From positions 186,001 to 250,000 of the forward strand of contig NZ_JACHZB010000011.1 in assembly GCF_014193255.1 (NCBI RefSeq): a DNA stretch of 64,000 nt, in the 5' to 3' direction. The translations under genes were made by a program, and so were the position numbers. Of this stretch, positions 1-64,000 are shown in pieces. The notes beneath the pieces were generated by a model that was given only the letters and a program-made list of their open reading frames with translations, had not been told where the DNA came from and did not search any database. Position 1 is the first letter of the stretch. Each line of letters begins with the position of its first letter. This DNA comes from Rhizobium sp. BK196. Its GTDB lineage: Bacteria > Pseudomonadota > Alphaproteobacteria > Rhizobiales > Rhizobiaceae.

Positions 1-205
1 TCTTCGATTCCTGCTCGAAAATAATCTGGGTCAGTACCGAATGCGTGATGTCGTCACCGCTCTTGGCGTCCTGGACGACAAAGTCCTCCCCCTTCTTCAC
101 CATCTCTGCCAGGTCTTCCAGCGTCACATAGGTGCTGGTGCCCGTATTGTAGAGGCGGCGATTGGCATATTTCTTGATTACGATCTGACCCTCAGTCTTC
201 GCCAT
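1..205 (-). CDS. phaR: PhaR, polyhydroxyalkanoate synthesis repressor (N-terminal part)
   Basis: The gene is cut by the window edge, so only about the first 68 codons are visible. The start codon is at 203-205 and the protein opens MAKTEGQIVIKKYANRRLY, followed by NTGTSTYVTLEDLA and a stretch ending in LTQIIFEQESK. This is the conserved N-terminal PHB/PHA accumulation regulator DNA-binding domain. In the family, PhaR represses phasin and PHB genes and is released when it binds nascent polymer granules. It is transcribed divergently from phaA across a 234-bp gap, the usual rhizobial arrangement. The C-terminal granule-binding part lies outside the window. Confidence 0.93.
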   Translation of the reverse strand, partial: MAKTEGQIVIKKYANRRLYNTGTSTYVTLEDLAEMVKKGEDFVVQDAKSGDDITHSVLTQIIFEQESK

Positions 206-439
206 ATCAGTCTCCCGAACCCCGTCTGATTGTATGGATACTCCTCCACCAGAGACTGTAGACGCAAAAGAAGGGCGGTGACAATCTCTTTGTGCGATGC
301 GGCAAGCCCTTTCCCTGTACGGATAAATCCATTCGAGGGCGCTGCAGCAAATAGTGGAATAGGTCTTGGCATTTGACTTGCGCCTGCAGCTTTGTCAGTT
401 TCCGCTTATATGTGTGACGAGAAACGAGGAAACCACCCC

Positions 440-1621
440 ATGAGCAGTTCATCCGTCGTCATCGCCAGCGCAGCGCGCACCGCTGTCGGTTCCTTTAACG
501 GTGCTTTCGGCACAATTCCCGCTCACGAGCTCGGCGCGGCTGCCGTCAAGGGCGCGCTGGAGCGGGCAGGTGTTTCTCCTGAAGACGTGGACGAGGTGAT
601 CCTTGGCCAAGTCCTGCAGGCCGGCGAGGGCCAGAACCCCGCTCGCCAGGCGGCGATGAAGGCCGGTGTTCCCAAGGAGGCGACCGCCTGGAGCGTCAAC
701 CAGCTCTGCGGCTCTGGCCTGCGCGCCGTCGCTCTCGGCATGCAGCAGATCGCGCTCGGTGATGCGAAGATCATCGTCGCCGGCGGTCAGGAATCCATGT
801 CGATGGCGCCGCACGCCGCGCATTTGCGCGGCGGCGTCAAGATGGGCGACATGAAGATGATCGACACCATGATCAAGGACGGCCTCACTGACGCCTTTTA
901 CGGCTATCACATGGGCGTTACCGCTGAAAACATCGCGCGTCAGTGGCAGCTTTCCCGTGATGACCAGGACCAATTCGCCGTCGGCTCGCAGAACAAGGCT
1001 GAAGCCGCGCAGAAGGCTGGCCGTTTCAAGGACGAAATTGTTCCCTTCGTCATTCAAGGCCGCAAGGGTGACGTGACCGTCGATGCAGACGAATATATCC
1101 GTCATGGTGCGACGCTGGAGGCTATGGGCAAGCTGCGGCCTGCCTTCGACAAGGACGGCACGGTAACGGCGGCGAACGCTTCCGGTCTCAATGACGGCGC
1201 TGCCGCGGCGGTGCTGATGAGTGAAGCGGAAGCGTCGCGACGCGGTATCCAGCCGCTTGCCCGCATCGTGTCCTGGGCAACGGCCGGCGTGGATCCGCAG
1301 GTCATGGGCACCGGCCCGATCCCCGCCTCACGCAAAGCGCTGGAAAAGGCCGGATGGTCCGTCGGCGATCTCGATCTCGTTGAGGCCAATGAGGCGTTTG
1401 CGGCCCAGGCCTGCGCCGTCAACAAGGATCTCGGCTGGGATCCCGATCTCGTCAACGTTAATGGCGGCGCGATTGCGATCGGTCATCCGATCGGCGCGTC
1501 CGGTGCACGTGTCCTCAACACACTGCTCTTCGAGATGAAGCGCCGCGGCGCGAAGAAAGGCCTCGCGACATTGTGCATTGGCGGCGGCATGGGTGTCGCA
1601 ATGTGTTTTGAGGCAATGTAA
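440..1621 (+). CDS. phaA: Acetyl-CoA acetyltransferase (beta-ketothiolase) PhaA
   Basis: A 393-aa biosynthetic thiolase that condenses two acetyl-CoA to acetoacetyl-CoA, the first step of poly-3-hydroxybutyrate synthesis in the cytosol. The N-terminal thiolase domain carries the nucleophilic Cys in [10 protein letters not shown]. The C-terminal domain holds the catalytic His in [16 protein letters not shown] and the acid/base Cys in [10 protein letters not shown]. The frame is open upstream, but the ATG at 440 ([17 protein letters not shown]) matches the family start and follows an ACGAGGAAAC ribosome site. phaB follows after 66 bp, so the two are probably co-transcribed. Confidence 0.97.
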
Positions 1622-1687
1622 ATAGCGTACGATGCATGTTTCATCAGGCCCAACCTAAGCGGGCTGACAACAACAGGGGAGCGGAAC

Positions 1688-2413
1688 ATGAGCAGAGTGG
1701 CTCTGGTCACTGGGGGTACGCGCGGTATTGGCGCGGCGATTTCGATGGCACTCAAGAACGCCGGCTATAAGGTTGCTGCCAACTATGCCGGCAATGATGA
1801 AAAGGCCAAGGCATTTCATGATGTTACCGGCGTGCCGGTCTTCAAGTGGGACGTGTCCGACTATGTTGCCTGCGGGGAAGGTATTGCGAGGGTCCAAGCC
1901 GAACTCGGCCCGGTCGAAATCCTCGTCAACAATGCCGGCATCACGCGCGACGCGATGTTTCACAAGATGACGGCCCAGCAATGGCATGAGGTGATCAATA
2001 CCAACCTCACCGGCCTCTTCAACATGACACACCATGTCTGGAGTGGCATGCGTGACCGCAGCTTCGGCCGCATCGTCAATATCTCCTCCATCAATGGCCA
2101 GAAGGGCCAGATGGGGCAGGTGAATTATTCTGCCGCCAAAGCCGGCGACCTCGGGTTTACCAAGGCGCTTGCCCAGGAAGGTGCGGTCAAGAACATCACC
2201 GTCAATGCCATCTGCCCCGGTTATATCGGGACGGAGATGGTTCTTGCGGTGCCGGAAAAGGTGCTGAATGAGAAGATCATTCCGCAAATCCCCGTCGGAC
2301 GCCTCGGTGAACCCGAAGAAATTGCGCGCTGCGTAACTTTCCTCGTTTCCGACGATGCCGGTTTCATTACCGGTTCGACATTGACGGCCAATGGCGGCCA
2401 GTTCTTCGTCTAA
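1688..2413 (+). CDS. phaB: Acetoacetyl-CoA reductase PhaB
   Basis: A 241-aa short-chain dehydrogenase that reduces acetoacetyl-CoA to (R)-3-hydroxybutyryl-CoA with NADPH, the second step of PHB synthesis. It shows the N-terminal nucleotide-binding motif TGGTRGIG, the NNAG structural motif, and the catalytic Ser/Tyr-x3-Lys set in NISSINGQ and VNYSAAKAG. An AGGGGAGCGG ribosome site precedes the ATG. It lies 66 bp downstream of phaA on the same strand. The PHB synthase phaC is not in this window, which is common because rhizobial phaC is usually unlinked from phaAB. Confidence 0.97.
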   Translation: MSRVALVTGGTRGIGAAISMALKNAGYKVAANYAGNDEKAKAFHDVTGVPVFKWDVSDYVACGEGIARVQAELGPVEILVNNAGITRDAMFHKMTAQQWHEVINTNLTGLFNMTHHVWSGMRDRSFGRIVNISSINGQKGQMGQVNYSAAKAGDLGFTKALAQEGAVKNITVNAICPGYIGTEMVLAVPEKVLNEKIIPQIPVGRLGEPEEIARCVTFLVSDDAGFITGSTLTANGGQFFV

Positions 2414-2415
2414 AC

Positions 2416-2541
2416 CTATTTCTTGTGGCTGTGGGCGTAATTGTTCGGGAAGCTGCCGGCACCGTCATAAGGGCCGGCAGCGGCGCCATATGCTGCGACG
2501 GTAACGGTCATCAGGGCGGCGATTGCCACGACCTTGTTCAT
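2416..2541 (-). CDS. Small secreted peptide of unknown function
   Basis: A 41-aa predicted exported peptide starting MNKVVAIAALMTVTVAAYGA, a lysine plus hydrophobic stretch typical of a Sec signal, then a short Gly/Tyr/His-rich mature part ending AHSHKK. The ATG at 2541 is chosen over an in-frame ATG at 2547 because AGAGAG lies at good spacing upstream. It is convergent with phaB, with only 2 bp between the stop codons. No family is recognised. The coding call rests on the signal-like start and ribosome site. Confidence 0.5.
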   Translation of the reverse strand: MNKVVAIAALMTVTVAAYGAAAGPYDGAGSFPNNYAHSHKK

Positions 2542-2605
2542 GGTCATATCTCTCTGCGGACGGGCGCTCGGATAATTGCTGTCGCGCGGCTGGTAATTGA
2601 TGCTG

Positions 2606-2749
2606 TCATGTGTTTGGACGACGCCGTCCATTGGCTTTGACGGGCACTTTCTGAACGGCGCGGTCCTGGCCGTAGAGGGCAGCGACTGCCGTCGTGAGGA
2701 AAGCGGTGATCAGGATGGCGACGGCGAAATTCAGGAAAATCTGGGCCAT
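2606..2749 (-). CDS. Small single-membrane-span protein of unknown function
   Basis: A 47-aa reading frame starting MAQIFLNFAVAILITAF, with one strongly hydrophobic segment (about residues 3-25) and a short basic tail rich in Lys and Arg. An AAGGAACG ribosome site sits just upstream of the ATG. The next small secreted-peptide gene starts 64 bp downstream on the same strand, so the two may share a transcript. It resembles small inner-membrane proteins but no family is recognised. A longer frame covers part of this region in another phase but has no membrane or signal features. Confidence 0.45.
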   Translation of the reverse strand: MAQIFLNFAVAILITAFLTTAVAALYGQDRAVQKVPVKANGRRRPNT

Positions 2750-2942
2750 GGTAGCGTTCCTTTTCGTTCACGGGCGGCACATGCTCTGCCCTTGCGATAT
2801 TGAAAGGAATATGGGCTTGGACCTGGCGTCGCGGTAGATTTGACTTTAACGACCGATCGTCAACGCCGCATTGACAACAAAAGCGTGCAAGAAAAACGGG
2901 CGCAGAAGCGCCCGTTCAAAATTTCCGATGGGCCGGGATCGA

Positions 2943-3197
2943 TCAGCGGCAACGTGCTTCGTAACGGCGGCCGTAGCGATCGCGATAGATGCAGTAGCCT
3001 TGGCGCTCGACCGAATGGCCGATGAGAGCGCCAGTCAGACCGCCGGCGACTGCGCCGACTGCCGCGCCACCCCAACTGTTGGAGACAGCGCCGCCGATGA
3101 TGGCGCCCGTGCCCGCACCAATCGCCGTGCCCTGCTCCGTCGGGGTGCAGGAGGCGAGAGCGCCAATGAGAGCGCAGCTAAGGATGATCTTTTTCAT
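2943..3197 (-). CDS. Glycine-zipper outer-membrane lipoprotein
   Basis: An 84-aa lipoprotein precursor. The signal starts MKKIILSCALIGALASC, with the lipobox LASC giving a lipidated Cys at residue 17. It is followed by a glycine-zipper segment with repeated GxxxG spacing (AIGAGTGAIIGGAV, AAVGAVAGGLTGALIG) and a short basic Tyr/Arg-rich end with two Cys. This matches the glycine-zipper 2TM / 17-kDa antigen-like small lipoproteins of alphaproteobacteria. The frame is open upstream, but the ATG at 3197 follows GGGGAG and begins the signal. It lies 26 bp downstream of the DUF3309 gene, so it probably shares that EcfG-type promoter. Confidence 0.8.
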   Translation of the reverse strand: MKKIILSCALIGALASCTPTEQGTAIGAGTGAIIGGAVSNSWGGAAVGAVAGGLTGALIGHSVERQGYCIYRDRYGRRYEARCR

Positions 3198-3223
3198 GTC
3201 TAAACTCCCCAGGTTATCGGCCT

Positions 3224-3379
3224 TTAAATTCGGCCCATCAATACAAGAATGATAATGATGACGAGAACTAACCCCAAACCACCGGAAGGTCCATAGCCCC
3301 ATCCGCGGCTATAACCCCAATTCGGCAAGGCGCCGATCAATAACAGAATAAGGATAATAAGAAGTATCGTGCCAAGCAT
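3224..3379 (-). CDS. DUF3309 small membrane protein
   Basis: A 51-aa protein, MLGTILLIILILLLIGAL at the N-terminus and a second hydrophobic span at the C-terminus, joined by the conserved loop WGYSRGWGYGPSGGLG. This is the DUF3309 pattern, found in many rhizobia as a very small, abundant membrane protein of unknown function. The length matches the family. An AGG-rich ribosome site precedes the ATG. An EcfG-type promoter lies about 40 bp upstream, which suggests expression in the general stress response. The glycine-zipper lipoprotein gene follows 26 bp downstream. Confidence 0.85.
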   Translation of the reverse strand: MLGTILLIILILLLIGALPNWGYSRGWGYGPSGGLGLVLVIIIILVLMGRI

Positions 3380-3418
3380 GGTGTTGTCCTGCCTCATCCT
3401 CATTTCAACTGGACTATA

Positions 3419-3443
3419 AACACGTAGCCGCGATTTTTGTTCC
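3419..3443 (-). promoter_or_regulatory. EcfG (RpoE2)-type promoter for the DUF3309 gene
   Basis: Read on the minus strand, GGAAC (3443-3439) is followed by exactly 18 bases and then TT (3420-3419). This is the GGAAC-N18-TT form used by the general stress sigma factor of rhizobia. The start codon of the DUF3309 gene is 40 bp downstream, leaving a normal leader. Confidence 0.6.
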
Positions 3444-3615
3444 CGGCTAAGCTCCTGGAATATTACGGTGGCGTTATCAGCCGCTGCGGAGGAGCCGACT
3501 TTAGCCGGTGCCCTACAAAGCAAGTCGGCGAAATAATATCGGGCATCTGTGATATGGTTAAAATTCTCTTTGAATACAATATGTTGCGGTGAACAAATCA
3601 AGAAAATGAAAATGT

Positions 3616-4077
3616 CTCCGATTCGTCAGCGATTCGTTCCGGCTTTGATCAGCCGCGACCCTTCATCGGCTCACCAATTCCGGATGCTTTAGACTCCGTA
3701 AATTCGGCATCCAGAGGATTAATGGGATCCGGCAGTTGGAACGGCTGCGGCAAACCCCAGATCCGTATCTTGGGTCGGTAGTGAAAACGCCCACGACATC
3801 TCGCCGTGAACGAAAAGGGAAAGCTTGGCGGTCAGCGATTCGTCTCCGATTCGTTCCGGCTTTGATCAAAGCGTTAATTTCGGGGTCGCGCTTTGCCGTT
3901 TTTGCAAATAGCAGGAAGCGTTAATCGCGGTTGCCGACATTCGTTTTCACGCAAGCTTTGCCGATTCAGCATCTAGTGGAAAAAAGTGATTCAAAGTCAA
4001 TACTTAGCCGTGAACAAAAGCTGAATCAGCCGGAGTCAGTGATTCGTCTCCGATTCGTTCTCAAGCTGTTCCGAATC
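3616..4077. repeat. GANTC-dense intergenic region with repeated 20-22 bp units
   Basis: This stretch has no convincing large gene but holds 12 GANTC sites (at 3620, 3631, 3692, 3837, 3848, 3963, 3988, 4023, 4033, 4041, 4052 and 4073) where about 2 are expected by chance. Two exact repeats are present. A 22-bp unit, CGATTCGTT followed by CCGGCTTTGATCA, occurs at 3630-3651 and 3847-3868. A 20-bp unit made of two GATTCGT blocks occurs at 3837-3856 and 4041-4060. GANTC is the target of the cell-cycle methylase CcrM. The wider gap 3444-4235 contains only this element and a possible 25-aa reading frame. Confidence 0.8.
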
Positions 4078-4090
4078 TTAAATCAAGGAC

Positions 4091-4168
4091 TTAGCGGGCT
4101 GTAACTTCCGTGCGGGATGCAAAGTCTATTTCAAATCTGCCCTTGCGTTTGGAGCTTCGGCTGTCCAT
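4091..4168 (-). CDS. Possible 25-aa basic peptide divergent from the helicase
   Basis: A short frame, MDSRSSKRKGRFEIDF then ASRTEVTAR, preceded by a good ribosome site (GCAGGAGAACAC). It is transcribed away from the helicase gene, with 67 bp between the two starts. It ends just beside the GANTC-dense repeat. It is strongly basic at its N-terminus. There is no family match, and the length is short enough to be accidental, so the ribosome site is the main support. Confidence 0.28.
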   Translation of the reverse strand: MDSRSSKRKGRFEIDFASRTEVTAR

Positions 4169-4235
4169 GTGTTCTCCTGCCTCATCCGCAGCTCCGACTT
4201 GACCCTGGGGCGTTACCGCCTCACTTGCATGGAAT

Positions 4236-7200
4236 ATGACCCTGACTTCGCAGCCGATAATACCGAGCGGGCGCGCCGTGACCGCGGTGCTCGGGCCGAC
4301 GAATACCGGCAAAACCCATTACGCGATCGAGCGCATGGTGGCACACGGCACGGGTGTCATTGGCCTGCCGCTCCGGTTGCTGGCACGCGAAGTCTATACG
4401 CGTGTGGTCGAAAAGGTCGGCGCCCACAACGTGGCGCTGGTGACCGGCGAAGAAAAGATCTCGCCGCCGAACGCGCGTTTTTCCGTCTGCACGGTCGAAG
4501 CGATGCCGCGGGAAACCAAGGCAGCCTTCGTCGCCATCGACGAGGTGCAGCTCGCCGGAGATCTCGAGCGCGGCCACATCTTTACAGACCGCATCCTGCA
4601 TCTGCGCGGCCGTGACGAGACGCTCCTGCTGGGCGCCGGCACCATGCGGCCGATCCTGCAGCAGCTTCTGCCGGGGATAACGGTCACGGAGCGGCCGCGG
4701 CTTTCTCACCTTCTTTATGCTGGGCAGAAGAAAATCACGCGGCTGCCGCAGCGCTCGGCGATTGTTGCCTTCTCGGCTGACGAAGTCTACGCGATCGCGG
4801 AACTGATCCGGCGCCAGCGCGGCGGTGCGGCAGTCGTGCTGGGGGCTCTTAGCCCGCGCACCCGCAATGCGCAGGTGGCGCTCTATCAGGAGGGCGATGT
4901 CGAATATCTCGTTGCAACTGATGCGATCGGCATGGGGCTTAACCTCGATGTCGACCATGTGGCCTTCGCGCAGGACCGGAAGTTCGACGGTTATCAGTTC
5001 CGCAATCTCAATCCAGGTGAACTCGGCCAGATAGCGGGCCGCGCCGGGCGCCATGTGCGCGACGGAACCTTTGGTGTAACCGGTCAGGTTTCACCATTCG
5101 ACGAGGAGCTCGTGCGGCGCATCGAAGGCCACGAATTCGACAACGTCAAGGTTTTGCAATGGCGGACCAAGGATCTCGATTTCTCGACGATACAATCCCT
5201 GCGGGCAAGCCTTGACACCGGTCCGCGCTTACCGGGTCTGACGCGGGCATTGCCGGCGGTCGACCAGCAGGCGCTCGAACATTTGTCGCGTTATCCGGAA
5301 ATTATTGATCTCGCCAATACTCCGGCGCGAGTCGAAAAGCTCTGGGAGGCTTGCGCTCTACCGGACTATCGGCGCATAACGCCTGCGCAACATGCCGATC
5401 TTATTTCTACCCTCTTTTCCGATCTGGTGCGCTATGGCACGGTGAACGAGCAATTTCTTGCAGAGCAGGTTCACCGTTCGGATCGTACAGATGGAGAAAT
5501 TGACACGCTTTCGGCGCGAATCGCGCAGATAAGGACCTGGACCTATGTATCGAATCGGCCCGGCTGGCTTGCCGATCCGACACACTGGCAGGAAAAGACG
5601 CGGGAAATCGAAGATCGATTGTCCGACGCGTTACATGAAAGGTTGACGAAACGCTTTGTTGATCGCAGGACATCTGTGCTCATGAAGCGCCTGAGAGAGA
5701 ATGCGATGCTGGAAGCTGAAATCAGTGTGAATGGCGATGTCTTTGTTGAAGGACATCATGTGGGGCAGTTGACCGGGTTCCGTTTTACGCCTGTGGGCGG
5801 AACGGACGGGCCTGACGCCAAGGCGGTTCAGTCTGCGTCGCAGAAGGCGCTCGCTCTCGAATTCGAAGCTAGGGCCGCACGCTTGCATGCCGCAGGCAAT
5901 GCCGATCTGGCGATTGGCTCTGATGGACTCATCCGTTGGCTCGGCGATCCCGTCGGCCGCCTATCGGGCAGCGACCATGTAATGCGTCCGCGCGTCATCC
6001 TGCTCGCCGACGAGCAGCTTGCTGGCAATGCGCGCGACCATGTTGCCGCTCGTATCGAACGTTTCGTCAATCATCATATCAGCACGGTTCTGAAGTCGCT
6101 CGAGGACCTGTCGCGTGCTGAAGACCTGCAGGGCCTTGCCAAGGGGCTCGCCTTCCAGCTTGTCGAGAATCTCGGCGTGCTCTTCCGCCGCGACGTGACA
6201 GAAGAAGTGAAGTCGCTGGATCAGGACGCGCGCGCCTCCATGCGTCGCTACGGCATCCGCTTCGGCGCCTATCATATCTTCGTGCCGGCGCTTCTGAAGC
6301 CGGCGCCGGCGGAGCTTATCACCCTGCTGTGGGCGCTGAAGAATGACGGTCTCGACAAGCCGGGTTACGGCGATCTTATTCCGGTGCTCGCCGCCGGCCG
6401 CACCTCTGTGGTCACGGATCCGAGCTTCGAGCGAATGTTCTACAAGCTTGCGGGCTTCCGTTTCCTCGGTAAACGTGCCGTGCGCATCGACATTCTCGAG
6501 CGCCTGGCCGATCTCATCCGTCCGCTCCTGCAGTGGAAGCCGGGCCAGGGCACGCGTCCGGAAGGCGCCTATGACGGTCGCCGCTTCACGACGACGACGG
6601 CGATGCTATCCATTCTCGGCGCGACGCTCGAAGATATGGAAGAGATCCTCAAGGGGCTCGGCTACCGCGCCGACGCCGTGAAGACCGAAGAGGCAGCCGC
6701 ATTCCTTGCGACACAGGATGCGGCGTCCGCTCCAGCTCCATCTGCCGCGCCGGAAACCGTGGCGGAGGAAGCGGCTGAAAAGGCCGACCATGACGACGCG
6801 GACGGCGCTTCGGAAGAAACGCCCGCCGCCGAAGCCGCACCTGTGTCTGTGGAAACGCTTGCAGCCGCCGAAGGTTCGGCGGAAGCCGGCGAGGCCGAGG
6901 CTGCAGAACCGAAGCCGGTCCTCTTGTGGCGCCTCGGCGGCCGTAACGAAAACCAGCGCCAGGCGCGCGGCCATGGCGACCGCCGTGGCGGACAGGGCCA
7001 GGCTCAGGATCGCGGTGAGCGCAACAACCGCCGTCAGGGCGGTGGTGAAGGCGGCGAGAGTAGGGACGGCAATCGCAATAACAATCGCAACCGGGATGGC
7101 GGCAATCGCGACGGGAACCGGGAAGGCAGCAATCGTGACGGCGGCAATCGTGATGGGGGCAGGCCTCAGCATGCGCGCAATGACCGCAACGAGCAGCGCG

Positions 7201-7379
7201 GCGACCGTCAGGACCGCGGTGACCGCAAGGATCGTGGCGATCGCAACGACCGTAACAACAATCGCGGCAATTCACAGCCGCTGCGCTTCGAGGCCAAGCC
7301 GCCGCGCAAGGAGAAGCCGATCGATCCGGATTCGCCCTTCGCCAAGCTCGCTGCGCTTAAGGAGCAGATGAAGAAATAA
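4236..7379 (+). CDS. Suv3/MgpS-like superfamily 2 RNA helicase with disordered RGG/NRDGG-type tail
   Basis: A 1047-aa protein. The SF2 helicase core carries Walker A GPTNTGKTH (residues 20-28), a DEVQ box at 102-105 and motif VI QIAGRAGRH, the pattern of Suv3-type RNA helicases and their alphaproteobacterial relatives. A helical middle region follows. From about residue 690 an Ala/Glu-rich linker leads to a tail (about 905-1047) dominated by Arg, Asn, Gly, Asp and Gln, with NRDGG-like microrepeats, ending in a conserved PFAKLAALKEQMKK. Mitochondrial Suv3 works with RNA-degrading nucleases; a role in RNA turnover or ribosome work is inferred. The stop codon is 2 bp from the S4-protein start. 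Confidence 0.88.
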   Translation: MTLTSQPIIPSGRAVTAVLGPTNTGKTHYAIERMVAHGTGVIGLPLRLLAREVYTRVVEKVGAHNVALVTGEEKISPPNARFSVCTVEAMPRETKAAFVAIDEVQLAGDLERGHIFTDRILHLRGRDETLLLGAGTMRPILQQLLPGITVTERPRLSHLLYAGQKKITRLPQRSAIVAFSADEVYAIAELIRRQRGGAAVVLGALSPRTRNAQVALYQEGDVEYLVATDAIGMGLNLDVDHVAFAQDRKFDGYQFRNLNPGELGQIAGRAGRHVRDGTFGVTGQVSPFDEELVRRIEGHEFDNVKVLQWRTKDLDFSTIQSLRASLDTGPRLPGLTRALPAVDQQALEHLSRYPEIIDLANTPARVEKLWEACALPDYRRITPAQHADLISTLFSDLVRYGTVNEQFLAEQVHRSDRTDGEIDTLSARIAQIRTWTYVSNRPGWLADPTHWQEKTREIEDRLSDALHERLTKRFVDRRTSVLMKRLRENAMLEAEISVNGDVFVEGHHVGQLTGFRFTPVGGTDGPDAKAVQSASQKALALEFEARAARLHAAGNADLAIGSDGLIRWLGDPVGRLSGSDHVMRPRVILLADEQLAGNARDHVAARIERFVNHHISTVLKSLEDLSRAEDLQGLAKGLAFQLVENLGVLFRRDVTEEVKSLDQDARASMRRYGIRFGAYHIFVPALLKPAPAELITLLWALKNDGLDKPGYGDLIPVLAAGRTSVVTDPSFERMFYKLAGFRFLGKRAVRIDILERLADLIRPLLQWKPGQGTRPEGAYDGRRFTTTTAMLSILGATLEDMEEILKGLGYRADAVKTEEAAAFLATQDAASAPAPSAAPETVAEEAAEKADHDDADGASEETPAAEAAPVSVETLAAAEGSAEAGEAEAAEPKPVLLWRLGGRNENQRQARGHGDRRGGQGQAQDRGERNNRRQGGGEGGESRDGNRNNNRNRDGGNRDGNREGSNRDGGNRDGGRPQHARNDRNEQRGDRQDRGDRKDRGDRNDRNNNRGNSQPLRFEAKPPRKEKPIDPDSPFAKLAALKEQMKK

Positions 7380-7381
7380 TC

Positions 7382-7786
7382 ATGGGTGGAGAGACACAGC
7401 CAGGAAGCGGTTCGCGCCAGCGCATCGATAAATGGCTGTTCTTCGCACGCATGGTGAAATCGCGCTCGCTGGCACAGAGCCATATCCAGTCCGGTCACGT
7501 CAGCATCAACGGGACGCGTTGTGCGCAGCCGAGTCAAACAGTCAAGGTGGGGGATCGCGTCGAGCTGACGCTGGAACGACGGGACGTCATTCTCGTCGTC
7601 CGGCTGCCCGGCGAGCGGCGTGGGCCCTATGACGAGGCGAAGCTGCTCTATGAGGATCTGTCGCCGCCAGCTGACGAGGCAAAACGCCTCACTCCCTATG
7701 AGCAGGCTATCCGGGGTCAGGGCTCCGGAAGACCGACGAAAAAGGAACGGCGCGCAATCGACAGGCTGATGTCGGACGAGGATTAG
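7382..7786 (+). CDS. S4-domain RNA-binding protein (Hsp15-like)
   Basis: A 134-aa protein with an S4 RNA-binding domain near the N-terminus (RQRIDKWLFFARMVKSR, then SGHVSINGTRCAQPS). This is the pattern of Hsp15/HslR-like proteins, which bind 50S subunits carrying stranded nascent chains. The C-terminus is basic and ends in a short acidic run. The gene starts 2 bp after the helicase stop codon, so the two RNA-related proteins are almost certainly translationally coupled. The exact role in rhizobia is not established. Confidence 0.85.
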   Translation: MGGETQPGSGSRQRIDKWLFFARMVKSRSLAQSHIQSGHVSINGTRCAQPSQTVKVGDRVELTLERRDVILVVRLPGERRGPYDEAKLLYEDLSPPADEAKRLTPYEQAIRGQGSGRPTKKERRAIDRLMSDED

Positions 7787-7980
7787 AAAACTCTTCCCGC
7801 CGGCAGCTTTTGGCAGATCGTTTGTCCTTGAAATCCTGCCGTAAAGCCGATACGTCACACACAACCTGCCGGGTAGCGTGCTTGCCTCCCAAGCCTGTCC
7901 ACGCTTTCTCTCCGGCTTAGGGGATAGGCGCGACGTTCCAGGTTGCCCGCCCCGCCCGCATGGAAATCCTGGAGTTCTTC

Positions 7981-8319
7981 ATGACCTATGTCGTGACCGA
8001 CAATTGCATTCGCTGCAAATATACCGATTGTGTTGAAGTCTGCCCCGTGGACTGTTTCTATGAGGGCGAGAATTTCCTCGTTATTCATCCCGATGAGTGC
8101 ATCGACTGCGGCGTTTGCGAGCCGGAATGTCCGGCCGAGGCGATTAAACCCGATACCGAGCCGGGTCTCGACAAGTGGCTGAAGATCAATGCAGAATATG
8201 CAGGCATCTGGCCGAACATCACAGTCAAGAAAGAGCCGATGGCCGGGGCAAAGGAATTGGACGGCGAGACGGGAAAATTCGAAAAATACTTTTCGGAAAA
8301 GCCCGGCAGCGGCGACTGA
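7981..8319 (+). CDS. fdxA: Ferredoxin FdxA (7Fe-8S type)
   Basis: A 112-aa ferredoxin. Cys9, 12, 17, 21 and 25 and then Cys40, 43, 46 and 50 ([11 protein letters not shown]) provide ligands for one 3Fe-4S and one 4Fe-4S cluster, as in the FdxA family of alphaproteobacteria. A C-terminal extension of about 50 residues is also typical. The frame is open upstream to 7960, but the ATG at 7981 ([17 protein letters not shown]) is the conserved start and follows CTGGAG. It acts as a soluble low-potential electron carrier; its partner is not shown by the neighbours. Confidence 0.95.
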
Positions 8320-8376
8320 AACTCGGGCATGCAACGCCGTTGAAACCGCGTTCAGCGACAGGTTAAACGTTTCAGA

Positions 8377-8427
8377 TTAAGCGTGAGTCACATGGGGGCT
8401 ATGTGTTGCCCACATGACTCACGTTAA
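8377..8427. repeat. Long imperfect inverted repeat between fdxA and carD
   Basis: CGTGAGTCA (8382-8390) and TGACTCACG (8415-8423) form a perfect 9-bp inverted repeat, extended inwards by CATGGG/CCCACA and outwards by TTAAG/TTAA. Each arm contains a GANTC site (8385-8389 and 8416-8420). No T-run follows, so it is not a standard terminator. The whole gap between fdxA and carD (8320-8717) holds this repeat and no gene. Confidence 0.6.
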
Positions 8428-8717
8428 GCAAATTATTGATTTCCTCATATTTTTGTGATAGGTTCACCACACTGTTCCATTTGTGGCATGACGCATGCCC
8501 GAAGCCATCACGAAAGTAGAACAAATACCGTACCGCGGTTTCCGTGACATATCAATAACTTGAGCTGTCGGATCCCAAGATCGCGCGCGGGGATATCTTT
8601 TGCTTCTGTCTGGTGGAACCAGAGTGAAGTCACCCGACGGATTTAACCGTCTCATCCGGGCCTGACTGACCCGGCTCCGGCCGCCGCCGGAAGCGTAACA
8701 GGGAGTTTTTGATTAGA

Positions 8718-9290
8718 ATGACCATCCAGCAGAAAAAACCTTCTACCGCACGCCACGGCTTCAAGACCGGTGAATCGATCGTGTACCCTGCTCACGGTGT
8801 CGGTACCATCACGGCTATCGAAGAGCAAGAAGTCGCCGGCATGAAGCTTGAACTTTTCGTCATCGATTTCGAAAAGGACAAGATGCGTCTGAAGGTTCCG
8901 GTGGCGAAGGCCATGAGCATCGGCATGCGCAAGCTTTCCGAGACCGACTTTGTCGAGCGCGCTCTCAAGGTCGTGCAGGGCAAGGCCCGCGTCAAGCGCA
9001 CCATGTGGTCCCGCCGCGCCCAGGAATATGATGCCAAGATCAATTCCGGCGACCTGATTTCCATCGCAGAAGTCGTTCGCGATCTTTACCGTGCTGAGAA
9101 CCAGCCGGAGCAATCCTACTCCGAACGCCAGCTTTATGAAGCTGCGCTCGACCGCATGGCTCGCGAAATCGCTGCTGTCAACAAGATGTCTGAAACCGAA
9201 GCCGTTCGCCTCGTCGAAACCAACCTCAACAAGGGTCCGAAGCGCGGCAAGGCAATCGAGGAAGATGACTCGCAGGATGAAGCCGCTTAA
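8718..9290 (+). CDS. CarD family transcriptional regulator
   Basis: A 190-aa protein whose N-terminal half is the CarD/TRCF RNA-polymerase-interacting domain (FKTGESIVYPAHGVGTI, then ELFVIDFEKDKMRLKVPV). A helical C-terminal half, with MWSRRAQEYDAKINSGD and an acidic tail, completes it. CarD proteins bind the beta subunit and stabilise open complexes at many promoters. The ATG at 8718 is preferred over an upstream TTG at 8709, because GGGAG at 8701-8705 is too close to the latter. A strong terminator follows, so the gene is monocistronic. Confidence 0.92.
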   Translation: MTIQQKKPSTARHGFKTGESIVYPAHGVGTITAIEEQEVAGMKLELFVIDFEKDKMRLKVPVAKAMSIGMRKLSETDFVERALKVVQGKARVKRTMWSRRAQEYDAKINSGDLISIAEVVRDLYRAENQPEQSYSERQLYEAALDRMAREIAAVNKMSETEAVRLVETNLNKGPKRGKAIEEDDSQDEAA

Positions 9291-9311
9291 TAGCGCATTG
9301 TTTATGCTGAT

Positions 9312-9341
9312 AAAAAACCCGGCCCTCGTGCCGGGTTTTTT
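9312..9341 (+). terminator. Rho-independent terminator of carD
   Basis: A GC stem (CCCGGC, 9318-9323, with GCCGGG, 9330-9335) and 6-base loop are flanked by an A-run and a T-run, starting about 20 bp after the carD stop codon. Confidence 0.92.
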
Positions 9342-9344
9342 ATT

Positions 9345-9369
9345 GGAACTTTTTCGCGATTACGACGTT
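9345..9369 (+). promoter_or_regulatory. EcfG (RpoE2)-type promoter upstream of rpoH2
   Basis: GGAAC (9345-9349) is followed by 18 bases and TT, with the preferred CGTT at 9366-9369. This matches the general stress sigma consensus. In rhizobia rpoH2 is a known member of that regulon. The rpoH2 start lies about 300 bp downstream, implying a long leader that includes a small reading frame and a hairpin. Confidence 0.65.
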
Positions 9370-9456
9370 GATAGGCAGTAATGCGGATTCCAACCGGCGC
9401 CCATAAAGCTCGGTTTGATTTCCGCCGAAGCTGTCAAATTCGATGAGGAGCGGATC

Positions 9457-9531
9457 ATGTTTTCCAGAATTTGCCGTTCGGGCAATCTCGAGGAACAGAC
9501 CCAGCTCTGCCGTCCTGCCGGCACACGATGA
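9457..9531 (+). CDS. Possible 24-aa leader peptide upstream of rpoH2
   Basis: A short frame, MFSRICRSGNLEEQTQ then LCRPAGTR, preceded by a strong GAGGAG ribosome site at 9445-9450. It lies between the EcfG-type promoter and a stable hairpin that starts 8 bp after its stop codon. There is no family match. It could be a real small stress protein, a leader peptide or chance. Another 21-aa frame (9381-9446) lies just upstream but has no ribosome site. Confidence 0.3.
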   Translation: MFSRICRSGNLEEQTQLCRPAGTR

Positions 9532-9538
9532 GAAATAG

Positions 9539-9569
9539 GGCCTCCTCCTGAAAAGTCCAGGAGGGGGCC
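9539..9569 (+). other. Stable hairpin in the rpoH2 leader
   Basis: GGCCTCCTCCTG (9539-9550) pairs with CAGGAGGGGGCC (9558-9569) with one mismatch and a 7-base loop. No T-run follows, so it looks more like a leader structure or processing site than a full terminator. It sits about 100 bp before the rpoH2 start. Confidence 0.6.
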
Positions 9570-9667
9570 TTCATGCATTCAAGATCCAGTTTGCTCCGGC
9601 GCAGTGGTGTCCGGAAACGGTGTTTGCTTGTTCATTTTCAGGGACGTGGCCCATTTAGGAGAGCAAT

Positions 9668-10531
9668 ATGAAGAACATGTCTGCAGATCGGCGCATGATC
9701 AAAATAGCAATGGCGGCTCCCTATCTAGCCCGTGAAGAAGAGCATAATCTGGCCATTCGCTGGAAGGATCATGAAGACCGAGGCGCCCGCAATCAGATCG
9801 CTATGGCGCATATGCGCCTCGTCATTTCCATGGCAGGCAAGTTCCGCAATTTCGGCCTGCCGATGAGCGATCTCGTACAGGAAGGTTATGTCGGGCTTCT
9901 GGAAGCCGCGGCTCGATTCGAACCGGCGCGCGATGTGCGCTTTTCCACCTATGCAAGCTGGTGGATCCGCGCCTCGATCCAGGACTATATCCTGCGGAAC
10001 TGGTCGATCGTACGCGGCGGTACGAGTTCGGCCCAGAAGGCACTATTCTTCAATCTGCGGCGCCTGCGCGCCAAGCTTGCAAAGGGTGATACGCAGTTAA
10101 CACTGCAATCCATTCATCAGGAAATCGCCGCTGCCCTCGGTGTCAGCCTTGCCGACGTGCAGACCATGGATGCGCGCCTTTCCGGCAACGACGCCTCGTT
10201 GCAGGCGCCTTCCGTCTCGGGTGATGCCGACAGTGCGGAAAAGATGGATTTCCTCGTCAGCGACGAACCGCTGCCGGATGAGCAGGTCTCCAACATGATC
10301 GACGGGGAGCGACGCCGCGTCTGGCTTGCGTCTGCCCTCAAGCATCTCAACGAACGCGAAATGAAGATTATCAGCGCGCGGCGCCTTGCCGAAGACGGAG
10401 CGACGCTCGAAGAGCTCGGCGCCGACCTCGGCATTTCCAAAGAACGCGTACGCCAGATCGAAAGCCGGGCGATGGAAAAGCTTCGTACGGCGCTCGTCAG
10501 CGCCGATCCGCATATGGCAGCCTATGCCTGA
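9668..10531 (+). CDS. rpoH2: RNA polymerase sigma-32 factor RpoH2
   Basis: A 287-aa sigma-70 family heat-shock factor. Region 2 contains DLVQEGYVGLLEAAARF and FSTYASWWIRASIQDYILR. The RpoH box QKALFFNLR (residues 123-131) marks it as RpoH. Region 4 ends with LEELGADLGISKERVRQIE. The divergent N-terminus and sequence fit the RpoH2 paralogue of rhizobia rather than RpoH1. RpoH2 is under the general stress sigma factor in related species, which agrees with the EcfG-type promoter upstream. A GGAGAGC ribosome site precedes the ATG. Confidence 0.93.
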   Translation: MKNMSADRRMIKIAMAAPYLAREEEHNLAIRWKDHEDRGARNQIAMAHMRLVISMAGKFRNFGLPMSDLVQEGYVGLLEAAARFEPARDVRFSTYASWWIRASIQDYILRNWSIVRGGTSSAQKALFFNLRRLRAKLAKGDTQLTLQSIHQEIAAALGVSLADVQTMDARLSGNDASLQAPSVSGDADSAEKMDFLVSDEPLPDEQVSNMIDGERRRVWLASALKHLNEREMKIISARRLAEDGATLEELGADLGISKERVRQIESRAMEKLRTALVSADPHMAAYA

Positions 10532-10557
10532 CAGGAATTATCCCAGCAGCACAGACT

Positions 10558-10584
10558 GGCCCGGCATAAGCCGGGCCTTCTTTT
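10558..10584 (+). terminator. Terminator of rpoH2
   Basis: GGCCCGGC (10558-10565), loop ATAA and GCCGGGCC (10570-10577) form a perfect 8-bp stem followed by TTCTTTTA. It sits between two convergent genes and touches the stop codon of the M48 protease gene. Confidence 0.9.
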
Positions 10585-12100
10585 ACTCGGAAATAATCTT
10601 CACGCGGTCGCCGGGAGAAACGGCAGCACCCGTCGGTAAGGCGTTGATAAGCTTGAAGAGATCCAGCTTGCGATCGGTGCCCATCATGCGGGAGGCGAGC
10701 GTGGTGATGTTGTCGCCAGGGCGGACAATGACCACCCGCACACGCAACGGCTTCAGCGAAGCCGCTTCATCCGGCGTCATACGGCGGAAGCTTGCGCGCA
10801 GAACGTTTGCCGTCGGCTCCAGCGACGGGCTGCCTTTCGGCACCGCTGTCAGAAAGCGGAAGATCTGATTGTTGTTTCTAATGACCGTGACGTCGAAGTC
10901 CCAGCGGTCGGCAGTGGCGCGCGCGGTCGCAGCCTCCATGCCATTGACGTTGATTGGCTGGATGGTCGCCGGATCGAGGCCGGTAACCCAGCCGCTGGAA
11001 ATGTAGTTCGTGAGGCTTTGGTTCTGGTTGTCGGCCACGCCGTCGAAGCGGACGGCGATATCGTTCGGGCCGGTTGCCATGACGGCTTCGACCTTGTTGT
11101 CGATGCTGAAGTCGGGCGGCACGTCGAAGCGTATGCCGAGGCCGCCGTGCAGGAAGGTCTGGCCGCGCACATAGCCCTCTTCCGGACTGTCGCCGTAGAG
11201 AAGGCCATCGATGCCATCGAGATAGTAGTCACGGCCCTTGTCGCCGACCGCGCCTTCCTGGCCGAAGGCGCGGGCATGGCTGCGGGCAAGCTCGATGCGC
11301 TGGGCGGAATTCGGATGGCTCGACAGGAAGTCCAAGCTCTGGTCGGCCTCGGGATCGACCGACATGAAGCGGCTGTACGCGGCCATGGAATCAAGGAAAC
11401 GGGCGGCTGCATAAGGATCATAGCCGGCTTCGCCGAGCATGCGCACGCCGATGACGTCGGCCTGTAGTTCCTGCTGACGGGAGAAGGCAGCAAGACGCAG
11501 CTTGCCGCGGGCGAGCGCCTGTTTGCCGGCTATGTCGCTAGACAGCACTTCGGCGACGACGCGGCTGGCAATGACTTCCGCCTCTTCGCGCTTCTGTCGC
11601 TCGATGCCGTGGTTTGCGGTGACGTGACCCATCTCGTGCGACAGCACGGCCGCAACTTCCGAGGCGTCATTGGCAAGCGCCAGCAGGCCGCGGGTGACAT
11701 AGAGATAGCCGCCCGGCAGCGCGAAGGCGTTGATGGCGGGCGAGTTCAGGATGGTAATGCGGTAGGACTGGCTCGGATTTTCCGACACGGCCGTCAGCGC
11801 CCCGGCGATGCGGGCCACGAGGCGCTCGGTCTTGGCATCCTTGTATTCGCCGCCATAGCTTGCAACGATGCGCGGATGCTCGCGGGCGCCCATGGCGGCG
11901 CGCGGGTCGTTCTTTTGTACTTCGTCGACGATTTGCGGATTAGACGAAGGGCCGACAGTCGGCTGATAGGATTGTTGAATCAACGACTCACAGCCGTTCA
12001 GCGCGACGGCGCAGGCCGACAGCAACAGGAAACGGCGCACCCAGCGGCGCGGCGCAAAAAAGGCATCACTGGAAAGCGCGGGCGATTTCCACGTCGTCAT
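10583..12100 (-). CDS. M48 family metalloprotease, predicted lipoprotein with LysM-like C-terminus
   Basis: A predicted 505-aa exported zinc protease. A basic N-terminus and hydrophobic stretch lead to the lipobox LNGC (Cys37). The M48 peptidase domain carries the zinc motif HEMGH at 155-159, with a third ligand expected in the following ELQADVIG segment. The C-terminal part resembles a LysM-type module (IVRPGDNITTLASRMMG and LDLFKLINAL). BepA-like M48 proteins act in outer-membrane quality control; a similar periplasmic role is inferred. The frame stays open upstream to 12274, but that stretch lacks a signal, and 12100 (MTTWKSPALSS) is the best start; 12124 and 12127 are alternatives. Confidence 0.87.
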   Translation of the reverse strand: MTTWKSPALSSDAFFAPRRWVRRFLLLSACAVALNGCESLIQQSYQPTVGPSSNPQIVDEVQKNDPRAAMGAREHPRIVASYGGEYKDAKTERLVARIAGALTAVSENPSQSYRITILNSPAINAFALPGGYLYVTRGLLALANDASEVAAVLSHEMGHVTANHGIERQKREEAEVIASRVVAEVLSSDIAGKQALARGKLRLAAFSRQQELQADVIGVRMLGEAGYDPYAAARFLDSMAAYSRFMSVDPEADQSLDFLSSHPNSAQRIELARSHARAFGQEGAVGDKGRDYYLDGIDGLLYGDSPEEGYVRGQTFLHGGLGIRFDVPPDFSIDNKVEAVMATGPNDIAVRFDGVADNQNQSLTNYISSGWVTGLDPATIQPINVNGMEAATARATADRWDFDVTVIRNNNQIFRFLTAVPKGSPSLEPTANVLRASFRRMTPDEAASLKPLRVRVVIVRPGDNITTLASRMMGTDRKLDLFKLINALPTGAAVSPGDRVKIISE

Positions 12101-12508
12101 GCTGTCCAGTCTGTCTCTCCGCATCATTTTAAGTCGCCGGTCTGCCGCATCGTCGGGCCGGTCGTTGCCATGAAAATTCAATAGGCTTCCGCCTCGGTTC
12201 TCGCGCTGCACAATCGGCCGATCCAAGTCTTTGCTGTAGCCGATTTCCGCATGGGTTGCATAGCGAGACTCCATCTAAATGTGGCGCCGTTGCATTTCGG
12301 CAATGCCTCGCCTGTCGAGGCACTTTTCGCTCCAATGAAATTATGGCGAAAGTTCCATCGCGAGTGCAGATTCCGACGGCAGTGCGGAAAAAGTCGGTCA
12401 GAACGGCGACCGATGCGGGCAAGCGTGACATTCGCGCGAAGAATGCAATTAATGGTAGTGTTGTCGAGTGACTTACATTGAGGAGGCGCTGAGGGCGCGC
12501 ATCCGTAC
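12101..12508. other. Gene-free region between the DHA2 exporter and M48 protease genes
   Basis: About 400 bp with no supported gene. It must hold the promoter of the M48 protease gene. A small hairpin (TGCCTCG, 12304-12310, with CGAGGCA, 12316-12322) is present, followed on the plus strand by CTTTTC. No clear promoter consensus was identified. Confidence 0.5.
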
Positions 12509-14062
12509 TTACTCCGCGGCCTCTGGGGCGACGTTGGTCCGCCCGGTCTTGTGTTCGCCAGCGCGGGGGAGCTGCACCGGCTTCAGCATGATGGCGGCGA
12601 CCAGACCGATCAAAGCAATGCCGCAGGAGGTCATGAACAGCGGCGAGAAGGCGGAGGCGTAAGCATTGGCCACCGCCTGGCGGCTGGCTTCGGGAAGTGC
12701 TGCCATCATTTTCGGCGTCAGTTCCTCGAGATTGGCTACACCCGATATGGAGGAACCGAGTCTGCCGAGCTGCGATGCGATGATCGCACCGTAGATGGAG
12801 ATGGCAATCGATGCGCCGCCCATGCGCGACAGCGTCACCGAGCCGGTCGCAACACCCACATCGCGGGCTGGTGCGGCGTTCTGAACGCCGATGACTGGAA
12901 CCTGCTGGGCAAGGCCGATGCCGATGCCGTGCAGCAGCATGATCGCGCCGATGAAGGCTATCGGCGTACCGGCATGAACCTGAGAGATCAGCGCAAAGGC
13001 GATGGCGCTGCAGGTCATGCTGGCGATCGCAAAAGGCTTGTAGCGGCCGGTCTTCGAAATGATGCGGCCGGCATTCAGAGAGCCGCAGACGAGACCGCCT
13101 GTCAGCAGAATGAAGAGCAGACCGGCGCCCGACGGCGAAAGACCTGTCGTCGTCTGCAGGAAGAGTGCGAGATAATTGACCATGCCGATAGCGATCGCAC
13201 CGCCCATGATCGAGATCACCAGCAGCAGGCTGAAGGTAGAATTGCGGAAAAGCGGCAGCGGCACGATCGGCTCTGGCGCGCGGCGCTCGACGAATACCCA
13301 GGCGATGGCGCAAATCACGCCGACGGCGGCGATGCCAATGCTTTGCGGCGAGATCAGCGCACCGAAAAGCTCGCTGCTGTCGGTAGCAAGCACGATGCTG
13401 GTTGTCGTCAGCGCCAGCAGGAGTGCTCCGGCGTAGTCGATCTTCGGCCGGCGATGCGGCTTGCGGTACGGCAGCATGAAGGCGAGGCCGGTAAGTACGA
13501 TGAAGCCGATTGGCACATTGACGAGGAAGATCGAGCGCCAGCCGAAGAGATCGCTCATCGTGCCGCCGAGGACAGGGCCGATGGCACCGGAGGCCATCAG
13601 CACCAGACTGGAATAACTCTGATAGCGGGCGCGTTCGCGCGGCTCGAAGAGATCGGCGTTGACGGCGAAGATCGAAACCATGATGCCGCCGCCGCCGAAG
13701 CCCTGCAGTACGCGGGCGGCAATCAGCGTGTTCATTGAGACCGCAAGACCGCAGACGGTGGAACCGACCGTGAAGATCGCGATCGCCGTCATCATCACAT
13801 ATTTGCGGCCGAAAAGATCGCCGAGCTTGCCGTAAAGCGGCATGACGGCGCTGAGTGCCAAGAGATAGGCCGAACCAACCCAGCCGAAGCGGTCGAGATG
13901 ACCAAACTCACCCACGATGGTCGGCAGGGCCGTGGAGACGATCTGGTTATCCAGCGTCGCCATGAACATGGCGGTCATCAGGAAGAAGAAGAGGATGAGC
14001 CGCCGACGGGGATCCGTCACGAGCGGCGCGGGGGCAAGTTGCATATCCATGGGATGGGCCAT
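12509..14062 (-). CDS. DHA2 family MFS multidrug exporter (EmrB/QacA type)
   Basis: A 517-aa proton-driven exporter with about 14 predicted membrane spans. The DHA2 signature LDNQIVSTALPTIVGEFG lies in the first span, and GKLGDLFGRKYVMM forms the loop 2-3 motif A. The start is placed at 14062 (MAHPMDMQLAP) because an upstream in-frame ATG at 14095 would put the operator-like palindrome 14076-14092 inside the coding sequence. The gene is divergent from a MarR-type regulator, the standard layout for an inducible drug or phenolic exporter. The substrate cannot be told from sequence. Confidence 0.88.
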   Translation of the reverse strand: MAHPMDMQLAPAPLVTDPRRRLILFFFLMTAMFMATLDNQIVSTALPTIVGEFGHLDRFGWVGSAYLLALSAVMPLYGKLGDLFGRKYVMMTAIAIFTVGSTVCGLAVSMNTLIAARVLQGFGGGGIMVSIFAVNADLFEPRERARYQSYSSLVLMASGAIGPVLGGTMSDLFGWRSIFLVNVPIGFIVLTGLAFMLPYRKPHRRPKIDYAGALLLALTTTSIVLATDSSELFGALISPQSIGIAAVGVICAIAWVFVERRAPEPIVPLPLFRNSTFSLLLVISIMGGAIAIGMVNYLALFLQTTTGLSPSGAGLLFILLTGGLVCGSLNAGRIISKTGRYKPFAIASMTCSAIAFALISQVHAGTPIAFIGAIMLLHGIGIGLAQQVPVIGVQNAAPARDVGVATGSVTLSRMGGASIAISIYGAIIASQLGRLGSSISGVANLEELTPKMMAALPEASRQAVANAYASAFSPLFMTSCGIALIGLVAAIMLKPVQLPRAGEHKTGRTNVAPEAAE

Positions 14063-14075
14063 TTCGTATATGCAT

Positions 14076-14092
14076 ACATTAGGTGCTAATGT
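14076..14092. promoter_or_regulatory. Probable MarR operator
   Basis: A perfect inverted repeat ACATTAG-GTG-CTAATGT lies in the divergent region between the exporter start (14062) and the MarR regulator start (14166). Its 17-bp size and position fit a MarR dimer site controlling both genes. The flanking DNA is AT-rich, unlike the coding regions. Confidence 0.7.
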
Positions 14093-14165
14093 CATATATT
14101 TGTCAACGGCACATTGCTGATATTGGCATATTTTATTTTTGGCGTCGGTCTGCTATGGTTTCGTC

Positions 14166-14690
14166 ATGAACGAGACCTTGACGAAGACAAGAACGACCGA
14201 GCTTGATGATCCCTCGGACAGTGTGCCGCGCATCGGCCGCACGATGACGCGAATGCGAATGATGACAGGACGCCGGTTGATCGGTCGCCTTGCGATCCAG
14301 AGCGTGGCGCCGGATCTGGAACTCTCGCATCTCGACGTACTCGATGCCGTGCGCCGCGCGCAGGAAAACGGCGAGGTAACGGTCGGCGCCATTGCCGAGA
14401 TGCTGCGAATCGACCCGTCGAGGGCAAGCCGCGTCGTGTCCGATATGGTGGGTCGCAACGTCCTGCGCCGTGAGGCTTCGCAGGCGGATGCGCGGCGCAT
14501 CGTCGTCGTCATGACGTCGCTCGGGAAGAATCTACTGGCAGAAATCCGGGCCCAGAAACTCGCCTTCGTTTCCGAGGTCGTGCGGGACTGGCCACAGGAG
14601 GAGATCGACACTTTCTCGCTGCTGTTCGAGAAATTTATCGGCGGCTACGAGGCGATCTTCCTTTCCCGCGACAAGGATACACCGGGCTAA
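14166..14690 (+). CDS. MarR family transcriptional regulator
   Basis: A 174-aa winged-helix repressor. The recognition region VTVGAIAEMLRIDPSRASRVV and wing VLRREASQADARRIVV are clear. The N-terminus has an extra basic Thr/Arg/Met-rich stretch before the first helix. ATG 14166 (MNETLTKTRTTE) is preferred over a TTG 27 bp upstream. Divergent transcription from the DHA2 exporter and the shared palindrome suggest that it represses the exporter and itself until a ligand binds. Confidence 0.88.
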   Translation: MNETLTKTRTTELDDPSDSVPRIGRTMTRMRMMTGRRLIGRLAIQSVAPDLELSHLDVLDAVRRAQENGEVTVGAIAEMLRIDPSRASRVVSDMVGRNVLRREASQADARRIVVVMTSLGKNLLAEIRAQKLAFVSEVVRDWPQEEIDTFSLLFEKFIGGYEAIFLSRDKDTPG

Positions 14691-14782
14691 GAAAATAGTC
14701 CGAGCGTTTGATCTCGCTCAAGCCGACCCGTCCAAGGCAAGCCTAAGTCTCTCCTCGTTCGACGACATCAGGAGAGATTCAC

Positions 14783-15457
14783 ATGAAACATCATCCGCTT
14801 CGGCTGAAGGGTATTTTTGCCGCTATCGTTTTCGCATCCTTCGGGCATGCGGCGCTTTCGGCCGATCTGGCGCCTTCGGCAGGCTCGCCAATGGCCACGC
14901 AAAGCCCATGGCAAGTACGCCTTCGTGCGCTTGGCGTGATCACGCGCGACAACGGCTCGGTCGACGGTATTTCAGAATCCGGTCTTTCCTATTCGGACAC
15001 GGTGATTCCGGAAGCGGATATCTCCTATTTCTTCACCGACAATATTTCCGCGGAGCTCATTCTCGGCACGACCTATGCTAATGTGCGTGGCGAAGGCTCG
15101 ATTGCCGGCCTTGGCGAAATCGGCAAGACCTGGCTGCTGCCCCCGACGCTGACGCTGCAGTACCATTTCACCGATTTCGGCGCCTTCCAGCCTTATCTCG
15201 GTGCCGGTGTGAACTATACAGTCTTCTACAACCAGTCCGGCAAGAGCGCCGACAGCCTCGATGTGAAGAACACATTCGGCGTCGCGCTGCAGGCCGGCTT
15301 CGACTACATGTTCGATGAGCATTGGGGCGCGAACATGGATGTGAAGAAGATCTTTCTGCGCCCGGATTTTGATGCGACAGTCGGCGGTGCCGATGTCAGC
15401 GGGAAGGCGAAACTGGATCCCTGGCTGATCGGTGCCGGTGTCACCTATCGCTTCTAA
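14783..15457 (+). CDS. OmpW family outer-membrane protein
   Basis: A 224-aa protein with a signal peptide (MKHHPLRLKGIFAAIVFASF, cleavage near LSA/DL) and an eight-stranded OmpW-type barrel. Typical signatures are PWQVRLRALGVI at the start of the mature protein, QYHFTDFGAFQPYLGAGVNY in the middle, and the C-terminal strand LIGAGVTYRF ending in Phe for BAM recognition. CAGGAGAG precedes the ATG. OmpW proteins form narrow channels for small hydrophobic compounds. It lies 92 bp after marR, and a RIME-like repeat follows directly. Confidence 0.9.
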   Translation: MKHHPLRLKGIFAAIVFASFGHAALSADLAPSAGSPMATQSPWQVRLRALGVITRDNGSVDGISESGLSYSDTVIPEADISYFFTDNISAELILGTTYANVRGEGSIAGLGEIGKTWLLPPTLTLQYHFTDFGAFQPYLGAGVNYTVFYNQSGKSADSLDVKNTFGVALQAGFDYMFDEHWGANMDVKKIFLRPDFDATVGGADVSGKAKLDPWLIGAGVTYRF

Positions 15458-15514
15458 AGCATTTGGTTGACGCAATTCCCGTCGCAAACCGCCGCACAGT
15501 TTTACGGGAATTGC
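15458..15514. repeat. RIME-like palindromic repeat, copy A
   Basis: GCAATTCCCGT (15472-15482) and ACGGGAATTGC (15504-15514) form a perfect 11-bp inverted repeat around a centre CGCAAACCGCCGCACAGTTTT. An AGCATTT remnant (15458-15464) precedes it. The same layout recurs at 52007-52103 and, degraded, at 19391-19432. It resembles the Rhizobium intergenic mosaic elements. It starts 1 bp after the ompW stop codon. Confidence 0.7.
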
Positions 15515-15584
15515 TTTGAGGGAAGGCGCAGCATCTGCGGCGCCTCTTCCCCTTCACCCCCCGTTTGCGCTATGGGCAATGCCC

Positions 15585-16235
15585 ATGAGCCAATCCACCT
15601 TCACCATCCTGCTCGGCGGGTCACTCAGCCTGACGGATCGTCTGCGCGACGCCGTGCGGGACAGCCGGTTCATCGCGGCTGACGGCGGCATGCGGCATGC
15701 CGCGGCGCTGGGCGTGGTGCCGGAACTGTGGGTCGGCGATTTCGATTCGACGCCACCCCATCTCGACGGTGCTTTTCCTGACGTGCCGCGTCAGCCCTAC
15801 CCAGCCGCAAAGGCTGCAACGGATGGTGAAATTGCCGTTAACGAGGCGATCGAGCGTGGTGCGAAGCGCTTGATCCTTGCGGGTGCGCTGGGCGGCGAAC
15901 GGTCCGACCACGCGTTGCAGCACTTGCTGTACGCCGTGGAGCTGGCGGAAGAAGGCTTCGACATGCTGCTGACCTCGGGCAATGAGGAGGCTGTGCCCTT
16001 GCTCCCTGGCTCGCTGGAGATCAATCTTCCACCGGGCAGCCTGTTTTCCGTGCCAGGCTTCAGCGAGCTGCGTGGCCTGTTCATCGAAAATGCCCGCTAT
16101 CCGCTCGCCGACTTCGATTTGCCCTTCGGCTCGTCGCGCACCATTTCCAATGTGGCGAAAGGCCCCGTGCGCTTCTCGCTTGCCAGCGGCAGGGCCATCG
16201 TGCTCGCGCGGCCCTATGATCTTTCCGGAGTCTGA
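15585..16235 (+). CDS. Thiamine pyrophosphokinase
   Basis: A 216-aa enzyme that transfers pyrophosphate from ATP to thiamine to make the cofactor thiamine diphosphate. The N-terminal catalytic domain shows the family pattern FIAADGGMRHA, ELWVGDFDST (metal-binding Asp), AATDGEIAVNEAIERG and the GALGGERSDHALQHL loop. A small C-terminal thiamine-binding beta domain ends with SNVAKGPVRFSLASG. The frame extends upstream to 15516, but the family start is MSQSTFTILLGG at 15585. The ABC-F gene follows after 3 bp. Confidence 0.9.
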   Translation: MSQSTFTILLGGSLSLTDRLRDAVRDSRFIAADGGMRHAAALGVVPELWVGDFDSTPPHLDGAFPDVPRQPYPAAKAATDGEIAVNEAIERGAKRLILAGALGGERSDHALQHLLYAVELAEEGFDMLLTSGNEEAVPLLPGSLEINLPPGSLFSVPGFSELRGLFIENARYPLADFDLPFGSSRTISNVAKGPVRFSLASGRAIVLARPYDLSGV

Positions 16236-16238
16236 TAC

Positions 16239-18062
16239 TTGGCGCCACCCATTCTGAAACTCGACGACATTTTCCTGAGCTTCGGCGGCACGCCGCTCCT
16301 GGCAGGCGCTGCCCTGCAGGTCGAGCCCGGCGACAAGATCTGTCTTGTCGGCCGCAACGGCTCGGGCAAATCGACGCTTCTGAAGATCGCCGCCGGCCTC
16401 GTCGACGCGCAGTCAGGTGAGGTCTTCCGCCATCCAGCGTCCACGGTGCGCTATCTGGAGCAGGCGCCGGATTTTGCCGGCTTCGAGACCGTGCAGGCCT
16501 ATGCCGAAGCCGGACTCGGACCGGGCGACGATCCCTATCGCGTCACTTACTTGCTCTCCCATCTGGGGCTCACCGGCGAAGAGAATCCGAATAACCTGTC
16601 CGGTGGCGAGGCGCGCCGCGCGGCGCTTGCGCGCGTACTGGCGCCGGAGCCCGACATTCTGCTGCTCGACGAGCCAACCAACCATCTCGACCTGCCGACC
16701 ATCGAATGGCTGGAAGGCGAATTGCAGAAGACGCGCAGCGCGCTGGTGTTGATCTCGCACGACCGCCGCTTCCTCGAAAAGGTCTCGACGGCTACCGTCT
16801 GGCTCGACCGAGGCACGTCCCGTCGGCTCGACAAGGGCTTTGCGTTTTTCGAAGCCTGGCGCGATCAGGTGCTGGAAGCGGAAGAGCTGGAACAGCACAA
16901 ACTCGGCAAGGCGATCGAGCGTGAGGAGCACTGGCTGCGTTATGGCGTGACGGCACGACGCAAACGAAATATGCGTCGACTCGGCGAGCTGCAGACGATG
17001 CGTTCGCAGTATCGTGGTCACAAAGGGCCGCAGGGAACGGTACAGGCAAGCGCTTCCGATGCGCAGGAATCCGGCAAGCTGGTGATCGAGGCCGACAAGA
17101 TTACCAAGAGCTATGACGACCGGCCGATCGTCGCCCCGTTCTCGATCCGCGTGCATCGTGGCGATTGCATCGGTCTCGTCGGCCCGAATGGCGCCGGTAA
17201 GACGACGCTCCTGAAGATGCTGACCGGCCAGCTTGTGCCTGACAGCGGCACGGTGAAGCTCGGCACCAATCTTGATATCGCGACCCTCGACCAGAAGCGT
17301 GAGCACCTGAATCCCGATGATACGCTCGCCAACTATCTGACGGATGGGCGCGGCGAGAATCTCCTGGTCAATGGCGAGCAGCGGCATGTGACCGGATACA
17401 TGAAGGAATTCCTGTTCCAGCCGGAGCAGGCGCGCACGCCGATCAAGAACCTCTCCGGCGGCGAACGTGCGCGGCTGATGCTGGCGCGCATCCTGTCACG
17501 GCCGACGAACCTGCTCATCCTCGACGAACCGACCAACGATCTCGACATTGAGACGCTTGATCTCTTGCAGGAGATCGTCACAGGCTTTGCCGGTACCGTC
17601 ATCCTCGTCAGCCACGATCGCGACTTCCTGGACCGGACGGTGACCTCGACGATTGCGCCGGCCAATCCGGAAACGCCTGATGGACGCTGGATCGAATATG
17701 CCGGCGGCTATTCCGACATGCTGGCGCAGCGCAAAGGTGCGGCCGACGAGCGCCGCAGGGCCGAGAAGGCGGCGGAAAAGCCTAAGGCGCCTGAGACTGC
17801 TGTCGCCACTCCTGCCGCCTCGAAGGGTAAGCTCTCCTACAAGCAGAAATTCGCGCTCGAAAACCTGCCGAAAGAAATGGCCAAGGCGGAAGCAGAGATC
17901 GGCAAGCGCGAGGAGAGGATGGCCGATCCGAACCTCTTCACCAAAGATCCGGCGACCTTTAACCGGCTGGCGTCCGAGATGGAGAAGCTGCGCGAAGGCC
18001 TGACGAAGATGGAAGAGGAATGGCTGGAACTCGAAATGCTGCGCGAGGAGCTGGAAGGCTGA
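16239..18062 (+). CDS. ABC-F family ATPase (Uup-like)
   Basis: A 607-aa soluble protein with two ATP-binding cassettes and no membrane domain. Cassette 1 has GRNGSGKSTL, the signature NLSGGEARRA and LLLDEPTNHLD. Cassette 2 has GPNGAGKTTL, NLSGGERARL and LLILDEPTNDLD. A charged linker joins them. The C-terminal 80 or so residues are a Lys/Glu-rich coiled coil as in Uup. ABC-F proteins act on ribosomes or DNA repair intermediates. The likely start is a TTG at 16239, with GGAG at 16227-16230 and the thiamine pyrophosphokinase stop codon 3 bp upstream. Confidence 0.93.
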   Translation: MAPPILKLDDIFLSFGGTPLLAGAALQVEPGDKICLVGRNGSGKSTLLKIAAGLVDAQSGEVFRHPASTVRYLEQAPDFAGFETVQAYAEAGLGPGDDPYRVTYLLSHLGLTGEENPNNLSGGEARRAALARVLAPEPDILLLDEPTNHLDLPTIEWLEGELQKTRSALVLISHDRRFLEKVSTATVWLDRGTSRRLDKGFAFFEAWRDQVLEAEELEQHKLGKAIEREEHWLRYGVTARRKRNMRRLGELQTMRSQYRGHKGPQGTVQASASDAQESGKLVIEADKITKSYDDRPIVAPFSIRVHRGDCIGLVGPNGAGKTTLLKMLTGQLVPDSGTVKLGTNLDIATLDQKREHLNPDDTLANYLTDGRGENLLVNGEQRHVTGYMKEFLFQPEQARTPIKNLSGGERARLMLARILSRPTNLLILDEPTNDLDIETLDLLQEIVTGFAGTVILVSHDRDFLDRTVTSTIAPANPETPDGRWIEYAGGYSDMLAQRKGAADERRRAEKAAEKPKAPETAVATPAASKGKLSYKQKFALENLPKEMAKAEAEIGKREERMADPNLFTKDPATFNRLASEMEKLREGLTKMEEEWLELEMLREELEG

Positions 18063-18165
18063 TCCGATAAAAATTTCCTGGAATGTCGGATCGGGTGGTT
18101 TTTCTGCGTCCTTGGGCCGAGCGTGATCGACGGCATGGTGCCGCCACCCAGAACGGAGATTTTTC

Positions 18166-18564
18166 ATGCGCATGATTTTCGTGAACCTGCCGGTCAAGGA
18201 CCTCGTCAAGTCGAAGGAATTCTTCTCGGCGCTCGGCTTTTCCTACAATCCGAATTTTACCACCGACGATGCTGCCTGCATGATCGTCGAGGAAAACATC
18301 TATGTGATGCTGCTGACCCACGGTCATTTCCGGCAGTTTATCGAAGGTGAGATCGCTGATACGACGAAGGGCAAGGAAGTGCTGACCTGCCTTTCGGCCG
18401 GCAGCCGCGATGAGGTGGATGATTACCTCAAGAAGGCGCTGGCAGCGGGCGGCAAACCCTGGAAGCCGATCCTCGATATGGGACCGATGTATGGGTGCAG
18501 CTTCCAGGACCTCGATGGTCATGTCTGGGAGATCATGTACATGGACATGTCTGCTGCCGGTTGA
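18166..18564 (+). CDS. VOC superfamily protein (glyoxalase/extradiol dioxygenase fold)
   Basis: A 132-aa protein of the VOC fold, with paired beta-alpha-beta-beta-beta units. It starts MRMIFVNLPVKDLVKSKEFF, the common lead strand and helix of glyoxalase-like proteins, and ends with GCSFQDLDGHVWEIMYMD, where the Asp-Leu-Asp-Gly-His and Glu positions are usual metal-site and fold residues. A GGAGA ribosome site precedes the ATG. The substrate is unknown. It stands alone between unrelated genes. Confidence 0.85.
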   Translation: MRMIFVNLPVKDLVKSKEFFSALGFSYNPNFTTDDAACMIVEENIYVMLLTHGHFRQFIEGEIADTTKGKEVLTCLSAGSRDEVDDYLKKALAAGGKPWKPILDMGPMYGCSFQDLDGHVWEIMYMDMSAAG

Positions 18565-18728
18565 GCCAGTTTTCTAAAGGTCGTTCGCGGACTCCGGCGC
18601 TTGGAATCGGATTGTCGGGGTCCGCTTTCCTCACTTTTCCTTGATTCGCTCGCGCCGTGTCATGCGGCATAGAGTACCGCTCCGGCAGCCGGGGATCGTG
18701 CCGATCAATGGCAATAAGGAAGGGTCAC

Positions 18729-19358
18729 ATGCCTCGCAAATCCTATACCAGAATATTCATCGCGCTTGCCGCCGGCAGCTTCGTCGTGCTCGGCCTTTCG
18801 CAGGCGGCGCGTGCGCAGGAAAACCAGCGCGTGCGGGTGCGTGGTACGATCGAGAGCCTCAATGGCGACACGCTAACCGTCAAGACCCGCGAGGGCAGTG
18901 ATGCGACAGTGGCGCTCAAGTCTGGCTGGAAGGTCGCCGGTATCGGGAATGCTTCCGTCGATGATATCAAAGTCGGCGATTTCGTCGGTGTCGCCTCCTT
19001 ACCGAAAGGCACAGGTCCCGATGGCGCGATCGAGGTGCTGATATTCCCGGCCGCAATGAAGGGCACCGGCGAAGGCAGCCGTCCATGGGACCTGCAGCCG
19101 AACAGCTCGATGACGAATGCGACCGTCAGCAATGCCGTCAAGGCCGTCGACGGCCACACGATTACGCTCATCTATCAGGGTAAGGAGAAGACCATCTCGA
19201 TTGCAAAGGGTACTCCGATCGTTACTTTTGCTCCGGCAACAAAGCACGATCTGAAGCCGGGTGCCGGCGTGATCGTCATGGCGGAAAAGGCAGCCGATGG
19301 CAGCATCTCGGCCGCGCAGGTCGCCGTCGGCATCAACGGCGTGATGCCGCCGATGTAA
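18729..19358 (+). CDS. Predicted periplasmic DUF5666-like protein
   Basis: A 209-aa exported protein. The signal runs from MPRKSYTRIFIALAAGSFVV to cleavage near ARAQ/EN. The mature part has two repeats of a small beta domain: RVRGTIESLNGDTLTVKTREG followed by VGDFVGVASL, and later VKAVDGHTITLIYQG followed by LKPGAGVIVM. This pattern resembles the DUF5666 OB-like domain. ATG 18729, behind GGAAGGG, fits better than the upstream in-frame start. It probably sits in the periplasm; no partner or reaction can be inferred. Confidence 0.75.
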   Translation: MPRKSYTRIFIALAAGSFVVLGLSQAARAQENQRVRVRGTIESLNGDTLTVKTREGSDATVALKSGWKVAGIGNASVDDIKVGDFVGVASLPKGTGPDGAIEVLIFPAAMKGTGEGSRPWDLQPNSSMTNATVSNAVKAVDGHTITLIYQGKEKTISIAKGTPIVTFAPATKHDLKPGAGVIVMAEKAADGSISAAQVAVGINGVMPPM

Positions 19359-19390
19359 GATTTTCCGGGGTTTCGTTCTCACACAATTTC

Positions 19391-19432
19391 GGGGGCAAAA
19401 CCGCTATACGGTTTTTGCTGCAATTGCCCTAG
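19391..19432. repeat. RIME-like palindromic repeat, degraded copy B
   Basis: GCAAAACCG (19395-19403) and CGGTTTTTGC (19409-19418) form a stem, followed by GCAATTGCCCTAG. It shares the GCAAAACCGCT...TTTTGCTG-AATTGC core with copy C. It overlaps the 3' end of the BacA-like gene and supplies its last seven codons and stop codon. Confidence 0.6.
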
Positions 19433-21269
19433 AGTGCCGAGGCGGGGCTGCCGGGGCGCTCGATCCTGCAACGGAAGCTGCCGGTTCTTCGTCTGAATTC
19501 GATGGCAGCGCCTGCAGATGCAGTGTGCGCGGGTGCAGCACTTCCAGATAGGTTTCCGAACGGCCGATATAGATCATGCCGGTGTCCGGCATGGTAGCGA
19601 GCAGCTTCGTCATCGTGCGCTGCCATTCCGGCTCCATGCCTTCGAGCACTTCGTCGAAGACGACCCAGCGCGGCTTGACGAGAAGCAGACGGGCAAAGCC
19701 GATTGCCTTCTGTTCATCGGCATCGAGAAGCTTGTCCCAACGCGCGCGGCTATCGAGGCGGGCGACCAGCGAATGCAAACCGGCAGCCTCAAGCGCGGCT
19801 TCGATGGCCGCCGTGTCATAGTCTTCGGGTTTTTCGGGAAATGCGATCGCCTCGCGCAGCGTTCCGCCCGGCACATAGGCGACCTGCGGGATGAACAGCA
19901 TGTCGTCGATCGGCGGCAGACCCATCGTGCCGTGCCCCGAGGGCCAGAGGCCGGCCATGGCCCGGAAGAGCAGGCGGCGGTTCACGCTGTGATCGCCATT
20001 TATCATGACCTTTTCTCCGGCCTTGATCGTCACGTCCGTCTCGCGCAGGCGGAAGCCGCCGCAATCTTCAATGTCCTCACCGAGCTTGGCAACAATCACC
20101 ACATCCTTCAGCGTCAGCGTATCGGGCGTCGTTTCCTCATAGACAATGCCATCTTCGAACTTGAAGCCATCATCCATCTCCTGAAGCGCCTGGCGGAAGT
20201 CGGTCACACGCATCAGCGTGGCGCGCCATTCGGCAATCGGCCCGAAGTTGGCGACATACCAGCGCAGCGCCGTGTTGACTTGGTTGAAAGCGCCGACCGA
20301 CATCATCAACTGGCCGAAGGTGAGTCCGCCGGAGAAGTATGCGGGCGCTGCAACGATGATCGGGATGACGATGACCAGCCAGCCATAACCCGCCGAGACC
20401 CAGGTCAGATTGGTATTGGCCATGGCAAGCCGCTTGATGACGGCAAGGACATTGCTGATATTTTCATTGATGCGTTTGCGCTCGTTCTCTTCGCCGTGCG
20501 CCACTGTTATTGCCGGCATATTTTCGTTCGCGTGCATCAGAGCGAAGCGCAGCTCTGCTTCCTGGGAGAAGCGATCTGCATTGAGCTTGACGAGCTTGCG
20601 GCCGACGACCTGGCTCAAGACCGACGCTGATGCGGCATAGAAGATTGCCGCCCAAACCATGTAGCCGGGAATTGTGAAGTTATAGCCACTGATACGAAAG
20701 ATGAAGCCGCTTGAAAGCTCCCACAAAACGCCGATGAAGCTGACGAGAAGGATGGTCGACTGCAACAGACCGAGAGCAAGGTTGGTGGTGCTTTCGGCGA
20801 GGTTGCGGGAATCTTCATGCAGGCGCTGATCGGGATTGACGCCGATGATACCGATGGTGGAGAGCTTGAGGGCACGCTTGCGCTTGAACCACTGATCGAC
20901 GAGATCGCGCGAGAGACCTTCGCGCATGTAGAGGGCCGTCATCTGGTTCAGCCATGCCTGCAGCACGTTGAGCAGCAACAGCGCGCCGGCGATCATCGCG
21001 AAGACTTCGAGCTGGCGGAAGAACTCGCCAAGATCACGACGCTCAAGGGAATCGTAGAAGGGGGCGTTCCATTCGTTGAGGATCACCTGTCCGTAGGCGG
21101 TCGCCAGGATGATGAGGACAAGCAGGATCGCAAGCCCCACGACCTTGCCGCGGACCTGCGAATTCCAGAATGCGGAGAACATCACTCCAAGCCGATATGT
21201 CAGGCTTAGATCATACCCTACGCGGTCCTGACCCTGGATACCCTTCCCCCCTTTTACGCTATTTGCCAT
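19404..21269 (-). CDS. BacA/SbmA-YddA-like ABC transporter with degenerate ATPase domain
   Basis: A 621-aa inner-membrane protein. The N-terminal 360 residues are an ABC_membrane_2 / SbmA-BacA-like domain, with the hallmark VILNEWNAPFYDSLERRDL after the first span and about six to eight hydrophobic segments. The C-terminal half aligns with an ABC cassette, but the Walker A position reads GDHSVNRRLL (425-434) with no Gly-Lys-Ser. The LSGGE signature is replaced by LDADEQ, while Walker B VVFDE remains. ATP hydrolysis is therefore doubtful. BacA relatives without a cassette import peptides using proton motive force. The last residues AIAAKTV are encoded by a RIME-like repeat. Confidence 0.85.
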   Translation of the reverse strand: MANSVKGGKGIQGQDRVGYDLSLTYRLGVMFSAFWNSQVRGKVVGLAILLVLIILATAYGQVILNEWNAPFYDSLERRDLGEFFRQLEVFAMIAGALLLLNVLQAWLNQMTALYMREGLSRDLVDQWFKRKRALKLSTIGIIGVNPDQRLHEDSRNLAESTTNLALGLLQSTILLVSFIGVLWELSSGFIFRISGYNFTIPGYMVWAAIFYAASASVLSQVVGRKLVKLNADRFSQEAELRFALMHANENMPAITVAHGEENERKRINENISNVLAVIKRLAMANTNLTWVSAGYGWLVIVIPIIVAAPAYFSGGLTFGQLMMSVGAFNQVNTALRWYVANFGPIAEWRATLMRVTDFRQALQEMDDGFKFEDGIVYEETTPDTLTLKDVVIVAKLGEDIEDCGGFRLRETDVTIKAGEKVMINGDHSVNRRLLFRAMAGLWPSGHGTMGLPPIDDMLFIPQVAYVPGGTLREAIAFPEKPEDYDTAAIEAALEAAGLHSLVARLDSRARWDKLLDADEQKAIGFARLLLVKPRWVVFDEVLEGMEPEWQRTMTKLLATMPDTGMIYIGRSETYLEVLHPRTLHLQALPSNSDEEPAASVAGSSAPAAPPRHSRAIAAKTV

Positions 21270-21389
21270 TACAACTTTCCAAATCCGCCCATCGCACCAT
21301 TAATAACATGGGGGCGTTACTGGTCCATCAACAGATTCCACCACCCATAAAGAAAGCGTGATGACTTGTGCAGCTGCCTCTATTGACAG

Positions 21390-21418
21390 TTGATTCGCGG
21401 CGCGACTGGCGCTATTTA
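21390..21418 (+). promoter_or_regulatory. Candidate metA promoter
   Basis: TTGATT (21390-21395) and TATTTA (21413-21418) are spaced by 17 bp. Transcription would start close to 21425, where the SAM-II aptamer begins. An alternative TTGACA lies at 21383-21388 but is poorly spaced. Confidence 0.5.
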
Positions 21419-21424
21419 AGACGC

Positions 21425-21477
21425 CTCGTGGTGATTTGGCCGGCCGGCTTGCAGCCACGTTAAATAAGTCGCTAAAG
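21425..21477 (+). ncRNA. SAM-II riboswitch (metA leader)
   Basis: The segment holds the SAM-II aptamer core: TCGTGGTGATTTGGCCGG, then CTTGCAGCCACGTTAAA, then AAGTCGCTAAAG. GTGG (21428-21431) pairs with CCAC (21455-21458), with the H-type pseudoknot formed by the downstream TAAA-GTCGCTAAAG segment. SAM-II elements sit in front of metA in many Rhizobiales and turn it off when S-adenosylmethionine is plentiful. Its position, about 65 bp before metA, is canonical. Confidence 0.95.
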
Positions 21478-21489
21478 GGCCGCGTGCGG

Positions 21490-21526
21490 ACCGGTAGCGA
21501 TTCTTTCGCCGCCGGTTTTTTATTTT
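21490..21526 (+). terminator. Terminator hairpin between SAM-II and metA
   Basis: ACCGG (21490-21494) and GCG (21497-21499) pair with CGC (21507-21509) and CCGGT (21512-21516), followed by the T-rich run TTTTTTATTTT. It ends 16 bp before the metA start. This suggests that the riboswitch works at least partly by transcription termination. Confidence 0.8.
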
Positions 21527-21542
21527 GATCGAGTTGACCGCA

Positions 21543-22466
21543 ATGCCCATCAAGATCCCCGACACGCTGCCTGCCTTCGAAACCCTTGTGAACGAGGGTG
21601 TGCGGGTGATGACCGAAACGGTGGCGATCCGTCAGGATATCCGACCGCTGCAGATCGGGCTGCTCAACCTCATGCCGAACAAGATCAAGACCGAAGTGCA
21701 GATGGCGCGCCTGGTGGGCGCTTCGCCGCTGCAGGTGGAATTTTCGCTGGTCCGTGTCGGCAATCACAAGGCCAAGAATACGTCTGAAGAACACCTGCTC
21801 GCCTTCTATCAGACCTGGGAGGAAGTGAAGCACCGCAAGTTCGATGGCTTCATCATCACGGGCGCGCCGATCGAGACGCTGCCCTACGAAGACGTCACTT
21901 ATTGGAAGGAAATGCAGCAGATTTTCGACTGGACGCAGACAAACGTTCATTCGACCATGAATGTCTGCTGGGGCGCGATGGCGGGGATTTATCACTTCCA
22001 CGGCGTGCCGAAGTATGAACTGAAGGAAAAGGCTTTCGGCGTTTACCGGCACAATAATCTCAAGCCCTCCTCCGTTTATCTCAACGGTTTCTCCGACAAT
22101 TTCGAGGTCCCGGTGTCGCGCTGGACCGAGGTTCGCCGGGCCGACATAGAGAAGGTCGACGGCCTCGAGATCCTTATGGAATCGAGCGAGATGGGCGTCT
22201 GCCTCGTCCACGAGCCGAAGGGCCGGCGGCTTTATATCTTTAATCACGTCGAATATGATTCCACGTCCCTTTCGGACGAATATTTCCGCGACGTGAATGC
22301 CGGCGTGCCGATCAAAATGCCGCACAACTACTTCCCGCATAATGATCCGGCGCTCGCGCCCCAGAACCGTTGGCGAAGCCACGCGCATCTGCTTTTCGGC
22401 AACTGGATCAACGAGATCTACCAGACAACGCCCTACGATATCGAAGAGATCGGCTCGGACATCTGA
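21543..22466 (+). CDS. metA: Homoserine O-acetyltransferase MetA
   Basis: A 307-aa MetA-family acyltransferase for the first step of methionine synthesis from homoserine. The catalytic Cys142 lies in NVCWGAMAG, and the His-Glu pair in FNHVEYD. Residue 111 is Glu ([12 protein letters not shown]); in this family Glu111 goes with acetyl-CoA use and Gly111 with succinyl-CoA, so acetyl transfer is expected. The start is ATG 21543, [15 protein letters not shown]; the open frame before it overlaps the terminator T-run. Expression is under the SAM-II riboswitch. The ribosome site is weak. Confidence 0.96.
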
Positions 22467-22486
22467 GCGTCACCGGTCCTGTTTAG

Positions 22487-22523
22487 AAATGCCGTCGCAT
22501 TTCTGCGACGGCATTTTGTTTTC
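22487..22523 (+). terminator. Terminator of metA
   Basis: AAATGCCGTCGCA (22487-22499), loop TTTC and TGCGACGGCATTT (22504-22516) form a perfect 13-bp stem followed by TGTTTTCC. Confidence 0.93.
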
Positions 22524-22603
22524 CGGCCCTGCCCGGTTGCGGTTTGCGGCGAATGGGGGCAGGTTCCGGTTCCTGAATTCTAGGGATGGAGTGAGCGTCG
22601 ATC

Positions 22604-23626
22604 ATGGCGGATAAATTGGAACGGGAAGTTTTCGGACAGACGAAGGATGGAGAGACCGTCCATCGCGTCGTCATCCGCGGAGGCGGACTGACGGTCAAGG
22701 TGTTGAGCTGGGGCGCGGTCATCCAGGATATCAGGCTCGAAGGGCATGATGCGCCGCTGGTACTCGGTTTCGAGGATTTCGCGAGCTACCTCGCTCATTC
22801 GCCTTTCTTCGGCGCGACGCCGGGACGCTGTGCCAACCGGATTGGCGACGGCAAGTTCAGGCTTGACGGCAAGGACTATCAGCTCGAACTGAACGAGAAG
22901 GGCGTCACGCATCTTCACGGCGGCAGCAATAATATCGGTACGCTCGTCTGGACGATCGTCGAGCACGAGACCGACCGTGTCGTACTGAAGATCGTCGATC
23001 CCGATGGCCGCGCTGGTTATCCCGGCAACTGCACGATCCAGGCGACCTACCGGGTGCATGGCAATGGCGAGCTATCCGTCAACTACGAGACGGTGACGGA
23101 CCAGCCGACGATCGCCAATGTCTGCCAGCACTCCTATTTCAATCTCGATGGCCGGGAGGACGCGCTGGCGCATGACATCATGATCGCCGCCGACCACTAC
23201 CTGCCGACGGATGAGAAGCAGATACCGACCGGCGAGATTCGCTCTGTCGAGGGCACCGCGTTCGATTTCCGCCCGATGGCGCCGATGAAGCGTTTCGCCG
23301 GGCAGGAGCAGGCGCTTTACGACCACAATTTCTGCTTTTCGAATGAGCGCACGGCCAAGCGCTCCGTCATACTTGCCCGCAGCCTGCATTCCGGCGTCTC
23401 GCTGGAAGTGCGTACGACTGAGCCAGGCGTACAGTTCTACGCCGGCTTCAAGCTCGCTGTGCCGGTGCCGGGTCTCGACGGCCGCAAATATGGCCCGTTC
23501 GCCGGCTTCTGCCTGGAAACGCAGATCTGGCCCGATGCTATCAATCACGCTGATTTTCCGAACGCGGTTCTGCGTCCAGGTGAGGTACTGCGGCAGGAAA
23601 CGGATTACATCTTCATGAAGAACTGA
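22604..23626 (+). CDS. galM: Aldose 1-epimerase (mutarotase) GalM
   Basis: A 340-aa galactose mutarotase-like enzyme that interconverts alpha and beta anomers of aldoses. Family features are the substrate-binding GATPGRCANRIGDGKF near residue 70, the HLHGG motif, the catalytic acid His in NVCQHSYFNLDG, and the catalytic base Glu in GFCLETQIWPDAINHADFP. The ATG follows a GGGATGGAGTG region. It has its own terminators on both sides, so it appears monocistronic. No sugar transporter lies beside it, but the amino-sugar operon follows. Confidence 0.94.
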   Translation: MADKLEREVFGQTKDGETVHRVVIRGGGLTVKVLSWGAVIQDIRLEGHDAPLVLGFEDFASYLAHSPFFGATPGRCANRIGDGKFRLDGKDYQLELNEKGVTHLHGGSNNIGTLVWTIVEHETDRVVLKIVDPDGRAGYPGNCTIQATYRVHGNGELSVNYETVTDQPTIANVCQHSYFNLDGREDALAHDIMIAADHYLPTDEKQIPTGEIRSVEGTAFDFRPMAPMKRFAGQEQALYDHNFCFSNERTAKRSVILARSLHSGVSLEVRTTEPGVQFYAGFKLAVPVPGLDGRKYGPFAGFCLETQIWPDAINHADFPNAVLRPGEVLRQETDYIFMKN

Positions 23627-23652
23627 GTTCAGCTATCCTGTCAGGATCGATG

Positions 23653-23687
23653 AAACCCTCGCAACGTATCGCGAGGGTTTTCTTTTT
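23653..23687 (+). terminator. Terminator of galM
   Basis: AAACCCTCGC (23653-23662), an 8-base loop and GCGAGGGTTT (23671-23680) are followed by TCTTTTTG. Confidence 0.92.
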
Positions 23688-23713
23688 GTTGAAGCGAATC
23701 CGGCTTGCCGATT

Positions 23714-23753
23714 GGTTCTAAATAGGTTCTATTATGCGTCCATGGATAGAACC
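23714..23753. promoter_or_regulatory. Candidate operators for the nag-type GntR regulator
   Basis: GGTTCTA occurs at 23714-23720 and 23725-23731, 11 bp apart (one helical turn). An inverted copy, TAGAACC, lies at 23747-23753, just inside the regulator's first codons. Such repeated sites around the start codon suggest autoregulation of the nag operon. Confidence 0.45.
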
Positions 23754-24515
23754 AGTCTGATAGCGGAACTGAATGGCCGTGGGCTGCGCGATGAGGCGGC
23801 AACGGGGCCGCTTTACAAGCGGCTGGCTGTTGCGCTCACGGGTCTCATTCAGGAGGGCCTCTTGAAGCCCGGAACAGCGCTGCCCGGCGAACGCGATCTG
23901 GCGGAGGCCCTGAAGCTTGGACGCGTGACGGTTCGGACAGCCTATCGCAATCTCATGACATCAGGGGCGCTGGAATCGCGCCACGGCAGCGGCACTTTCG
24001 TTTCCAGCAGGGTGGAGCGCATGGAGCAGTCGCTATGGCGGCTTTCCTCCTTCTCGGCGGACATGCGCTCACGCGGCCGCTCGCCGGCGGCGAAGATCCT
24101 GTCGCGTACCATCAACAATCCGTCTCCGGAAGAATCCTTCCTGCTCGGTCTCGGTGTCGATGAGCCTGTGCTCCGGCTCGACCGCCTTCGTCTGGCCGAC
24201 GGGCTGCCCCTCGCCATCGAACGCGCCGTCGTGCCGGTCAAGTTTCTCGGCGAGGATGCCGGCGGCGAGGGCTCGCTGTATGACGCGCTTGCCCAGAGCG
24301 GCCACAAGCCGGTGCGCGCTATGCAGCGCCTGACCGCCGTCACGCTCGATCCCTCATCGGCGGCTATCCTCGACGTCAAGGCCGGTGCGCCGGCGCTTCT
24401 GATCGAACGCGTTTCACGCCTGGAAGACCAGCGTGTCGTTGAATACACCCGCTCGCATTATCGTGGTGACGCTTATGATTTCGTCGCCGAACTGAGAATT
24501 GGAGATGACCTATGA
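23742..24515 (+). CDS. GntR/HutC family regulator of amino-sugar use (NagR-like)
   Basis: A 257-aa repressor. The N-terminal winged helix reads GPLYKRLAVALTGLIQEG, then LPGERDLAEALKLGRVTVRTAYRNL and HGSGTFV. The C-terminal UTRA effector domain shows RLRLADGLPLAIERAVVP and ERVSRLEDQRVVEYTRSHYRGDAYDFVAEL. NagR/DasR relatives sense glucosamine-6-phosphate or GlcNAc-6-phosphate. The start is ATG 23742 (MDRTSLIAELN). Its stop codon overlaps the next gene by 4 bp (ATGA), so it is the first gene of the nag operon. Confidence 0.88.
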   Translation: MDRTSLIAELNGRGLRDEAATGPLYKRLAVALTGLIQEGLLKPGTALPGERDLAEALKLGRVTVRTAYRNLMTSGALESRHGSGTFVSSRVERMEQSLWRLSSFSADMRSRGRSPAAKILSRTINNPSPEESFLLGLGVDEPVLRLDRLRLADGLPLAIERAVVPVKFLGEDAGGEGSLYDALAQSGHKPVRAMQRLTAVTLDPSSAAILDVKAGAPALLIERVSRLEDQRVVEYTRSHYRGDAYDFVAELRIGDDL

Positions 24516-25543
24516 GTGAGAACCAGTCGTTGATGCTGCAGGAGGCGGGCCAATCGCCCGACGTGGTCGCTACCCTGCTCCAAAAGGAAAAGCCGGTCTT
24601 CGCAGAAATAGCCCGGCTGTTCTCGTCCGCCCGCCCGTCCGTTGTGACGACGGCTGCGCGCGGTTCGTCCGATCACGCCGCGACCTTCTTCAAATATCTG
24701 TTCGAGATCACCTGTGGCGTGCCGGTGGCTTCGATAGGCCCGTCTATCGCCTCTGTTTATAACGCGCCCCTGCATCTGAAGGGCGGCATCCATTTCACCG
24801 TTTCCCAGTCGGGCGCGAGCCCTGACATCGTGGCGCTGCAGGATGCGGCCAAGAAGGGCGGCGCAACGACGATTGCCGTGGTCAATGTCACAGACAGCCC
24901 CCTTGCGAAACAAGCCGATATCGTCCTCGGCCTCAATGCCGGCGCCGAAAAGAGCGTTGCAGCAACCAAGTCCTTCATTGCATCTGTCGCCGCCCTCACC
25001 GGCGTGACGGCTGCGATCGGCAGCAAGGCCGATCTGCAGGCGGCGCTCGAAAAACTGCCGGCCGCACTCGCTGCGACATCGGGCATCGATACGGCTGCTG
25101 CCGAGGAGGTTCTGTTCAACGCCGCCTCGCTCTATACCGGCGGCCGTGGCACCGCTTTCGCCATTGCTCTCGAAGCTGCGCTGAAGGCCAAGGAGACTGC
25201 CGGCCTCCATGCGGAAGCCTTCTCTCTTGCGGAACTGATGCACGGCCCGATGCGTCTGGTGCAGCCGGGCTTCCCGATCGTCGGCTTCGTGCCTGAAGAT
25301 GCGGCCTTCGACAACAACGTGAAGGCACTCGACCGGCTTCAGAAGCTCGGCGCTACGACCGTGCCCTTCTCGACGAAGCCGCTTGCCGGCGTCAATCTGC
25401 AGGTTCCGACAACAGGCAATGGCCTTATCGATCCCCTGGTTTCGCTGCTCGTCTATTATCGGCTGATCGAGTCCGTCACTCGCCGCAAGGGTTTCGATCC
25501 GGACAAGCCGGCAAATCTGCTCAAGGTGACGGAGACTGTCTGA
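24512..25543 (+). CDS. SIS-family glucosamine-6-phosphate deaminase (NagB-II type)
   Basis: A 343-aa protein with two SIS sugar-phosphate domains, like the isomerase half of GlmS but lacking its glutaminase domain. Signatures include TAARGSSDHAATFFKY, FTVSQSGASPDIVALQ (phosphate loop), EKSVAATKSF and ALKAKETAGLHAEAFSLAELMHGP. In nag operons such proteins replace NagB and convert glucosamine-6-phosphate to fructose-6-phosphate and ammonia. It overlaps nagR by 4 bp and nagA by 1 bp. An aldose-ketose isomerase role of the AgaS type is the main alternative. Confidence 0.88.
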   Translation: MSENQSLMLQEAGQSPDVVATLLQKEKPVFAEIARLFSSARPSVVTTAARGSSDHAATFFKYLFEITCGVPVASIGPSIASVYNAPLHLKGGIHFTVSQSGASPDIVALQDAAKKGGATTIAVVNVTDSPLAKQADIVLGLNAGAEKSVAATKSFIASVAALTGVTAAIGSKADLQAALEKLPAALAATSGIDTAAAEEVLFNAASLYTGGRGTAFAIALEAALKAKETAGLHAEAFSLAELMHGPMRLVQPGFPIVGFVPEDAAFDNNVKALDRLQKLGATTVPFSTKPLAGVNLQVPTTGNGLIDPLVSLLVYYRLIESVTRRKGFDPDKPANLLKVTETV

Positions 25544-26694
25544 TGACGCGCAAGATCTTCACCGGCGCACGAATTTTCGACGGCGAGCGCTTTCATGACG
25601 AGCGGGCGCTGATCGTCAAGGGCGGACATGTCGAGGCAATCGTCGGCACGAATGATCTGCCCGACGGCGAGGTCGTAACTCTTGCCGGAGGTGTGCTGTC
25701 TGCCGGCTTCATCGATGCGCAGGTCAATGGCGGCGGTGGCCGCATGCTGAACGACGAGCCGTCACCGGACTCGATGTACATGATTGCCGACGGACATCGG
25801 CCGTACGGAACGACGGCGCTGCTGCCGACGTTGATTACCGATACGGCAGAAGCGACGGCTGCAGCGATCGAGGCGGCAAAGATTGCGGTGAAGACGAACC
25901 GCGGCGTCGCAGGCCTGCATCTCGAAGGTCCGCATCTGGCCCCGGCCCGCAAGGGCGCCCATCTCGCCGAGTTGATGCGTCCGGTCGAGGACAGGGATGT
26001 CAAATCCTTCATCGCCGCGCGCGAGGAAATCGGCACACTGCTCGTCACCATGGCCGCGGAGCAGGTGACGGTTTCTCAGGTGCGCGAACTCAGCGAAGCC
26101 GGCGTCATCGTCAGTATCGGCCATTCGGACTGCACGAGCGAGGCAGCCGAGGCGCGTTTCGATGCAGGTGCACGCGGTGTGACGCATCTTTTCAACGCCA
26201 TGAGCCAGCTGGCGCACCGCGCGCCGGGCCTCGTTGGTGCTGCGATCGATCATCCGGCGGTCTGGTGTGGCATCATCGCCGACGGCCATCACGTCGATCC
26301 GAAGGCGTTGCGCACGGCGCTGCGTGCCAAGCGCGGCGAGGGCAAGCTTTTCTTTGTGACCGACGCCATGTCGCTGGTCGGCTCCGAGATGGATACGTTC
26401 ACGCTGAACGGCCGCACCGTGCGGCGCGAAAGGGGCGGCTTCTGCTCCAAACTCGTGCTGTCGGATGGCACGCTGGCGGGTTCGGATGTCGATATGGCTT
26501 CGACGATCCGTTACGGCGTCACCTATCTGGAGCTGACGCTTGCCGAGGCACTGAGGATGGCGACGCTCTATCCGGCGCGCTTCCTGAAGTTTACTGATCG
26601 CGGCCACCTTTCGCCAGGCGCGCGCGCCGATCTCGTCCATTTCACCGATGCGATCGAAGTGACAGCGACCTGGCTGAACGGCGAAGCGGTGTGA
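25543..26694 (+). CDS. nagA: N-acetylglucosamine-6-phosphate deacetylase NagA
   Basis: A 383-aa amidohydrolase that removes acetate from GlcNAc-6-phosphate. The TIM barrel shows [13 protein letters not shown] near the N-terminus, [17 protein letters not shown] (metal Glu), [33 protein letters not shown] (metal His) and the catalytic Asp in FFVTDAMS. The flanking strands form the small amidohydrolase beta domain. Its ATG overlaps the previous TGA. It supplies the deaminase just upstream. No GlcNAc transporter or kinase is in this operon. Confidence 0.95.
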
Positions 26695-26707
26695 AGGAGA
26701 GTGGCCG

Positions 26708-27436
26708 ATGACTGACATTACGGACGCCTATTTCTCCAATCTCATCGGCCGGCTTGAAGAGTTGAAGCGGGCGCTTGCCGCGCCGATGGCGCAGGCTGCC
26801 GCTGTAATCCTCGAGGCCGCCCGTGGCGACAAGCGCGTTTACGTCTTTGGCACCGGCCATTCGCATATGCTGGCGGAAGAAGTGCATTATCGGGCAGGCG
26901 GGCTTGCTTTCACGGTGCCGGTTCTCGTCGGCTCGGCCATGCTGCATGAGGGGGCGGTCATCAGCTCGGTCTATGAGCGCACGCAAGGTCTGGTGCGACC
27001 GATGCTGGAGCGTTACGGCATGCAGCCGGGAGATGTCATTATCATCGCCTCCAATTCGGGCGTGAACGCTGCGCCGATCGAGGCGGCCGACTACGCGCGC
27101 GAGATTGGCGCAAAAGTCATCGCCATCACCTCGATCGCCTATTCGACGGCAATTGCCAATGACCGCCGGCGGCTTGCCGATGTGGCCGATGTGGTGCTTG
27201 ATAACGGGCTGCCGCCGGGTGACGCCGTCCTTGATCTCGAGGGCACGGGTCTTCGTGTCGGTCCGGTGTCTACGGCCGTCGGGGTGACGGTCATCAACGC
27301 CATCTGCGCAGAAGTTGCTTCGCAGCTTTCGAAATCCGGTGACGCGCCCGTCTATCTCAGCGCCAACATGCCGGGTGCGGCCGAGATCAATCAGAAGCTG
27401 GTGAAGAAGTACCGGCCGCGTAATCCCCATCTCTGA
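26708..27436 (+). CDS. SIS-domain phosphosugar-binding protein (UPF0309-like)
   Basis: A 242-aa protein with one SIS domain: [20 protein letters not shown] for the first sugar-phosphate loop, then [22 protein letters not shown] and [10 protein letters not shown] for the second. This fits the UPF0309 group found in amino-sugar and N-acetylmuramic acid gene clusters. AAGGAGAGTGG precedes the ATG, 13 bp after nagA. It is the last gene of the nag operon. It could be an isomerase, etherase or ligand sensor; the sequence does not settle which. Confidence 0.85.
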
Positions 27437-27443
27437 GCAAATG

Positions 27444-27468
27444 GGCCGGCATGTTGCCGGCCGATTTT
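27444..27468 (+). terminator. Terminator of the nag operon
   Basis: GGCCGGCA (27444-27451), loop TGT and TGCCGGCC (27455-27462) are followed by GATTTT, 8 bp after the stop codon. Confidence 0.75.
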
Positions 27469-27485
27469 CCGTCTCGCCATCGGGC

Positions 27486-27524
27486 AAAATAAAAACGGCC
27501 CGAAGCGTGTGCTTCGGGCCGTTT
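27486..27524 (-). terminator. Terminator of efp
   Basis: AAACGGCCCGAAGC (27493-27506) and GCTTCGGGCCGTTT (27511-27524) form a perfect 14-bp stem. On the minus strand it is followed by TTTTTATTTT, making it a strong terminator for efp and a backstop for the convergent nag operon. Confidence 0.93.
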
Positions 27525-27545
27525 GAACTCCGAAAACTGACGCAA

Positions 27546-28115
27546 TCAGTCCTTGGCGCGCTCGACGTAGGAATTGTCTTCCGTTGCGATGACCACGCGG
27601 GTACCGGCATCGATATGCGGCGGGACCGACGTACGGATGCCGTTCGACAGCATTGCTGGCTTGTAGGAGGAGGAAGCCGTCTGGCCCTTGACGACCGGTT
27701 CGGTCTCGACGATTTCGAGGGTGACGTGGCGGGGCAGTTCGAGCGCCAGCGGAACGCCTTCGTGGATCGACAGAATGCAGGTCATGCCTTCCTGAAGGTA
27801 GGCCTTCTGGTCACCCATGGTTTCGGCGCTGACGACCACCTGGTCGTAGGTGGCCGGGTTCATGAAGTGGAAGCCTTCGCCGTCTTCATAGAGGTACTGG
27901 AAGTTCACGTCTTCGACGAAAGCGCGCTCGACCTGCTCGGTCGTGCGCCAGCGTTCGGAAACCTTCACGCCATCGACGATGCGGCGCATGTCGACCTGTG
28001 TGACCGGCGTGCCCTTGCCTGGGTGGAAATTCTGTGCGGTGAGAACGACGTAGAGCTTGCCGTCGACATCGAGAACGTTGCCCTTGCGGACCGAAGAGGC
28101 GATGACCTTGACCAT
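27546..28115 (-). CDS. efp: Translation elongation factor P
   Basis: A 189-aa, three-domain EF-P that relieves ribosome stalling at consecutive prolines. Domain 1 carries the loop HPGKGTP with Lys34, the lysine that EpmA and EpmB beta-lysylate. Domains 2 and 3 are OB folds, with the C-terminal signature [11 protein letters not shown] and [26 protein letters not shown]. It is divergent from epmA-epmB across 150 bp, which links the target and its modification enzymes. A strong terminator follows. Confidence 0.97.
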
Positions 28116-28266
28116 AAGACTTCCTTGTAAGTCGGCTTTCGGCGTCGTAGAGGACAGTCAGAATAGTCCTGAAGACGCAAAATGTTTTTTCTTCGGGGCG
28201 GCACTAACCTAAAATCGCGGAAATAGCCACCCCCAACACGGCTGAATCCGGCGAGGAACACGCTGA

Positions 28267-29331
28267 ATGACCCTCACGAGCGCCAAAGCGTCTCCCTGGT
28301 GGACACCACCCGTGCATGCCGATCGCCGCCCGTTCCTCATCGGACGCAACGCGATCCAGGCGGCGCTGCGCGGCTACTTTGCGCGCGAGGATTTCATCGA
28401 GGTTGATACGGCCACACTGCAGGTCTCTCCGGGCAACGAGGCTCACCTGCATGCCTTTGCCACCCAGGCGCTGACGACGGACGGACAGGCCGCGCCCTTC
28501 TATCTGCACACATCGCCGGAATTTGCGTGCAAAAAGCTTTTGGCCGCCGGTGAACAACGCATTGCCTGCTTTGCGCATGTCTATCGCAACCGCGAGCGCG
28601 GGCCGCTGCACCATCCTGAGTTCACGATGCTCGAATGGTATCGGGCGGGCGAAAGCTATGAGAGCCTGATGATGGATTGCGTGCGCATGCTGGCGCTCGC
28701 TGCCGAGACGGTTAAGACCGAAATGCTCGTCTATCGCGGCGCTGAGTGCGATCCCTTCGCCGGGCCGGAGCGTATCAGCGTTGCAGAGGCGTTCGATCGC
28801 CATGCCGGCATCAATCTTCTGGCTTCGGTTTCCGCTGACGGCTCGACGGATGGCGCGCATCTCGCCGCCGAGATGCGGCGGGTCGGCATGCGCGTTGCCG
28901 ATGACGATCATTGGGCTGATCTCTTCAGTCGGGTGCTGGTGGAAAAGGTCGAGCCGCATCTCGGCTTCGGCCGTGTCACCATTCTCGACGAATATCCTGT
29001 TTCTGAAGCGGCTCTCGCGCGGCCTTCGGCGCGCGATCCGCGGGTGGCGGAGCGCTTCGAGCTCTATGCCTGCGGGGTCGAGCTTGCCAACGGCTTTGGT
29101 GAACTGACCAATGCCGCAGAGCAGCGGCGGCGTTTTGAGATCGAGATGACCGAGAAAATGCGGGTCTATGGTGAGACCTATCCGCTCGACGAAGATTTTC
29201 TGGCGGCGCTGACGATCATGCCGGAAGCGAGCGGCATCGCGCTCGGCTTCGATCGGCTTGTGATGCTGGCGACGGGAGCGTCGCGGATCGATCAAGTGCT
29301 CTGGGCGCCTGTTGCGGAGTATGGCCGATGA
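28267..29331 (+). CDS. epmA: EF-P beta-lysine ligase EpmA
   Basis: A 354-aa class II lysyl-tRNA-synthetase-like enzyme without the anticodon-binding domain. It activates (R)-beta-lysine and attaches it to Lys34 of EF-P. Motif 2 is seen in FAHVYRNRERGPLHHPEFTMLEWYRAG and motif 3 in GIALGFDRLVMLATGA. The N-terminus (RPFLIGRNAIQAALRGYFA) starts directly with the catalytic core. The stop overlaps the epmB start by 4 bp (ATGA), giving coupled translation. It is divergent from efp. Confidence 0.95.
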   Translation: MTLTSAKASPWWTPPVHADRRPFLIGRNAIQAALRGYFAREDFIEVDTATLQVSPGNEAHLHAFATQALTTDGQAAPFYLHTSPEFACKKLLAAGEQRIACFAHVYRNRERGPLHHPEFTMLEWYRAGESYESLMMDCVRMLALAAETVKTEMLVYRGAECDPFAGPERISVAEAFDRHAGINLLASVSADGSTDGAHLAAEMRRVGMRVADDDHWADLFSRVLVEKVEPHLGFGRVTILDEYPVSEAALARPSARDPRVAERFELYACGVELANGFGELTNAAEQRRRFEIEMTEKMRVYGETYPLDEDFLAALTIMPEASGIALGFDRLVMLATGASRIDQVLWAPVAEYGR

Positions 29332-30380
29332 ATGTCATGCGTCCGATCAAAAGTGTCGACGATCTCGTCAGGACAGGCCTGATCGAGGAGGCTGAGCGAC
29401 TGGCGCTCGATGAGGTTGCTGCACGCTATGCCGTTGCGATGACGCCCGCCATGGCAAGGTTGATCGATCATGCCGATCCAGCCGACCCGATTGCCCGGCA
29501 GTTCGTGCCCGACGCGGCGGAACTGGTGACCACGCCGGAGGAGCGGGCCGATCCCATCGGCGATCATGCGCATAGTCCGGTGGAAGGTATCGTGCATCGC
29601 TATCCGGATCGCGTGTTGCTGAAAGCTGTGCATGTCTGCCCGGTCTATTGCCGCTTCTGCTTCCGGCGCGAGATGGTGGGACCGCAGGGGCTCGGCACTC
29701 TCGAGCCGGCCGCGCTGGCTGCAGCCTTCGACTATATTCGCGGCCACAGCGAGATCTGGGAGGTGATCCTGACCGGTGGCGATCCGCTGGTGCTTTCACC
29801 ACGTCGTCTCGGCGACATTCTAAGCGAGCTTGCGGCAATCCAGCATGTGAAAATTGTGCGATTCCACACACGGGTGCCGGTTGTCGACCCGCAGAAGATC
29901 GATGCGGAACTGATCGCGGCACTGAAGGCGAGCGGCAAGACAGTTTATGTCGCGCTCCACGCCAATCATCCTCGTGAGCTGACGGCGGAAGCGCGCGCCG
30001 CCTGTGCCCGCCTGGTGGATGCCGGCGTCGTCATGGTCAGCCAGTCGGTGCTTCTGAAAGGTGTCAACGATGATCCCGATGTTCTGGCGGGACTGATGCG
30101 AGCCTTCGTCGAGGCACGCGTGAAGCCCTATTATCTCCACCATCCGGATCTTGCGCCCGGCACCAGTCATTTCCGGCTGTCGATAGAGGAGGGGCAGAAG
30201 ATCGTCTCCTCGCTTCGCGGCCGTATCTCCGGCCTTTGCCAGCCCACCTATATCCTCGATATTCCGGGCGGCTACGGCAAGGCCGTGATCGGCGAAACCG
30301 CCGCGCAAGCGACCGGCGAAGGTTGTTATTCGATTTCGGATTATCGTGGCAACGAGCATTCCTATCCGCCCGCAGATTAG
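29328..30380 (+). CDS. epmB: EF-P lysine 2,3-aminomutase EpmB
   Basis: A 350-aa radical SAM enzyme that makes (R)-beta-lysine for EpmA. The 4Fe-4S cluster ligands are Cys104, Cys108 and Cys111 in CPVYCRFC. The PLP-binding lysine lies in the C-terminal DIPGGYGKAVIG. SAM-binding GGDP follows the motif in EVILTGGDPLVLS. It is translationally coupled to epmA. No gene for the hydroxylase EpmC is next to it; EpmC is not essential for EF-P function in known systems and is often absent outside enterobacteria. Confidence 0.95.
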   Translation: MNVMRPIKSVDDLVRTGLIEEAERLALDEVAARYAVAMTPAMARLIDHADPADPIARQFVPDAAELVTTPEERADPIGDHAHSPVEGIVHRYPDRVLLKAVHVCPVYCRFCFRREMVGPQGLGTLEPAALAAAFDYIRGHSEIWEVILTGGDPLVLSPRRLGDILSELAAIQHVKIVRFHTRVPVVDPQKIDAELIAALKASGKTVYVALHANHPRELTAEARAACARLVDAGVVMVSQSVLLKGVNDDPDVLAGLMRAFVEARVKPYYLHHPDLAPGTSHFRLSIEEGQKIVSSLRGRISGLCQPTYILDIPGGYGKAVIGETAAQATGEGCYSISDYRGNEHSYPPAD

Positions 30381-30643
30381 CGTACCAGCAGGCTCCTGGC
30401 GTACCATTTCTGCACTTCGCACGACTCGAGCGACTTGCTGCCGGTTTTCTCGGGCTATATCAAACTATTGATAGAAATGAAGTATTAGGCCTCAGCTAAG
30501 CATGATCCGTAAAATGCAAAGTATGAGTCTTAGTCATATTTAACTAATTATATTAGCGGAATGTTCTGTTTTCCCTACTAAAAGCACTCCATGAAAAGGC
30601 GATGAATGCCGGTTCAGGATCATGAAAATCTGGAGTGAATGGG

Positions 30644-30895
30644 ATGAACAAGACAATCCGCGACCTCGTAGCCAAGTTCGGTAAGCTTCCTGTATCCGTT
30701 GATCAGGTTGCCGACGATGCGGATCTCTACGCCGCGGGTCTGACGTCCTTCGCTTCCGTGCAACTCATGCTCGGCATCGAAGAGGCCTTCGACATCGAGT
30801 TTCCCGATAATCTCCTGAACCGCAAGTCCTTCGCGAGCATCTCGGCGATCGCCAACACGGTCGATCTCATCCGGGATGGCCGAAAGGTCGCCTGA
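30644..30895 (+). CDS. Acyl carrier protein of the aminoacyl:carrier-protein type
   Basis: An 83-aa carrier protein with the four-helix pattern and a phosphopantetheine site at Ser35 in AAGLTSFASVQL. The usual DSL is TSF here, as in several rhizobial carrier proteins charged by aaRS-like ligases. It is distinct from fatty-acid AcpP. ATG 30644, behind CTGGAGTG, is preferred over a GTG at 30635. Its stop codon overlaps the next ATG by 1 bp. It is probably charged by the ligase two genes downstream and presents the aminoacyl group to the flavoprotein and DUF1839 protein. The 263-bp region upstream is AT-rich and holds the promoter. Confidence 0.88.
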   Translation: MNKTIRDLVAKFGKLPVSVDQVADDADLYAAGLTSFASVQLMLGIEEAFDIEFPDNLLNRKSFASISAIANTVDLIRDGRKVA

Positions 30896-32076
30896 TGAAT
30901 TTCCCGGTCAAGATCACGGAAGACAGCTTGGTCGCAAGGGCTGCCCGCGTCTCCGAAATTGCGGCGAGACATGCGGATGCCGTCGATTTCGAAGGCCGGT
31001 TCCCGCAGGAAGCCGTCAACGCGATGAAGGCCGAGCGGCTGCTCGGTATCCAGATCCCCCGCCATCTTGGTGGCGAGGCTGCTTCCACGACCGATATTGC
31101 CGAATTGTGCTCGATGCTCGGCCAGGCCTGCGCGGCAAGCGCGATGGTCTTTGCCATGCACCATATCAAGCTTTCGAGTCTCGTCGAACACGGCGTCGAC
31201 AGCGAATGGCATAGCGCCTTCATGCGCCGTATCGCTGCCGAACAGCTTCTGATCGCTTCCGCCACCACCGAAGGTGGGATCGGGGGCAATCTGCGCAACA
31301 GCATCTGCGCGATCGAAATCGATGGCGATATCTGCAGGCTGCAAAAGGATGCGACCGTCATTTCCTATGGCTCGCATGCCGATGCCATTCTCATCACTTC
31401 GCGCAGCCATCCGCAGGCCGCCTCCTCCGATCAGGTCCTGACCGCCTTCCTGAAAGATCAGTACACGCTCGAAAAGACGCATGCCTGGAACACGCTCGGC
31501 ATGCGCGGGACCTGCTCCGACGGCTTCCTCTTCAAGGGTGAAGCACCGGCCGCACAGATCCTGCCGAAGCCATTCGCTGAGATTGCAGCGCAGTCGATGC
31601 TTGCCTCTTCGCACCTGCTCTGGAGCGGCGTGTGGTATGGCATCGCGGTTGACGCCGTTTCCCGCGCACAGGCTTTCGTGCGCGCCGCTGCCCGCAAGTC
31701 TCCCGATGCTACCCCGCCCGGCGCCCTTCGCCTCGCTGAGGTTTCCAACCTCCTGCAGATGGTGAAGTCGAATGTCGTTGCCGGCCTCAAGGCCTATGAG
31801 GACGCCAAGGCTGACGGCGACAAGCTTTCCTCAATGGGCTTTGCCGTGGCGATGAACAATGTGAAGATCGCCTCGTCTGAGACGATCTTGGAAATCGTCA
31901 ATCATGCCATGCTGATCTGCGGCATCATGGGCTACAAGAACGGTACCCCCTTCAGCCTCGGACGCCATCTGCGCGATGCCCATTCCGCACAGCTCATGAT
32001 CTCGAACGACCGCATCCTCGGCAATACGTCGAGCATGCTCCTTGTCCATAAGCAGGACACTAGCCTACTGGGGTAA
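30895..32076 (+). CDS. Acyl-CoA dehydrogenase-like flavoprotein
   Basis: A 393-aa member of the acyl-CoA dehydrogenase superfamily. The N-terminal helical domain reads [20 protein letters not shown], the middle FAD region [16 protein letters not shown], and the C-terminal region [23 protein letters not shown]. Where typical members have the base in YEGTSE, this protein has ISND (369-372), so normal acyl-CoA chemistry is uncertain. Related dehydrogenases oxidise aminoacyl groups on carrier proteins (for example prolyl-S-carrier oxidases). Sitting between a carrier protein and its ligase, a carrier-bound aminoacyl substrate is inferred. It overlaps the carrier gene by 1 bp. Confidence 0.85.
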
Positions 32077-32080
32077 AGCC

Positions 32081-32989
32081 ATGGATATGCAGACTTCGTT
32101 TCTGGACCGGCTCTTCGAGTCCGGCCTGCTGATCGATACCGGCGTTGACGGTCTTTACGGACGCAGCGGCCAGTTCGAAGACGTCATCGCCGCTTTTGAA
32201 CGGCTGATCGACAGGTTCGGTGGCGCCGATGGCGCCGAAGCGATGCGCTTTCCGCCCGGCATGAACCGTGCGCTCTTCGAAAAGAGCGGCTATATGAAGA
32301 GCTTCCCGCAGCTCGCCGGCACGGTGCACAGCTTCTGCGGCAGCGAGCTCGACCATATGAGCCTGCTGCAATGCATGGAAGTCGGCGAGGACTGGACCAA
32401 GGATCAGAAGGCAACCGATATCGTTCTGACGCCGGCTGCCTGCTACCCGCTTTATCCGACAGTTGCCAAACGCGGCAACCTGCCGGCGAAGGGCGGCCTC
32501 TTCGATCTCCAGTCCTACTGCTTCCGTCATGAGCCTTCCAAGGATCCGGCGCGCCAGCAGCTGTTCCGCATGCGCGAATATGTCTGCATGGGCACCGAGC
32601 AGCATGTGACCGATTTCCGCCAGAGCTGGATGGACCGCGGCGTCGAAATGATGACGCAGGTCGGCCTCGACGTGACGATCGACGTTGCCAACGACCCGTT
32701 CTTCGGCCGCGCCGGCAAGATGATGGTCAACAACCAGCGCGATCAGAATCTGAAATTCGAGCTCTTGATCCCGATCACCTCGTCGGCGAACCCAACGGCC
32801 TGCATGAGCTTCAACTACCATCAGGACTCCTTTGGCGTGAAGTGGGGCCTGAATCTTGAAGACGGCAGTGTGGCGCACACGGCCTGCGTCGGTTTCGGCC
32901 TGGAACGCATCGCGCTCGCGCTCTTCCACACCCACGGCCTTGACATCAAGGAATGGCCGGCAAGCGTACGGAAAGTCCTGTGGGGCTGA
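32081..32989 (+). CDS. Amino acid:[carrier protein] ligase (class II aaRS-like)
   Basis: A 302-aa homologue of the catalytic core of atypical seryl-tRNA synthetases that lacks a tRNA-binding domain. Motif 2 is [21 protein letters not shown] and motif 3 [14 protein letters not shown]. Cys121, Cys269 and a Glu in motif 2 (166 or 173) fit the zinc site of the family. Members from Bradyrhizobium and Agrobacterium activate small amino acids such as glycine or alanine and load them on the phosphopantetheine of a carrier protein. The carrier gene two positions upstream is the expected partner. ATG 32081 lies 4 bp after the previous stop codon. Confidence 0.93.
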
Positions 32990-32997
32990 GCGACTCG

Positions 32998-33960
32998 ATG
33001 ACATCGGTTTTTGCGGGTATCGATCCTGATGTCTACAAGCCGCATGCGCTGCATGCCGGCGAGCGCATGTGGCCGGAGACCAATTGCTATATCGATCTCT
33101 GGATTGAGGTGCTCTCGACTTTCGGCGTCGCACCCGAAGCGATGCTCGGCTTTACGCTGACGCAGGATTTCGAGGGCGACCAGTTCACCTTCTTCAAGGT
33201 GCCGCTGGAAGATCTCGAAGCGCTCTATGGCATCCGCACTACCGAGCTTGCGATCTACGACCGCGTCGAGCGGCATGTCGAGGTGCAGATCGCCCGCGGG
33301 CGGCTCTGCCTGATCGAGATGGATTCCTTCTTTATGCCGGATACGCGCGGCACCGCCTACCGGCAGGAGCACGGCAAGACCACAGTGGCGATCAACCGGC
33401 TGGACTTTGCCGGCAAGCGCGTCGACTATTTCCACAATGCCGGTTATTTCCGCATCGAGGGCGAGGATTTCGACGGGCTGTTTCAATCCCATCTGACGGA
33501 TGAAGATGCGCCGTTCCTGCCCTATACGGAATTCGCCAAGTTCCCGGAACGCCCGGTCGGTGAGGCGCATCTGCGCGAAGTTTCCCGCCGGCTCCTTGGC
33601 TTTCATTTCGCCCGCAGGCCGGGTGCCAATCCGATCCTCGCCTTTGCGGAAGTCTTCCCGCTGCAGGTCGAAGGGGTGGCCGACCGGCCGTTTGGCTTCT
33701 TCCACAAGTATGCCTTCAACACGCTCAGACAGGTGGGTGCGAATTTCGAACTCGCGGCCGATCATCTGGCCTGGCTTTCAGCCGACGAGTTCGGCGTCGC
33801 GATCGAGGAAGCACGCCGGATCTCGGAGGTGGCGAAGTCTGTTCAGTTCCAGCTGGCGCGTGCTGTCACCCGCCGCAAGTTCGAGCCGTTGAAAGCGGCT
33901 CTTGATCCGGCTGCCGATGCATGGGATTCGATGATGGCATCGCTCGCGGAGCGAGCCTGA
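32998..33960 (+). CDS. DUF1839 family protein, possible aminoacyltransferase
   Basis: A 320-aa DUF1839 protein. Conserved blocks are ETNCYIDLWIEVL (Cys30), DFEGDQFTFFK, IEMDSFFMPDT, YRQEHGKTTVAI (His125) and YFHNAGYF (His146, Asn147). The Cys-then-His-then-Asn order and the NCY-helix context recall papain-like and BtrH-type acyltransferases, which move acyl groups from carrier proteins to amines. That function is an inference. DUF1839 genes are commonly found with aaRS-like carrier-protein ligases. The frame is open upstream into the ligase gene; ATG 32998 is 8 bp after its stop codon. Confidence 0.82.
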   Translation: MTSVFAGIDPDVYKPHALHAGERMWPETNCYIDLWIEVLSTFGVAPEAMLGFTLTQDFEGDQFTFFKVPLEDLEALYGIRTTELAIYDRVERHVEVQIARGRLCLIEMDSFFMPDTRGTAYRQEHGKTTVAINRLDFAGKRVDYFHNAGYFRIEGEDFDGLFQSHLTDEDAPFLPYTEFAKFPERPVGEAHLREVSRRLLGFHFARRPGANPILAFAEVFPLQVEGVADRPFGFFHKYAFNTLRQVGANFELAADHLAWLSADEFGVAIEEARRISEVAKSVQFQLARAVTRRKFEPLKAALDPAADAWDSMMASLAERA

Positions 33961-33975
33961 AGCCGGAGATCAGAC

Positions 33976-36450
33976 ATGCGGGGGCGGTTGGCAAGCATAG
34001 GGGCTGAGGAAAGCCTGCTTTCCGAAGGCTGGAATCTGGTTCTGACCGAGCCTGACGCCTGCGCGACACCCCACGATATCCATCTTTCGGCGCAGTTCAT
34101 TCCCGCACCTGTTCCGGGCACTGTCGCAGCGGCGCTCGAAAAAGCAGGGCTGTTCGACCGGGAAAATCCACAGCCGCTGAACACCAAGGATGCCTGGTAT
34201 CTGACCCGCCTCTTCGATGCGGAGCCAGGCGAGGCGCTCCTACGTTTTCAAGGGCTGGCGACGATCTGCCATGTTTTTCTGAACGGCGTTGAGATCCTTT
34301 TCTCCGAGAGCATGTTCACCGCTCATGAGATACCGGTGACGCTCGCGGGCGGCGATGAACTGGCGCTCTGCTTTCGGGCCCTCGCTCCCCGCCTTGGCGA
34401 ACCCGGACCGCGAGCCCGCTGGCGCCCGCAGATGATCACGCCGCAAGGGCTGAAGAATATCCGCACGACGCTGCTTGGACATATGCCCGGCTGGTGCCCT
34501 GAAATCCATGCCGTCGGGCCGTGGCGGCCGATCTCGCTCGTGCGCCGGGGCGTTGCCTCGGTCGACAATGTCACGGTGCGTGCTGTTCTGGAGGAAAGCG
34601 GGGCGGGACGGCTCAGCGTTTCTCTTCATGCCGATGGCGAAGAGCCGGTTATGCTTCTGCGCTGCGCCGGTATCGAGCAGGGTTTCGAGAAGATCGGCGA
34701 CAGGCATTATTCGGTAATCCTCAAGCTGCCCGAGGTCGAGGCCTGGTGGCCACATACGCATGGCGCGTCGCATCTCTACGATGTGACGCTGGTTCTTGAC
34801 GGCGAGGAACATTCGCTCGGCAAGACAGGATTTCGGCGTGTCGAGGTTGACCACGGCGCTGACGGCAGTGATTTCACGCTTTGCGTCAATGGCGAACGGG
34901 TCTTCTGCCGTGGCGCGGTCTGGACGACAGCCGACATAGCGCGGCTGCCGGGGGAGCGGGCTGACTACGAGCCGTTCCTGCGGCTTGCTGCCGAGGCCGG
35001 CATGAACATGATCCGCATCGGGGGAACCATGGCGTATGAAACGCCGGAATTCTTCGCGCTCTGCGACGAATTTGGGCTGATGGTCTGGCAGGACTTCATG
35101 TTCGCCAATTTCGACTATCCGAAGAACGACAAGACCTTTATCGGCCATGTGCATGCCGAGGTGGAGGAATTCCTGCACGGCGTACAGCTTTCGCCGTCGC
35201 TCGCCGTGCTCTGCGGCGGCAGCGAAATCCACCAGCAGGCGGCGATGTTCGGCCTGCCCTCGGATTTCTGGAGCGGGCCGATCACCGACGAGATCATCCC
35301 GGCGATCTGCCAGCGCATGCGGCCTGACGTCCCTTACGTGCCGAATTCGCCCTACGGCGGGGCGATGCCCTTTTCGCCCAACGCTGGCGTCACGCATTAT
35401 TACGGCGTCGGTGCCTATATGCGGCCGCTCGAGGATGCGCGCCGCGCCGAGGTACGCTTTGCGGCGGAAAGCCTCGCCTTCGCACATGTACCGCAGCAAA
35501 GGACCTTACAGCGGCATCTCGACGTGCCTTCAGTTCACAGTCCGCTCTGGAAAGAGCGGGTGCCGCGCGACCGCGGTGCTTCCTGGGATTTCGAGGATGT
35601 CAGGGACTTTTATCTCGGACTTCTCTATGACGTCGACCCCGCCAAGCTCCGCCGTGAAGACCCCGAACGTTATCTCGACTTGTCGCGCGCTGTTACGGGT
35701 GAAGTGCTGGAGGAAACCTTTGCCGAATGGCGGCGCAAGGGGTCGACCTGCAATGGGGCGCTCGTCTGGACCTTGCAGGATCTGTTGCCAGGTCCCGGCT
35801 GGGGCGTGATCGATTCCGCCGGCGAGCCCAAACCTGTCTGGCATGCGATGCGCCGCGCCTTCCGTCCTGTGCAGGCAGTTTTTACGGACGAGGGGACGAA
35901 TGGCCTCCATGTCCATGTCATCAACGAGACCGACAAAGTGGTGGCTCTCGAACTCGATGTCGCCTGCCTCCGCGAGGGGCGCCAGCAGGTCGCGAGCGGC
36001 AGCAAGGCCTTCAATCTCGACCCGAGGAGCGTGGAGCGTATCGCTTGCACCGATCTCTTCGGCGGCTTCTTTGATGCGGCCTATGCCTTCCGTTTCGGTG
36101 CGCCATCGCATGACGTCAGCGTTGCCTGGCTGCGGTCGACGATGGACGGCGCGCTGTTGGCGCAGGCTTTCCATTTCCCGAGCGGCCGAGCCAGAGCCTT
36201 CCACGACGCGACGATCGAGGCGTCCTTCATCCGTGAGGGCGATGGTTGGTTCATCACGCTTGCGGCCGACAGGCTGGCTCAATCCGTGCATATCGATGTC
36301 GAAGGCTACCGGGCTGAAGAGGACTGGTTCCATCTGGCACCAGGTCCTGCCAAGCGAGTGAAGCTCATCGCTGCTGCGGGCATTGATGGCGATGCGTTGC
36401 CGGCGGGCGAAATCAGGAGCGTCGGCGCCTTGCGCCGTTTCGCGCTTTAA
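33976..36450 (+). CDS. Glycoside hydrolase family 2 protein, beta-mannosidase-like
   Basis: An 824-aa protein with the GH2 layout: an N-terminal jelly-roll sugar-binding domain (PVPGTVAAALEKAGLF, WYLTRLFDAEPGEALLRFQGLA), an immunoglobulin-like domain, then the TIM barrel (FCRGAVWTTADIARLPG, FALCDEFGLMVWQDFMFANFDYP). The acid/base Glu417 sits in GGSE, where GH2 enzymes normally have GNE. The likely nucleophile is Glu498 in FAAESLAF. No signal peptide is seen, so it is cytosolic. In this operon it may trim or transglycosylate a glycan intermediate. It starts 15 bp after the DUF1839 gene. Confidence 0.88.
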   Translation: MRGRLASIGAEESLLSEGWNLVLTEPDACATPHDIHLSAQFIPAPVPGTVAAALEKAGLFDRENPQPLNTKDAWYLTRLFDAEPGEALLRFQGLATICHVFLNGVEILFSESMFTAHEIPVTLAGGDELALCFRALAPRLGEPGPRARWRPQMITPQGLKNIRTTLLGHMPGWCPEIHAVGPWRPISLVRRGVASVDNVTVRAVLEESGAGRLSVSLHADGEEPVMLLRCAGIEQGFEKIGDRHYSVILKLPEVEAWWPHTHGASHLYDVTLVLDGEEHSLGKTGFRRVEVDHGADGSDFTLCVNGERVFCRGAVWTTADIARLPGERADYEPFLRLAAEAGMNMIRIGGTMAYETPEFFALCDEFGLMVWQDFMFANFDYPKNDKTFIGHVHAEVEEFLHGVQLSPSLAVLCGGSEIHQQAAMFGLPSDFWSGPITDEIIPAICQRMRPDVPYVPNSPYGGAMPFSPNAGVTHYYGVGAYMRPLEDARRAEVRFAAESLAFAHVPQQRTLQRHLDVPSVHSPLWKERVPRDRGASWDFEDVRDFYLGLLYDVDPAKLRREDPERYLDLSRAVTGEVLEETFAEWRRKGSTCNGALVWTLQDLLPGPGWGVIDSAGEPKPVWHAMRRAFRPVQAVFTDEGTNGLHVHVINETDKVVALELDVACLREGRQQVASGSKAFNLDPRSVERIACTDLFGGFFDAAYAFRFGAPSHDVSVAWLRSTMDGALLAQAFHFPSGRARAFHDATIEASFIREGDGWFITLAADRLAQSVHIDVEGYRAEEDWFHLAPGPAKRVKLIAAAGIDGDALPAGEIRSVGALRRFAL

Positions 36451-36466
36451 GGACCAGGGAGCGGTC

Positions 36467-37675
36467 ATGACGATCAGGGTGCAGGCGGAAGAGGCTTTGC
36501 GGGGCGTTTATCGAAGCGTGCGCGGGCATCTGCTGCAGCGGCTGATTGTCAAATCACGGCTTGCCTTCAATCCGCGCCGACCGGTCGAGATTGTCGGTTA
36601 TCTGTCGATGGCAGCAGGTGTGGGCGAATCGGCGCGGCTTTGCGCTGCCGCGCTTTCGCAGGCAGGCCGTGAGATCATGCTTGCGGATGTCAGCACACAT
36701 CCGGACGAAGGCAAGCTGGTCGAATGGGCGTCCGAGCAAATGTCCGGCGGCCAGCCGGGAAGCCGCATATGGCACCTCAATCCGCCCATGCTGCCGCGCG
36801 CGATCCTGAAGAAAGGTCTCGGCAATTTCACCCGTGCCTTCAATATCGGTTACTGGGCATGGGAGCTGGAAGTGGTGCCGGCGGAATGGCGCAATGCCAT
36901 GCACTATATGAACGCCGTCTTCGTTCCCTCGGAATTCGCCAGGAGGGCAATCGCACCACATACGACTGCACCTGTCATTGTCGTGCCGCACCCGGTGACC
37001 GAGCGGTCGGCGGCTGACGGTATCCGGCAGAAATTCGGAATTGCCGAGGATGCTTTCCTCGTATCGTTCGTCTTCAGCGCCGGTTCCTCGATCAACCGCA
37101 AGAACCCGCAGGCGGCGATCGAGGCCTTCAGGCTCTTCAGCGCCGAATGCCCCCATGCCTTCCTGCTGATGAAGGCGAGCGGCAATCCGGTCCGGGACGA
37201 GGCACTTCGCGCGCTCATGCAGTCCGTGGAAGGCGACCGCAACATCAGGATCGTTACCGATAATCTGGCGAGTTCGGAGATAAACGGCATCATTCGCGAT
37301 TCCAATGCCTATCTTTCGCTGCATCGTTCGGAGGGTTTCGGCCTGACGGTGGCTGAAGCCATCATGCATCGCACGCCCGTCGTTTCGACAGAATGGTCGG
37401 GCACGGCTGACTTCTGCGATCCCGACAATACCTGGCTGGTCGTGCCGTCGCTTATTCCCGTCGTCGATAGCCATCCGGAATTCGCTGATCTCACGAATGC
37501 CGTCTGGGCCGATCCTTCACCCGCGACCGCGGCGGCGCATTTGAAGAGTATTTATTCCGATCCCGAGGCTGCGAAGCAGAAAGCAGAGGCGGCGCGGGCC
37601 TATCTCGTGCGTCATCTCGCCGAGCACAGCTACGACAGGGCGCTTTCACGGCTTTCTGCGATGCAGGCGAGCTAA
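36467..37675 (+). CDS. GT4-type glycosyltransferase
   Basis: A 402-aa GT-B glycosyltransferase. The N-terminal half has EIVGYLSMAAGVGESARLCA and NIGYWAWELEVVPAEWR. The C-terminal nucleotide-sugar domain shows FSAGSSINRKNPQAAIEAF and the EX7E motif HRSEGFGLTVAEAIMHRTPVV. A GGGAG ribosome site precedes ATG 36467, 16 bp after the GH2 stop codon; the open frame before it overlaps GH2. It is likely a cytosolic or membrane-associated enzyme that adds a sugar to a lipid-linked intermediate. Donor and acceptor are unknown. Confidence 0.9.
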   Translation: MTIRVQAEEALRGVYRSVRGHLLQRLIVKSRLAFNPRRPVEIVGYLSMAAGVGESARLCAAALSQAGREIMLADVSTHPDEGKLVEWASEQMSGGQPGSRIWHLNPPMLPRAILKKGLGNFTRAFNIGYWAWELEVVPAEWRNAMHYMNAVFVPSEFARRAIAPHTTAPVIVVPHPVTERSAADGIRQKFGIAEDAFLVSFVFSAGSSINRKNPQAAIEAFRLFSAECPHAFLLMKASGNPVRDEALRALMQSVEGDRNIRIVTDNLASSEINGIIRDSNAYLSLHRSEGFGLTVAEAIMHRTPVVSTEWSGTADFCDPDNTWLVVPSLIPVVDSHPEFADLTNAVWADPSPATAAAHLKSIYSDPEAAKQKAEAARAYLVRHLAEHSYDRALSRLSAMQAS

Positions 37676-37764
37676 GCTGAGCGCTTTACTCCCCTTTATT
37701 TTAACATTTCCAATTTAGAGATGACTTGTTTTCGGCCGCGCTGCGGCTTCTGGCGGATGGACGG

Positions 37765-40700
37765 ATGTCGAAGGGCATTATTGCAAATTCGGTGATGAAT
37801 GCGGCGGCGGGTATGCTGCTTCTGGTGACGGGGTTCGCGTCCTCGATCATAACTGCACGCCTGCTCGGCCCCGAGGCCAACGGTATCGTCGCCTTTTCAC
37901 TCTGGCTCGTCGTCACAGGGGCCTCGATTGCTGAGCTCGGCTCCAGCATCACGCTTCTGAAGACACTGCCGCAGCTTTCGGCGCAGGGCTACAGCTTCGA
38001 GCAACGCAGAGGATTTGCCTCGATCCTCGTCACCTTCATGGTCTGCTCCACGTTGGTGCTACTGGGGCTTTATGCTCTGTTCTTCCTGACATCGGAGGAA
38101 ATGCATTGGGCCGACACCGCACCGTCGGTGGCGCTTGTGACAGGCATCCTCTTCTTCGTCCAGGCGATCGGCTCTTTCGTTAAATTTTACCTCATTGGCG
38201 AAAAGCGGCTCGGCACGTTCTTCCAGCTGACGCTGATCGTCTCGGTTTTCCAGCTTGTGGGCGTCGCGGTCGGTGCCGTCTTTTACGGTGTGCAGGGCGT
38301 GCTTGTCGGCTATGCGCTCGGCCAGCTCGTGCTTTTCGTCGCTACCTTGCCGATCCTCTTTGCTCGTCGTGACCGCTGCGGTGTCTCGCTCAAATATCTG
38401 GCGTCGTCGTCGGTCATCCTGTCGATGCAATTCATCATCGATTCGATCTTCCTAAACCGTATCGAACTGCTTTTCCTGCAGCAGTTCTGGTCGGTGGAAA
38501 TGGTCGGCTTCTACGCTGCCGGCCTGTCGATCGCCAATATCGCGCTGCAGCTTCCGATCCAGATGAGCGGTAGCCTGCTCCCCTATTATTCGGAACGACG
38601 GCACACCAGCGCCGACTCGAAGTTCCCGGTCGACGCCTTTGCCGCTGTCATCCGCAGCATGGCCTATATCGTGCTGCCTATGAGTCTGGGGCTTGCCGCG
38701 ATCTCTACCGAACTTGTGCATGTCGTCTTCGGCGAAGCCTTCGACCGAAGCGGTGGAGTGGTCGCTCTGCTTGCGCTTGTCGCGCCTGCCTACACTCTCA
38801 TGCAGGTTCTCAGCCTGTACCTGCTCTCAATCGACAAAGCCAATGTACGGTTGAAAATCAGTGTGATAGGTGGCCTTCTTATGGTAGTAGGTTGTTTACT
38901 CATCGTACCTAGTCTGGCCGCCGAGGGTGCCGCGCTTGTGCGCATAGCCGTATTCGTTGCGATGTCGGTAATGATGGTCAGACAAACGGGATTCGGAACG
39001 CAGCTTTCGGGTCTTTATCTCAGCCTTACGAAGATTACTCTCGCGGCGGTATTTTGCGCCTGCGGTGCGATTACTGCACTTGAGCTCGTCCAGGGGCTTG
39101 TCGGCCTTGTCGCGGCGATCATCGCTGGTACATTTGCGTATTTTGCTGCGTTGAAAGTCCTCCGTGCCGTTCCTGCCGAAGATATCCAGGTGCTGCGCTC
39201 GATCCTCGACAAGATGCCCGCATTGCTGCAGGGACCGGCAAGACGCGCGGTCAGTTTCATCACTGCGCCGACCCCAGAAGGAGAAGAGAAGAAGCCTGAT
39301 AACGAAGAGTTCTCGCGTGAACCGGCGGAAGGCGCCGGCCGCTCCGCTGCTCTTCCCGTTGTCTTTGATGGCACGATTGGTCTTTTCATGCCGGAAAAGG
39401 CTGACGTTGCAAAACGCTCGGCTGCTGTCCTGTTCGTCAGCCCCTGGGGTTTCGAGGAAATGTGCACGCGGAAATTCTATCGCGTCGCGGCGGAGCATTT
39501 CTCCGACGTTGGCGTGCCGAGCCTGCGTTTCGACTACACGGGTACGGGTGATGCGCTCGATTTTGGCGATCAGACACCCAGTCTGGAAATCTGGAAGAAT
39601 TCCATCCGCGCAGCCGCTGCAAAATTGAAGACGCTCAGCGGTTGCTCGCAGATTATTCTTGTCGGCCAGGGTCTCGGCGGCACGCTTGCTCATCTCACCG
39701 GCCACACGATCGAGGGCGTCGACAGTATCGTGCTGCTTGCGCCTGTCCTCAGCGGCAGGGGGCATCTGCGTGAAATCAATATGTGGTCGCGGATCATCCA
39801 TGCCGACCTCGGTCTCGGCAAGGAGCATGCACCAAGCGCCCAGGTTCAGATCGCCGGCCTGACCCTGCCAGACGCGATTGCTGCGGAAATCGGCAAGCTC
39901 AATATCAGTTCACCGCAGGAGCTTTCGGCGCCGAATTACCTGATCCTCGAACGCCCGGTTCGGGTTGATGATATGGCCTTCGCTGACTCCCTGAAGGCAC
40001 TTGGCGGTAACGTCGAGCAGCGGGTTTTCGAAGGCTATGACGAGCTGGTCACGAACCCGCTCTTTGCCAAGACGCCGATGGCAGTCATCAAGCTGCTTGC
40101 CGAATGGCTTGTCGAGACAACCGCGCCTGCTGGGTCCGTCGGTCACTCTTCGCAGGAGGTCGAAAACCGGCCGCTCGCAGGTGACGGTTTTGAGGAGATT
40201 CCGGTTCGTTTCGGCGCGTTCCAGCATCTGATCGGCGTCGTCAGCCGGCCTCAAGGCGAGATCAAGGGTAACGCCGTGCTCTTCATGTCGACGGCCTATG
40301 ACCGGCATGCCGGCTGGGGCCGGACGACTGTCGATATGGCGCGCGAGCTCGCTCGCCAGGGCGTCGTTTCGCTGCGCTTCGATTCCGCCAACGTCGGCGA
40401 CAGCGTCCCCCGCCCGGATGCGCCGGAACAGGTTCTCTATTCCGCGACACAGACGGAAGACGCGCTCGCCTCGCTGGATCTTTTGGAAAGCTTCGTTGCC
40501 GGACCGATCATGGTCGCGGGTCGCTGCAGCGGCGGTTATGTAGCCCTGCGCGCCGGCATCGAGGATGAGCGGCTGAAGGCGATCGTTTCCATCAATCCCT
40601 TCGTCTACTACTGGGATCCCGAGATGCCGGTGCGACGCGAACATGTCGTCTCAGTTCCGCGCAGCGTCGACGATTACGGTCAGCGGATGATGCGGCTCGA

Positions 40701-41076
40701 CACGGTCAAGCGGCTGTTGCGCGGCGAGGTCGATGTCTTTGCGGCCCTGCAGAACATCTTCATCGCGATCGGTCGCCGGCTTTCGCCGCGCATCGCGCCG
40801 CTCGTGGAACTCATTCCGGGCCGCCGTCATATCGCACGCCAGGTGCGTCAGTCTTTTGCGGCACTCGGCAAACGCAAGGTGCCGCTGACGCTGATCTACA
40901 GCGAAGGCGATGTCGGTCTCGACCACATGTATTTCCACTTCGGCCCGCGCGGCCACAAGTTTGCCAAGCACCCGAATGTGCGGTTGGTGATGCTGCAGGA
41001 TGCCGATCACAATCTGACGCCGCCGGAATCGCGCAAGCTGGTGCTGGAGGAGATCGTCCGGCTGGCGAAAGCCTGA
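37765..41076 (+). CDS. Fusion of Wzx-type polysaccharide flippase with two alpha/beta-hydrolase domains
   Basis: A protein of about 1103 aa. Residues 1 to about 475 form a polysaccharide-export flippase with around 12-14 hydrophobic segments (AAAGMLLLVTGFASSIITARLLGPEANG and similar). After a charged linker, two alpha/beta-hydrolase domains follow, resembling the hydrolases linked to exosortase A systems. In domain 1 the nucleophile elbow reads GQGLG, with Gly636 in the Ser position. In domain 2 it is GRCSG, with Cys921. Domain 1 is thus probably inactive, and domain 2 would use Cys. A TTG start at 37726 is the alternative. It would flip a lipid-linked glycan and process it. Confidence 0.87.
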   Translation: MSKGIIANSVMNAAAGMLLLVTGFASSIITARLLGPEANGIVAFSLWLVVTGASIAELGSSITLLKTLPQLSAQGYSFEQRRGFASILVTFMVCSTLVLLGLYALFFLTSEEMHWADTAPSVALVTGILFFVQAIGSFVKFYLIGEKRLGTFFQLTLIVSVFQLVGVAVGAVFYGVQGVLVGYALGQLVLFVATLPILFARRDRCGVSLKYLASSSVILSMQFIIDSIFLNRIELLFLQQFWSVEMVGFYAAGLSIANIALQLPIQMSGSLLPYYSERRHTSADSKFPVDAFAAVIRSMAYIVLPMSLGLAAISTELVHVVFGEAFDRSGGVVALLALVAPAYTLMQVLSLYLLSIDKANVRLKISVIGGLLMVVGCLLIVPSLAAEGAALVRIAVFVAMSVMMVRQTGFGTQLSGLYLSLTKITLAAVFCACGAITALELVQGLVGLVAAIIAGTFAYFAALKVLRAVPAEDIQVLRSILDKMPALLQGPARRAVSFITAPTPEGEEKKPDNEEFSREPAEGAGRSAALPVVFDGTIGLFMPEKADVAKRSAAVLFVSPWGFEEMCTRKFYRVAAEHFSDVGVPSLRFDYTGTGDALDFGDQTPSLEIWKNSIRAAAAKLKTLSGCSQIILVGQGLGGTLAHLTGHTIEGVDSIVLLAPVLSGRGHLREINMWSRIIHADLGLGKEHAPSAQVQIAGLTLPDAIAAEIGKLNISSPQELSAPNYLILERPVRVDDMAFADSLKALGGNVEQRVFEGYDELVTNPLFAKTPMAVIKLLAEWLVETTAPAGSVGHSSQEVENRPLAGDGFEEIPVRFGAFQHLIGVVSRPQGEIKGNAVLFMSTAYDRHAGWGRTTVDMARELARQGVVSLRFDSANVGDSVPRPDAPEQVLYSATQTEDALASLDLLESFVAGPIMVAGRCSGGYVALRAGIEDERLKAIVSINPFVYYWDPEMPVRREHVVSVPRSVDDYGQRMMRLDTVKRLLRGEVDVFAALQNIFIAIGRRLSPRIAPLVELIPGRRHIARQVRQSFAALGKRKVPLTLIYSEGDVGLDHMYFHFGPRGHKFAKHPNVRLVMLQDADHNLTPPESRKLVLEEIVRLAKA

Positions 41077-41091
41077 GAATTTCCTGATCTT

Positions 41092-42258
41092 TTAAGTGGC
41101 AATGCCGATTGAGCGGTAGAGGTCCATATACCGTTCCGCAACGGCATCCCACGAATAGGCATGGGCGGCTTGCATGAGGCTCTTCCGTAAGGACGAACCC
41201 TCGACGGTGACGTTGCGATAGGCTTTCTCGACCGCATCCGCCGCCAGTTCCGGCTTCGTGAAGTCGGCGAGGATGATTTCCTCATGCCGCCGGGCGAGCG
41301 CGCGATAGGCCTCGTTGGTGTTGAGGACCGGTTGCAGGCCAGCGCTCATCGCTTCCAGCGCAACGATTCCGAAACCTTCATATTCCGATGCCGAAGCCAT
41401 GAGTGATGCCTTGGCAATGATGCCGCGGATCGCGTGATCGTCCGGCGAAACGGTCAGGGTTACGGATGCTTGCAACGATCTTGAGGCAATCTCCCGCCTG
41501 ACGTCAGCGGCATCAAGATCGGATTCGGCGCCGATAATGTCGAGATGCCAGTCGGCATGACGTTTTAGGAGTGCGGCCATCGCGTCCAGCAGAAGATCGA
41601 GCCGTTTGTTTACGGAGAAGCGGCCGATCGTGACGATGCGCCGCTCGGGCGTGCGCGAGGCGGCATCGGCGAATTTGCCGATATCGGCACCATTCTCGAT
41701 GGTCATGCCATCGGGGACGATCTGGACGAACTGGCTGAGATCCGACGCGCTGCAGCAGACGACGCGTCGATAGGCGATCGCCGAGAGCCGCGTCAGCGTT
41801 CTGAACCAGACTTTCTTGATGACAAGGAATTTCTTCGTGTGAAAGAAACCGCCGTGGGTCGTGACAACCATGGGCTTGCGGTGCAGGAATCTGCCCCAGG
41901 CGAGGGCATCGAAGAAGAAGTCGATTGCATGGACATGGATGAGATCGGCATCGCCGATATGGCGGAAGACCTGTGGTGCTATCGGATAGCGGCTGCTGCC
42001 GGACCAGGGGATGCGGACAACCTCGATGCCGTCGATGGTTTCGCGCGCCGGAAGCTTGTCGTCAGGAGCGGTAAAGAGCGAATCGAGCGTGACGACACGG
42101 ACGCGGTATCCGCGTTTCAGGGTCTGGCGGGCGAGATTGGCGACCACATCCTCAAGGCCGCCGCGGTTGGGCAGAAACTGCCGTACGACGTGCACGATGA
42201 GGGGCGCAGCTTTCGGCTGCGGGCTGTTCTCGACGGTCTCTACCACGGAGAGGGACAT
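41092..42258 (-). CDS. GT4-type glycosyltransferase
   Basis: A 388-aa GT-B enzyme. The N-terminal domain shows IVHVVRQFLPNRGGLEDVVANLARQ, DADLIHVHAIDFFFDALAW and VTTHGGFFHTKKF. The C-terminal domain has IVTIGRFSVNKRLDLLLDAM and the EX7E motif SEYEGFGIVALEAMSAG. It is convergent with the flippase-hydrolase gene, with 15 bp between the stop codons. It probably serves the same surface glycan as the neighbouring cluster, although it has its own promoter. The donor sugar is unknown. Confidence 0.9.
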   Translation of the reverse strand: MSLSVVETVENSPQPKAAPLIVHVVRQFLPNRGGLEDVVANLARQTLKRGYRVRVVTLDSLFTAPDDKLPARETIDGIEVVRIPWSGSSRYPIAPQVFRHIGDADLIHVHAIDFFFDALAWGRFLHRKPMVVTTHGGFFHTKKFLVIKKVWFRTLTRLSAIAYRRVVCCSASDLSQFVQIVPDGMTIENGADIGKFADAASRTPERRIVTIGRFSVNKRLDLLLDAMAALLKRHADWHLDIIGAESDLDAADVRREIASRSLQASVTLTVSPDDHAIRGIIAKASLMASASEYEGFGIVALEAMSAGLQPVLNTNEAYRALARRHEEIILADFTKPELAADAVEKAYRNVTVEGSSLRKSLMQAAHAYSWDAVAERYMDLYRSIGIAT

Positions 42259-42361
42259 TTCCCACCTGTTCTCTATGGGAATGACCAGCCATACCGAGCC
42301 TTAAGGTGCGGTATATGAGGAAGTGATCCTTCCGGCTTTATTGGTGGGATGGTTAATCGCT

Positions 42362-42598
42362 TCAGAATGCCTTGAAGGTCAATGTCGTCAGCGAGCGAAC
42401 GATGCCGGGGATGTTGGCAATGTTGTCGTTGATGAACTTGCCGATATCCTGACCTTCCTCGATGTAGACCTTGAGCAGCAGGTCGTAGTTGCCTGACGTC
42501 GAATAGAGCTCCGAGACCAGCTCGGTCTTGTAGATGGCGTCGGCGACCTCGTAGGTCTTGCCGGGCGCGCACTGGAGCTGGACGAAAATCGGCTTCAT
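42362..42598 (-). CDS. Stand-alone Lrp/AsnC ligand-binding (RAM) domain protein
   Basis: A 78-aa protein consisting only of the effector-binding RAM domain of Lrp/AsnC regulators (MKPIFVQLQCAPGKTYEVAD, SGNYDLLLKVYIEEGQDIGKF, NIPGIVRSLTTLTFKAF), with no helix-turn-helix. The open frame continues upstream, but ATG 42598 follows CAGGAAA and gives the family length. Such proteins bind amino acids and may form mixed oligomers with full-length Lrp. It lies between a glycosyltransferase and a LysR regulator next to lysine catabolism genes. Confidence 0.88.
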   Translation of the reverse strand: MKPIFVQLQCAPGKTYEVADAIYKTELVSELYSTSGNYDLLLKVYIEEGQDIGKFINDNIANIPGIVRSLTTLTFKAF

Positions 42599-42668
42599 GG
42601 GAATTTCCTGCATCGAATTCTGATGGCGCGCATAATGGTCGAAAGCGCGGCTGCGATGCAAGCCTTCC

Positions 42669-43571
42669 TTACGTTTCAGAACCCGAACGGGCTTCGGAGA
42701 CGATCCAATCACGGAAAGCGGCAAGCGGGGCGTAATCGGCACGTTCCGGCGGAAAGGCGAGATAATAACGCTCGCGGCTCTCCATCTCGCGGTCGACGGC
42801 TGCGACGAGATCGCCGCGCTTCAGCTCTTCCTGGATGAGGAAAGTCGGCAGCAGGGCGACACCGAGGCCGGCGATCGCCGCCTGTGCTGCCGTCGCAAAC
42901 TGGTCGAACAGCATGCCGTGGACGCTTTCGAAGGTGACGCCGTTATCGGCAAACCAGCGCTCCCAGGCATCAGGCCGCGTCGTCAGATGCAAAAGGGGCA
43001 TCGTCAGCAGGTCTTCCGCGCGGGAGATCGCATTGCGTTTGAGGAAATTCGGGCTGCAGGCGGGCAGCGTGCGTTCCGACATCAGAAGGGTGAGTTCCGC
43101 GCCTGGCCAGTGGGGATGACCGAAGTGGATGGCGGCATCAATGGAATCGAGCCGGAAATCGAAGGAGGAGAGCCGGGTCACGAGATTGATCGTGACGCCC
43201 GGATTGCCGGCAAGGAAGCGGCCAAGGCGCGGCGCCAGCCAACGGGTGCCGAAGGTCGGCAGAATGGCGAGGTTCAAAGTACCGCCATGCGGATTAGCAC
43301 GCAGGTTCAGCGAGGCGCTGGAGATACGGCGGAGTGCCTCGCGGATCTCCCGCGCGTAAGCATCTCCGGCAAGAGTAAGTCGCACCGTCTGGCGCTCGCG
43401 CAGGAAAAGCTCGACGCCGAGTTGCTCCTCCAGCGTCTTGATCTGGCGGCTGACGGCGCTCTGCGTCAGGTCGAGTTCGCGTGCTGCTGCCGTTACGCTG
43501 CCGGTTCGCGCCACTGCCTCGAAGGCGGCGAGATGCGAAATCGACGGCAAAAAACGTCTTGCTGAAAGCAT
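42669..43571 (-). CDS. LysR family transcriptional regulator (GcvA-like)
   Basis: A 300-aa LysR regulator. The N-terminal helix-turn-helix is FLPSISHLAAFEAVARTGSVTAAARELDLTQSAVSRQI. The C-terminal effector domain contains LNLAILPTFGTRWLAPRL and GLGVALLPTFLIQEEL. The start is placed at ATG 43571 (MLSARRFLPSI), behind TGGAA; the upstream ATG at 43577 lies in a palindrome that is probably the regulator's own site. It is divergent from the hglS-oxidase-dehydrogenase genes and probably controls them. Confidence 0.9.
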   Translation of the reverse strand: MLSARRFLPSISHLAAFEAVARTGSVTAAARELDLTQSAVSRQIKTLEEQLGVELFLRERQTVRLTLAGDAYAREIREALRRISSASLNLRANPHGGTLNLAILPTFGTRWLAPRLGRFLAGNPGVTINLVTRLSSFDFRLDSIDAAIHFGHPHWPGAELTLLMSERTLPACSPNFLKRNAISRAEDLLTMPLLHLTTRPDAWERWFADNGVTFESVHGMLFDQFATAAQAAIAGLGVALLPTFLIQEELKRGDLVAAVDREMESRERYYLAFPPERADYAPLAAFRDWIVSEARSGSET

Positions 43572-43573
43572 GA

Positions 43574-43592
43574 TCATTCCATCTCAGAATGA
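43574..43592. promoter_or_regulatory. Candidate LysR binding site
   Basis: TCATTC (43574-43579) and GAATGA (43587-43592) form a perfect inverted repeat with a 7-bp spacer in the divergent region between the LysR gene and hglS. GAATGAAC recurs at 43660-43667, close to the hglS ribosome site, as a possible second half-site. Confidence 0.5.
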
Positions 43593-43680
43593 ACTATTTC
43601 CGAAACGTCGATATTCACGGCTTGATAGCCCTTGTAAAGAACTTCATCCTGCAAAATCGGAATGAACGCGGAGTTTCCTC

Positions 43681-45087
43681 ATGCCCGGCGCTTTCGTCTC
43701 CACGGATCGCATCCGTTCGCTTTTCACCGACGCAATGTCGCAGATGTACCGGACGGAGGTGCCGCAATACGGGGCGCTGATCGAACTTGTGGGGGAGGTC
43801 AACGCCGAAGTCCTCGCGAAAGACCAGGAACTCAGCGAGCGGCTTCGGCATGCAGGTGAGCTCGAGCGCATCGATGTCGAGCGCCACGGTGCGATCCGTC
43901 TCGGAACGGCTGAGGAACTCTTCACAATCCGACGGCTCTTTGCCGTCATGGGTATGCAGTCGGTCGGTTATTACGATCTTTCGGTCGCCGGTGTTCCCGT
44001 GCATTCTACCTGCTTCAGGCCTGTCGAAGAAAAGGCGCTGAACATCAATCCGTTCCGTGTCTTTACTTCTCTGTTGCGGCTGGAATTGATCGAAGACGAA
44101 GAGTTGCGCGCTGAAGCCGCGGCAATGCTCGCCAGACGGCGCGTCTACACACCGCGTGCCATCGCCCTCATCGAACAGAATGAGAAGGCCGGCGGTCTGA
44201 CGGAAGCGGAAGCCGCAGAATTTGTTGCCGAGGCCCTGGAAACCTTCCGCTGGCACGGCGAGGCGACGGTCAGCGCCGAGACCTACAAACGTCTGCATGA
44301 TGCGCATCGCCTCATTGCCGATGTCGTCAGTTTCAAGGGGCCGCATATCAACCATCTGACGCCGCGCACCCTCGATATTGATGAGGTGCAGCGGCGCATG
44401 CCAGAGCGCGGCATCACGCCCAAGGCCGTCATCGAAGGCCCGCCGCGACGCAATTGCGATATCCTGCTGCGGCAGACGAGCTTCAAGGCTCTGGAAGAGC
44501 CGATTGCTTTTACCGGCGAGGCCGGGACGAGATCAGGCACGCACACGGCGCGCTTCGGCGAGATCGAACAGCGCGGCGTGGCGCTGACGGCGAAGGGCCG
44601 GGCACTCTATGATCGGCTGCTTGCCTCGGTACGAGGCGAAGTGCAGGTCGGTGCATCCGGCGCCAAGGCCGGCGACTACGATGCCGAACTTGCCGAGCGT
44701 TTTAAAGCGCTGCCGGACAGCTGGGACGAGTTGCGGCGCGGCGGACTTGCCTTCTTCCACTATTCGGCGACGCCCGAAGGTATTGCGGCCAGGGGAGAAC
44801 TACCCTCCGATCTGGACGCGTTGATCGCCAAGGGCTATTTGCGGTTCGATCCTATTATCTACGAGGATTTCCTGCCGGTCAGCGCGGCCGGTATCTTTCA
44901 GTCGAACCTCGGTACGGATCAGCAGCAGAATTATGCGACACGCTCGAATCGGGATGTCTTCGAAGAGGCGCTCGGCGCAGATGTACAGGACGAGCTCGCG
45001 CTTTACGACGAGCGGCAGGCCGCCTCGCTCGACATGGCCATGGAAAAGCTCGGCCTTTCCGGCCTGAAGTTGAAGACGGTCGCCTGA
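43681..45087 (+). CDS. hglS: 2-oxoadipate dioxygenase/decarboxylase HglS (DUF1338, YdcJ family)
   Basis: A 468-aa VOC-fold Fe(II) enzyme. HglS converts 2-oxoadipate to D-2-hydroxyglutarate in D-lysine and pipecolate breakdown. Likely metal ligands are His108 in PVHSTCFRP, His222 or His225 in GPHINHLTPR, and Glu395 in IIYEDFLPVSAAGIFQSN. The length agrees with the family. It is followed by an amino-acid oxidase and an aminoadipate-semialdehyde dehydrogenase, which supply the 2-aminoadipate route. It is divergent from a LysR regulator. Confidence 0.9.
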   Translation: MPGAFVSTDRIRSLFTDAMSQMYRTEVPQYGALIELVGEVNAEVLAKDQELSERLRHAGELERIDVERHGAIRLGTAEELFTIRRLFAVMGMQSVGYYDLSVAGVPVHSTCFRPVEEKALNINPFRVFTSLLRLELIEDEELRAEAAAMLARRRVYTPRAIALIEQNEKAGGLTEAEAAEFVAEALETFRWHGEATVSAETYKRLHDAHRLIADVVSFKGPHINHLTPRTLDIDEVQRRMPERGITPKAVIEGPPRRNCDILLRQTSFKALEEPIAFTGEAGTRSGTHTARFGEIEQRGVALTAKGRALYDRLLASVRGEVQVGASGAKAGDYDAELAERFKALPDSWDELRRGGLAFFHYSATPEGIAARGELPSDLDALIAKGYLRFDPIIYEDFLPVSAAGIFQSNLGTDQQQNYATRSNRDVFEEALGADVQDELALYDERQAASLDMAMEKLGLSGLKLKTVA

Positions 45088-45092
45088 CAATC

Positions 45093-45120
45093 CGCCGCTT
45101 CCGCAGAGGCGGGAGCGGCG
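45093..45120 (+). other. Intercistronic hairpin between hglS and the oxidase gene
   Basis: CGCCGCTTCCGC (45093-45104) pairs with GCGGGAGCGGCG (45109-45120) with one G-T wobble and loop AGAG. No T-run follows. It begins 6 bp after the hglS stop codon and may stabilise or divide the transcript. Confidence 0.65.
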
Positions 45121-45156
45121 CTAGAGTACCGATTTCGATCCAGACTGGACTGTCCG

Positions 45157-46440
45157 ATGCTCAATGATCCGCGCTCCCACGGCCTGTGGGAAAAGACTGC
45201 TCCCCAGCCGCCCGTCACGTCTGCGCTGGAAGGCGCCACCGAGGCCAATGTCGTCATCGTCGGCGGCGGCTATACCGGCCTTTCCTCCGGCCTGCATCTG
45301 GCCGAGGCTGGATCGCGGGTCGTGCTCCTGGAGGCGAAGGAGATCGGTTTCGGCGGCGCAGGCCGCAATGTCGGCCTCATCAATGCCGGCATGTGGGTCA
45401 TGCCCGATGACCTGCCCGGTGTGCTCGGCCCTGTTTATGGCGAGCGGCTGCTCGATCTGCTCGGCAATGCGCCGCAGCTGGTGATGGCGCTGATCGAAAA
45501 GCATGGTATCGCCTGCGAGCTCGAAAAGCAGGGTACGCTGCATTGCGCTGTCGGTCCCGATGGGCTGAAGGAAGTCGAGGAACGCTACAAACAATGGTCG
45601 GCGCGTGGTGCACCCGTCGCGTTGCTTGATGCGGATGAGACGGCAAAACGCATCGGTACGAATGCCTATGCCGGATCGCTGCTCGACATGCGGGCCGGCA
45701 CGCTACAGCCGCTTGCCTATGCGCGCGGGCTTGCCCATGCGGCGCAGAAGGCGGGTGTCGTGTTGCACACGGCAAGCCCTGTTATCGCAACCGACCGGCA
45801 GGGCAGCCGCTGGGTGGTCAAGACGGCACGCGGACAGGTGAGCGCCGACTGGATTATCGTGGCGACCGACGCCTACAGTACCGGCCCCTGGGAGCAGGTG
45901 CGCAGCGAGCAGGTGTTTCTGCCCTATTTCAATTTCGCCACCGTGCCGCTCGGCCACAACCTACGCCGCTCGATCCTGCCCAATCGCGAGGGTGTGTGGG
46001 ATACAAAGGAAATCCTCTCCTCCTTCCGGATGGATCAGGCTGGCCGCCTGGTCTTCGGGAGTGTCGGGGCGCTGCGCAACACCGGCCTTTCCGTGCACAA
46101 AGGCTGGGCCAAGCGCTCGCTGAAGCGGCTCTTCCCCGAGATCGGCGATATCGAATTCGAATGTGAATGGTACGGACAGATCGGCATGACCGACAATGCG
46201 CTGCCACGCTTCCACAAATTCGCTCCCAATGTCATCGGCTTTTCGGGCTATAATGGCCGCGGGATCGCGCCGGGGACAGTGTTCGGCCGCACTTTGGCGG
46301 AGCATATTCTTGGCCGGATGGCTGAAGCGGATCTGCCTTTGCCGCTGACAGATCCTCGTGAGCCGAGCTTCCGCGCCCTTAAGGAATTATGGTACGAAGC
46401 CGGCGCTCAGGTCGCCCATTTCGCCGATGCCCGTTTCTGA
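45157..46440 (+). CDS. FAD-dependent amino-acid oxidase, probable L-pipecolate oxidase (AmaA-like)
   Basis: A 427-aa DAO-family flavoprotein. The dinucleotide-binding motif is VVIVGGGYTGLSSGLHLAE (Gly36-Gly41 core), followed by the FAD-related GAGRNVGLINAGMW and the C-terminal FSGYNGRGIAPGTVFGRTLAEHILG. The OrdL/PuuB-like group includes L-pipecolate oxidase AmaA. Its place between hglS and an aminoadipate-semialdehyde dehydrogenase supports pipecolate as substrate, giving piperideine-6-carboxylate. Gamma-glutamylputrescine or another cyclic amino acid is the main alternative. No signal peptide is present. Confidence 0.82.
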   Translation: MLNDPRSHGLWEKTAPQPPVTSALEGATEANVVIVGGGYTGLSSGLHLAEAGSRVVLLEAKEIGFGGAGRNVGLINAGMWVMPDDLPGVLGPVYGERLLDLLGNAPQLVMALIEKHGIACELEKQGTLHCAVGPDGLKEVEERYKQWSARGAPVALLDADETAKRIGTNAYAGSLLDMRAGTLQPLAYARGLAHAAQKAGVVLHTASPVIATDRQGSRWVVKTARGQVSADWIIVATDAYSTGPWEQVRSEQVFLPYFNFATVPLGHNLRRSILPNREGVWDTKEILSSFRMDQAGRLVFGSVGALRNTGLSVHKGWAKRSLKRLFPEIGDIEFECEWYGQIGMTDNALPRFHKFAPNVIGFSGYNGRGIAPGTVFGRTLAEHILGRMAEADLPLPLTDPREPSFRALKELWYEAGAQVAHFADARF

Positions 46441-46465
46441 GAACAACAAGACTGGAACCAAGACA

Positions 46466-48004
46466 ATGACCATCGCCGTCCTCGATCTCGCCACCGAAAC
46501 CGCCAAGCTGCTCGCCGATCTCGGCGTCGATGCCAACAGATACACCGGCGGTACGCTTTCGGTGACATCACCGATCACGGGCAAGGAAATCGGAAAGCTG
46601 AAGGAGCATTCTGTTACCGACGCCAAGGCGGCGATCGATGCGGCGCACACGGCTTTCCTCGAATGGCGTGGCGTTCCGGCACCCAAGCGTGGCGAGCTGA
46701 TCCGCCTGCTCGGCGAAGAGTTGCGTGCCTCCAAGGTAGCGCTTGGCCGCCTCGTCTCGATCGAAGTCGGCAAGATCACCTCCGAAGGCCTCGGTGAGGT
46801 GCAGGAAATGATCGATATCTGCGATTTCGCCGTCGGCCTTTCCCGCCAGCTCTACGGCCTGACGATCGCCACCGAACGTGCCGAGCACCGGATGATGGAA
46901 AGCTGGCATCCGCTCGGCGCCATCGGCATCATCTCGGCGTTCAATTTCCCTGTGGCCGTCTGGTCGTGGAATGCGGCACTCGCCATCGTCTGCGGCAATT
47001 CCACCGTCTGGAAGCCTTCGGAAAAGACGCCGCTGACGGCGCTTGCCGTGCAGGCGCTGTTCGAGAAAGCACTGAAGCGTTTTGTTGCTGAAGGTGGCAA
47101 GGCGCCGGCAAATCTCTCGACGCTCTTGATCGGCGGGCGCGAGGTAGGAGAAGTGCTGGTCGACCATCCGAAGATCCCCCTCGTTTCGGCCACCGGCTCA
47201 ACGGCCATGGGCCGCGCGGTCGGTCCGCGTCTGTCGCAGCGCTTTGCCCGCGCGATCCTGGAACTCGGCGGCAACAATGCCGCAATCGTCTGCCCGACGG
47301 CTGACCTCGATCTGACGCTGCGGGGCGTTGCCTTCGCGGCGATGGGCACGGCTGGCCAGCGCTGCACAACGCTGCGCCGTCTCTTCGTGCATGAGAGCGT
47401 CTATGACCAGCTCGTTCCGCGGCTGAAGAAGGCTTATGGCTCGGTGACGATCGGCAATCCGCTGGACACGGGTACTCTGGTCGGCCCGCTGATCGACGGG
47501 CAGGCCTTCGAGAAGATGCAGGCGGCCCTCGGCCAGGCAAAGGCTGCCGGTGGCGCCGTCGTCGGTGGTGAGCGTGTCGACAATGATTCGGCAGAAGCGT
47601 TCTATGTTCGCCCCGCACTCGTCGAAATGCCCGCGCAGACCGGCCCGGTCGAGCAGGAAACCTTCGCTCCGATCCTCTACGTCATCAAGTACAGCGATTT
47701 CGACGCCGTGCTAGAGTTGCACAACGCCGTTCCGCAGGGCCTGTCATCCTCGATCTTCACCAACAACATGCGCGAAGCGGAGACCTTCCTGTCCTCGCGG
47801 GGTTCGGATTGCGGCATTGCCAATGTCAATATTGGTCCGTCCGGTGCTGAGATCGGCGGAGCCTTTGGCGGCGAGAAGGAGACCGGCGGCGGCCGTGAAT
47901 CCGGTTCAGATGCCTGGAAGGCTTACATGCGACGCTCCACCAACACCGTCAATTACGGCAAGACCCTGCCGTTGGCGCAAGGCGTCAAGTTCGACGTCGA
48001 ATAA
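46466..48004 (+). CDS. L-2-aminoadipate-6-semialdehyde dehydrogenase (ALDH7, AmaB-like)
   Basis: A 512-aa NAD-dependent aldehyde dehydrogenase of the ALDH7 (antiquitin) group. The cofactor region reads SAFNFPVAVWSWNAALAIVCGN, the general base Glu lies in ILELGGNNA, and the catalytic Cys300 in GQRCTTLRRLFVHE. The product end has GGEKETGGGRESGSDAWKAYMRR, typical of ALDH7. It oxidises aminoadipate semialdehyde, in equilibrium with piperideine-6-carboxylate, to 2-aminoadipate. ATG 46466 is 25 bp after the oxidase stop codon; the open frame before it overlaps the oxidase gene. A strong terminator follows. Confidence 0.92.
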   Translation: MTIAVLDLATETAKLLADLGVDANRYTGGTLSVTSPITGKEIGKLKEHSVTDAKAAIDAAHTAFLEWRGVPAPKRGELIRLLGEELRASKVALGRLVSIEVGKITSEGLGEVQEMIDICDFAVGLSRQLYGLTIATERAEHRMMESWHPLGAIGIISAFNFPVAVWSWNAALAIVCGNSTVWKPSEKTPLTALAVQALFEKALKRFVAEGGKAPANLSTLLIGGREVGEVLVDHPKIPLVSATGSTAMGRAVGPRLSQRFARAILELGGNNAAIVCPTADLDLTLRGVAFAAMGTAGQRCTTLRRLFVHESVYDQLVPRLKKAYGSVTIGNPLDTGTLVGPLIDGQAFEKMQAALGQAKAAGGAVVGGERVDNDSAEAFYVRPALVEMPAQTGPVEQETFAPILYVIKYSDFDAVLELHNAVPQGLSSSIFTNNMREAETFLSSRGSDCGIANVNIGPSGAEIGGAFGGEKETGGGRESGSDAWKAYMRRSTNTVNYGKTLPLAQGVKFDVE

Positions 48005-48022
48005 GTTAACGCATTGGAATCT

Positions 48023-48055
48023 AAAAAGCGGCGCCTCACTGGCGTCGCTTTTTTT
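48023..48055 (+). terminator. Terminator of the lysine/pipecolate genes
   Basis: AAAAAGCGGCGCC and GGCGTCGCTTTTTTT form a stem with one mismatch around loop TCACT, ending in a seven-T run. Confidence 0.92.
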
Positions 48056-48133
48056 GACAACATCCGGATTTTATTCCCTGCGAAGATGAAAGATTGAGTC
48101 AAGATAATTTGATGTTATTTTTGACCTCGAAAC

Positions 48134-48150
48134 TTGAAGTCATCAGTCAA
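48134..48150. promoter_or_regulatory. Candidate RirA iron-responsive operator
   Basis: TTGA-N9-TCAA (48134-48150) matches the TGA-N9-TCA iron-responsive box of rhizobia, with an extra matching base on each side. It lies 60 bp before the iron-binding protein gene. The match is short, so chance cannot be excluded. Confidence 0.4.
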
Positions 48151-48210
48151 CAAAAATATACGCCTCCCATCATCCTTGGGAACTCGGGTGACATCGCCAC
48201 GGAGGCCATC

Positions 48211-49236
48211 ATGAAAATTGCTTTTAACCGTTTGTCCGGCGCGTTCGCGCTTGCCGCTTCACTTCTTGCCGCCCCTGCGCTCGCAGGCAGTGCCAATGCG
48301 CAGGAGTCCGAAGGTATCGTCGTCTATAATGCCCAGCACGAAAGCCTCGGCCGCGAATGGATCGACGCCTTCACCAAGGAGACCGGCATCAAGGTCACCA
48401 TGCGCCAGGGAAGCGACATGCAGTTCGCCAATCAGATCATCCAGGAAGGCGATGCATCGCCGGCCGACGTGTTCCTCACCGAAAACTCGCCGGCGATGAC
48501 GCTGGTCGACGGTGCCGGCCTGTTTGCGCCGATCGAGAAGGACACGCTGGATCAGGTTCCCGAGCAGTATCGACCGGCTGACGGCATGTGGACCGGCATC
48601 GCCGCCCGCAGCACCGTTTTTGTCTATGACAAGACGAAGCTGACGGAAGACAAGCTGCCGAAGTCGATGGCCGAACTTCAGGATCCGGCCTGGAAGGGCC
48701 GCTGGGGTGCCGCACCCGCCGGTGCTGATTTCCAGGCAATCGTCGCGGCCTTCCTGCAGCTGAAGGGTGAAGAAGCCACCAAGGCATGGCTAAAAGGCCT
48801 CAAGGACAACGCCACTCCCTACAAGGGCAACAGCGTTGCGATGAAGGCCGTCAACGCCGGTGAAGTCGAGGGCGCGATCATCTATCACTATTATTGGTTC
48901 GGCGATCAGGCCAAGACCGGCGAAAACAGCAAAAATGTCGGCCTCCACTATTTCAAGAACCAGGATCCGGGCGCTTTCGTCAGCGTTTCCGGCGGCGGTG
49001 TCCTGAAGTCCACGCAGCACATGAAGGAGGCTCAGGCTTTCATCAAGTATCTGACCAGCAAGGCCGGCCAGGCCGTTCTCAAGGATGGCGATTCCTATGA
49101 ATATGCCGTCGGCAAGGACGCCGCTTCCAACGACAAGCTCACTCCGCTTGCTGACCTTGACGCGCCGAAGGTCGAAGCCTCGACCCTCGACAGCAAGAAG
49201 GTCGTGGAGTTGATGACAGCCGCCGGCCTCATCTAA
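48211..49236 (+). CDS. Ferric iron ABC transporter, periplasmic binding protein (FbpA-like)
   Basis: A 341-aa substrate-binding protein. The signal peptide (MKIAFNRLSGAFALAASLLA, cleavage near ANAQ/ES) is followed by GIVVYNAQHESLGREWIDAF, the standard start of FbpA/FutA iron-binding proteins. A Tyr pair in EGAIIYHYYWFGDQ is the expected ferric-ion ligand site. ATG 48211 follows ACGGAGG; the open frame before it contains the promoter region. The permease and ATPase genes follow. A hairpin after the gene probably gives this protein higher expression than its membrane partners. Confidence 0.9.
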   Translation: MKIAFNRLSGAFALAASLLAAPALAGSANAQESEGIVVYNAQHESLGREWIDAFTKETGIKVTMRQGSDMQFANQIIQEGDASPADVFLTENSPAMTLVDGAGLFAPIEKDTLDQVPEQYRPADGMWTGIAARSTVFVYDKTKLTEDKLPKSMAELQDPAWKGRWGAAPAGADFQAIVAAFLQLKGEEATKAWLKGLKDNATPYKGNSVAMKAVNAGEVEGAIIYHYYWFGDQAKTGENSKNVGLHYFKNQDPGAFVSVSGGGVLKSTQHMKEAQAFIKYLTSKAGQAVLKDGDSYEYAVGKDAASNDKLTPLADLDAPKVEASTLDSKKVVELMTAAGLI

Positions 49237-49311
49237 CCTTTCTGCCGCAGGCTTCTTCCGGCCAAAACTATTGCTTTTGGCTCAAGAAAACCTTAGGGCA
49301 AGACGAAATCC

Positions 49312-49347
49312 GGCAACCGCTCTTCAAAAGCGGTTGCCTTCCTTTTT
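49312..49347 (+). terminator. Partial terminator between the binding-protein and permease genes
   Basis: GGCAACCGCT (49312-49321) and AGCGGTTGCC (49329-49338) form a perfect 10-bp stem followed by TTCCTTTTT. The permease start is 7 bp after it, so some read-through must occur. Confidence 0.85.
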
Positions 49348-49353
49348 CAGCGT

Positions 49354-50963
49354 GTGAAGGCATCGGCCTTGCTGCAGGACAATAGATTGCTTGCATCCGG
49401 CAATAAGGCGCCGGTGACGCCAGGGGCCGCGCGAATGAGTTTGCCGCGCGGGCCCATGCCGCACGCTTCCGTCGTTCTCCTCGCATCGATCGTGGCGATC
49501 TTCAGCCTTATGCCGCTCGGCTTCATTGCCTGGGTGACCTATGATGTCGGCTGGGAAACGGTGAAGACGCTGGTCTTCCGCCCGCGTGTCGGCGAGCTTC
49601 TCGTCAATACGGTTCTCCTGGAATCGATCACCATTCCGTTGTCTATCGCGCTTGCCGTCACACTCGCCTGGCTGACGGAGCGGACGGATATTCCGTTCGC
49701 ACGGCTCTGGGCGTGGCTCGCTATTGCCCCGCTTGCCGTGCCGGCCTTCGTGCATTCCTATGCCTGGGTGAGCCTGCTTCCAGGCATGCGCGGGTTGCAG
49801 AGCGGCGTTTTCGTTTCGGTGGTGGCCTATTACCCTTTCCTCTACCTGCCGGTTGCCGCCACTCTTCGCCGGCTCGACCCGGCAATCGAGGATGCTGCGG
49901 CCTCGCTTGGCCTTGATCCGTGGCGCGTCTTCTTCCGCACGATCCTGCCGCAGCTGCGCCTTGCCATCTGCGGCGGCTCGCTGCTGATCGCGCTGCACCT
50001 GATGTCGGAATACGGTCTGTTCGTGATGATCCGCTTCGACACGTTTGCGACCGCGATCGTCGACCAGTTCCAGTCTTCCTATAACAGCCCGGCTTCCAAT
50101 ATGCTCGGCGGCGTGCTCGTCGCCTGCTGCCTGTTCCTGCTCGGGCTCGAGATCCTGTTGCGCGGCAATGAGCGATATGCGCGCGTCGGCTCCGGTTCGG
50201 CGCGCCCTGCCGATCGCCGCCGGCTCGGCTGGTTCGTGGCACCTGCCTTGGCACTGCCGATCATTCTCGCAGTGCTGACGCTCGGCGTGCCGCTGATTAC
50301 GCTCGGTCGCTGGCTTTATCTCGGTGGGCTCGGCATATGGCGTCTCGAAGTCGTGAGCGCCTTTGTGCAGACGATCGTTCTCGCCATTGCCGGCGGCGTG
50401 CTGACGACAATCGCCGCCGCCCCCATGGCCTGGCTCTCGGTGCGCGCGCCGGGCCGCCTCCAGCGTATTCTCGAAGCCTGCCACTATTATGTCGGTTCGC
50501 TGCCCGGCGTCGTCGTGGCGCTCGCGCTGGTTTCCATCACTGTCCGGCTTATTCTGCCGCTCTACCAGACCTTTGCAACGCTGCTCGTTGCCTACGTGCT
50601 GCTGTTCCTGCCGCGCGCCATGGTCGGGCTGCGCGCCAGCATCGCGCAGGCGCCTGTCGAACTGGAGCGCGCAGCAATGGGGCTTGGCCGGACGCCGGGA
50701 CAGGCAGTGCGCCAGATCACCATGCGGCTCGCAGCGCCGGGGGCCGCAGCCAGCGTGGCACTCGCCGCGCTCGGCATCACCAATGAACTGACGGCGACGC
50801 TGATGCTCTCACCGAATGGCGTCGATACACTCGCCACGAAATTCTGGTCAATGACTAGCGAGATCGATTATGTCTCTGCAGCACCCTATGCCTTCATGAT
50901 GGTCGTGCTGTCGCTGCCGCTTACCCTCATGCTCTATACCCAATCGAAACGGACTGCCGGCCA

Positions 50964-50967
<4 letters not shown>
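49354..50967 (+). CDS. Ferric iron ABC transporter permease (FbpB-like, fused)
   Basis: A protein of up to 537 aa with two fused permease halves and about 12 membrane spans. Each half carries an EAA loop for contact with the ATPase: [23 protein letters not shown] and [22 protein letters not shown]. This is the FbpB layout for ferric iron uptake. The GTG at 49354 gives the longest frame but lies almost in the hairpin tail. The ATG at 49435 ([14 protein letters not shown]) is a credible alternative start. The stop codon overlaps the ATPase start by 4 bp. Confidence 0.9.
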
Positions 50968-52001
<1,034 letters not shown>

Positions 52002-52006
52002 GTTCA

Positions 52007-52103
52007 GAGCATTTCCGTTTTCTCCGAAACGCGAAAATGCTCCTTCTTTTTATTTTAGCGCAATTCCGGACGCAAAACCGCTGCACACTTTTGCTGGAAT
52101 TGC
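52007..52103. repeat. RIME-like palindromic repeat, full copy C
   Basis: Two modules are visible. Module 1 has GAGCATTT (52007-52014) and AAATGCTC (52035-52042). Module 2 has GCAATTCC (52060-52067) and GGAATTGC (52096-52103) around GACGCAAAACCGCTGCACAC. Two palindromes in about 100 bp is the layout of Rhizobium intergenic mosaic elements. It fills the gap between two convergent genes and may also act as a terminator. Confidence 0.8.
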
Positions 52104-53435
52104 TTAACCCGCCTTCAGAACCAGCTCTTGCGGCTCTTCGCCTGCCAGCCAGCCACCGGTAAAGCCAGCGCGCTCGAGGCCGAGGCGGATGACCGGATTC
52201 TTGCGCATCAGCTTCCAGATGAAGTCTGAGCGGTCGTTCTCGACCGTCATGACGAGGAGGCCCTGATCTATGGCCACGGTTCGGTCATCGACCCAGCCTT
52301 CCGGCCGCTTGGTCTGGACTGTCGGGTTGAAGCCGCCGGGGAAGCCGCCTTCCAGGAGCAGGTTCGGATAGGTCGTCAACAGCGCCTTGGTGCCATCCAG
52401 GGCAGCCTGTCGGTCGTAAGGCAGGCAGCCGAGCGCTGCCCAGGGCGCGATCGTGCCATCATCGGGACCAAGCGGAGCACCGCGGGCGGCATAACCCAGT
52501 ACTTTCGGATTGCGGCCACCGCGCATGCGCCGCGTCGGCGGGGGGCCATCGCAGGCGGTGAAGCCCCAGATATCCTTGCTATAGCCGACGAACTGGCCGG
52601 GATTGCGTTCCGCATAATCGCGCTGGACATTGATGACGACCTGCGTGTTACGGAAATAATCCCAGTTCCGCTCAAGCATCGGCTTGTCCTGGATGCCGCG
52701 GAAATCGATCCAGGCATGGGAGAAGAGATGGATGAAGAGCGGGCCGGCATAGAGATAGGGCTGCTCGTTGAAGATCATCCACGAATAGCTTGCCGTGAAG
52801 GCGTCGTAGCTCGATTGCGGGATCGGGTAGGTCGGTGACGCCAGCGCCAGCGTGTAAAGGATAATCGCTTCATCGAAGCCATGGTAGCGCCAGCGCAGGA
52901 AACCCGAAGACGGCTTCCAGCCCATCGAGATACAATCGCCCTTGTTCAGCGCCCAGCGCCAGTCGACGCGCTCGTAGATGAATTTTGCGAGCGCACGGAT
53001 CTCGGTTTCGGTTTCATCCTCGCCGTCGAAATATTGCGCGGCGGTCAGGATGCCGGCGACGAGCAGAGCGGTATCGATGGTCGAAAGCTCGCTGTTCCAG
53101 GCGCGGTTGCCCGTATCCACGTGCAGAAAGTGGTAGAAGAAGCCGCGATGGCCAGTCGCGTGGCGTTCCGTACCCTGCTTGGCGTTGGCAAAAAAGTGCA
53201 GCGTGTTGAAAACGCGCTCGGCAGCTTCCGCGCGGCTTATCCAGCCGCGCTCGACGCCAACAGGATAGGAGGAAAGCCCGAAGCCGACTGCGGCGATGCT
53301 CGCCGGTACGCCAGGGATAGACGTATCCGGCACGAGGCCGTTTTCAGGATTGGAATATTTCAGGAAATATTTGAACGCTGAATGCTGCAGCCTGTCGACT
53401 AGCGCGGCATCAATGTCTTCAATCCGTTGCAGCAT
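52104..53435 (-). CDS. GH144-like glucanase / glucoamylase-domain protein
   Basis: A 443-aa (alpha/alpha)6-barrel protein of the COG5368 glucoamylase-like group. Typical blocks are FKYFLKYSNPENGLVPDTS, STIDTALLVAGILTAAQYF, DEAIILYTLALASPTYPIP, PLFIHLFSHAWIDFRG and DIWGFTACDGP. Members include GH144 endo-beta-1,2-glucanases and the glucoamylase-like domain of cyclic beta-1,2-glucan synthase. No signal peptide is visible, so it may act in the cytosol. It may break down or proofread beta-1,2-glucan, which rhizobia make, but this is inferred. The 256 bp upstream hold its promoter. Confidence 0.78.
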   Translation of the reverse strand: MLQRIEDIDAALVDRLQHSAFKYFLKYSNPENGLVPDTSIPGVPASIAAVGFGLSSYPVGVERGWISRAEAAERVFNTLHFFANAKQGTERHATGHRGFFYHFLHVDTGNRAWNSELSTIDTALLVAGILTAAQYFDGEDETETEIRALAKFIYERVDWRWALNKGDCISMGWKPSSGFLRWRYHGFDEAIILYTLALASPTYPIPQSSYDAFTASYSWMIFNEQPYLYAGPLFIHLFSHAWIDFRGIQDKPMLERNWDYFRNTQVVINVQRDYAERNPGQFVGYSKDIWGFTACDGPPPTRRMRGGRNPKVLGYAARGAPLGPDDGTIAPWAALGCLPYDRQAALDGTKALLTTYPNLLLEGGFPGGFNPTVQTKRPEGWVDDRTVAIDQGLLVMTVENDRSDFIWKLMRKNPVIRLGLERAGFTGGWLAGEEPQELVLKAG

Positions 53436-53691
53436 GTGCTCCTGCCCAACTGTTCTATCGCCCCATGCTTCAACATGGTGGCTGCCCCACGCAAATCAAA
53501 CCTTTTTGATTCGCAAGGATAAGAGAACACAAACGTCGGCGATTGGCGTTAATAATTTCCCCGTGAAATAATATCTGGGATAAATGATATAAGCGATGCA
53601 GCAAAAGGGATTAAACTGCACTCCCGCGAGGCAGTCCATCCCGTGCAATATCTATCATGCGTAAACTTTCGGTTGAGCCTGATCGACTAAC

Positions 53692-55530
53692 TCAGGCGGC
53701 TTCCTCCATCCGCACCATATGGCCTGCTACGACCTCACGAAACTGACGCTTCGGAGGCACGTAACCCGCGGGGCGGACGGGGCTTTTCAGCTCGTCGGTG
53801 CCGAGGTTGCGGCGGATGCCGCGTCGGGCGGGATCGGGCACCGGAACAGCCGCCATCAGCTTCTTGGTGTAGGGGTGTTGCGGGTTGCGGAAGAGCTCTT
53901 CACGTGGGCCGATTTCGACGATCTCGCCGAGATACATGACCGCAACGCGATGGCTGACGCGTTCGACGACGGCCATGTCGTGGGAGATGAAAAGGAACGC
54001 AAGGTTGAGGCTCTGCTGCAGGTCCATCAGCAGATTGCAGACCTGGGCCTTGATCGAAACGTCGAGGGCGGACACACTTTCATCCGCGACGATCACCTTC
54101 GGATCGAGCGCAAGGGCGCGGGCGATGCAGATACGCTGGCGCTGGCCGCCGGAAAATTCATGTGGGTAACGCTTCATCATATCGGGCTTCAGGCCGACGC
54201 GTTCCAGCAGGTCGGCGGCCTTGTCGCGGGCCTGGGCGCGGGTGCCGAGGCCGTGTTCGACAATGGGTTCGGCGACGGCAGCCCCTATCGTCATGCGCGG
54301 ATTGAGGCTTGCGAAGGGGTCCTGGAAGATCATCTGGATGCTGCGGCGCATCTGGCGCAGGCTGATCGGGTCGAGGTTCAGCACGTCATAGCCGTCAAGG
54401 CTGACAGAGCCTCCATTCGGTTGCACCAGGCGCGTGATCGAGCGTCCGGTCGTGGATTTGCCGCAGCCGGATTCGCCGACGAGGGCCAGCGTCTCGCCCT
54501 GGAAGAGTTCGAAGGAAACGTCCTCGACGGCATGAATGGCGCCAGTCTTGCGGCCGAGGAGACCGCCGCGAATATCGAAGCGTGTGACGAGGTTCTTCAC
54601 TTCAAGGATTGGCGTTTTGCGGCGGTCGACGGTTTCGGCCACTTCCACCGGTTCGCGGCGTTCGCCGGTCGCCGTGTCGATGACAGGGAAACGCAGCGGC
54701 CATTTGCGACCATCCATCGAGCCGAGCCGCGGCACGGCAGAGAGCAGGGCGCGCGTATAGGGATGTTTGCCGCGATTGAAGATATCGTCCGTCGTGCCCG
54801 TTTCGACCGCTTCGCCGCGATACATGACGATGGTGCGGTCAGCGATCTCGGCGACGACGCCCATGTCATGGGTGATGAAGAGAACGGACATGCCTTCCTC
54901 TTCCTGCAGCACCTTGATGAGATCGAGGATCTGGCCCTGGATGGTGACGTCGAGTGCGGTGGTCGGTTCGTCGGCGATCAATAGCTTCGGCCTCGATGCA
55001 AGTGCCATGGCAATCATGACACGCTGGCGCATGCCGCCGGAAAACTGGTGCGGATATTCATCGAAGCGGGATGCGGCATTGGGAATGCGCACCTTTTCCA
55101 GGAGGCGGATCGTTTCGGCTCTCGCGTCGGCCTTGCTGATGTCGCCATGGCACGTCAGCGCTTCGGAAATCTGCCGGCCAATGGTGAAGATCGGGTTCAG
55201 GCTGGTCATCGGTTCCTGAAAGATCATGGCGGCATCCTTGCCGCGCACGGAACGCATCTCCTTGTCGGAGAGGGAAAGAATATCGCGCCCATTGAGCCTG
55301 ATGCGGCCTTCGACGCGGCTTGAGCCCCTGGTGAGCAGGCGCATGATGGAAAGCGAGGTGACGCTCTTGCCGGACCCGCTCTCGCCGACGATGGCGACTG
55401 TTTCCCCCGGCATGACATCGAAGGAGACATTGCGGACGACGGATCTCCACTCGCCGTCGGCGAGAAAGGAGGTTGTCAAGTTCCGGACGGAAAGAACCGG
55501 AGAGACGGATGTTGCAGGTTGATCACTCAT
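53692..55530 (-). CDS. Peptide ABC importer ATPase, two fused cassettes (GsiA/DppDF-like)
   Basis: A 612-aa protein with two complete cassettes. The first has GESGSGKSVTS, QFSGGMRQRVMIAMAL and LLIADEPTTALD. The second has GESGCGKSTTGR, EFSGGQRQRICIARAL and VIVADESVSALD. Each ends with an oligopeptide-transporter C-terminal region (NRGKHPYTRALLSAVP and NPQHPYTKKLMAAVPVPDP). Such fusions power dipeptide or glutathione importers. It is the last gene of the peptide cluster, 39 bp after the DUF1028 gene, behind AAGGGAAC. Confidence 0.93.
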   Translation of the reverse strand: MSDQPATSVSPVLSVRNLTTSFLADGEWRSVVRNVSFDVMPGETVAIVGESGSGKSVTSLSIMRLLTRGSSRVEGRIRLNGRDILSLSDKEMRSVRGKDAAMIFQEPMTSLNPIFTIGRQISEALTCHGDISKADARAETIRLLEKVRIPNAASRFDEYPHQFSGGMRQRVMIAMALASRPKLLIADEPTTALDVTIQGQILDLIKVLQEEEGMSVLFITHDMGVVAEIADRTIVMYRGEAVETGTTDDIFNRGKHPYTRALLSAVPRLGSMDGRKWPLRFPVIDTATGERREPVEVAETVDRRKTPILEVKNLVTRFDIRGGLLGRKTGAIHAVEDVSFELFQGETLALVGESGCGKSTTGRSITRLVQPNGGSVSLDGYDVLNLDPISLRQMRRSIQMIFQDPFASLNPRMTIGAAVAEPIVEHGLGTRAQARDKAADLLERVGLKPDMMKRYPHEFSGGQRQRICIARALALDPKVIVADESVSALDVSIKAQVCNLLMDLQQSLNLAFLFISHDMAVVERVSHRVAVMYLGEIVEIGPREELFRNPQHPYTKKLMAAVPVPDPARRGIRRNLGTDELKSPVRPAGYVPPKRQFREVVAGHMVRMEEAA

Positions 55531-55569
55531 ATCGTTCCCTTATTCTTTTTGTGTCAGAGCGCTGGGATT

Positions 55570-56325
55570 TCAGGTCTTCAAAGGCATGGCAAGTGAAGCG
55601 GACGGCCGTCCTTCAGCAATGCGCGCGGCTTCGAGCGCCGCGATCCTTTCATCGATCTCGCGCCTGTCGATCATTCCATTGGGATTGGCCTTCGTCGCCA
55701 TCGTTTCGGCGACGTGCATGTAGCGTTCTTGCGCTACCGCATAGAGTCGGCGCAATTCCGCGAGCGGGTCAGGATGATCGTCCGCCCTGATGCTGAGCCA
55801 GGGATAATCCTGATCACGATGGACGAGGAGGGCGGCAGACTGTTTGCCACGCTTGTCGCCGCCGGCATCCTCGCCGGCCTGCATGGCTTCGAGCAGGCGC
55901 TCGATGAAAGGCTTGTCCATTGCCTGCTTGTAGGTGGCAAGCGTCTCGGCGACGACTTGAGGACCTGCCAGCATATTGCCAGCGACGGAAACATTGTCAT
56001 CAATCAGATGACCGGCCCAGTCGATGCATTTTGCGCCCGTGAAGGCGGCGTTGCGGCCTTGGGCATCGATCAGGTGAAGCTGGCGCTGATCGCGGCCAGC
56101 GTCTCGGGCGGTCAGTTCGGCGATGATCTCATCCGGCGCCTTGCCCTCGGCAAGCAGCGCAAGCCCGTCGGTGCCGTAGAGCGGGCTGACGAAGGCCTGG
56201 GTGGCGACGGCGCCGATACCACCGCGAATGTGCGGCACCAGGCCGCCAACCGCAAAGAAGCGGGTGGCGACGGCAATGCCGAGATAACCTGTGCTGGGAT
56301 CGCGGGCGACGATGGACCAGGTCAT
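55570..56325 (-). CDS. DUF1028 family protein (Ntn-hydrolase-like)
   Basis: A 251-aa DUF1028 protein. It begins MTWSIVARDPSTGYLGIAVATRFFAVGG, then GAVATQAFVSPLYGTDGL and LHLIDAQGRNAAFTGAKCIDWAGH. Structural relatives suggest an N-terminal-nucleophile-type fold, but no reaction is established. It is 2 bp from the gamma-glutamyltransferase stop codon, with its GGGAGG ribosome site inside that gene. Pairing with a gamma-glutamyltransferase and a peptide importer suggests a role in peptide breakdown. Confidence 0.88.
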   Translation of the reverse strand: MTWSIVARDPSTGYLGIAVATRFFAVGGLVPHIRGGIGAVATQAFVSPLYGTDGLALLAEGKAPDEIIAELTARDAGRDQRQLHLIDAQGRNAAFTGAKCIDWAGHLIDDNVSVAGNMLAGPQVVAETLATYKQAMDKPFIERLLEAMQAGEDAGGDKRGKQSAALLVHRDQDYPWLSIRADDHPDPLAELRRLYAVAQERYMHVAETMATKANPNGMIDRREIDERIAALEAARIAEGRPSASLAMPLKT

Positions 56326-56327
56326 AC

Positions 56328-58112
56328 CTACCTCCCGACCGCATAGGCCTGCATGAGGCGCGGTGTGGCGGCGGCACGCAACAGCCCGTCGGCATCGCGG
56401 CGGGCTGCCGTCAGGCGGCCGATGGTCCAGGGCTCGGCGACGGTGAGCTTGTGGCCGCGGGCACGCAGACTGTCGAGTACGGCAGCGCTGAAATTGCCTT
56501 CCACCATCAGACCGCCCGGTTCACGTGTGCGCGGATAGAAGGAGCCGGGGAAATGCGAGGTGTGGAAGAGGGGCTGGTCGATTGCCGCCTGCAGGTTCAT
56601 CTTGTGGTGCACATAGCGTAGGAAGAAGGAGAGCTGCCACTGTTCCTGCTGGTCGCCGCCGGGCGTGCCGAAGGCGAGCGTCGGGCGGCCTTCATAAAGG
56701 GCGAGCGAAGGTGTCAGTGTCGTGCGCGGGCGCTTGCCGGGAGCGAGCGATGTCGGCAGTCCGGGCTTCAGCCAGAACATCTGGGCGCGCGAATTCAGGC
56801 AGAAGCCGAGGCCTGGAATGGTCGGCGAGGATTGCAGCCAACCGCCCGAGGGGGTGACCGAGACCATGTTGCCTTCGCGGTCGATAACGTCGATATGGAC
56901 GGTGTCGCCGCGCTTTTCCGTCAGGTGCGCCATGGTCGGCTCGTAGACGGCGCCGGTCTTGGAATCGGCGCCGAGCATCTCCATTGTTGCGTCATATTGC
57001 CGCTCGAAGCCGGGCAGCTTGCCAGGACGCAGGTCGAAGGAGGTTTCGCTGGTAATCAGTTTTCGGCGGGCGGCGGCGTAGGCGTCGGAGAGCAGGTGAT
57101 CAAGCGGCACGTCAGCGAAGTCTGGGTCGCCGTAGTAGACCTCGCGATCTGCGAAGGCGAGCTTCATGGCTTCGGCCACGGTATGGACGAAATCGGCGCC
57201 ATCAGGCGCCATCGAGGCGATGTCCATATCCTTAAGTATCGAGAGGGTCTGCAGGAAGACCGGACCCTGACCCCACGGGCCGATCTTGGCGACGGTCCAG
57301 CCATGATAGTCGTAAGTCTGCGGCTCTTCGATCGTTGCCGACCAGTTTGCCATGTCATCCGCCGTCAACACTGCCTTGTGGCGGCTGCCGCTTGCATCCA
57401 TTACTTCGGCGATCTTTAAATAACTTGCGATCTTCTCGGCGACGAAGCCGCGATAGAAGGCGTCTCGGGCAGCTTCGATCTGCGCCTCGCGGCCCTGCTT
57501 TGCTTCCGCTTCTGAAATGATGCGTTTCCAGGTTTCCGCGAGAACCGGGTTCTTGAAGCTGGAGTGCGGTTCGGGGACCGAGCCGCCAGGCACCCAGGTC
57601 TCGTAGGAAGTCGGCCATTCCTTTTCAAAGAATTCGGCAAGACCTTTGATGGTCGCGGAGACACGTGGCAGCAGCGGATGGCCGTTTTCGGCGTAGTAGA
57701 TCGCCGGCTCCAGCACGTCGCGCACGCTCAGCCTGCCATAGTCGCGCAGCATCAGCATCCAGCCGTCGAAGGAGCCGGGAATGACGGTTGCCAGCAGGCC
57801 GTCGCCGGGGATCAGCTTCATACCTTCGGACGTATAGTGCTCGATAGTGGCGCCTGCCGGCGCAGGGCCCTGGGCACAGATGACCTCGACCTTGTCCTTT
57901 TTCTTGGAATAGATGATCGCCGGCATGTCGCCGCCGGGGCCAACGAGGTGCGGCTCGAGAATCTGTAGGGTGAAGCCGGTCGCAACCGCCGCATCGAAGG
58001 CATTGCCGCTCTTTTCCAGGATGCTCATGCCGACGGCCGAAGCAATCCAGTGGGTTGAGGTGACGACGCCGAATGTGCCCAGAATTTCGGGGCGGGTCGT
58101 GAATGCGGTCAT
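56328..58112 (-). CDS. Gamma-glutamyltransferase family hydrolase
   Basis: A 594-aa Ntn-hydrolase precursor. The large-subunit region shows AVGMSILEKSGNAFDAAVATGFTLQILEPH and GPGGDMPAIIY. The autocleavage site and nucleophile Thr lie in KRGDTVHIDVIDREGNMVS, followed by PTIPGLGFCLNSRAQMF and the glycine pair in AFGTPGGDQQ. No signal peptide is seen, unlike many enterobacterial enzymes, so it probably works on imported peptides in the cytosol. The substrate could be gamma-glutamyl peptides, glutathione or an acylated amino acid. AAAGGA precedes the ATG. Confidence 0.9.
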   Translation of the reverse strand: MTAFTTRPEILGTFGVVTSTHWIASAVGMSILEKSGNAFDAAVATGFTLQILEPHLVGPGGDMPAIIYSKKKDKVEVICAQGPAPAGATIEHYTSEGMKLIPGDGLLATVIPGSFDGWMLMLRDYGRLSVRDVLEPAIYYAENGHPLLPRVSATIKGLAEFFEKEWPTSYETWVPGGSVPEPHSSFKNPVLAETWKRIISEAEAKQGREAQIEAARDAFYRGFVAEKIASYLKIAEVMDASGSRHKAVLTADDMANWSATIEEPQTYDYHGWTVAKIGPWGQGPVFLQTLSILKDMDIASMAPDGADFVHTVAEAMKLAFADREVYYGDPDFADVPLDHLLSDAYAAARRKLITSETSFDLRPGKLPGFERQYDATMEMLGADSKTGAVYEPTMAHLTEKRGDTVHIDVIDREGNMVSVTPSGGWLQSSPTIPGLGFCLNSRAQMFWLKPGLPTSLAPGKRPRTTLTPSLALYEGRPTLAFGTPGGDQQEQWQLSFFLRYVHHKMNLQAAIDQPLFHTSHFPGSFYPRTREPGGLMVEGNFSAAVLDSLRARGHKLTVAEPWTIGRLTAARRDADGLLRAAATPRLMQAYAVGR

Positions 58113-58133
58113 TTCATATGTCCTTTCGAGAGG

Positions 58134-59018
58134 TCATGCTTCGCGCGGATCGAGCGCATCGCGCAGGCCGTCGCCCAAGAGGTTGAAACCGATAACGACG
58201 AGGAAGATGGCAATGCCGGGCCACATCGCCATCCACGGTGCCTGGCTGAGGAAATTCTTGGCAACGTTTAGCATCGAGCCCCAGCTTGGTGCCGGTGGCT
58301 GCTGGCCGAGGCCGAGGAAGGAGAGACTGGCTTCGGCGATGATGGCAGTCGCGATCGTCAGCGTCGCCTGTACGAGGATCGGCGCGAAAACATTTGGCAG
58401 GATGTAGCGGGTGATGATGCTGAAGTGACGCAGCCCTATGGAGCGCGCGCCTTCGATATATTCTTCGGTCTTCACTGCCAACACCTGGCCGCGTGTCAGC
58501 CGCACGAAAATAGGCATGGCCGAAAGGCCGATCGCGATCATCGCATTGCTCAAGCTTGGGCCGAGGAAGGCGGCGAGCGCGATCGCGGTGATGAGGAAGG
58601 GCATTGCTAGAAAGGCTTCGGTGATGCGAGAGATGATCATGTCGATCCAGCCGCCGAAATAGCCTGAGATTAGGCCGAAGGGTACGCCGATGAGAACGGC
58701 GATCGCTACGGAAAAGACGCCGGCCATCAACGAGGCCTGCGCGCCCCAGATCATTCGGGAGAGGATGTCGCGACCGATATCGTCGGTGCCGAGCCAGTGG
58801 GCGGCTGACGGGGCCTTGCGGATCGTCGACCAGCTTGTGGAGTTCGGGTCGGGAAGCGGCAGGAGCGGCGCGATGATGGCGAGGATTGCGAAGAAGGCGA
58901 TGATGGCGAGGCCGACGAGCGCCCCCTTGTTGGCTTTGAGCTTGCGCCAGGCGCGGCTCGGCGAACGCTGCTCGATGGACGTGACGGGCGCGGTTGCGAC
59001 TTGATCGATTGCGGTCAT
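58134..59018 (-). CDS. Peptide ABC importer permease (DppC-like)
   Basis: A 294-aa inner-membrane permease with about six spans. The N-terminal OppC-type segment WRKLKANKGALVGLAIIAFFAILA leads to HWLGTDDIGRDILSRMIWGAQASL. The EAA loop reads YIEGARSIGLRHFSIITRYILPNV. The family end GDGLRDALDPRE is intact. Its start overlaps the DppB-like permease stop codon by 4 bp, so the two are made together. The gamma-glutamyltransferase gene follows after 21 bp. Confidence 0.93.
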   Translation of the reverse strand: MTAIDQVATAPVTSIEQRSPSRAWRKLKANKGALVGLAIIAFFAILAIIAPLLPLPDPNSTSWSTIRKAPSAAHWLGTDDIGRDILSRMIWGAQASLMAGVFSVAIAVLIGVPFGLISGYFGGWIDMIISRITEAFLAMPFLITAIALAAFLGPSLSNAMIAIGLSAMPIFVRLTRGQVLAVKTEEYIEGARSIGLRHFSIITRYILPNVFAPILVQATLTIATAIIAEASLSFLGLGQQPPAPSWGSMLNVAKNFLSQAPWMAMWPGIAIFLVVIGFNLLGDGLRDALDPREA

Positions 59019-59962
59019 AGCGACGCTCTCATGCGCGGATTGAGAAGGACATAGAGCACATCGGCCACGAGATTCATCAGGATAAAGCCGATCGCCGTGC
59101 AGATGACGACGCCCTGGACGACAGCATAATCGCGGTTGAAAACGGCATCGACGATGAGTTTTCCGAAGCCTGGAATGGTGAAAATCTGCTCCGTGAGAAC
59201 CGCGCCAGCGAGAAGTTCGCCAAAAAGCAGAGCGGTCAGTGTGACGATCGGCAGGACCGCGTTGCGGAAGCTGTGTTCCAGCACCACCGAGCTTTCCGGA
59301 AGCCCCTTGGCGCGGGCGGTACGAATGTAGTCGGCGCTCAAGACGCTCAGCATGGCCGAACGGGTGTGGCGCATCAGCGTGGCGGCGAGCGCGTTGCCGA
59401 GCACGAAGGAGGGCATCAGCATGGTCTGGATCGAGCGTAGCGGATTGGAGAAGAAAGGCTCATAGCCCGAAGCCGGAAGCCAGCCGAGGTTCACCGAAAT
59501 CAGCAGGATCAGCATGATGCCGAGCCAAAAGTTCGGGATCGACAGGCCCGACAGAGCGATGATGTTGGCGAAATAATCGATGATGGTGTTCTTCTTGACG
59601 GCGGCCAGGATGCCCATCGGCACGCCGATCACGAAGGCGAAGATCATCGACATGATCGCAAGCTGGATGGTGACCGGCAGTTTTTCTGCAACGAGCTCGA
59701 GAACCGGCTGGTTTGTGCGCAATGAAATTCCGAGATCGCCCTTCAGGGCGGAGCCCAGCCAGTAGAAATACTGGTAAAGAACGGGATCGTTGAGGTGATA
59801 TTTTTCCCGCAGGAATTCCAGCACCTGCGGATCGCGCTCTTCGCCGGCCATGGCCAGAACCGGATCACCCGGCAGAAGTTTCTGCAGCGAGAAGACGAAG
59901 ACCGAAATGATCAGCAGAGTTGGAATGGCGACCAGCAGCCGCTTGGCGATAAACCTGTACAT
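59015..59962 (-). CDS. Peptide ABC importer permease (DppB-like)
   Basis: A 315-aa inner-membrane permease. It starts MYRFIAKRLLVAIPTLLIISVFVF, then LLPGDPVLAMAG and VLYQYFYWLGSALKGDLGISLR, the DppB/GsiC pattern. The EAA loop is YIRTARAKGLPESSVVLEHSFRNAVLPI. The C-terminal NRDYAVVQGVVICTAIGFILMNLVADVLYVLLNPRMR is complete. It pairs with the overlapping DppC-like permease. A hairpin separates it from the binding-protein gene upstream. Confidence 0.94.
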   Translation of the reverse strand: MYRFIAKRLLVAIPTLLIISVFVFSLQKLLPGDPVLAMAGEERDPQVLEFLREKYHLNDPVLYQYFYWLGSALKGDLGISLRTNQPVLELVAEKLPVTIQLAIMSMIFAFVIGVPMGILAAVKKNTIIDYFANIIALSGLSIPNFWLGIMLILLISVNLGWLPASGYEPFFSNPLRSIQTMLMPSFVLGNALAATLMRHTRSAMLSVLSADYIRTARAKGLPESSVVLEHSFRNAVLPIVTLTALLFGELLAGAVLTEQIFTIPGFGKLIVDAVFNRDYAVVQGVVICTAIGFILMNLVADVLYVLLNPRMRASL

Positions 59963-59983
59963 GGGCGCTCCGATACAATCAGC

Positions 59984-60010
59984 GGAACGCGACGAGGGTC
60001 GCCGCGTTCC
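59984..60010 (-). other. Intercistronic hairpin after the peptide-binding protein gene
   Basis: GGAACGCG (59984-59991) pairs with CGCGTTCC (60003-60010), with an inner stem of three more pairs and one mismatch. It sits between the binding-protein stop codon and the permease start, where such hairpins often raise binding-protein expression. Confidence 0.65.
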
Positions 60011-60025
60011 TGAAGCGTGCGGCTA

Positions 60026-61534
60026 TCAGCCTTCCTTCTTCACGCCGACGAGGCGGATCATGCCGTCGGGCGAAGCGACGAAGCCGGTGATGTTCTTGTG
60101 CAGCGCCCAGATCCAGGACTGGTGGCCAAGGAAGATGATCGGCAAGTCGTCATTGAGGATCGCAGTTGCGGCATCGTATTTCTGCTTGCGCACGGAATCG
60201 TCAGGGGACTGGCGAGCCTCGTTCAGCAGTTTGTCGACATCGGCATTGCAATATTTGCTGTCGTTCAGGCCGGCGCCACAGGTGACGAATTGCTGGATAT
60301 TGCCGTCGGGATCGACGCGGCCGGACCAGTCGGAGCGGCTGAGCTGGTAATTGCCGGCGGTCTGCTCATTGAGCAGGGTCGCAAATTCCGTTGTCTTCAG
60401 GGTCAGGTCGAAGCCGGCTTCGGCGACCATGGACTGGACGATCTGCATCATCTGCATGACCACGGGGCTGTTGGAAACCTGCATTTCAACCGGAATGCGG
60501 TCGAAGCCTGCCGCCTTGACGAGAGCCTTGGCCTTTTCGACGTCGCGGGCCGGAACCGGAACATCCTTGTCGAACCACGGGCTGTTCGGTGGGAAAGGCT
60601 GGTTGCCGGCAACGCCGGTGCCTTCGAAGACGATCTGCATGGCGGCATCGCGGTCGATTGCTAGCGAGAAGGCCTGGCGCAGGCGCTTGTCCTTGCCGAT
60701 CGGATTGTCCGCGCGCGCGCCGTTGCCGACATTGGCATAGATGCCGAGCCAGCCGGTGTTGACGACATCCTTGTAGACGAGGTTCGGATCGCTCTTGACC
60801 GTCTCGGCGTCGGTTGCGGCCAGGCGTTCGATCATGTCGAGATCGCCGGAGCGCAGATTGGCCAGGCGTACGGTCGAATCCGGGATCGGCAGGTAGGTGA
60901 TCTTGTCGATGAAGACGTTATCCTTGTTCCAGTAGTCCTGGAATTTTTCGAGCACGATACGGTCCTGCTGGACGCGCTCGACGAATTTGAAGGGGCCGGC
61001 GCAGACCGGATGGTCGCCGAACTTCGCGCCGAGTTCCGTCGCAGCCTTCGGCGAGACGATCATGCCGGCGCGGTCGGAAAGCTGGGCAAGCAGGGTGACG
61101 TCGGGGCTCTTCAGCGTGAACTTGACTTCGTATTCGCCTGATGCCTCGACCTTCTGGACGGAACTCAGCTCGCTCTTGCGACGCGATTCCGGGAGGGTCA
61201 TGTTACGCTCAATCGTGGCGACGACGGCTTCTGCGTTGAAGGGCGTTTCGTCCTGGAACTTCACACCTCGGCGAAGCTTCATGGTGAGCGCCTTGCCGTC
61301 GGCCGACCAGCTCCACTCGGTCGCAAGCTGCGGCACGATTTTCAGGTCGGGCGAGACGTCGACGAGCTTGTCACACATCGCAGTATAGACGATACGGCCG
61401 ACGAAGGTGCGCGACTGCGCGGGATCGAGCACGTCGGCATCATCCTGCAGGCCGATCTTCAGTTCGACCGCGAAAGCGGGAAGCGCAAAGAGCGCTGCCG
61501 CTGCGGCTGATGTCAGCAATCTGGCGGGCTTCAT
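60026..61534 (-). CDS. Peptide ABC importer, periplasmic binding protein (family 5)
   Basis: A 502-aa family 5 solute-binding protein. The signal peptide is MKPARLLTSAAAAALFALPA, with cleavage near AFA/VE. The mature protein starts LKIGLQDDADVLDPAQSRTFVGR. Conserved blocks are LATEWSWSADGKALTMKLRRGVKFQDETPFNAEAV and RLRQAFSLAIDRDAAMQIVF. The family binds di- and oligopeptides, glutathione or nickel; here the gamma-glutamyltransferase and M81 peptidase favour a peptide. GAGGAGAATG precedes the ATG. Confidence 0.93.
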   Translation of the reverse strand: MKPARLLTSAAAAALFALPAFAVELKIGLQDDADVLDPAQSRTFVGRIVYTAMCDKLVDVSPDLKIVPQLATEWSWSADGKALTMKLRRGVKFQDETPFNAEAVVATIERNMTLPESRRKSELSSVQKVEASGEYEVKFTLKSPDVTLLAQLSDRAGMIVSPKAATELGAKFGDHPVCAGPFKFVERVQQDRIVLEKFQDYWNKDNVFIDKITYLPIPDSTVRLANLRSGDLDMIERLAATDAETVKSDPNLVYKDVVNTGWLGIYANVGNGARADNPIGKDKRLRQAFSLAIDRDAAMQIVFEGTGVAGNQPFPPNSPWFDKDVPVPARDVEKAKALVKAAGFDRIPVEMQVSNSPVVMQMMQIVQSMVAEAGFDLTLKTTEFATLLNEQTAGNYQLSRSDWSGRVDPDGNIQQFVTCGAGLNDSKYCNADVDKLLNEARQSPDDSVRKQKYDAATAILNDDLPIIFLGHQSWIWALHKNITGFVASPDGMIRLVGVKKEG

Positions 61535-61613
61535 TTCATTCTCCTCTGTTATGTTTTTGTTTCACATTCGTCGTGCCGAGCCGGCGGTTATCTCCGCCGT
61601 GCTTTTTCCTCGC

Positions 61614-62339
61614 TCAGGTGGGCTCCTTCTCGGCCTGCGTTTCGCTGTGGTCGAGAGAGGTAATGCGGATGAGGCTTTCCTGCAGCGTCAGCAGGTGCTG
61701 GCGCATGGCTTCGCCGGCCTTTCCCGGATCGCGGGCGGCGATAGCATCGACGATGGCTGTGTGCTGGCCATGGGTGACTTCGCGCGTGCGGCTGACGCTG
61801 CGGGCGCGCTCGCGGATGGTCTGCCAGGCTTCGTCCTGGCGCACGCGGTTGATGACGTCGAAGATCGTGAGGAAGAATGAGTTGCCGGCGCATTGGGCGA
61901 TCTGGCGATGCAGCGCCCCATCCCAGAGTTCGCGGCCGTCGGCATCGGTGCTTTCGTAGATCTTCTTCACCAGATCATACATGCGATCGACATCGGCGGC
62001 CTTGGCGCGCATGGCCGCAAGCTGGGCAAGCTGCGGTTCGACGCGCAGGCGCACTTCCATGATTTCCATGAGATCGGTATCGGCGACGATGGAATTGACA
62101 TGGTTGCTCCAACCGTCCGGCCTCTTACCGGCAAAGGTGCCGGAACCTTGCCGGCGCCAGATGCGGCCTTCGGCTTCCAGCACTTCCAGCGCGCGGCGGA
62201 TGGAGCGGCGACTGACGCCGAGGATTTCGGAGAGCGTACGTTCGGTTGGCAGCTTGCCATCGGCATCGAGACTATCCGACTGCAGGAGAGTCCTCAGCTT
62301 CTCCAGCGCGTAGTTCGAATTACCTTGCGTTTCGTCCAT
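61614..62339 (-). CDS. GntR/FadR family regulator with FCD domain
   Basis: A 241-aa regulator. The winged helix shows LPTERTLSEILGVSRRSIRRALEVLEAEGRIWRRQGSGTFAG. The helical FCD effector domain contains DLMEIMEVRLRVEPQLAQLAA, LHRQIAQCAGNSFF and EVTHGQHTAIVDAIAARDPGKAGEAMRQHL, with the usual Asp/His metal-site residues. ATG 62339 (MDETQGNSNYAL) is used because the TTG 15 bp upstream lies in the operator palindrome. It sits between the M81 peptidase and transporter genes and probably controls them. Confidence 0.9.
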   Translation of the reverse strand: MDETQGNSNYALEKLRTLLQSDSLDADGKLPTERTLSEILGVSRRSIRRALEVLEAEGRIWRRQGSGTFAGKRPDGWSNHVNSIVADTDLMEIMEVRLRVEPQLAQLAAMRAKAADVDRMYDLVKKIYESTDADGRELWDGALHRQIAQCAGNSFFLTIFDVINRVRQDEAWQTIRERARSVSRTREVTHGQHTAIVDAIAARDPGKAGEAMRQHLLTLQESLIRITSLDHSETQAEKEPT

Positions 62340-62346
62340 GATCGGC

Positions 62347-62369
62347 TGAACCAATTTAATATTGGTTCA
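62347..62369. promoter_or_regulatory. Probable GntR/FCD operator
   Basis: TGAACCAAT (62347-62355) and ATTGGTTCA (62361-62369) form a perfect 9-bp inverted repeat with a 5-bp spacer, starting 8 bp upstream of the regulator start codon. A half-site ATTGGTTC recurs at about 62527, just downstream of the M81 gene. This indicates autoregulation. Confidence 0.75.
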
Positions 62370-62546
62370 ATGCAAACCAAATCCTGTCGATCGTCAAGCG
62401 CTTTTTTGTGCATATAGATACCTGCATATTTATTGGTCGAATGGCTTGGATTTGCGGCAGATCCAGAGACAGGCGCACGTTTCAATGCGAACCGCACGCC
62501 AGGCAGGCGCGCGGTACCAAAAATCAATTGGTTCGCCTCTCAAGCC

Positions 62547-63989
62547 TCAGCGGTTCGCGGAGCGCGCAGAAAGGAAAGCCTGCGGCTGGAAGCTGAAATC
62601 CTTGTCGAAAGGATAGGTCGGGTGCTCTTTGCGCAGGCGCGGCAGGCGCTCGACGAACTGGTCGACGACACCGGTCGAGAGCGCCATGAGGTTCGGATTG
62701 GCGATCGGTGCCAGTTCCGGCGAGAGATAACCCGACTTGACGACGACGATCTTTGCTGTGCGAGGATCAAGACCGATGCGGGTAAAATCGACGATGTTGT
62801 GATAGGGGCGGCGTTTGGCGGACAGCACCAGATCGATGCCGCCGATGGAAACGACGGCCTGGCGATCGATCGCGTCAGCGGTTTCGTGCAGGAATTTCAC
62901 CAGGAAGCGTCCCGTCACCGGCTTGCTGCCCTTGGTATCGAGCGAGGCGCCGACCGTCAGCTCCAGAGTGGCACCGACGCCCGCAGCATAGCAGGTCTGG
63001 GTGGCCGCCTTATCGGCGATGCCGGCGAAGACGACGCCGGTGGCGCCTTTTGCAATCAGTTCGGCCAATATGTCGGCACGATCGCCCACGCCGCCGCCAG
63101 TCGGATTGTCGCCGGATTCGGCGAGTACGACGGGGCCGGTGGAGCTGGCGATCGCCTTGGCGACGCATTCCTCGATCGAGCCGGTCTCGCAGCCGAAGAC
63201 GAATTCCTCGCGCACGTCCCAATAGGCCTTCGCCAGACGCTTTGCCTCACGCTCCAGTACGGTGCGGTCGGTACCGGTCATGATGGCTGCAGCGGTGGCG
63301 CGAGGTTCGTCAGCCCAGACGTAGCCGACCATCAGCGAAGCATCCCAGACGCCGTCTAGCGCATCGATGCCGGGCAGTTCGGCGTAAAGGCTCTTTGCCG
63401 GTTCATCGACGGTGCTGGTACGTTCGCCCGGCAGGACGACCGGGATCGGCGCCCAGAGCAGGATTGGCTTCACGCCAGTCTTCAGGCTTTTCACCAGCAT
63501 GGAGACAGAGCGGCGCATGGTCTCCTCGACATCGATATGCGGCGCCGTGCGATAGGTGGAGTACATGTCTAGCGCATCGATGATGCGCTGGGTGACGTTG
63601 CCATGCAGGTCATAACTGGCCGAGACCATGCAGTGATCGCCGACAAGCGCGCGGGCCGCACCGATCCAGTCGCCTTCCGCATCCTCCATGCCTTCGACAT
63701 ACATTGCGCCATGCATGGCGAGATAGAGGCCGTCGAGCGGCAGCAATGGCTTCAGGCGTTCCAGGAATTCGGCTTTGAAGGCCTCATAGGTGTGCCGCGC
63801 GACCGGCCCGCCGGCAATGGCGCGGGCATGGATCGTCGGCAGGAATTCGGCGTCGTAATCCTTCAGAAAGGCGAAATAGGGGGCTGCCATCAGTTCCTCG
63901 TCGCGTACTACCCGGAAGTCTGCCTCCTCGTTCAGGATGGGATTGTACGTGCTGCATTCGATGTGAATGCCACCGACGGCGATGCGCAT
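62547..63989 (-). CDS. M81 family metallopeptidase (MlrC-like)
   Basis: A 480-aa protein with the N-terminal DUF1485 and C-terminal MlrC domains. Zinc-site candidates appear in GGIHIECSTYNP (His), LYLAMHGAMYVEGMEDAEGDW (His, Asp, Glu) and ASYDLHGNVTQRIIDALDMYSTYRTAPHIDVEET. The C-terminal part shows ESGDNPTGGGVGDRADIL. MlrC of Sphingomonas hydrolyses linearised microcystin peptides. Homologues are common beside peptide importers, so peptide or amide hydrolysis is inferred here. The start codon is 11 bp from the window end, behind TGAGG, so the gene is complete. It lies upstream of the GntR gene. Confidence 0.9.
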   Translation of the reverse strand: MRIAVGGIHIECSTYNPILNEEADFRVVRDEELMAAPYFAFLKDYDAEFLPTIHARAIAGGPVARHTYEAFKAEFLERLKPLLPLDGLYLAMHGAMYVEGMEDAEGDWIGAARALVGDHCMVSASYDLHGNVTQRIIDALDMYSTYRTAPHIDVEETMRRSVSMLVKSLKTGVKPILLWAPIPVVLPGERTSTVDEPAKSLYAELPGIDALDGVWDASLMVGYVWADEPRATAAAIMTGTDRTVLEREAKRLAKAYWDVREEFVFGCETGSIEECVAKAIASSTGPVVLAESGDNPTGGGVGDRADILAELIAKGATGVVFAGIADKAATQTCYAAGVGATLELTVGASLDTKGSKPVTGRFLVKFLHETADAIDRQAVVSIGGIDLVLSAKRRPYHNIVDFTRIGLDPRTAKIVVVKSGYLSPELAPIANPNLMALSTGVVDQFVERLPRLRKEHPTYPFDKDFSFQPQAFLSARSANR

Positions 63990-64000
63990 GGGAGACCTCA

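Follow-up and report, generated by a model that had tools for sequence, protein, structure and literature searches.

The window, that is, the whole 64,000-nucleotide stretch of Rhizobium sp. BK196 DNA analysed here, carries between positions 30644 and 41076 seven genes whose reading frames, read from the sequence, were all open on the + strand. A convergent glycosyltransferase gene follows. The features were:

30644-30895, + strand: carrier protein of the Atu2571 type, 83 aa (NF005480), with Ser35 as phosphopantetheine site
30895-32076, + strand: ACAD-like flavoprotein, 393 aa (PF02771 and PF00441)
32081-32989, + strand: aaRS-like amino acid:[carrier protein] ligase, 302 aa (NF005479)
32998-33960, + strand: DUF1839 protein, 320 aa (PF08893), predicted to be a CcbD-like acyl-transfer enzyme of papain fold
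33976-36450, + strand: GH2 beta-mannosidase-like enzyme, 824 aa (Glyco_hydro_2_N2)
36467-37675, + strand: lineage-specific GT4 glycosyltransferase (PF00534, PF20706)
37765-41076, + strand: flippase-hydrolase fusion (Polysacc_synt_3 and two alpha/beta-hydrolase domains)
37765-39339 (boundary approximate), + strand: Wzx-type flippase half of the fusion (Polysacc_synt_3, PF13440, 42.8 bits, cut-off 23)
39340-41076, + strand: HYD2-HYD1 pair of alpha/beta-hydrolase domains; HYD1 with Cys-Asp-His, its Cys codon at 40525
41092-42258, - strand: convergent GT4 glycosyltransferase (PF00534, 81 bits)

As the preliminary description had proposed, the seven genes run in one direction at short distances (a 1-bp overlap between the carrier and flavoprotein genes, then gaps of 4, 8, 15, 16 and 89 bp), and the Pfam and NF005479 profiles agreed with its family assignments. 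The flippase-hydrolase fusion that it had named is present, with the correction that two hydrolase domains are carried, resembling TIGR03101 and TIGR03100 at scores below the cut-offs of these models. The carrier scored 123.5 bits against NF005480 (cut-off 72) and 128 bits against both 4h2w_C and Atu2571 (2jq4), and Ser35 was found in all 132 sequences; DltC models were matched weakly, below their cut-offs. The ligase, whose gene lies next but one to that of the carrier, reached 523.2 bits against NF005479 (amino acid--[acyl-carrier-protein] ligase; cut-off 357), 336 and 320 bits against solved ligase structures of the Bll0957 type, and 26.6 bits against Pfam tRNA-synt_2b, just under the cut-off of 29.3. 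It keeps the Cys-Glu-Cys triplet of atypical SerRS, which we take to be zinc ligands (Cys120 in 151 of 152 sequences, Glu165 and Cys268 in 152 of 152; numbered from Asp2).

We examined the gene set at 133 loci, 80 from the named Rhizobium group and 53 more varied; the 80 are all close relatives, since only the top 80 out of at least 548 matches were kept. Carrier, ACAD-like flavoprotein, ligase and DUF1839 genes stood in one order on one strand in all 131 complete loci, including 53 out of 53 of the more varied ones, showing that the core arrangement is not due to chance. This count leaves out L010, where neither carrier nor flavoprotein was found, and L041, which lies close to the start of its contig and gave no carrier match, as well as four genomes of another class (L225-L229). 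A GH2 gene lay at most 1 kb downstream of the four-gene core in 131/133 loci; at L216 (G155), DUF1839 was present and no GH2 match occurred within the fetched 20 kb. The glycosyltransferases and flippase at the core locus differed between lineages: the window's first GT4 (36467-37675) was found at 32/80 Rhizobium-group and 2/53 other loci and the flippase at 51/80 and 6/53, indicating that these genes are mostly Rhizobium-lineage additions. The seven genes are thus not conserved as one unit; conservation extends to five of them, together with a HYD pair that co-occurs but is sometimes unlinked. We also considered whether the EpmA- and EpmB-like genes upstream (28267-30380) are functionally linked to the set and rejected this: matches were present in 78/80 Rhizobium-group and 4/53 other loci, and this neighbourhood therefore reflects local synteny.

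At the scale of whole genomes, DUF1839 was present in 52 of the 297 genomes sampled from the order, all 52 of which also carried the ligase, and the six DUF1839 genomes outside the order had both ligase and HYD pair. Altogether the HYD pair was found in 58 out of 58 DUF1839 genomes tested (52 in the order and 6 outside), with best matches of E 5.2e-58 or better in the 52; elsewhere in the order a weak match appeared in G514 alone (7e-20). The Fisher values for this co-occurrence ignore kinship. The pair was absent from the locus itself in 28/80 Rhizobium-group and 18/53 other loci, and it was apparently unlinked to the core in at least 11 DUF1839 genomes. HYD1 has Cys-Asp-His, with Cys as the putative nucleophile. 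HYD2 lacks a nucleophile, the elbow residue being Gly in 11 and Arg in 10 rows of a 21-row alignment; the statement rests on this alignment because the elbow column is mostly gaps in the larger hydrolase alignment. The domains scored 85.2 bits against TIGR03100 (cut-off 168.45) and 69.7 bits against TIGR03101 (cut-off 202.75), and exosortase (PF09721) occurred in 2/52 DUF1839 genomes and not in G000; on these grounds membership of an exosortase system was rejected.

The DUF1839 protein matched PF08893 with 447.8 bits (cut-off 22.5), and its structure model had a pLDDT of 94.9. The best match of the model was CcbD, with Z 19.1 over 278/319 residues at 12% identity, followed by CtaG (Z 17.4 over 273/319) and a chain of the AziU2-U3 complex (Z 17.3 over 279/319), while unrelated rows of the comparison lay at Z about 7. 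Foldseek gave E values of 6.8e-6, 1.0e-6 and 8.7e-8 for CcbD, CtaG and AziU2-U3, respectively. In the model, DUF1839 thus shares its fold with carrier-protein-dependent enzymes over nearly its full length. Cys and His were invariant in 134/134 sequences; at positions 127 and 128 alike, 133 sequences had Thr and one had Ser. The conserved Cys lies where the first long helix begins. DUF1839 also has a basic helix (Lys279, Arg287, Arg291; numbered from Thr2), a possible docking surface for the carrier. The DUF1839 triad has been described as rearranged, in the order Cys-(Thr/Ser)-His (available part of PMC10318531), and we assign Thr127/128 and His145 as its putative members alongside the Cys. 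CcbD itself has the triad Cys-His-Glu, unlike DUF1839; as described in the accessible part of PMC12945683, carrier-bound proline is loaded on its Cys and is attacked by the sugar amino group. DUF1839 is accordingly a candidate transfer enzyme, likened to CcbD by a fold that does not by itself prove the reaction. Our literature searches, with subscription papers mostly outside them, found DUF1839 mentioned in one paper and returned none tying it to CcbD or to the HYD pair.

The flavoprotein showed sequence homology over its whole chain to acyl-CoA dehydrogenases and to nitrososynthases of the same fold. An HMM alignment of 151 sequences revealed neither of the usual catalytic Glu residues (MCAD/SCAD and IVD positions): position 369 was Ile in 149 and Val in 2, and position 239 was Ser, Ala, Thr or Cys in 150 with one gap, being Ser239 in the window protein. 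We take residues 369 and 239 to be the two known ACAD catalytic Glu positions. Both dehydrogenases and flavin mono-oxygenases of the ACAD fold (the group of DnmZ, DszC and nitrososynthases) matched in the profile search, where ordinary ACADs ranked first and the matches included DnmZ, nitrososynthase 3mxl, and 3m9v and 4kcf (listed as FAD-dependent oxidoreductases; presumably KijD3). With both catalytic Glu residues gone, the sequence makes an enzyme of the oxygenase or N-oxidase type more likely than a classical alpha,beta-dehydrogenase.

GH2 aligned to beta-mannosidase 5n6u with 184 bits. The catalytic Glu417 and Glu498, placed by this alignment, were present in 131/131 sequences, although 5n6u itself has no Glu at the first site, and the protein appears, judged by eye, to have no signal peptide. 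The flippase was fused to HYD in 48 of the 51 Rhizobium-group loci with both parts and in two of the six such loci among the other 53. The convergent GT4 exceeded 300 bits in 47/48 of the fused-flippase loci from the 80 and in 2/2 from the 53, indicating that it travels with the fused flippase. In chosen examples, the glycan genes near core or HYD loci of relatives included Wzx adjoining HYD, a WcaJ-type initiating transferase, and Wzy-type, Wzz, Wzc and ManC genes. Two genomes of another class had a second DUF1839 gene, which adjoins HYD and, in L229, also ManC and Wzc.

Ligase and carrier genes were also found in relatives that lack DUF1839 and have neither GH2 nor the HYD pair at the ligase locus, a pattern that bears in part against the linkage proposed in the preliminary description: of 70 order-sample genomes with a ligase above cut-off (two weaker matches, G314 and G317, fall outside the count), 18 had no DUF1839. 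At these 18 ligase-only loci the flavoprotein was present in 18 and the carrier in 14, while GH2 and the HYD pair were found at 0/18; genome-wide, HYD appeared among the 18 in G514 alone, as two weak separate pieces. In the ligase tree the DUF1839-less ligases formed their own clade, and the glycan link consequently holds for DUF1839-type ligases and not for the whole ligase family. Since the flavoprotein accompanies the ligase in all 18 of these loci, it probably acts on the aminoacyl carrier. A related ligase subfamily adjoined a DltB-like MBOAT and a carrier in 5/5 loci examined (L163, L164, L218-L220); this Dlt-like module, which includes an aaRS-like ligase, stands apart from the window's gene set.

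Taken together, the most probable reading, in which we have reasonable though not firm confidence, is that an amino sugar is amidated, in a carrier-dependent reaction, within a glycan precursor that a flippase exports. The ligase, by the known activity of its family, is predicted to adenylate a small amino acid and to load it on the phosphopantetheine of the carrier, where the flavoprotein would oxidise the aminoacyl group. The DUF1839 Cys would then take the acyl group and hand it to a sugar amino (or hydroxyl) group in the manner of CcbD, a step supported by its fold, invariant residues and gene context. GH2 might trim or transfer mannose-like units, the GT4 enzymes would finish the sugar unit and the Wzx protein would flip it. 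HYD2-HYD1, at or near the flippase, is probably a Cys-dependent acyltransferase or thioesterase acting either on this acyl group or on the glycan itself, and because it co-occurs with DUF1839 its step would be required. Several observations run against the amidation reading: the DUF1839 triad is rearranged relative to that of CcbD, the glycosyltransferases and flippase at the locus vary by lineage, the HYD pair is missing from the locus in 28/80 and 18/53 cases, L216 gave no GH2 match, GH2 has no obvious role and apparently no signal peptide, and 18/70 ligase genomes keep ligase and flavoprotein without DUF1839 and with no GH2 at the locus.

The best fold match, CcbD, makes a small molecule, and the window's glycosyltransferases and flippase were absent from the majority of the 53 more distant loci; both points would suit a small soluble conjugate of sugar and amino acid, comparable to mycothiol or a lincosamide, as the product of the five core genes. 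The cell would either export it or retain it for redox or signalling purposes, and the polymer genes would be neighbours sharing regulation alone. Such a product is unlikely in view of the HYD pair and Wzx/Wzy/Wzc-type genes recurring with the core set in the examples scanned, the HYD-flippase fusion in 48/51 Rhizobium-group loci with both parts and the second DUF1839 gene beside HYD in the two genomes of another class, with ManC and Wzc in L229. We consider it distinctly improbable that DUF1839 esterifies a lipid or a hydroxyl group of a sugar instead of forming the amino-sugar amide, as a cytoplasmic counterpart of Dlt-type alanylation: CcbD, the most similar solved structure, has an amine as its acceptor, and Pfam found no MBOAT among the chosen core-locus neighbours scanned, even if the carrier resembles DltC below cut-off and the related ligase subfamily has a DltB-like MBOAT as well as a carrier beside it in 5/5 loci.

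The nitrososynthases and related entries among the flavoprotein matches (3m9v, 4kcf, DnmZ, 3mxl) raise the alternative that it oxidises the amino sugar and not the aminoacyl group. Ordinary ACADs scored higher, however, and the flavoprotein stays with the ligase in 18/18 ligase-only loci, where matches to DUF1839 and GH2 are absent, which leaves this role with a very low probability. A stand-alone nonribosomal peptide pathway with the glycan genes as accidental neighbours is scarcely credible. A link to nonribosomal peptide synthesis was mentioned in the part of the original ligase paper available to us, but none of the 30 chosen neighbour proteins (0/30) was an NRPS by Pfam, on which ground we rejected it, and the conserved GH2 and HYD co-occurrence favours sugars.

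The preliminary description had suggested that an amino acid, possibly oxidised, decorates a surface glycan. The glycan linkage, a carrier-to-sugar transfer and a possible oxidation are supported by our results; the idea is not new, as it was printed in 2010. In the note in proof of Iyer et al. 2010 (PMC2922099), as far as available, attachment of an amino acid to a cell-surface sugar through the sugar's amino group was proposed for a neighbourhood like the present one, with a carrier, a class II SerRS-derived ligase, a redox enzyme, a conserved ORF (Atu2574, taken here as DUF1839) and a glycosidase. Mono-oxygenation was predicted there, which fits the absent Glu bases of the flavoprotein. The note, within the accessible main text, assigns no fold to the ORF and mentions neither a HYD partner nor the ligase-only or MBOAT settings. 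New here are the DUF1839-CcbD fold match, the strict HYD co-occurrence and a flavoprotein without both catalytic Glu residues. In searches that left subscription papers mostly aside, we found no paper settling what becomes of the amino acid that aaRS-derived ligases load on carriers.

A more tentative joint reading, possible but doubtful as a whole, combines a tRNA-synthetase-derived loader, oxidation by a base-less flavoenzyme, a cytoplasmic CcbD-like sugar amide and a second, Cys-based acyl transfer by HYD2-HYD1 that would couple decoration to export, with the ligase as a general loader in at least three settings. These are the DUF1839/glycan set, ligase, flavoprotein and carrier alone, and the Dlt-like MBOAT module; the HYD2-HYD1 protein is sometimes fused to the flippase. 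Its glycan-modification route was not found in our literature searches. The CcbD-like fold names a candidate transfer enzyme and acceptor type, and the HYD pair, through its strict co-occurrence, comes in as a further component that in many genomes could not be spotted from the locus alone. If the amidation reading is right, rhizobia and other proteobacteria would have a dedicated system for decorating a surface glycan with an amino acid, by a chemistry so far known from antibiotics. For an Agrobacterium cluster including Atu2577 to Atu2592, the available part of PMC9790009 reports synthesis of an uncharacterised glycan with a link to pyocyanin tolerance; that this is the glycan of the DUF1839 pathway is only a guess from the gene numbers.

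Several known systems resemble parts of this set. The ligases of Mocibob et al. are among the nearest known counterparts of the window set, and the flavoprotein shares its fold family with acyl-CoA dehydrogenases and nitrososynthases but differs by its absent catalytic Glu. Exosortase families occur in a polysaccharide setting, and the exosortase A/PEP-CTERM-associated hydrolases 1 and 2 (TIGR03100, TIGR03101) are the models most similar to the HYD domains, which nevertheless are fused, fall below both cut-offs and mostly occur in genomes with no exosortase match. In lincosamide synthetase (CcbC, CcbZ-CP, CcbD), a papain-like enzyme with the DUF1839 fold joins an amino sugar to the amino acid that the carrier protein bears; loading there relies on an NRPS A domain, whereas the window locus has an aaRS-like ligase and an added flavoprotein, the triad order differs, and lincosamide is a small molecule while the window product is probably a surface glycan. 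In DltABCD, as is proposed for the window set, ligase and carrier deliver an amino acid to a cell-surface polymer, but Pfam found no MBOAT among the window cluster genes, and the transfer would here be cytoplasmic, via DUF1839.

Seven genes lying in the same direction, spaced by -1 to 16 bp except for a single gap of 89 bp, were found in the window, which comes from a Rhizobium-type genome of 6.0 Mb in 16 contigs:

30644 to 41076, + strand: seven genes encoding a carrier, an ACAD-like flavoprotein, an aaRS-like ligase, DUF1839, GH2, GT4 and a flippase-hydrolase fusion

The family names given to these genes in the preliminary description were borne out by family searches, in which the ligase reached 523 bits with the NF005479 model, whose cut-off is 357. 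The seventh gene encoded a Wzx-type flippase part followed by two alpha/beta-hydrolase domains, HYD2 and HYD1. Directly upstream of the cluster (28267-30380) lay genes that we take to be EpmA-like and EpmB-like, with matches in 78 of 80 Rhizobium-group loci versus 4 of 53 others.

The seven genes had been described as one unit. We compared 133 loci, 80 on named contigs and 53 more varied. Among the named contigs the closest DUF1839 relatives were Rhizobium, and these loci represent close relatives because they are the 80 best-scoring out of at least 548 matches. Of the 133 loci, 131 had the carrier, flavoprotein, ligase and DUF1839 genes together, in invariant order, on the same strand and within 4.5 kb; in the two remaining loci, genes were missing from the stretch examined. 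GH2, whose role in the proposed mechanism is putative, lay at most 1 kb behind this four-gene set in 131/133 loci; it was 2.6 kb downstream at L192, and locus L216 gave no GH2 match. In the more varied set of 53, median identity to the window was 49.5-67% across the five core genes. The window-type GT4 was found at 32/80 and 2/53 loci, the flippase at 51/80 and 6/53 (some of the six matches being weak) and HYD1 at 52/80 and 35/53. Since the presence of these three varies, the unit is a five-gene core: this part of the seven-gene unit was kept, GT4 and the flippase proved lineage-dependent, and the glycan genes adjoining the core differ by lineage. On a 6.4 kb contig of R. leguminosarum Vaf-46 the ligase match spanned the second half only, with no flavoprotein or carrier upstream; this arrangement is rearranged or misassembled.

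At the genome level, DUF1839 was found in 52 of 297 genomes of the order, and in 4/289 and 15/299 genomes of the overlapping class and phylum samples. The ligase exceeded its cut-off in 70 of the 297, including all 52 DUF1839 genomes, and the HYD2-HYD1 pair (E 1e-10 or better) was detected in 53, namely the same 52 (best matches at E 5.2e-58 or better) and genome G514, which carried HYD as two separate weak pieces. All six DUF1839 genomes outside the order also had the ligase over cut-off and the HYD pair (E 1.1e-38 or better), giving both in 58/58 DUF1839 genomes. At least 11 of the 52 genomes of the order had their strongest HYD match away from DUF1839, either on another contig (8, in draft assemblies) or at a distance exceeding 200 kb (3); therefore, neighbourhood alone does not account for this co-occurrence. 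Within one sampled family (f1), DUF1839 and HYD occurred together in 7 sampled genomes and neither occurred in 8 others listed. Fisher values for co-occurrence ignore kinship and thus serve as orientation only.

Of the 51 window-lineage loci with both HYD and Wzx, 48 had the two fused. In chosen, uncounted examples, HYD genes away from the core adjoined a Wzx flippase (L230), a Wzz-type protein (L231) or ManC and Wzc (L229), and other core loci had a WcaJ-type initiating transferase, a Wzy-type protein, GTs and Wzx nearby. In the proposed mechanism the aminoacyl group would decorate a surface glycan or glycolipid before export, both the acceptor and the identity of the glycan being putative. 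Cys and His of HYD1 were present in 51/51 aligned sequences and Asp in 50/51. In the HYD model (pLDDT 85.8), this Cys follows strand 390-395 and precedes helix 397-408, the position at which alpha/beta-hydrolases carry their nucleophile; the HYD2 elbow residue was Gly or Arg in 21/21 sequences. Esterases and lipases were the closest structures, and a myristoyl-ACP thioesterase ranked 32nd; the role of the pair in the mechanism is putative. As an exosortase was found in only 2/52 DUF1839 genomes, the pair operates for the most part independently of the exosortase system.

A DUF1839 model from a 40-sequence alignment reached a pLDDT of 94.9. Foldseek returned 19 chains at E <0.001, every one from the AziU2-U3 complex, CtaG or CcbD, a lincosamide-pathway enzyme joining a carrier-bound amino acid to an amino sugar. 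VIA-align gave Z 19.1 for CcbD (rmsd 3.6, 278 aligned), 17.4 for CtaG and 17.3 for AziU2-U3, the next rows being unrelated structures at about 7. According to PMC12945683, CcbD takes the carrier's proline onto a Cys and then passes it to the thiooctose amino group, binding the carrier via Arg312 to Arg324. In DUF1839, Cys 29 (30 counted from the ATG at 32998), which begins the first long helix of the model, and His145 were invariant in 134/134 sequences, and Thr127 and Thr128 were each conserved in 133, with Ser in the remaining one. Helix 265-291 carried invariant Lys279 and Arg287 and a nearly invariant Arg291, and Glu46 and Glu52 of the carrier were invariant; by analogy, we infer that they may form a CcbD-like dock. 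PMC10318531 assigns DUF1839 a papain-like fold whose triad is Cys-(Thr/Ser)-His, and guesses that it processes glycans at the cell wall. Two genomes carried an additional, divergent DUF1839 gene, adjoining ManC, Wzc and HYD genes at L229 (G792) and HYD and genes of similar sizes at L226 (G740). At G475:C1:2515620-2516545, DUF1839 was broken across two overlapping frames, by frameshift or sequencing error.

The ligase occurred in three settings. Setting A is the DUF1839 core. In setting B (18 genomes, L145-L162), flavoprotein and ligase lay on the same strand, with a carrier match in 14/18 loci, in divergent orientation in all 14, and no DUF1839, GH2 or HYD match at the 18. A and B formed separate clades in the ligase tree (supports 0.67, weak, and 0.89) and the flavoprotein tree (0.92 and 1.0). 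Three setting-B examples had a cupin, a class IV aminotransferase or Cys/Met-type PLP enzymes nearby.

The flavoprotein was homologous to acyl-CoA dehydrogenases along its length. Among 151 sequences, the MCAD/SCAD Glu position held Ile in 149 and Val in 2; at the IVD Glu position, 150 had Ser, Ala, Thr or Cys and one had a gap. Asn371 and Arg373 were present in every sequence, and His89, Glu126, His240, Trp243 and Trp247 in all but a single gapped one. This residue pattern would fit the mono-oxygenation guessed in 2010 (PMC2922099). Any oxidation would more probably concern the aminoacyl carrier than a sugar, because the flavoprotein accompanied the ligase in 18/18 ligase-only loci. The amino acids that a review gives for these ligases are Ala, Gly and Ser (PMC9437257); with Gly, if used, alpha,beta-dehydrogenation is impossible.

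The core of the preliminary reading already appears in a 2010 note in proof, with Atu2574 as the amide ligase (PMC2922099, section 17). Beyond that note, the present analysis contributes a fold like that of CcbD for DUF1839, HYD as a partner, the flavoprotein's missing bases and the three ligase settings. For the proposed mechanism it showed the gene content and order, the co-occurrence, the predicted fold and the invariant residues; the substrate and the oxidation step are putative. Examples from each of the three settings (L171, L172, L162 and L220) had GGDEF or EAL proteins near the ligase, possibly by chance since such genes are common. Setting C comprised five of seven below-cut-off ligase matches (L163, L164 and L218-L220), the other two, weak and partial, being left out. 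The five loci gave no match to a window-type flavoprotein, and all showed the same order (e.g. L220:4346-8725): an additional conserved upstream gene, a DltB-like MBOAT (174.6 bits, below the cut-off of 375), a longer, class II aaRS-like ligase relative and a carrier. Compared with Dlt, this ligase occupies the place of DltA, which supports, by analogy only, that ligases of this kind may feed surface acylation.
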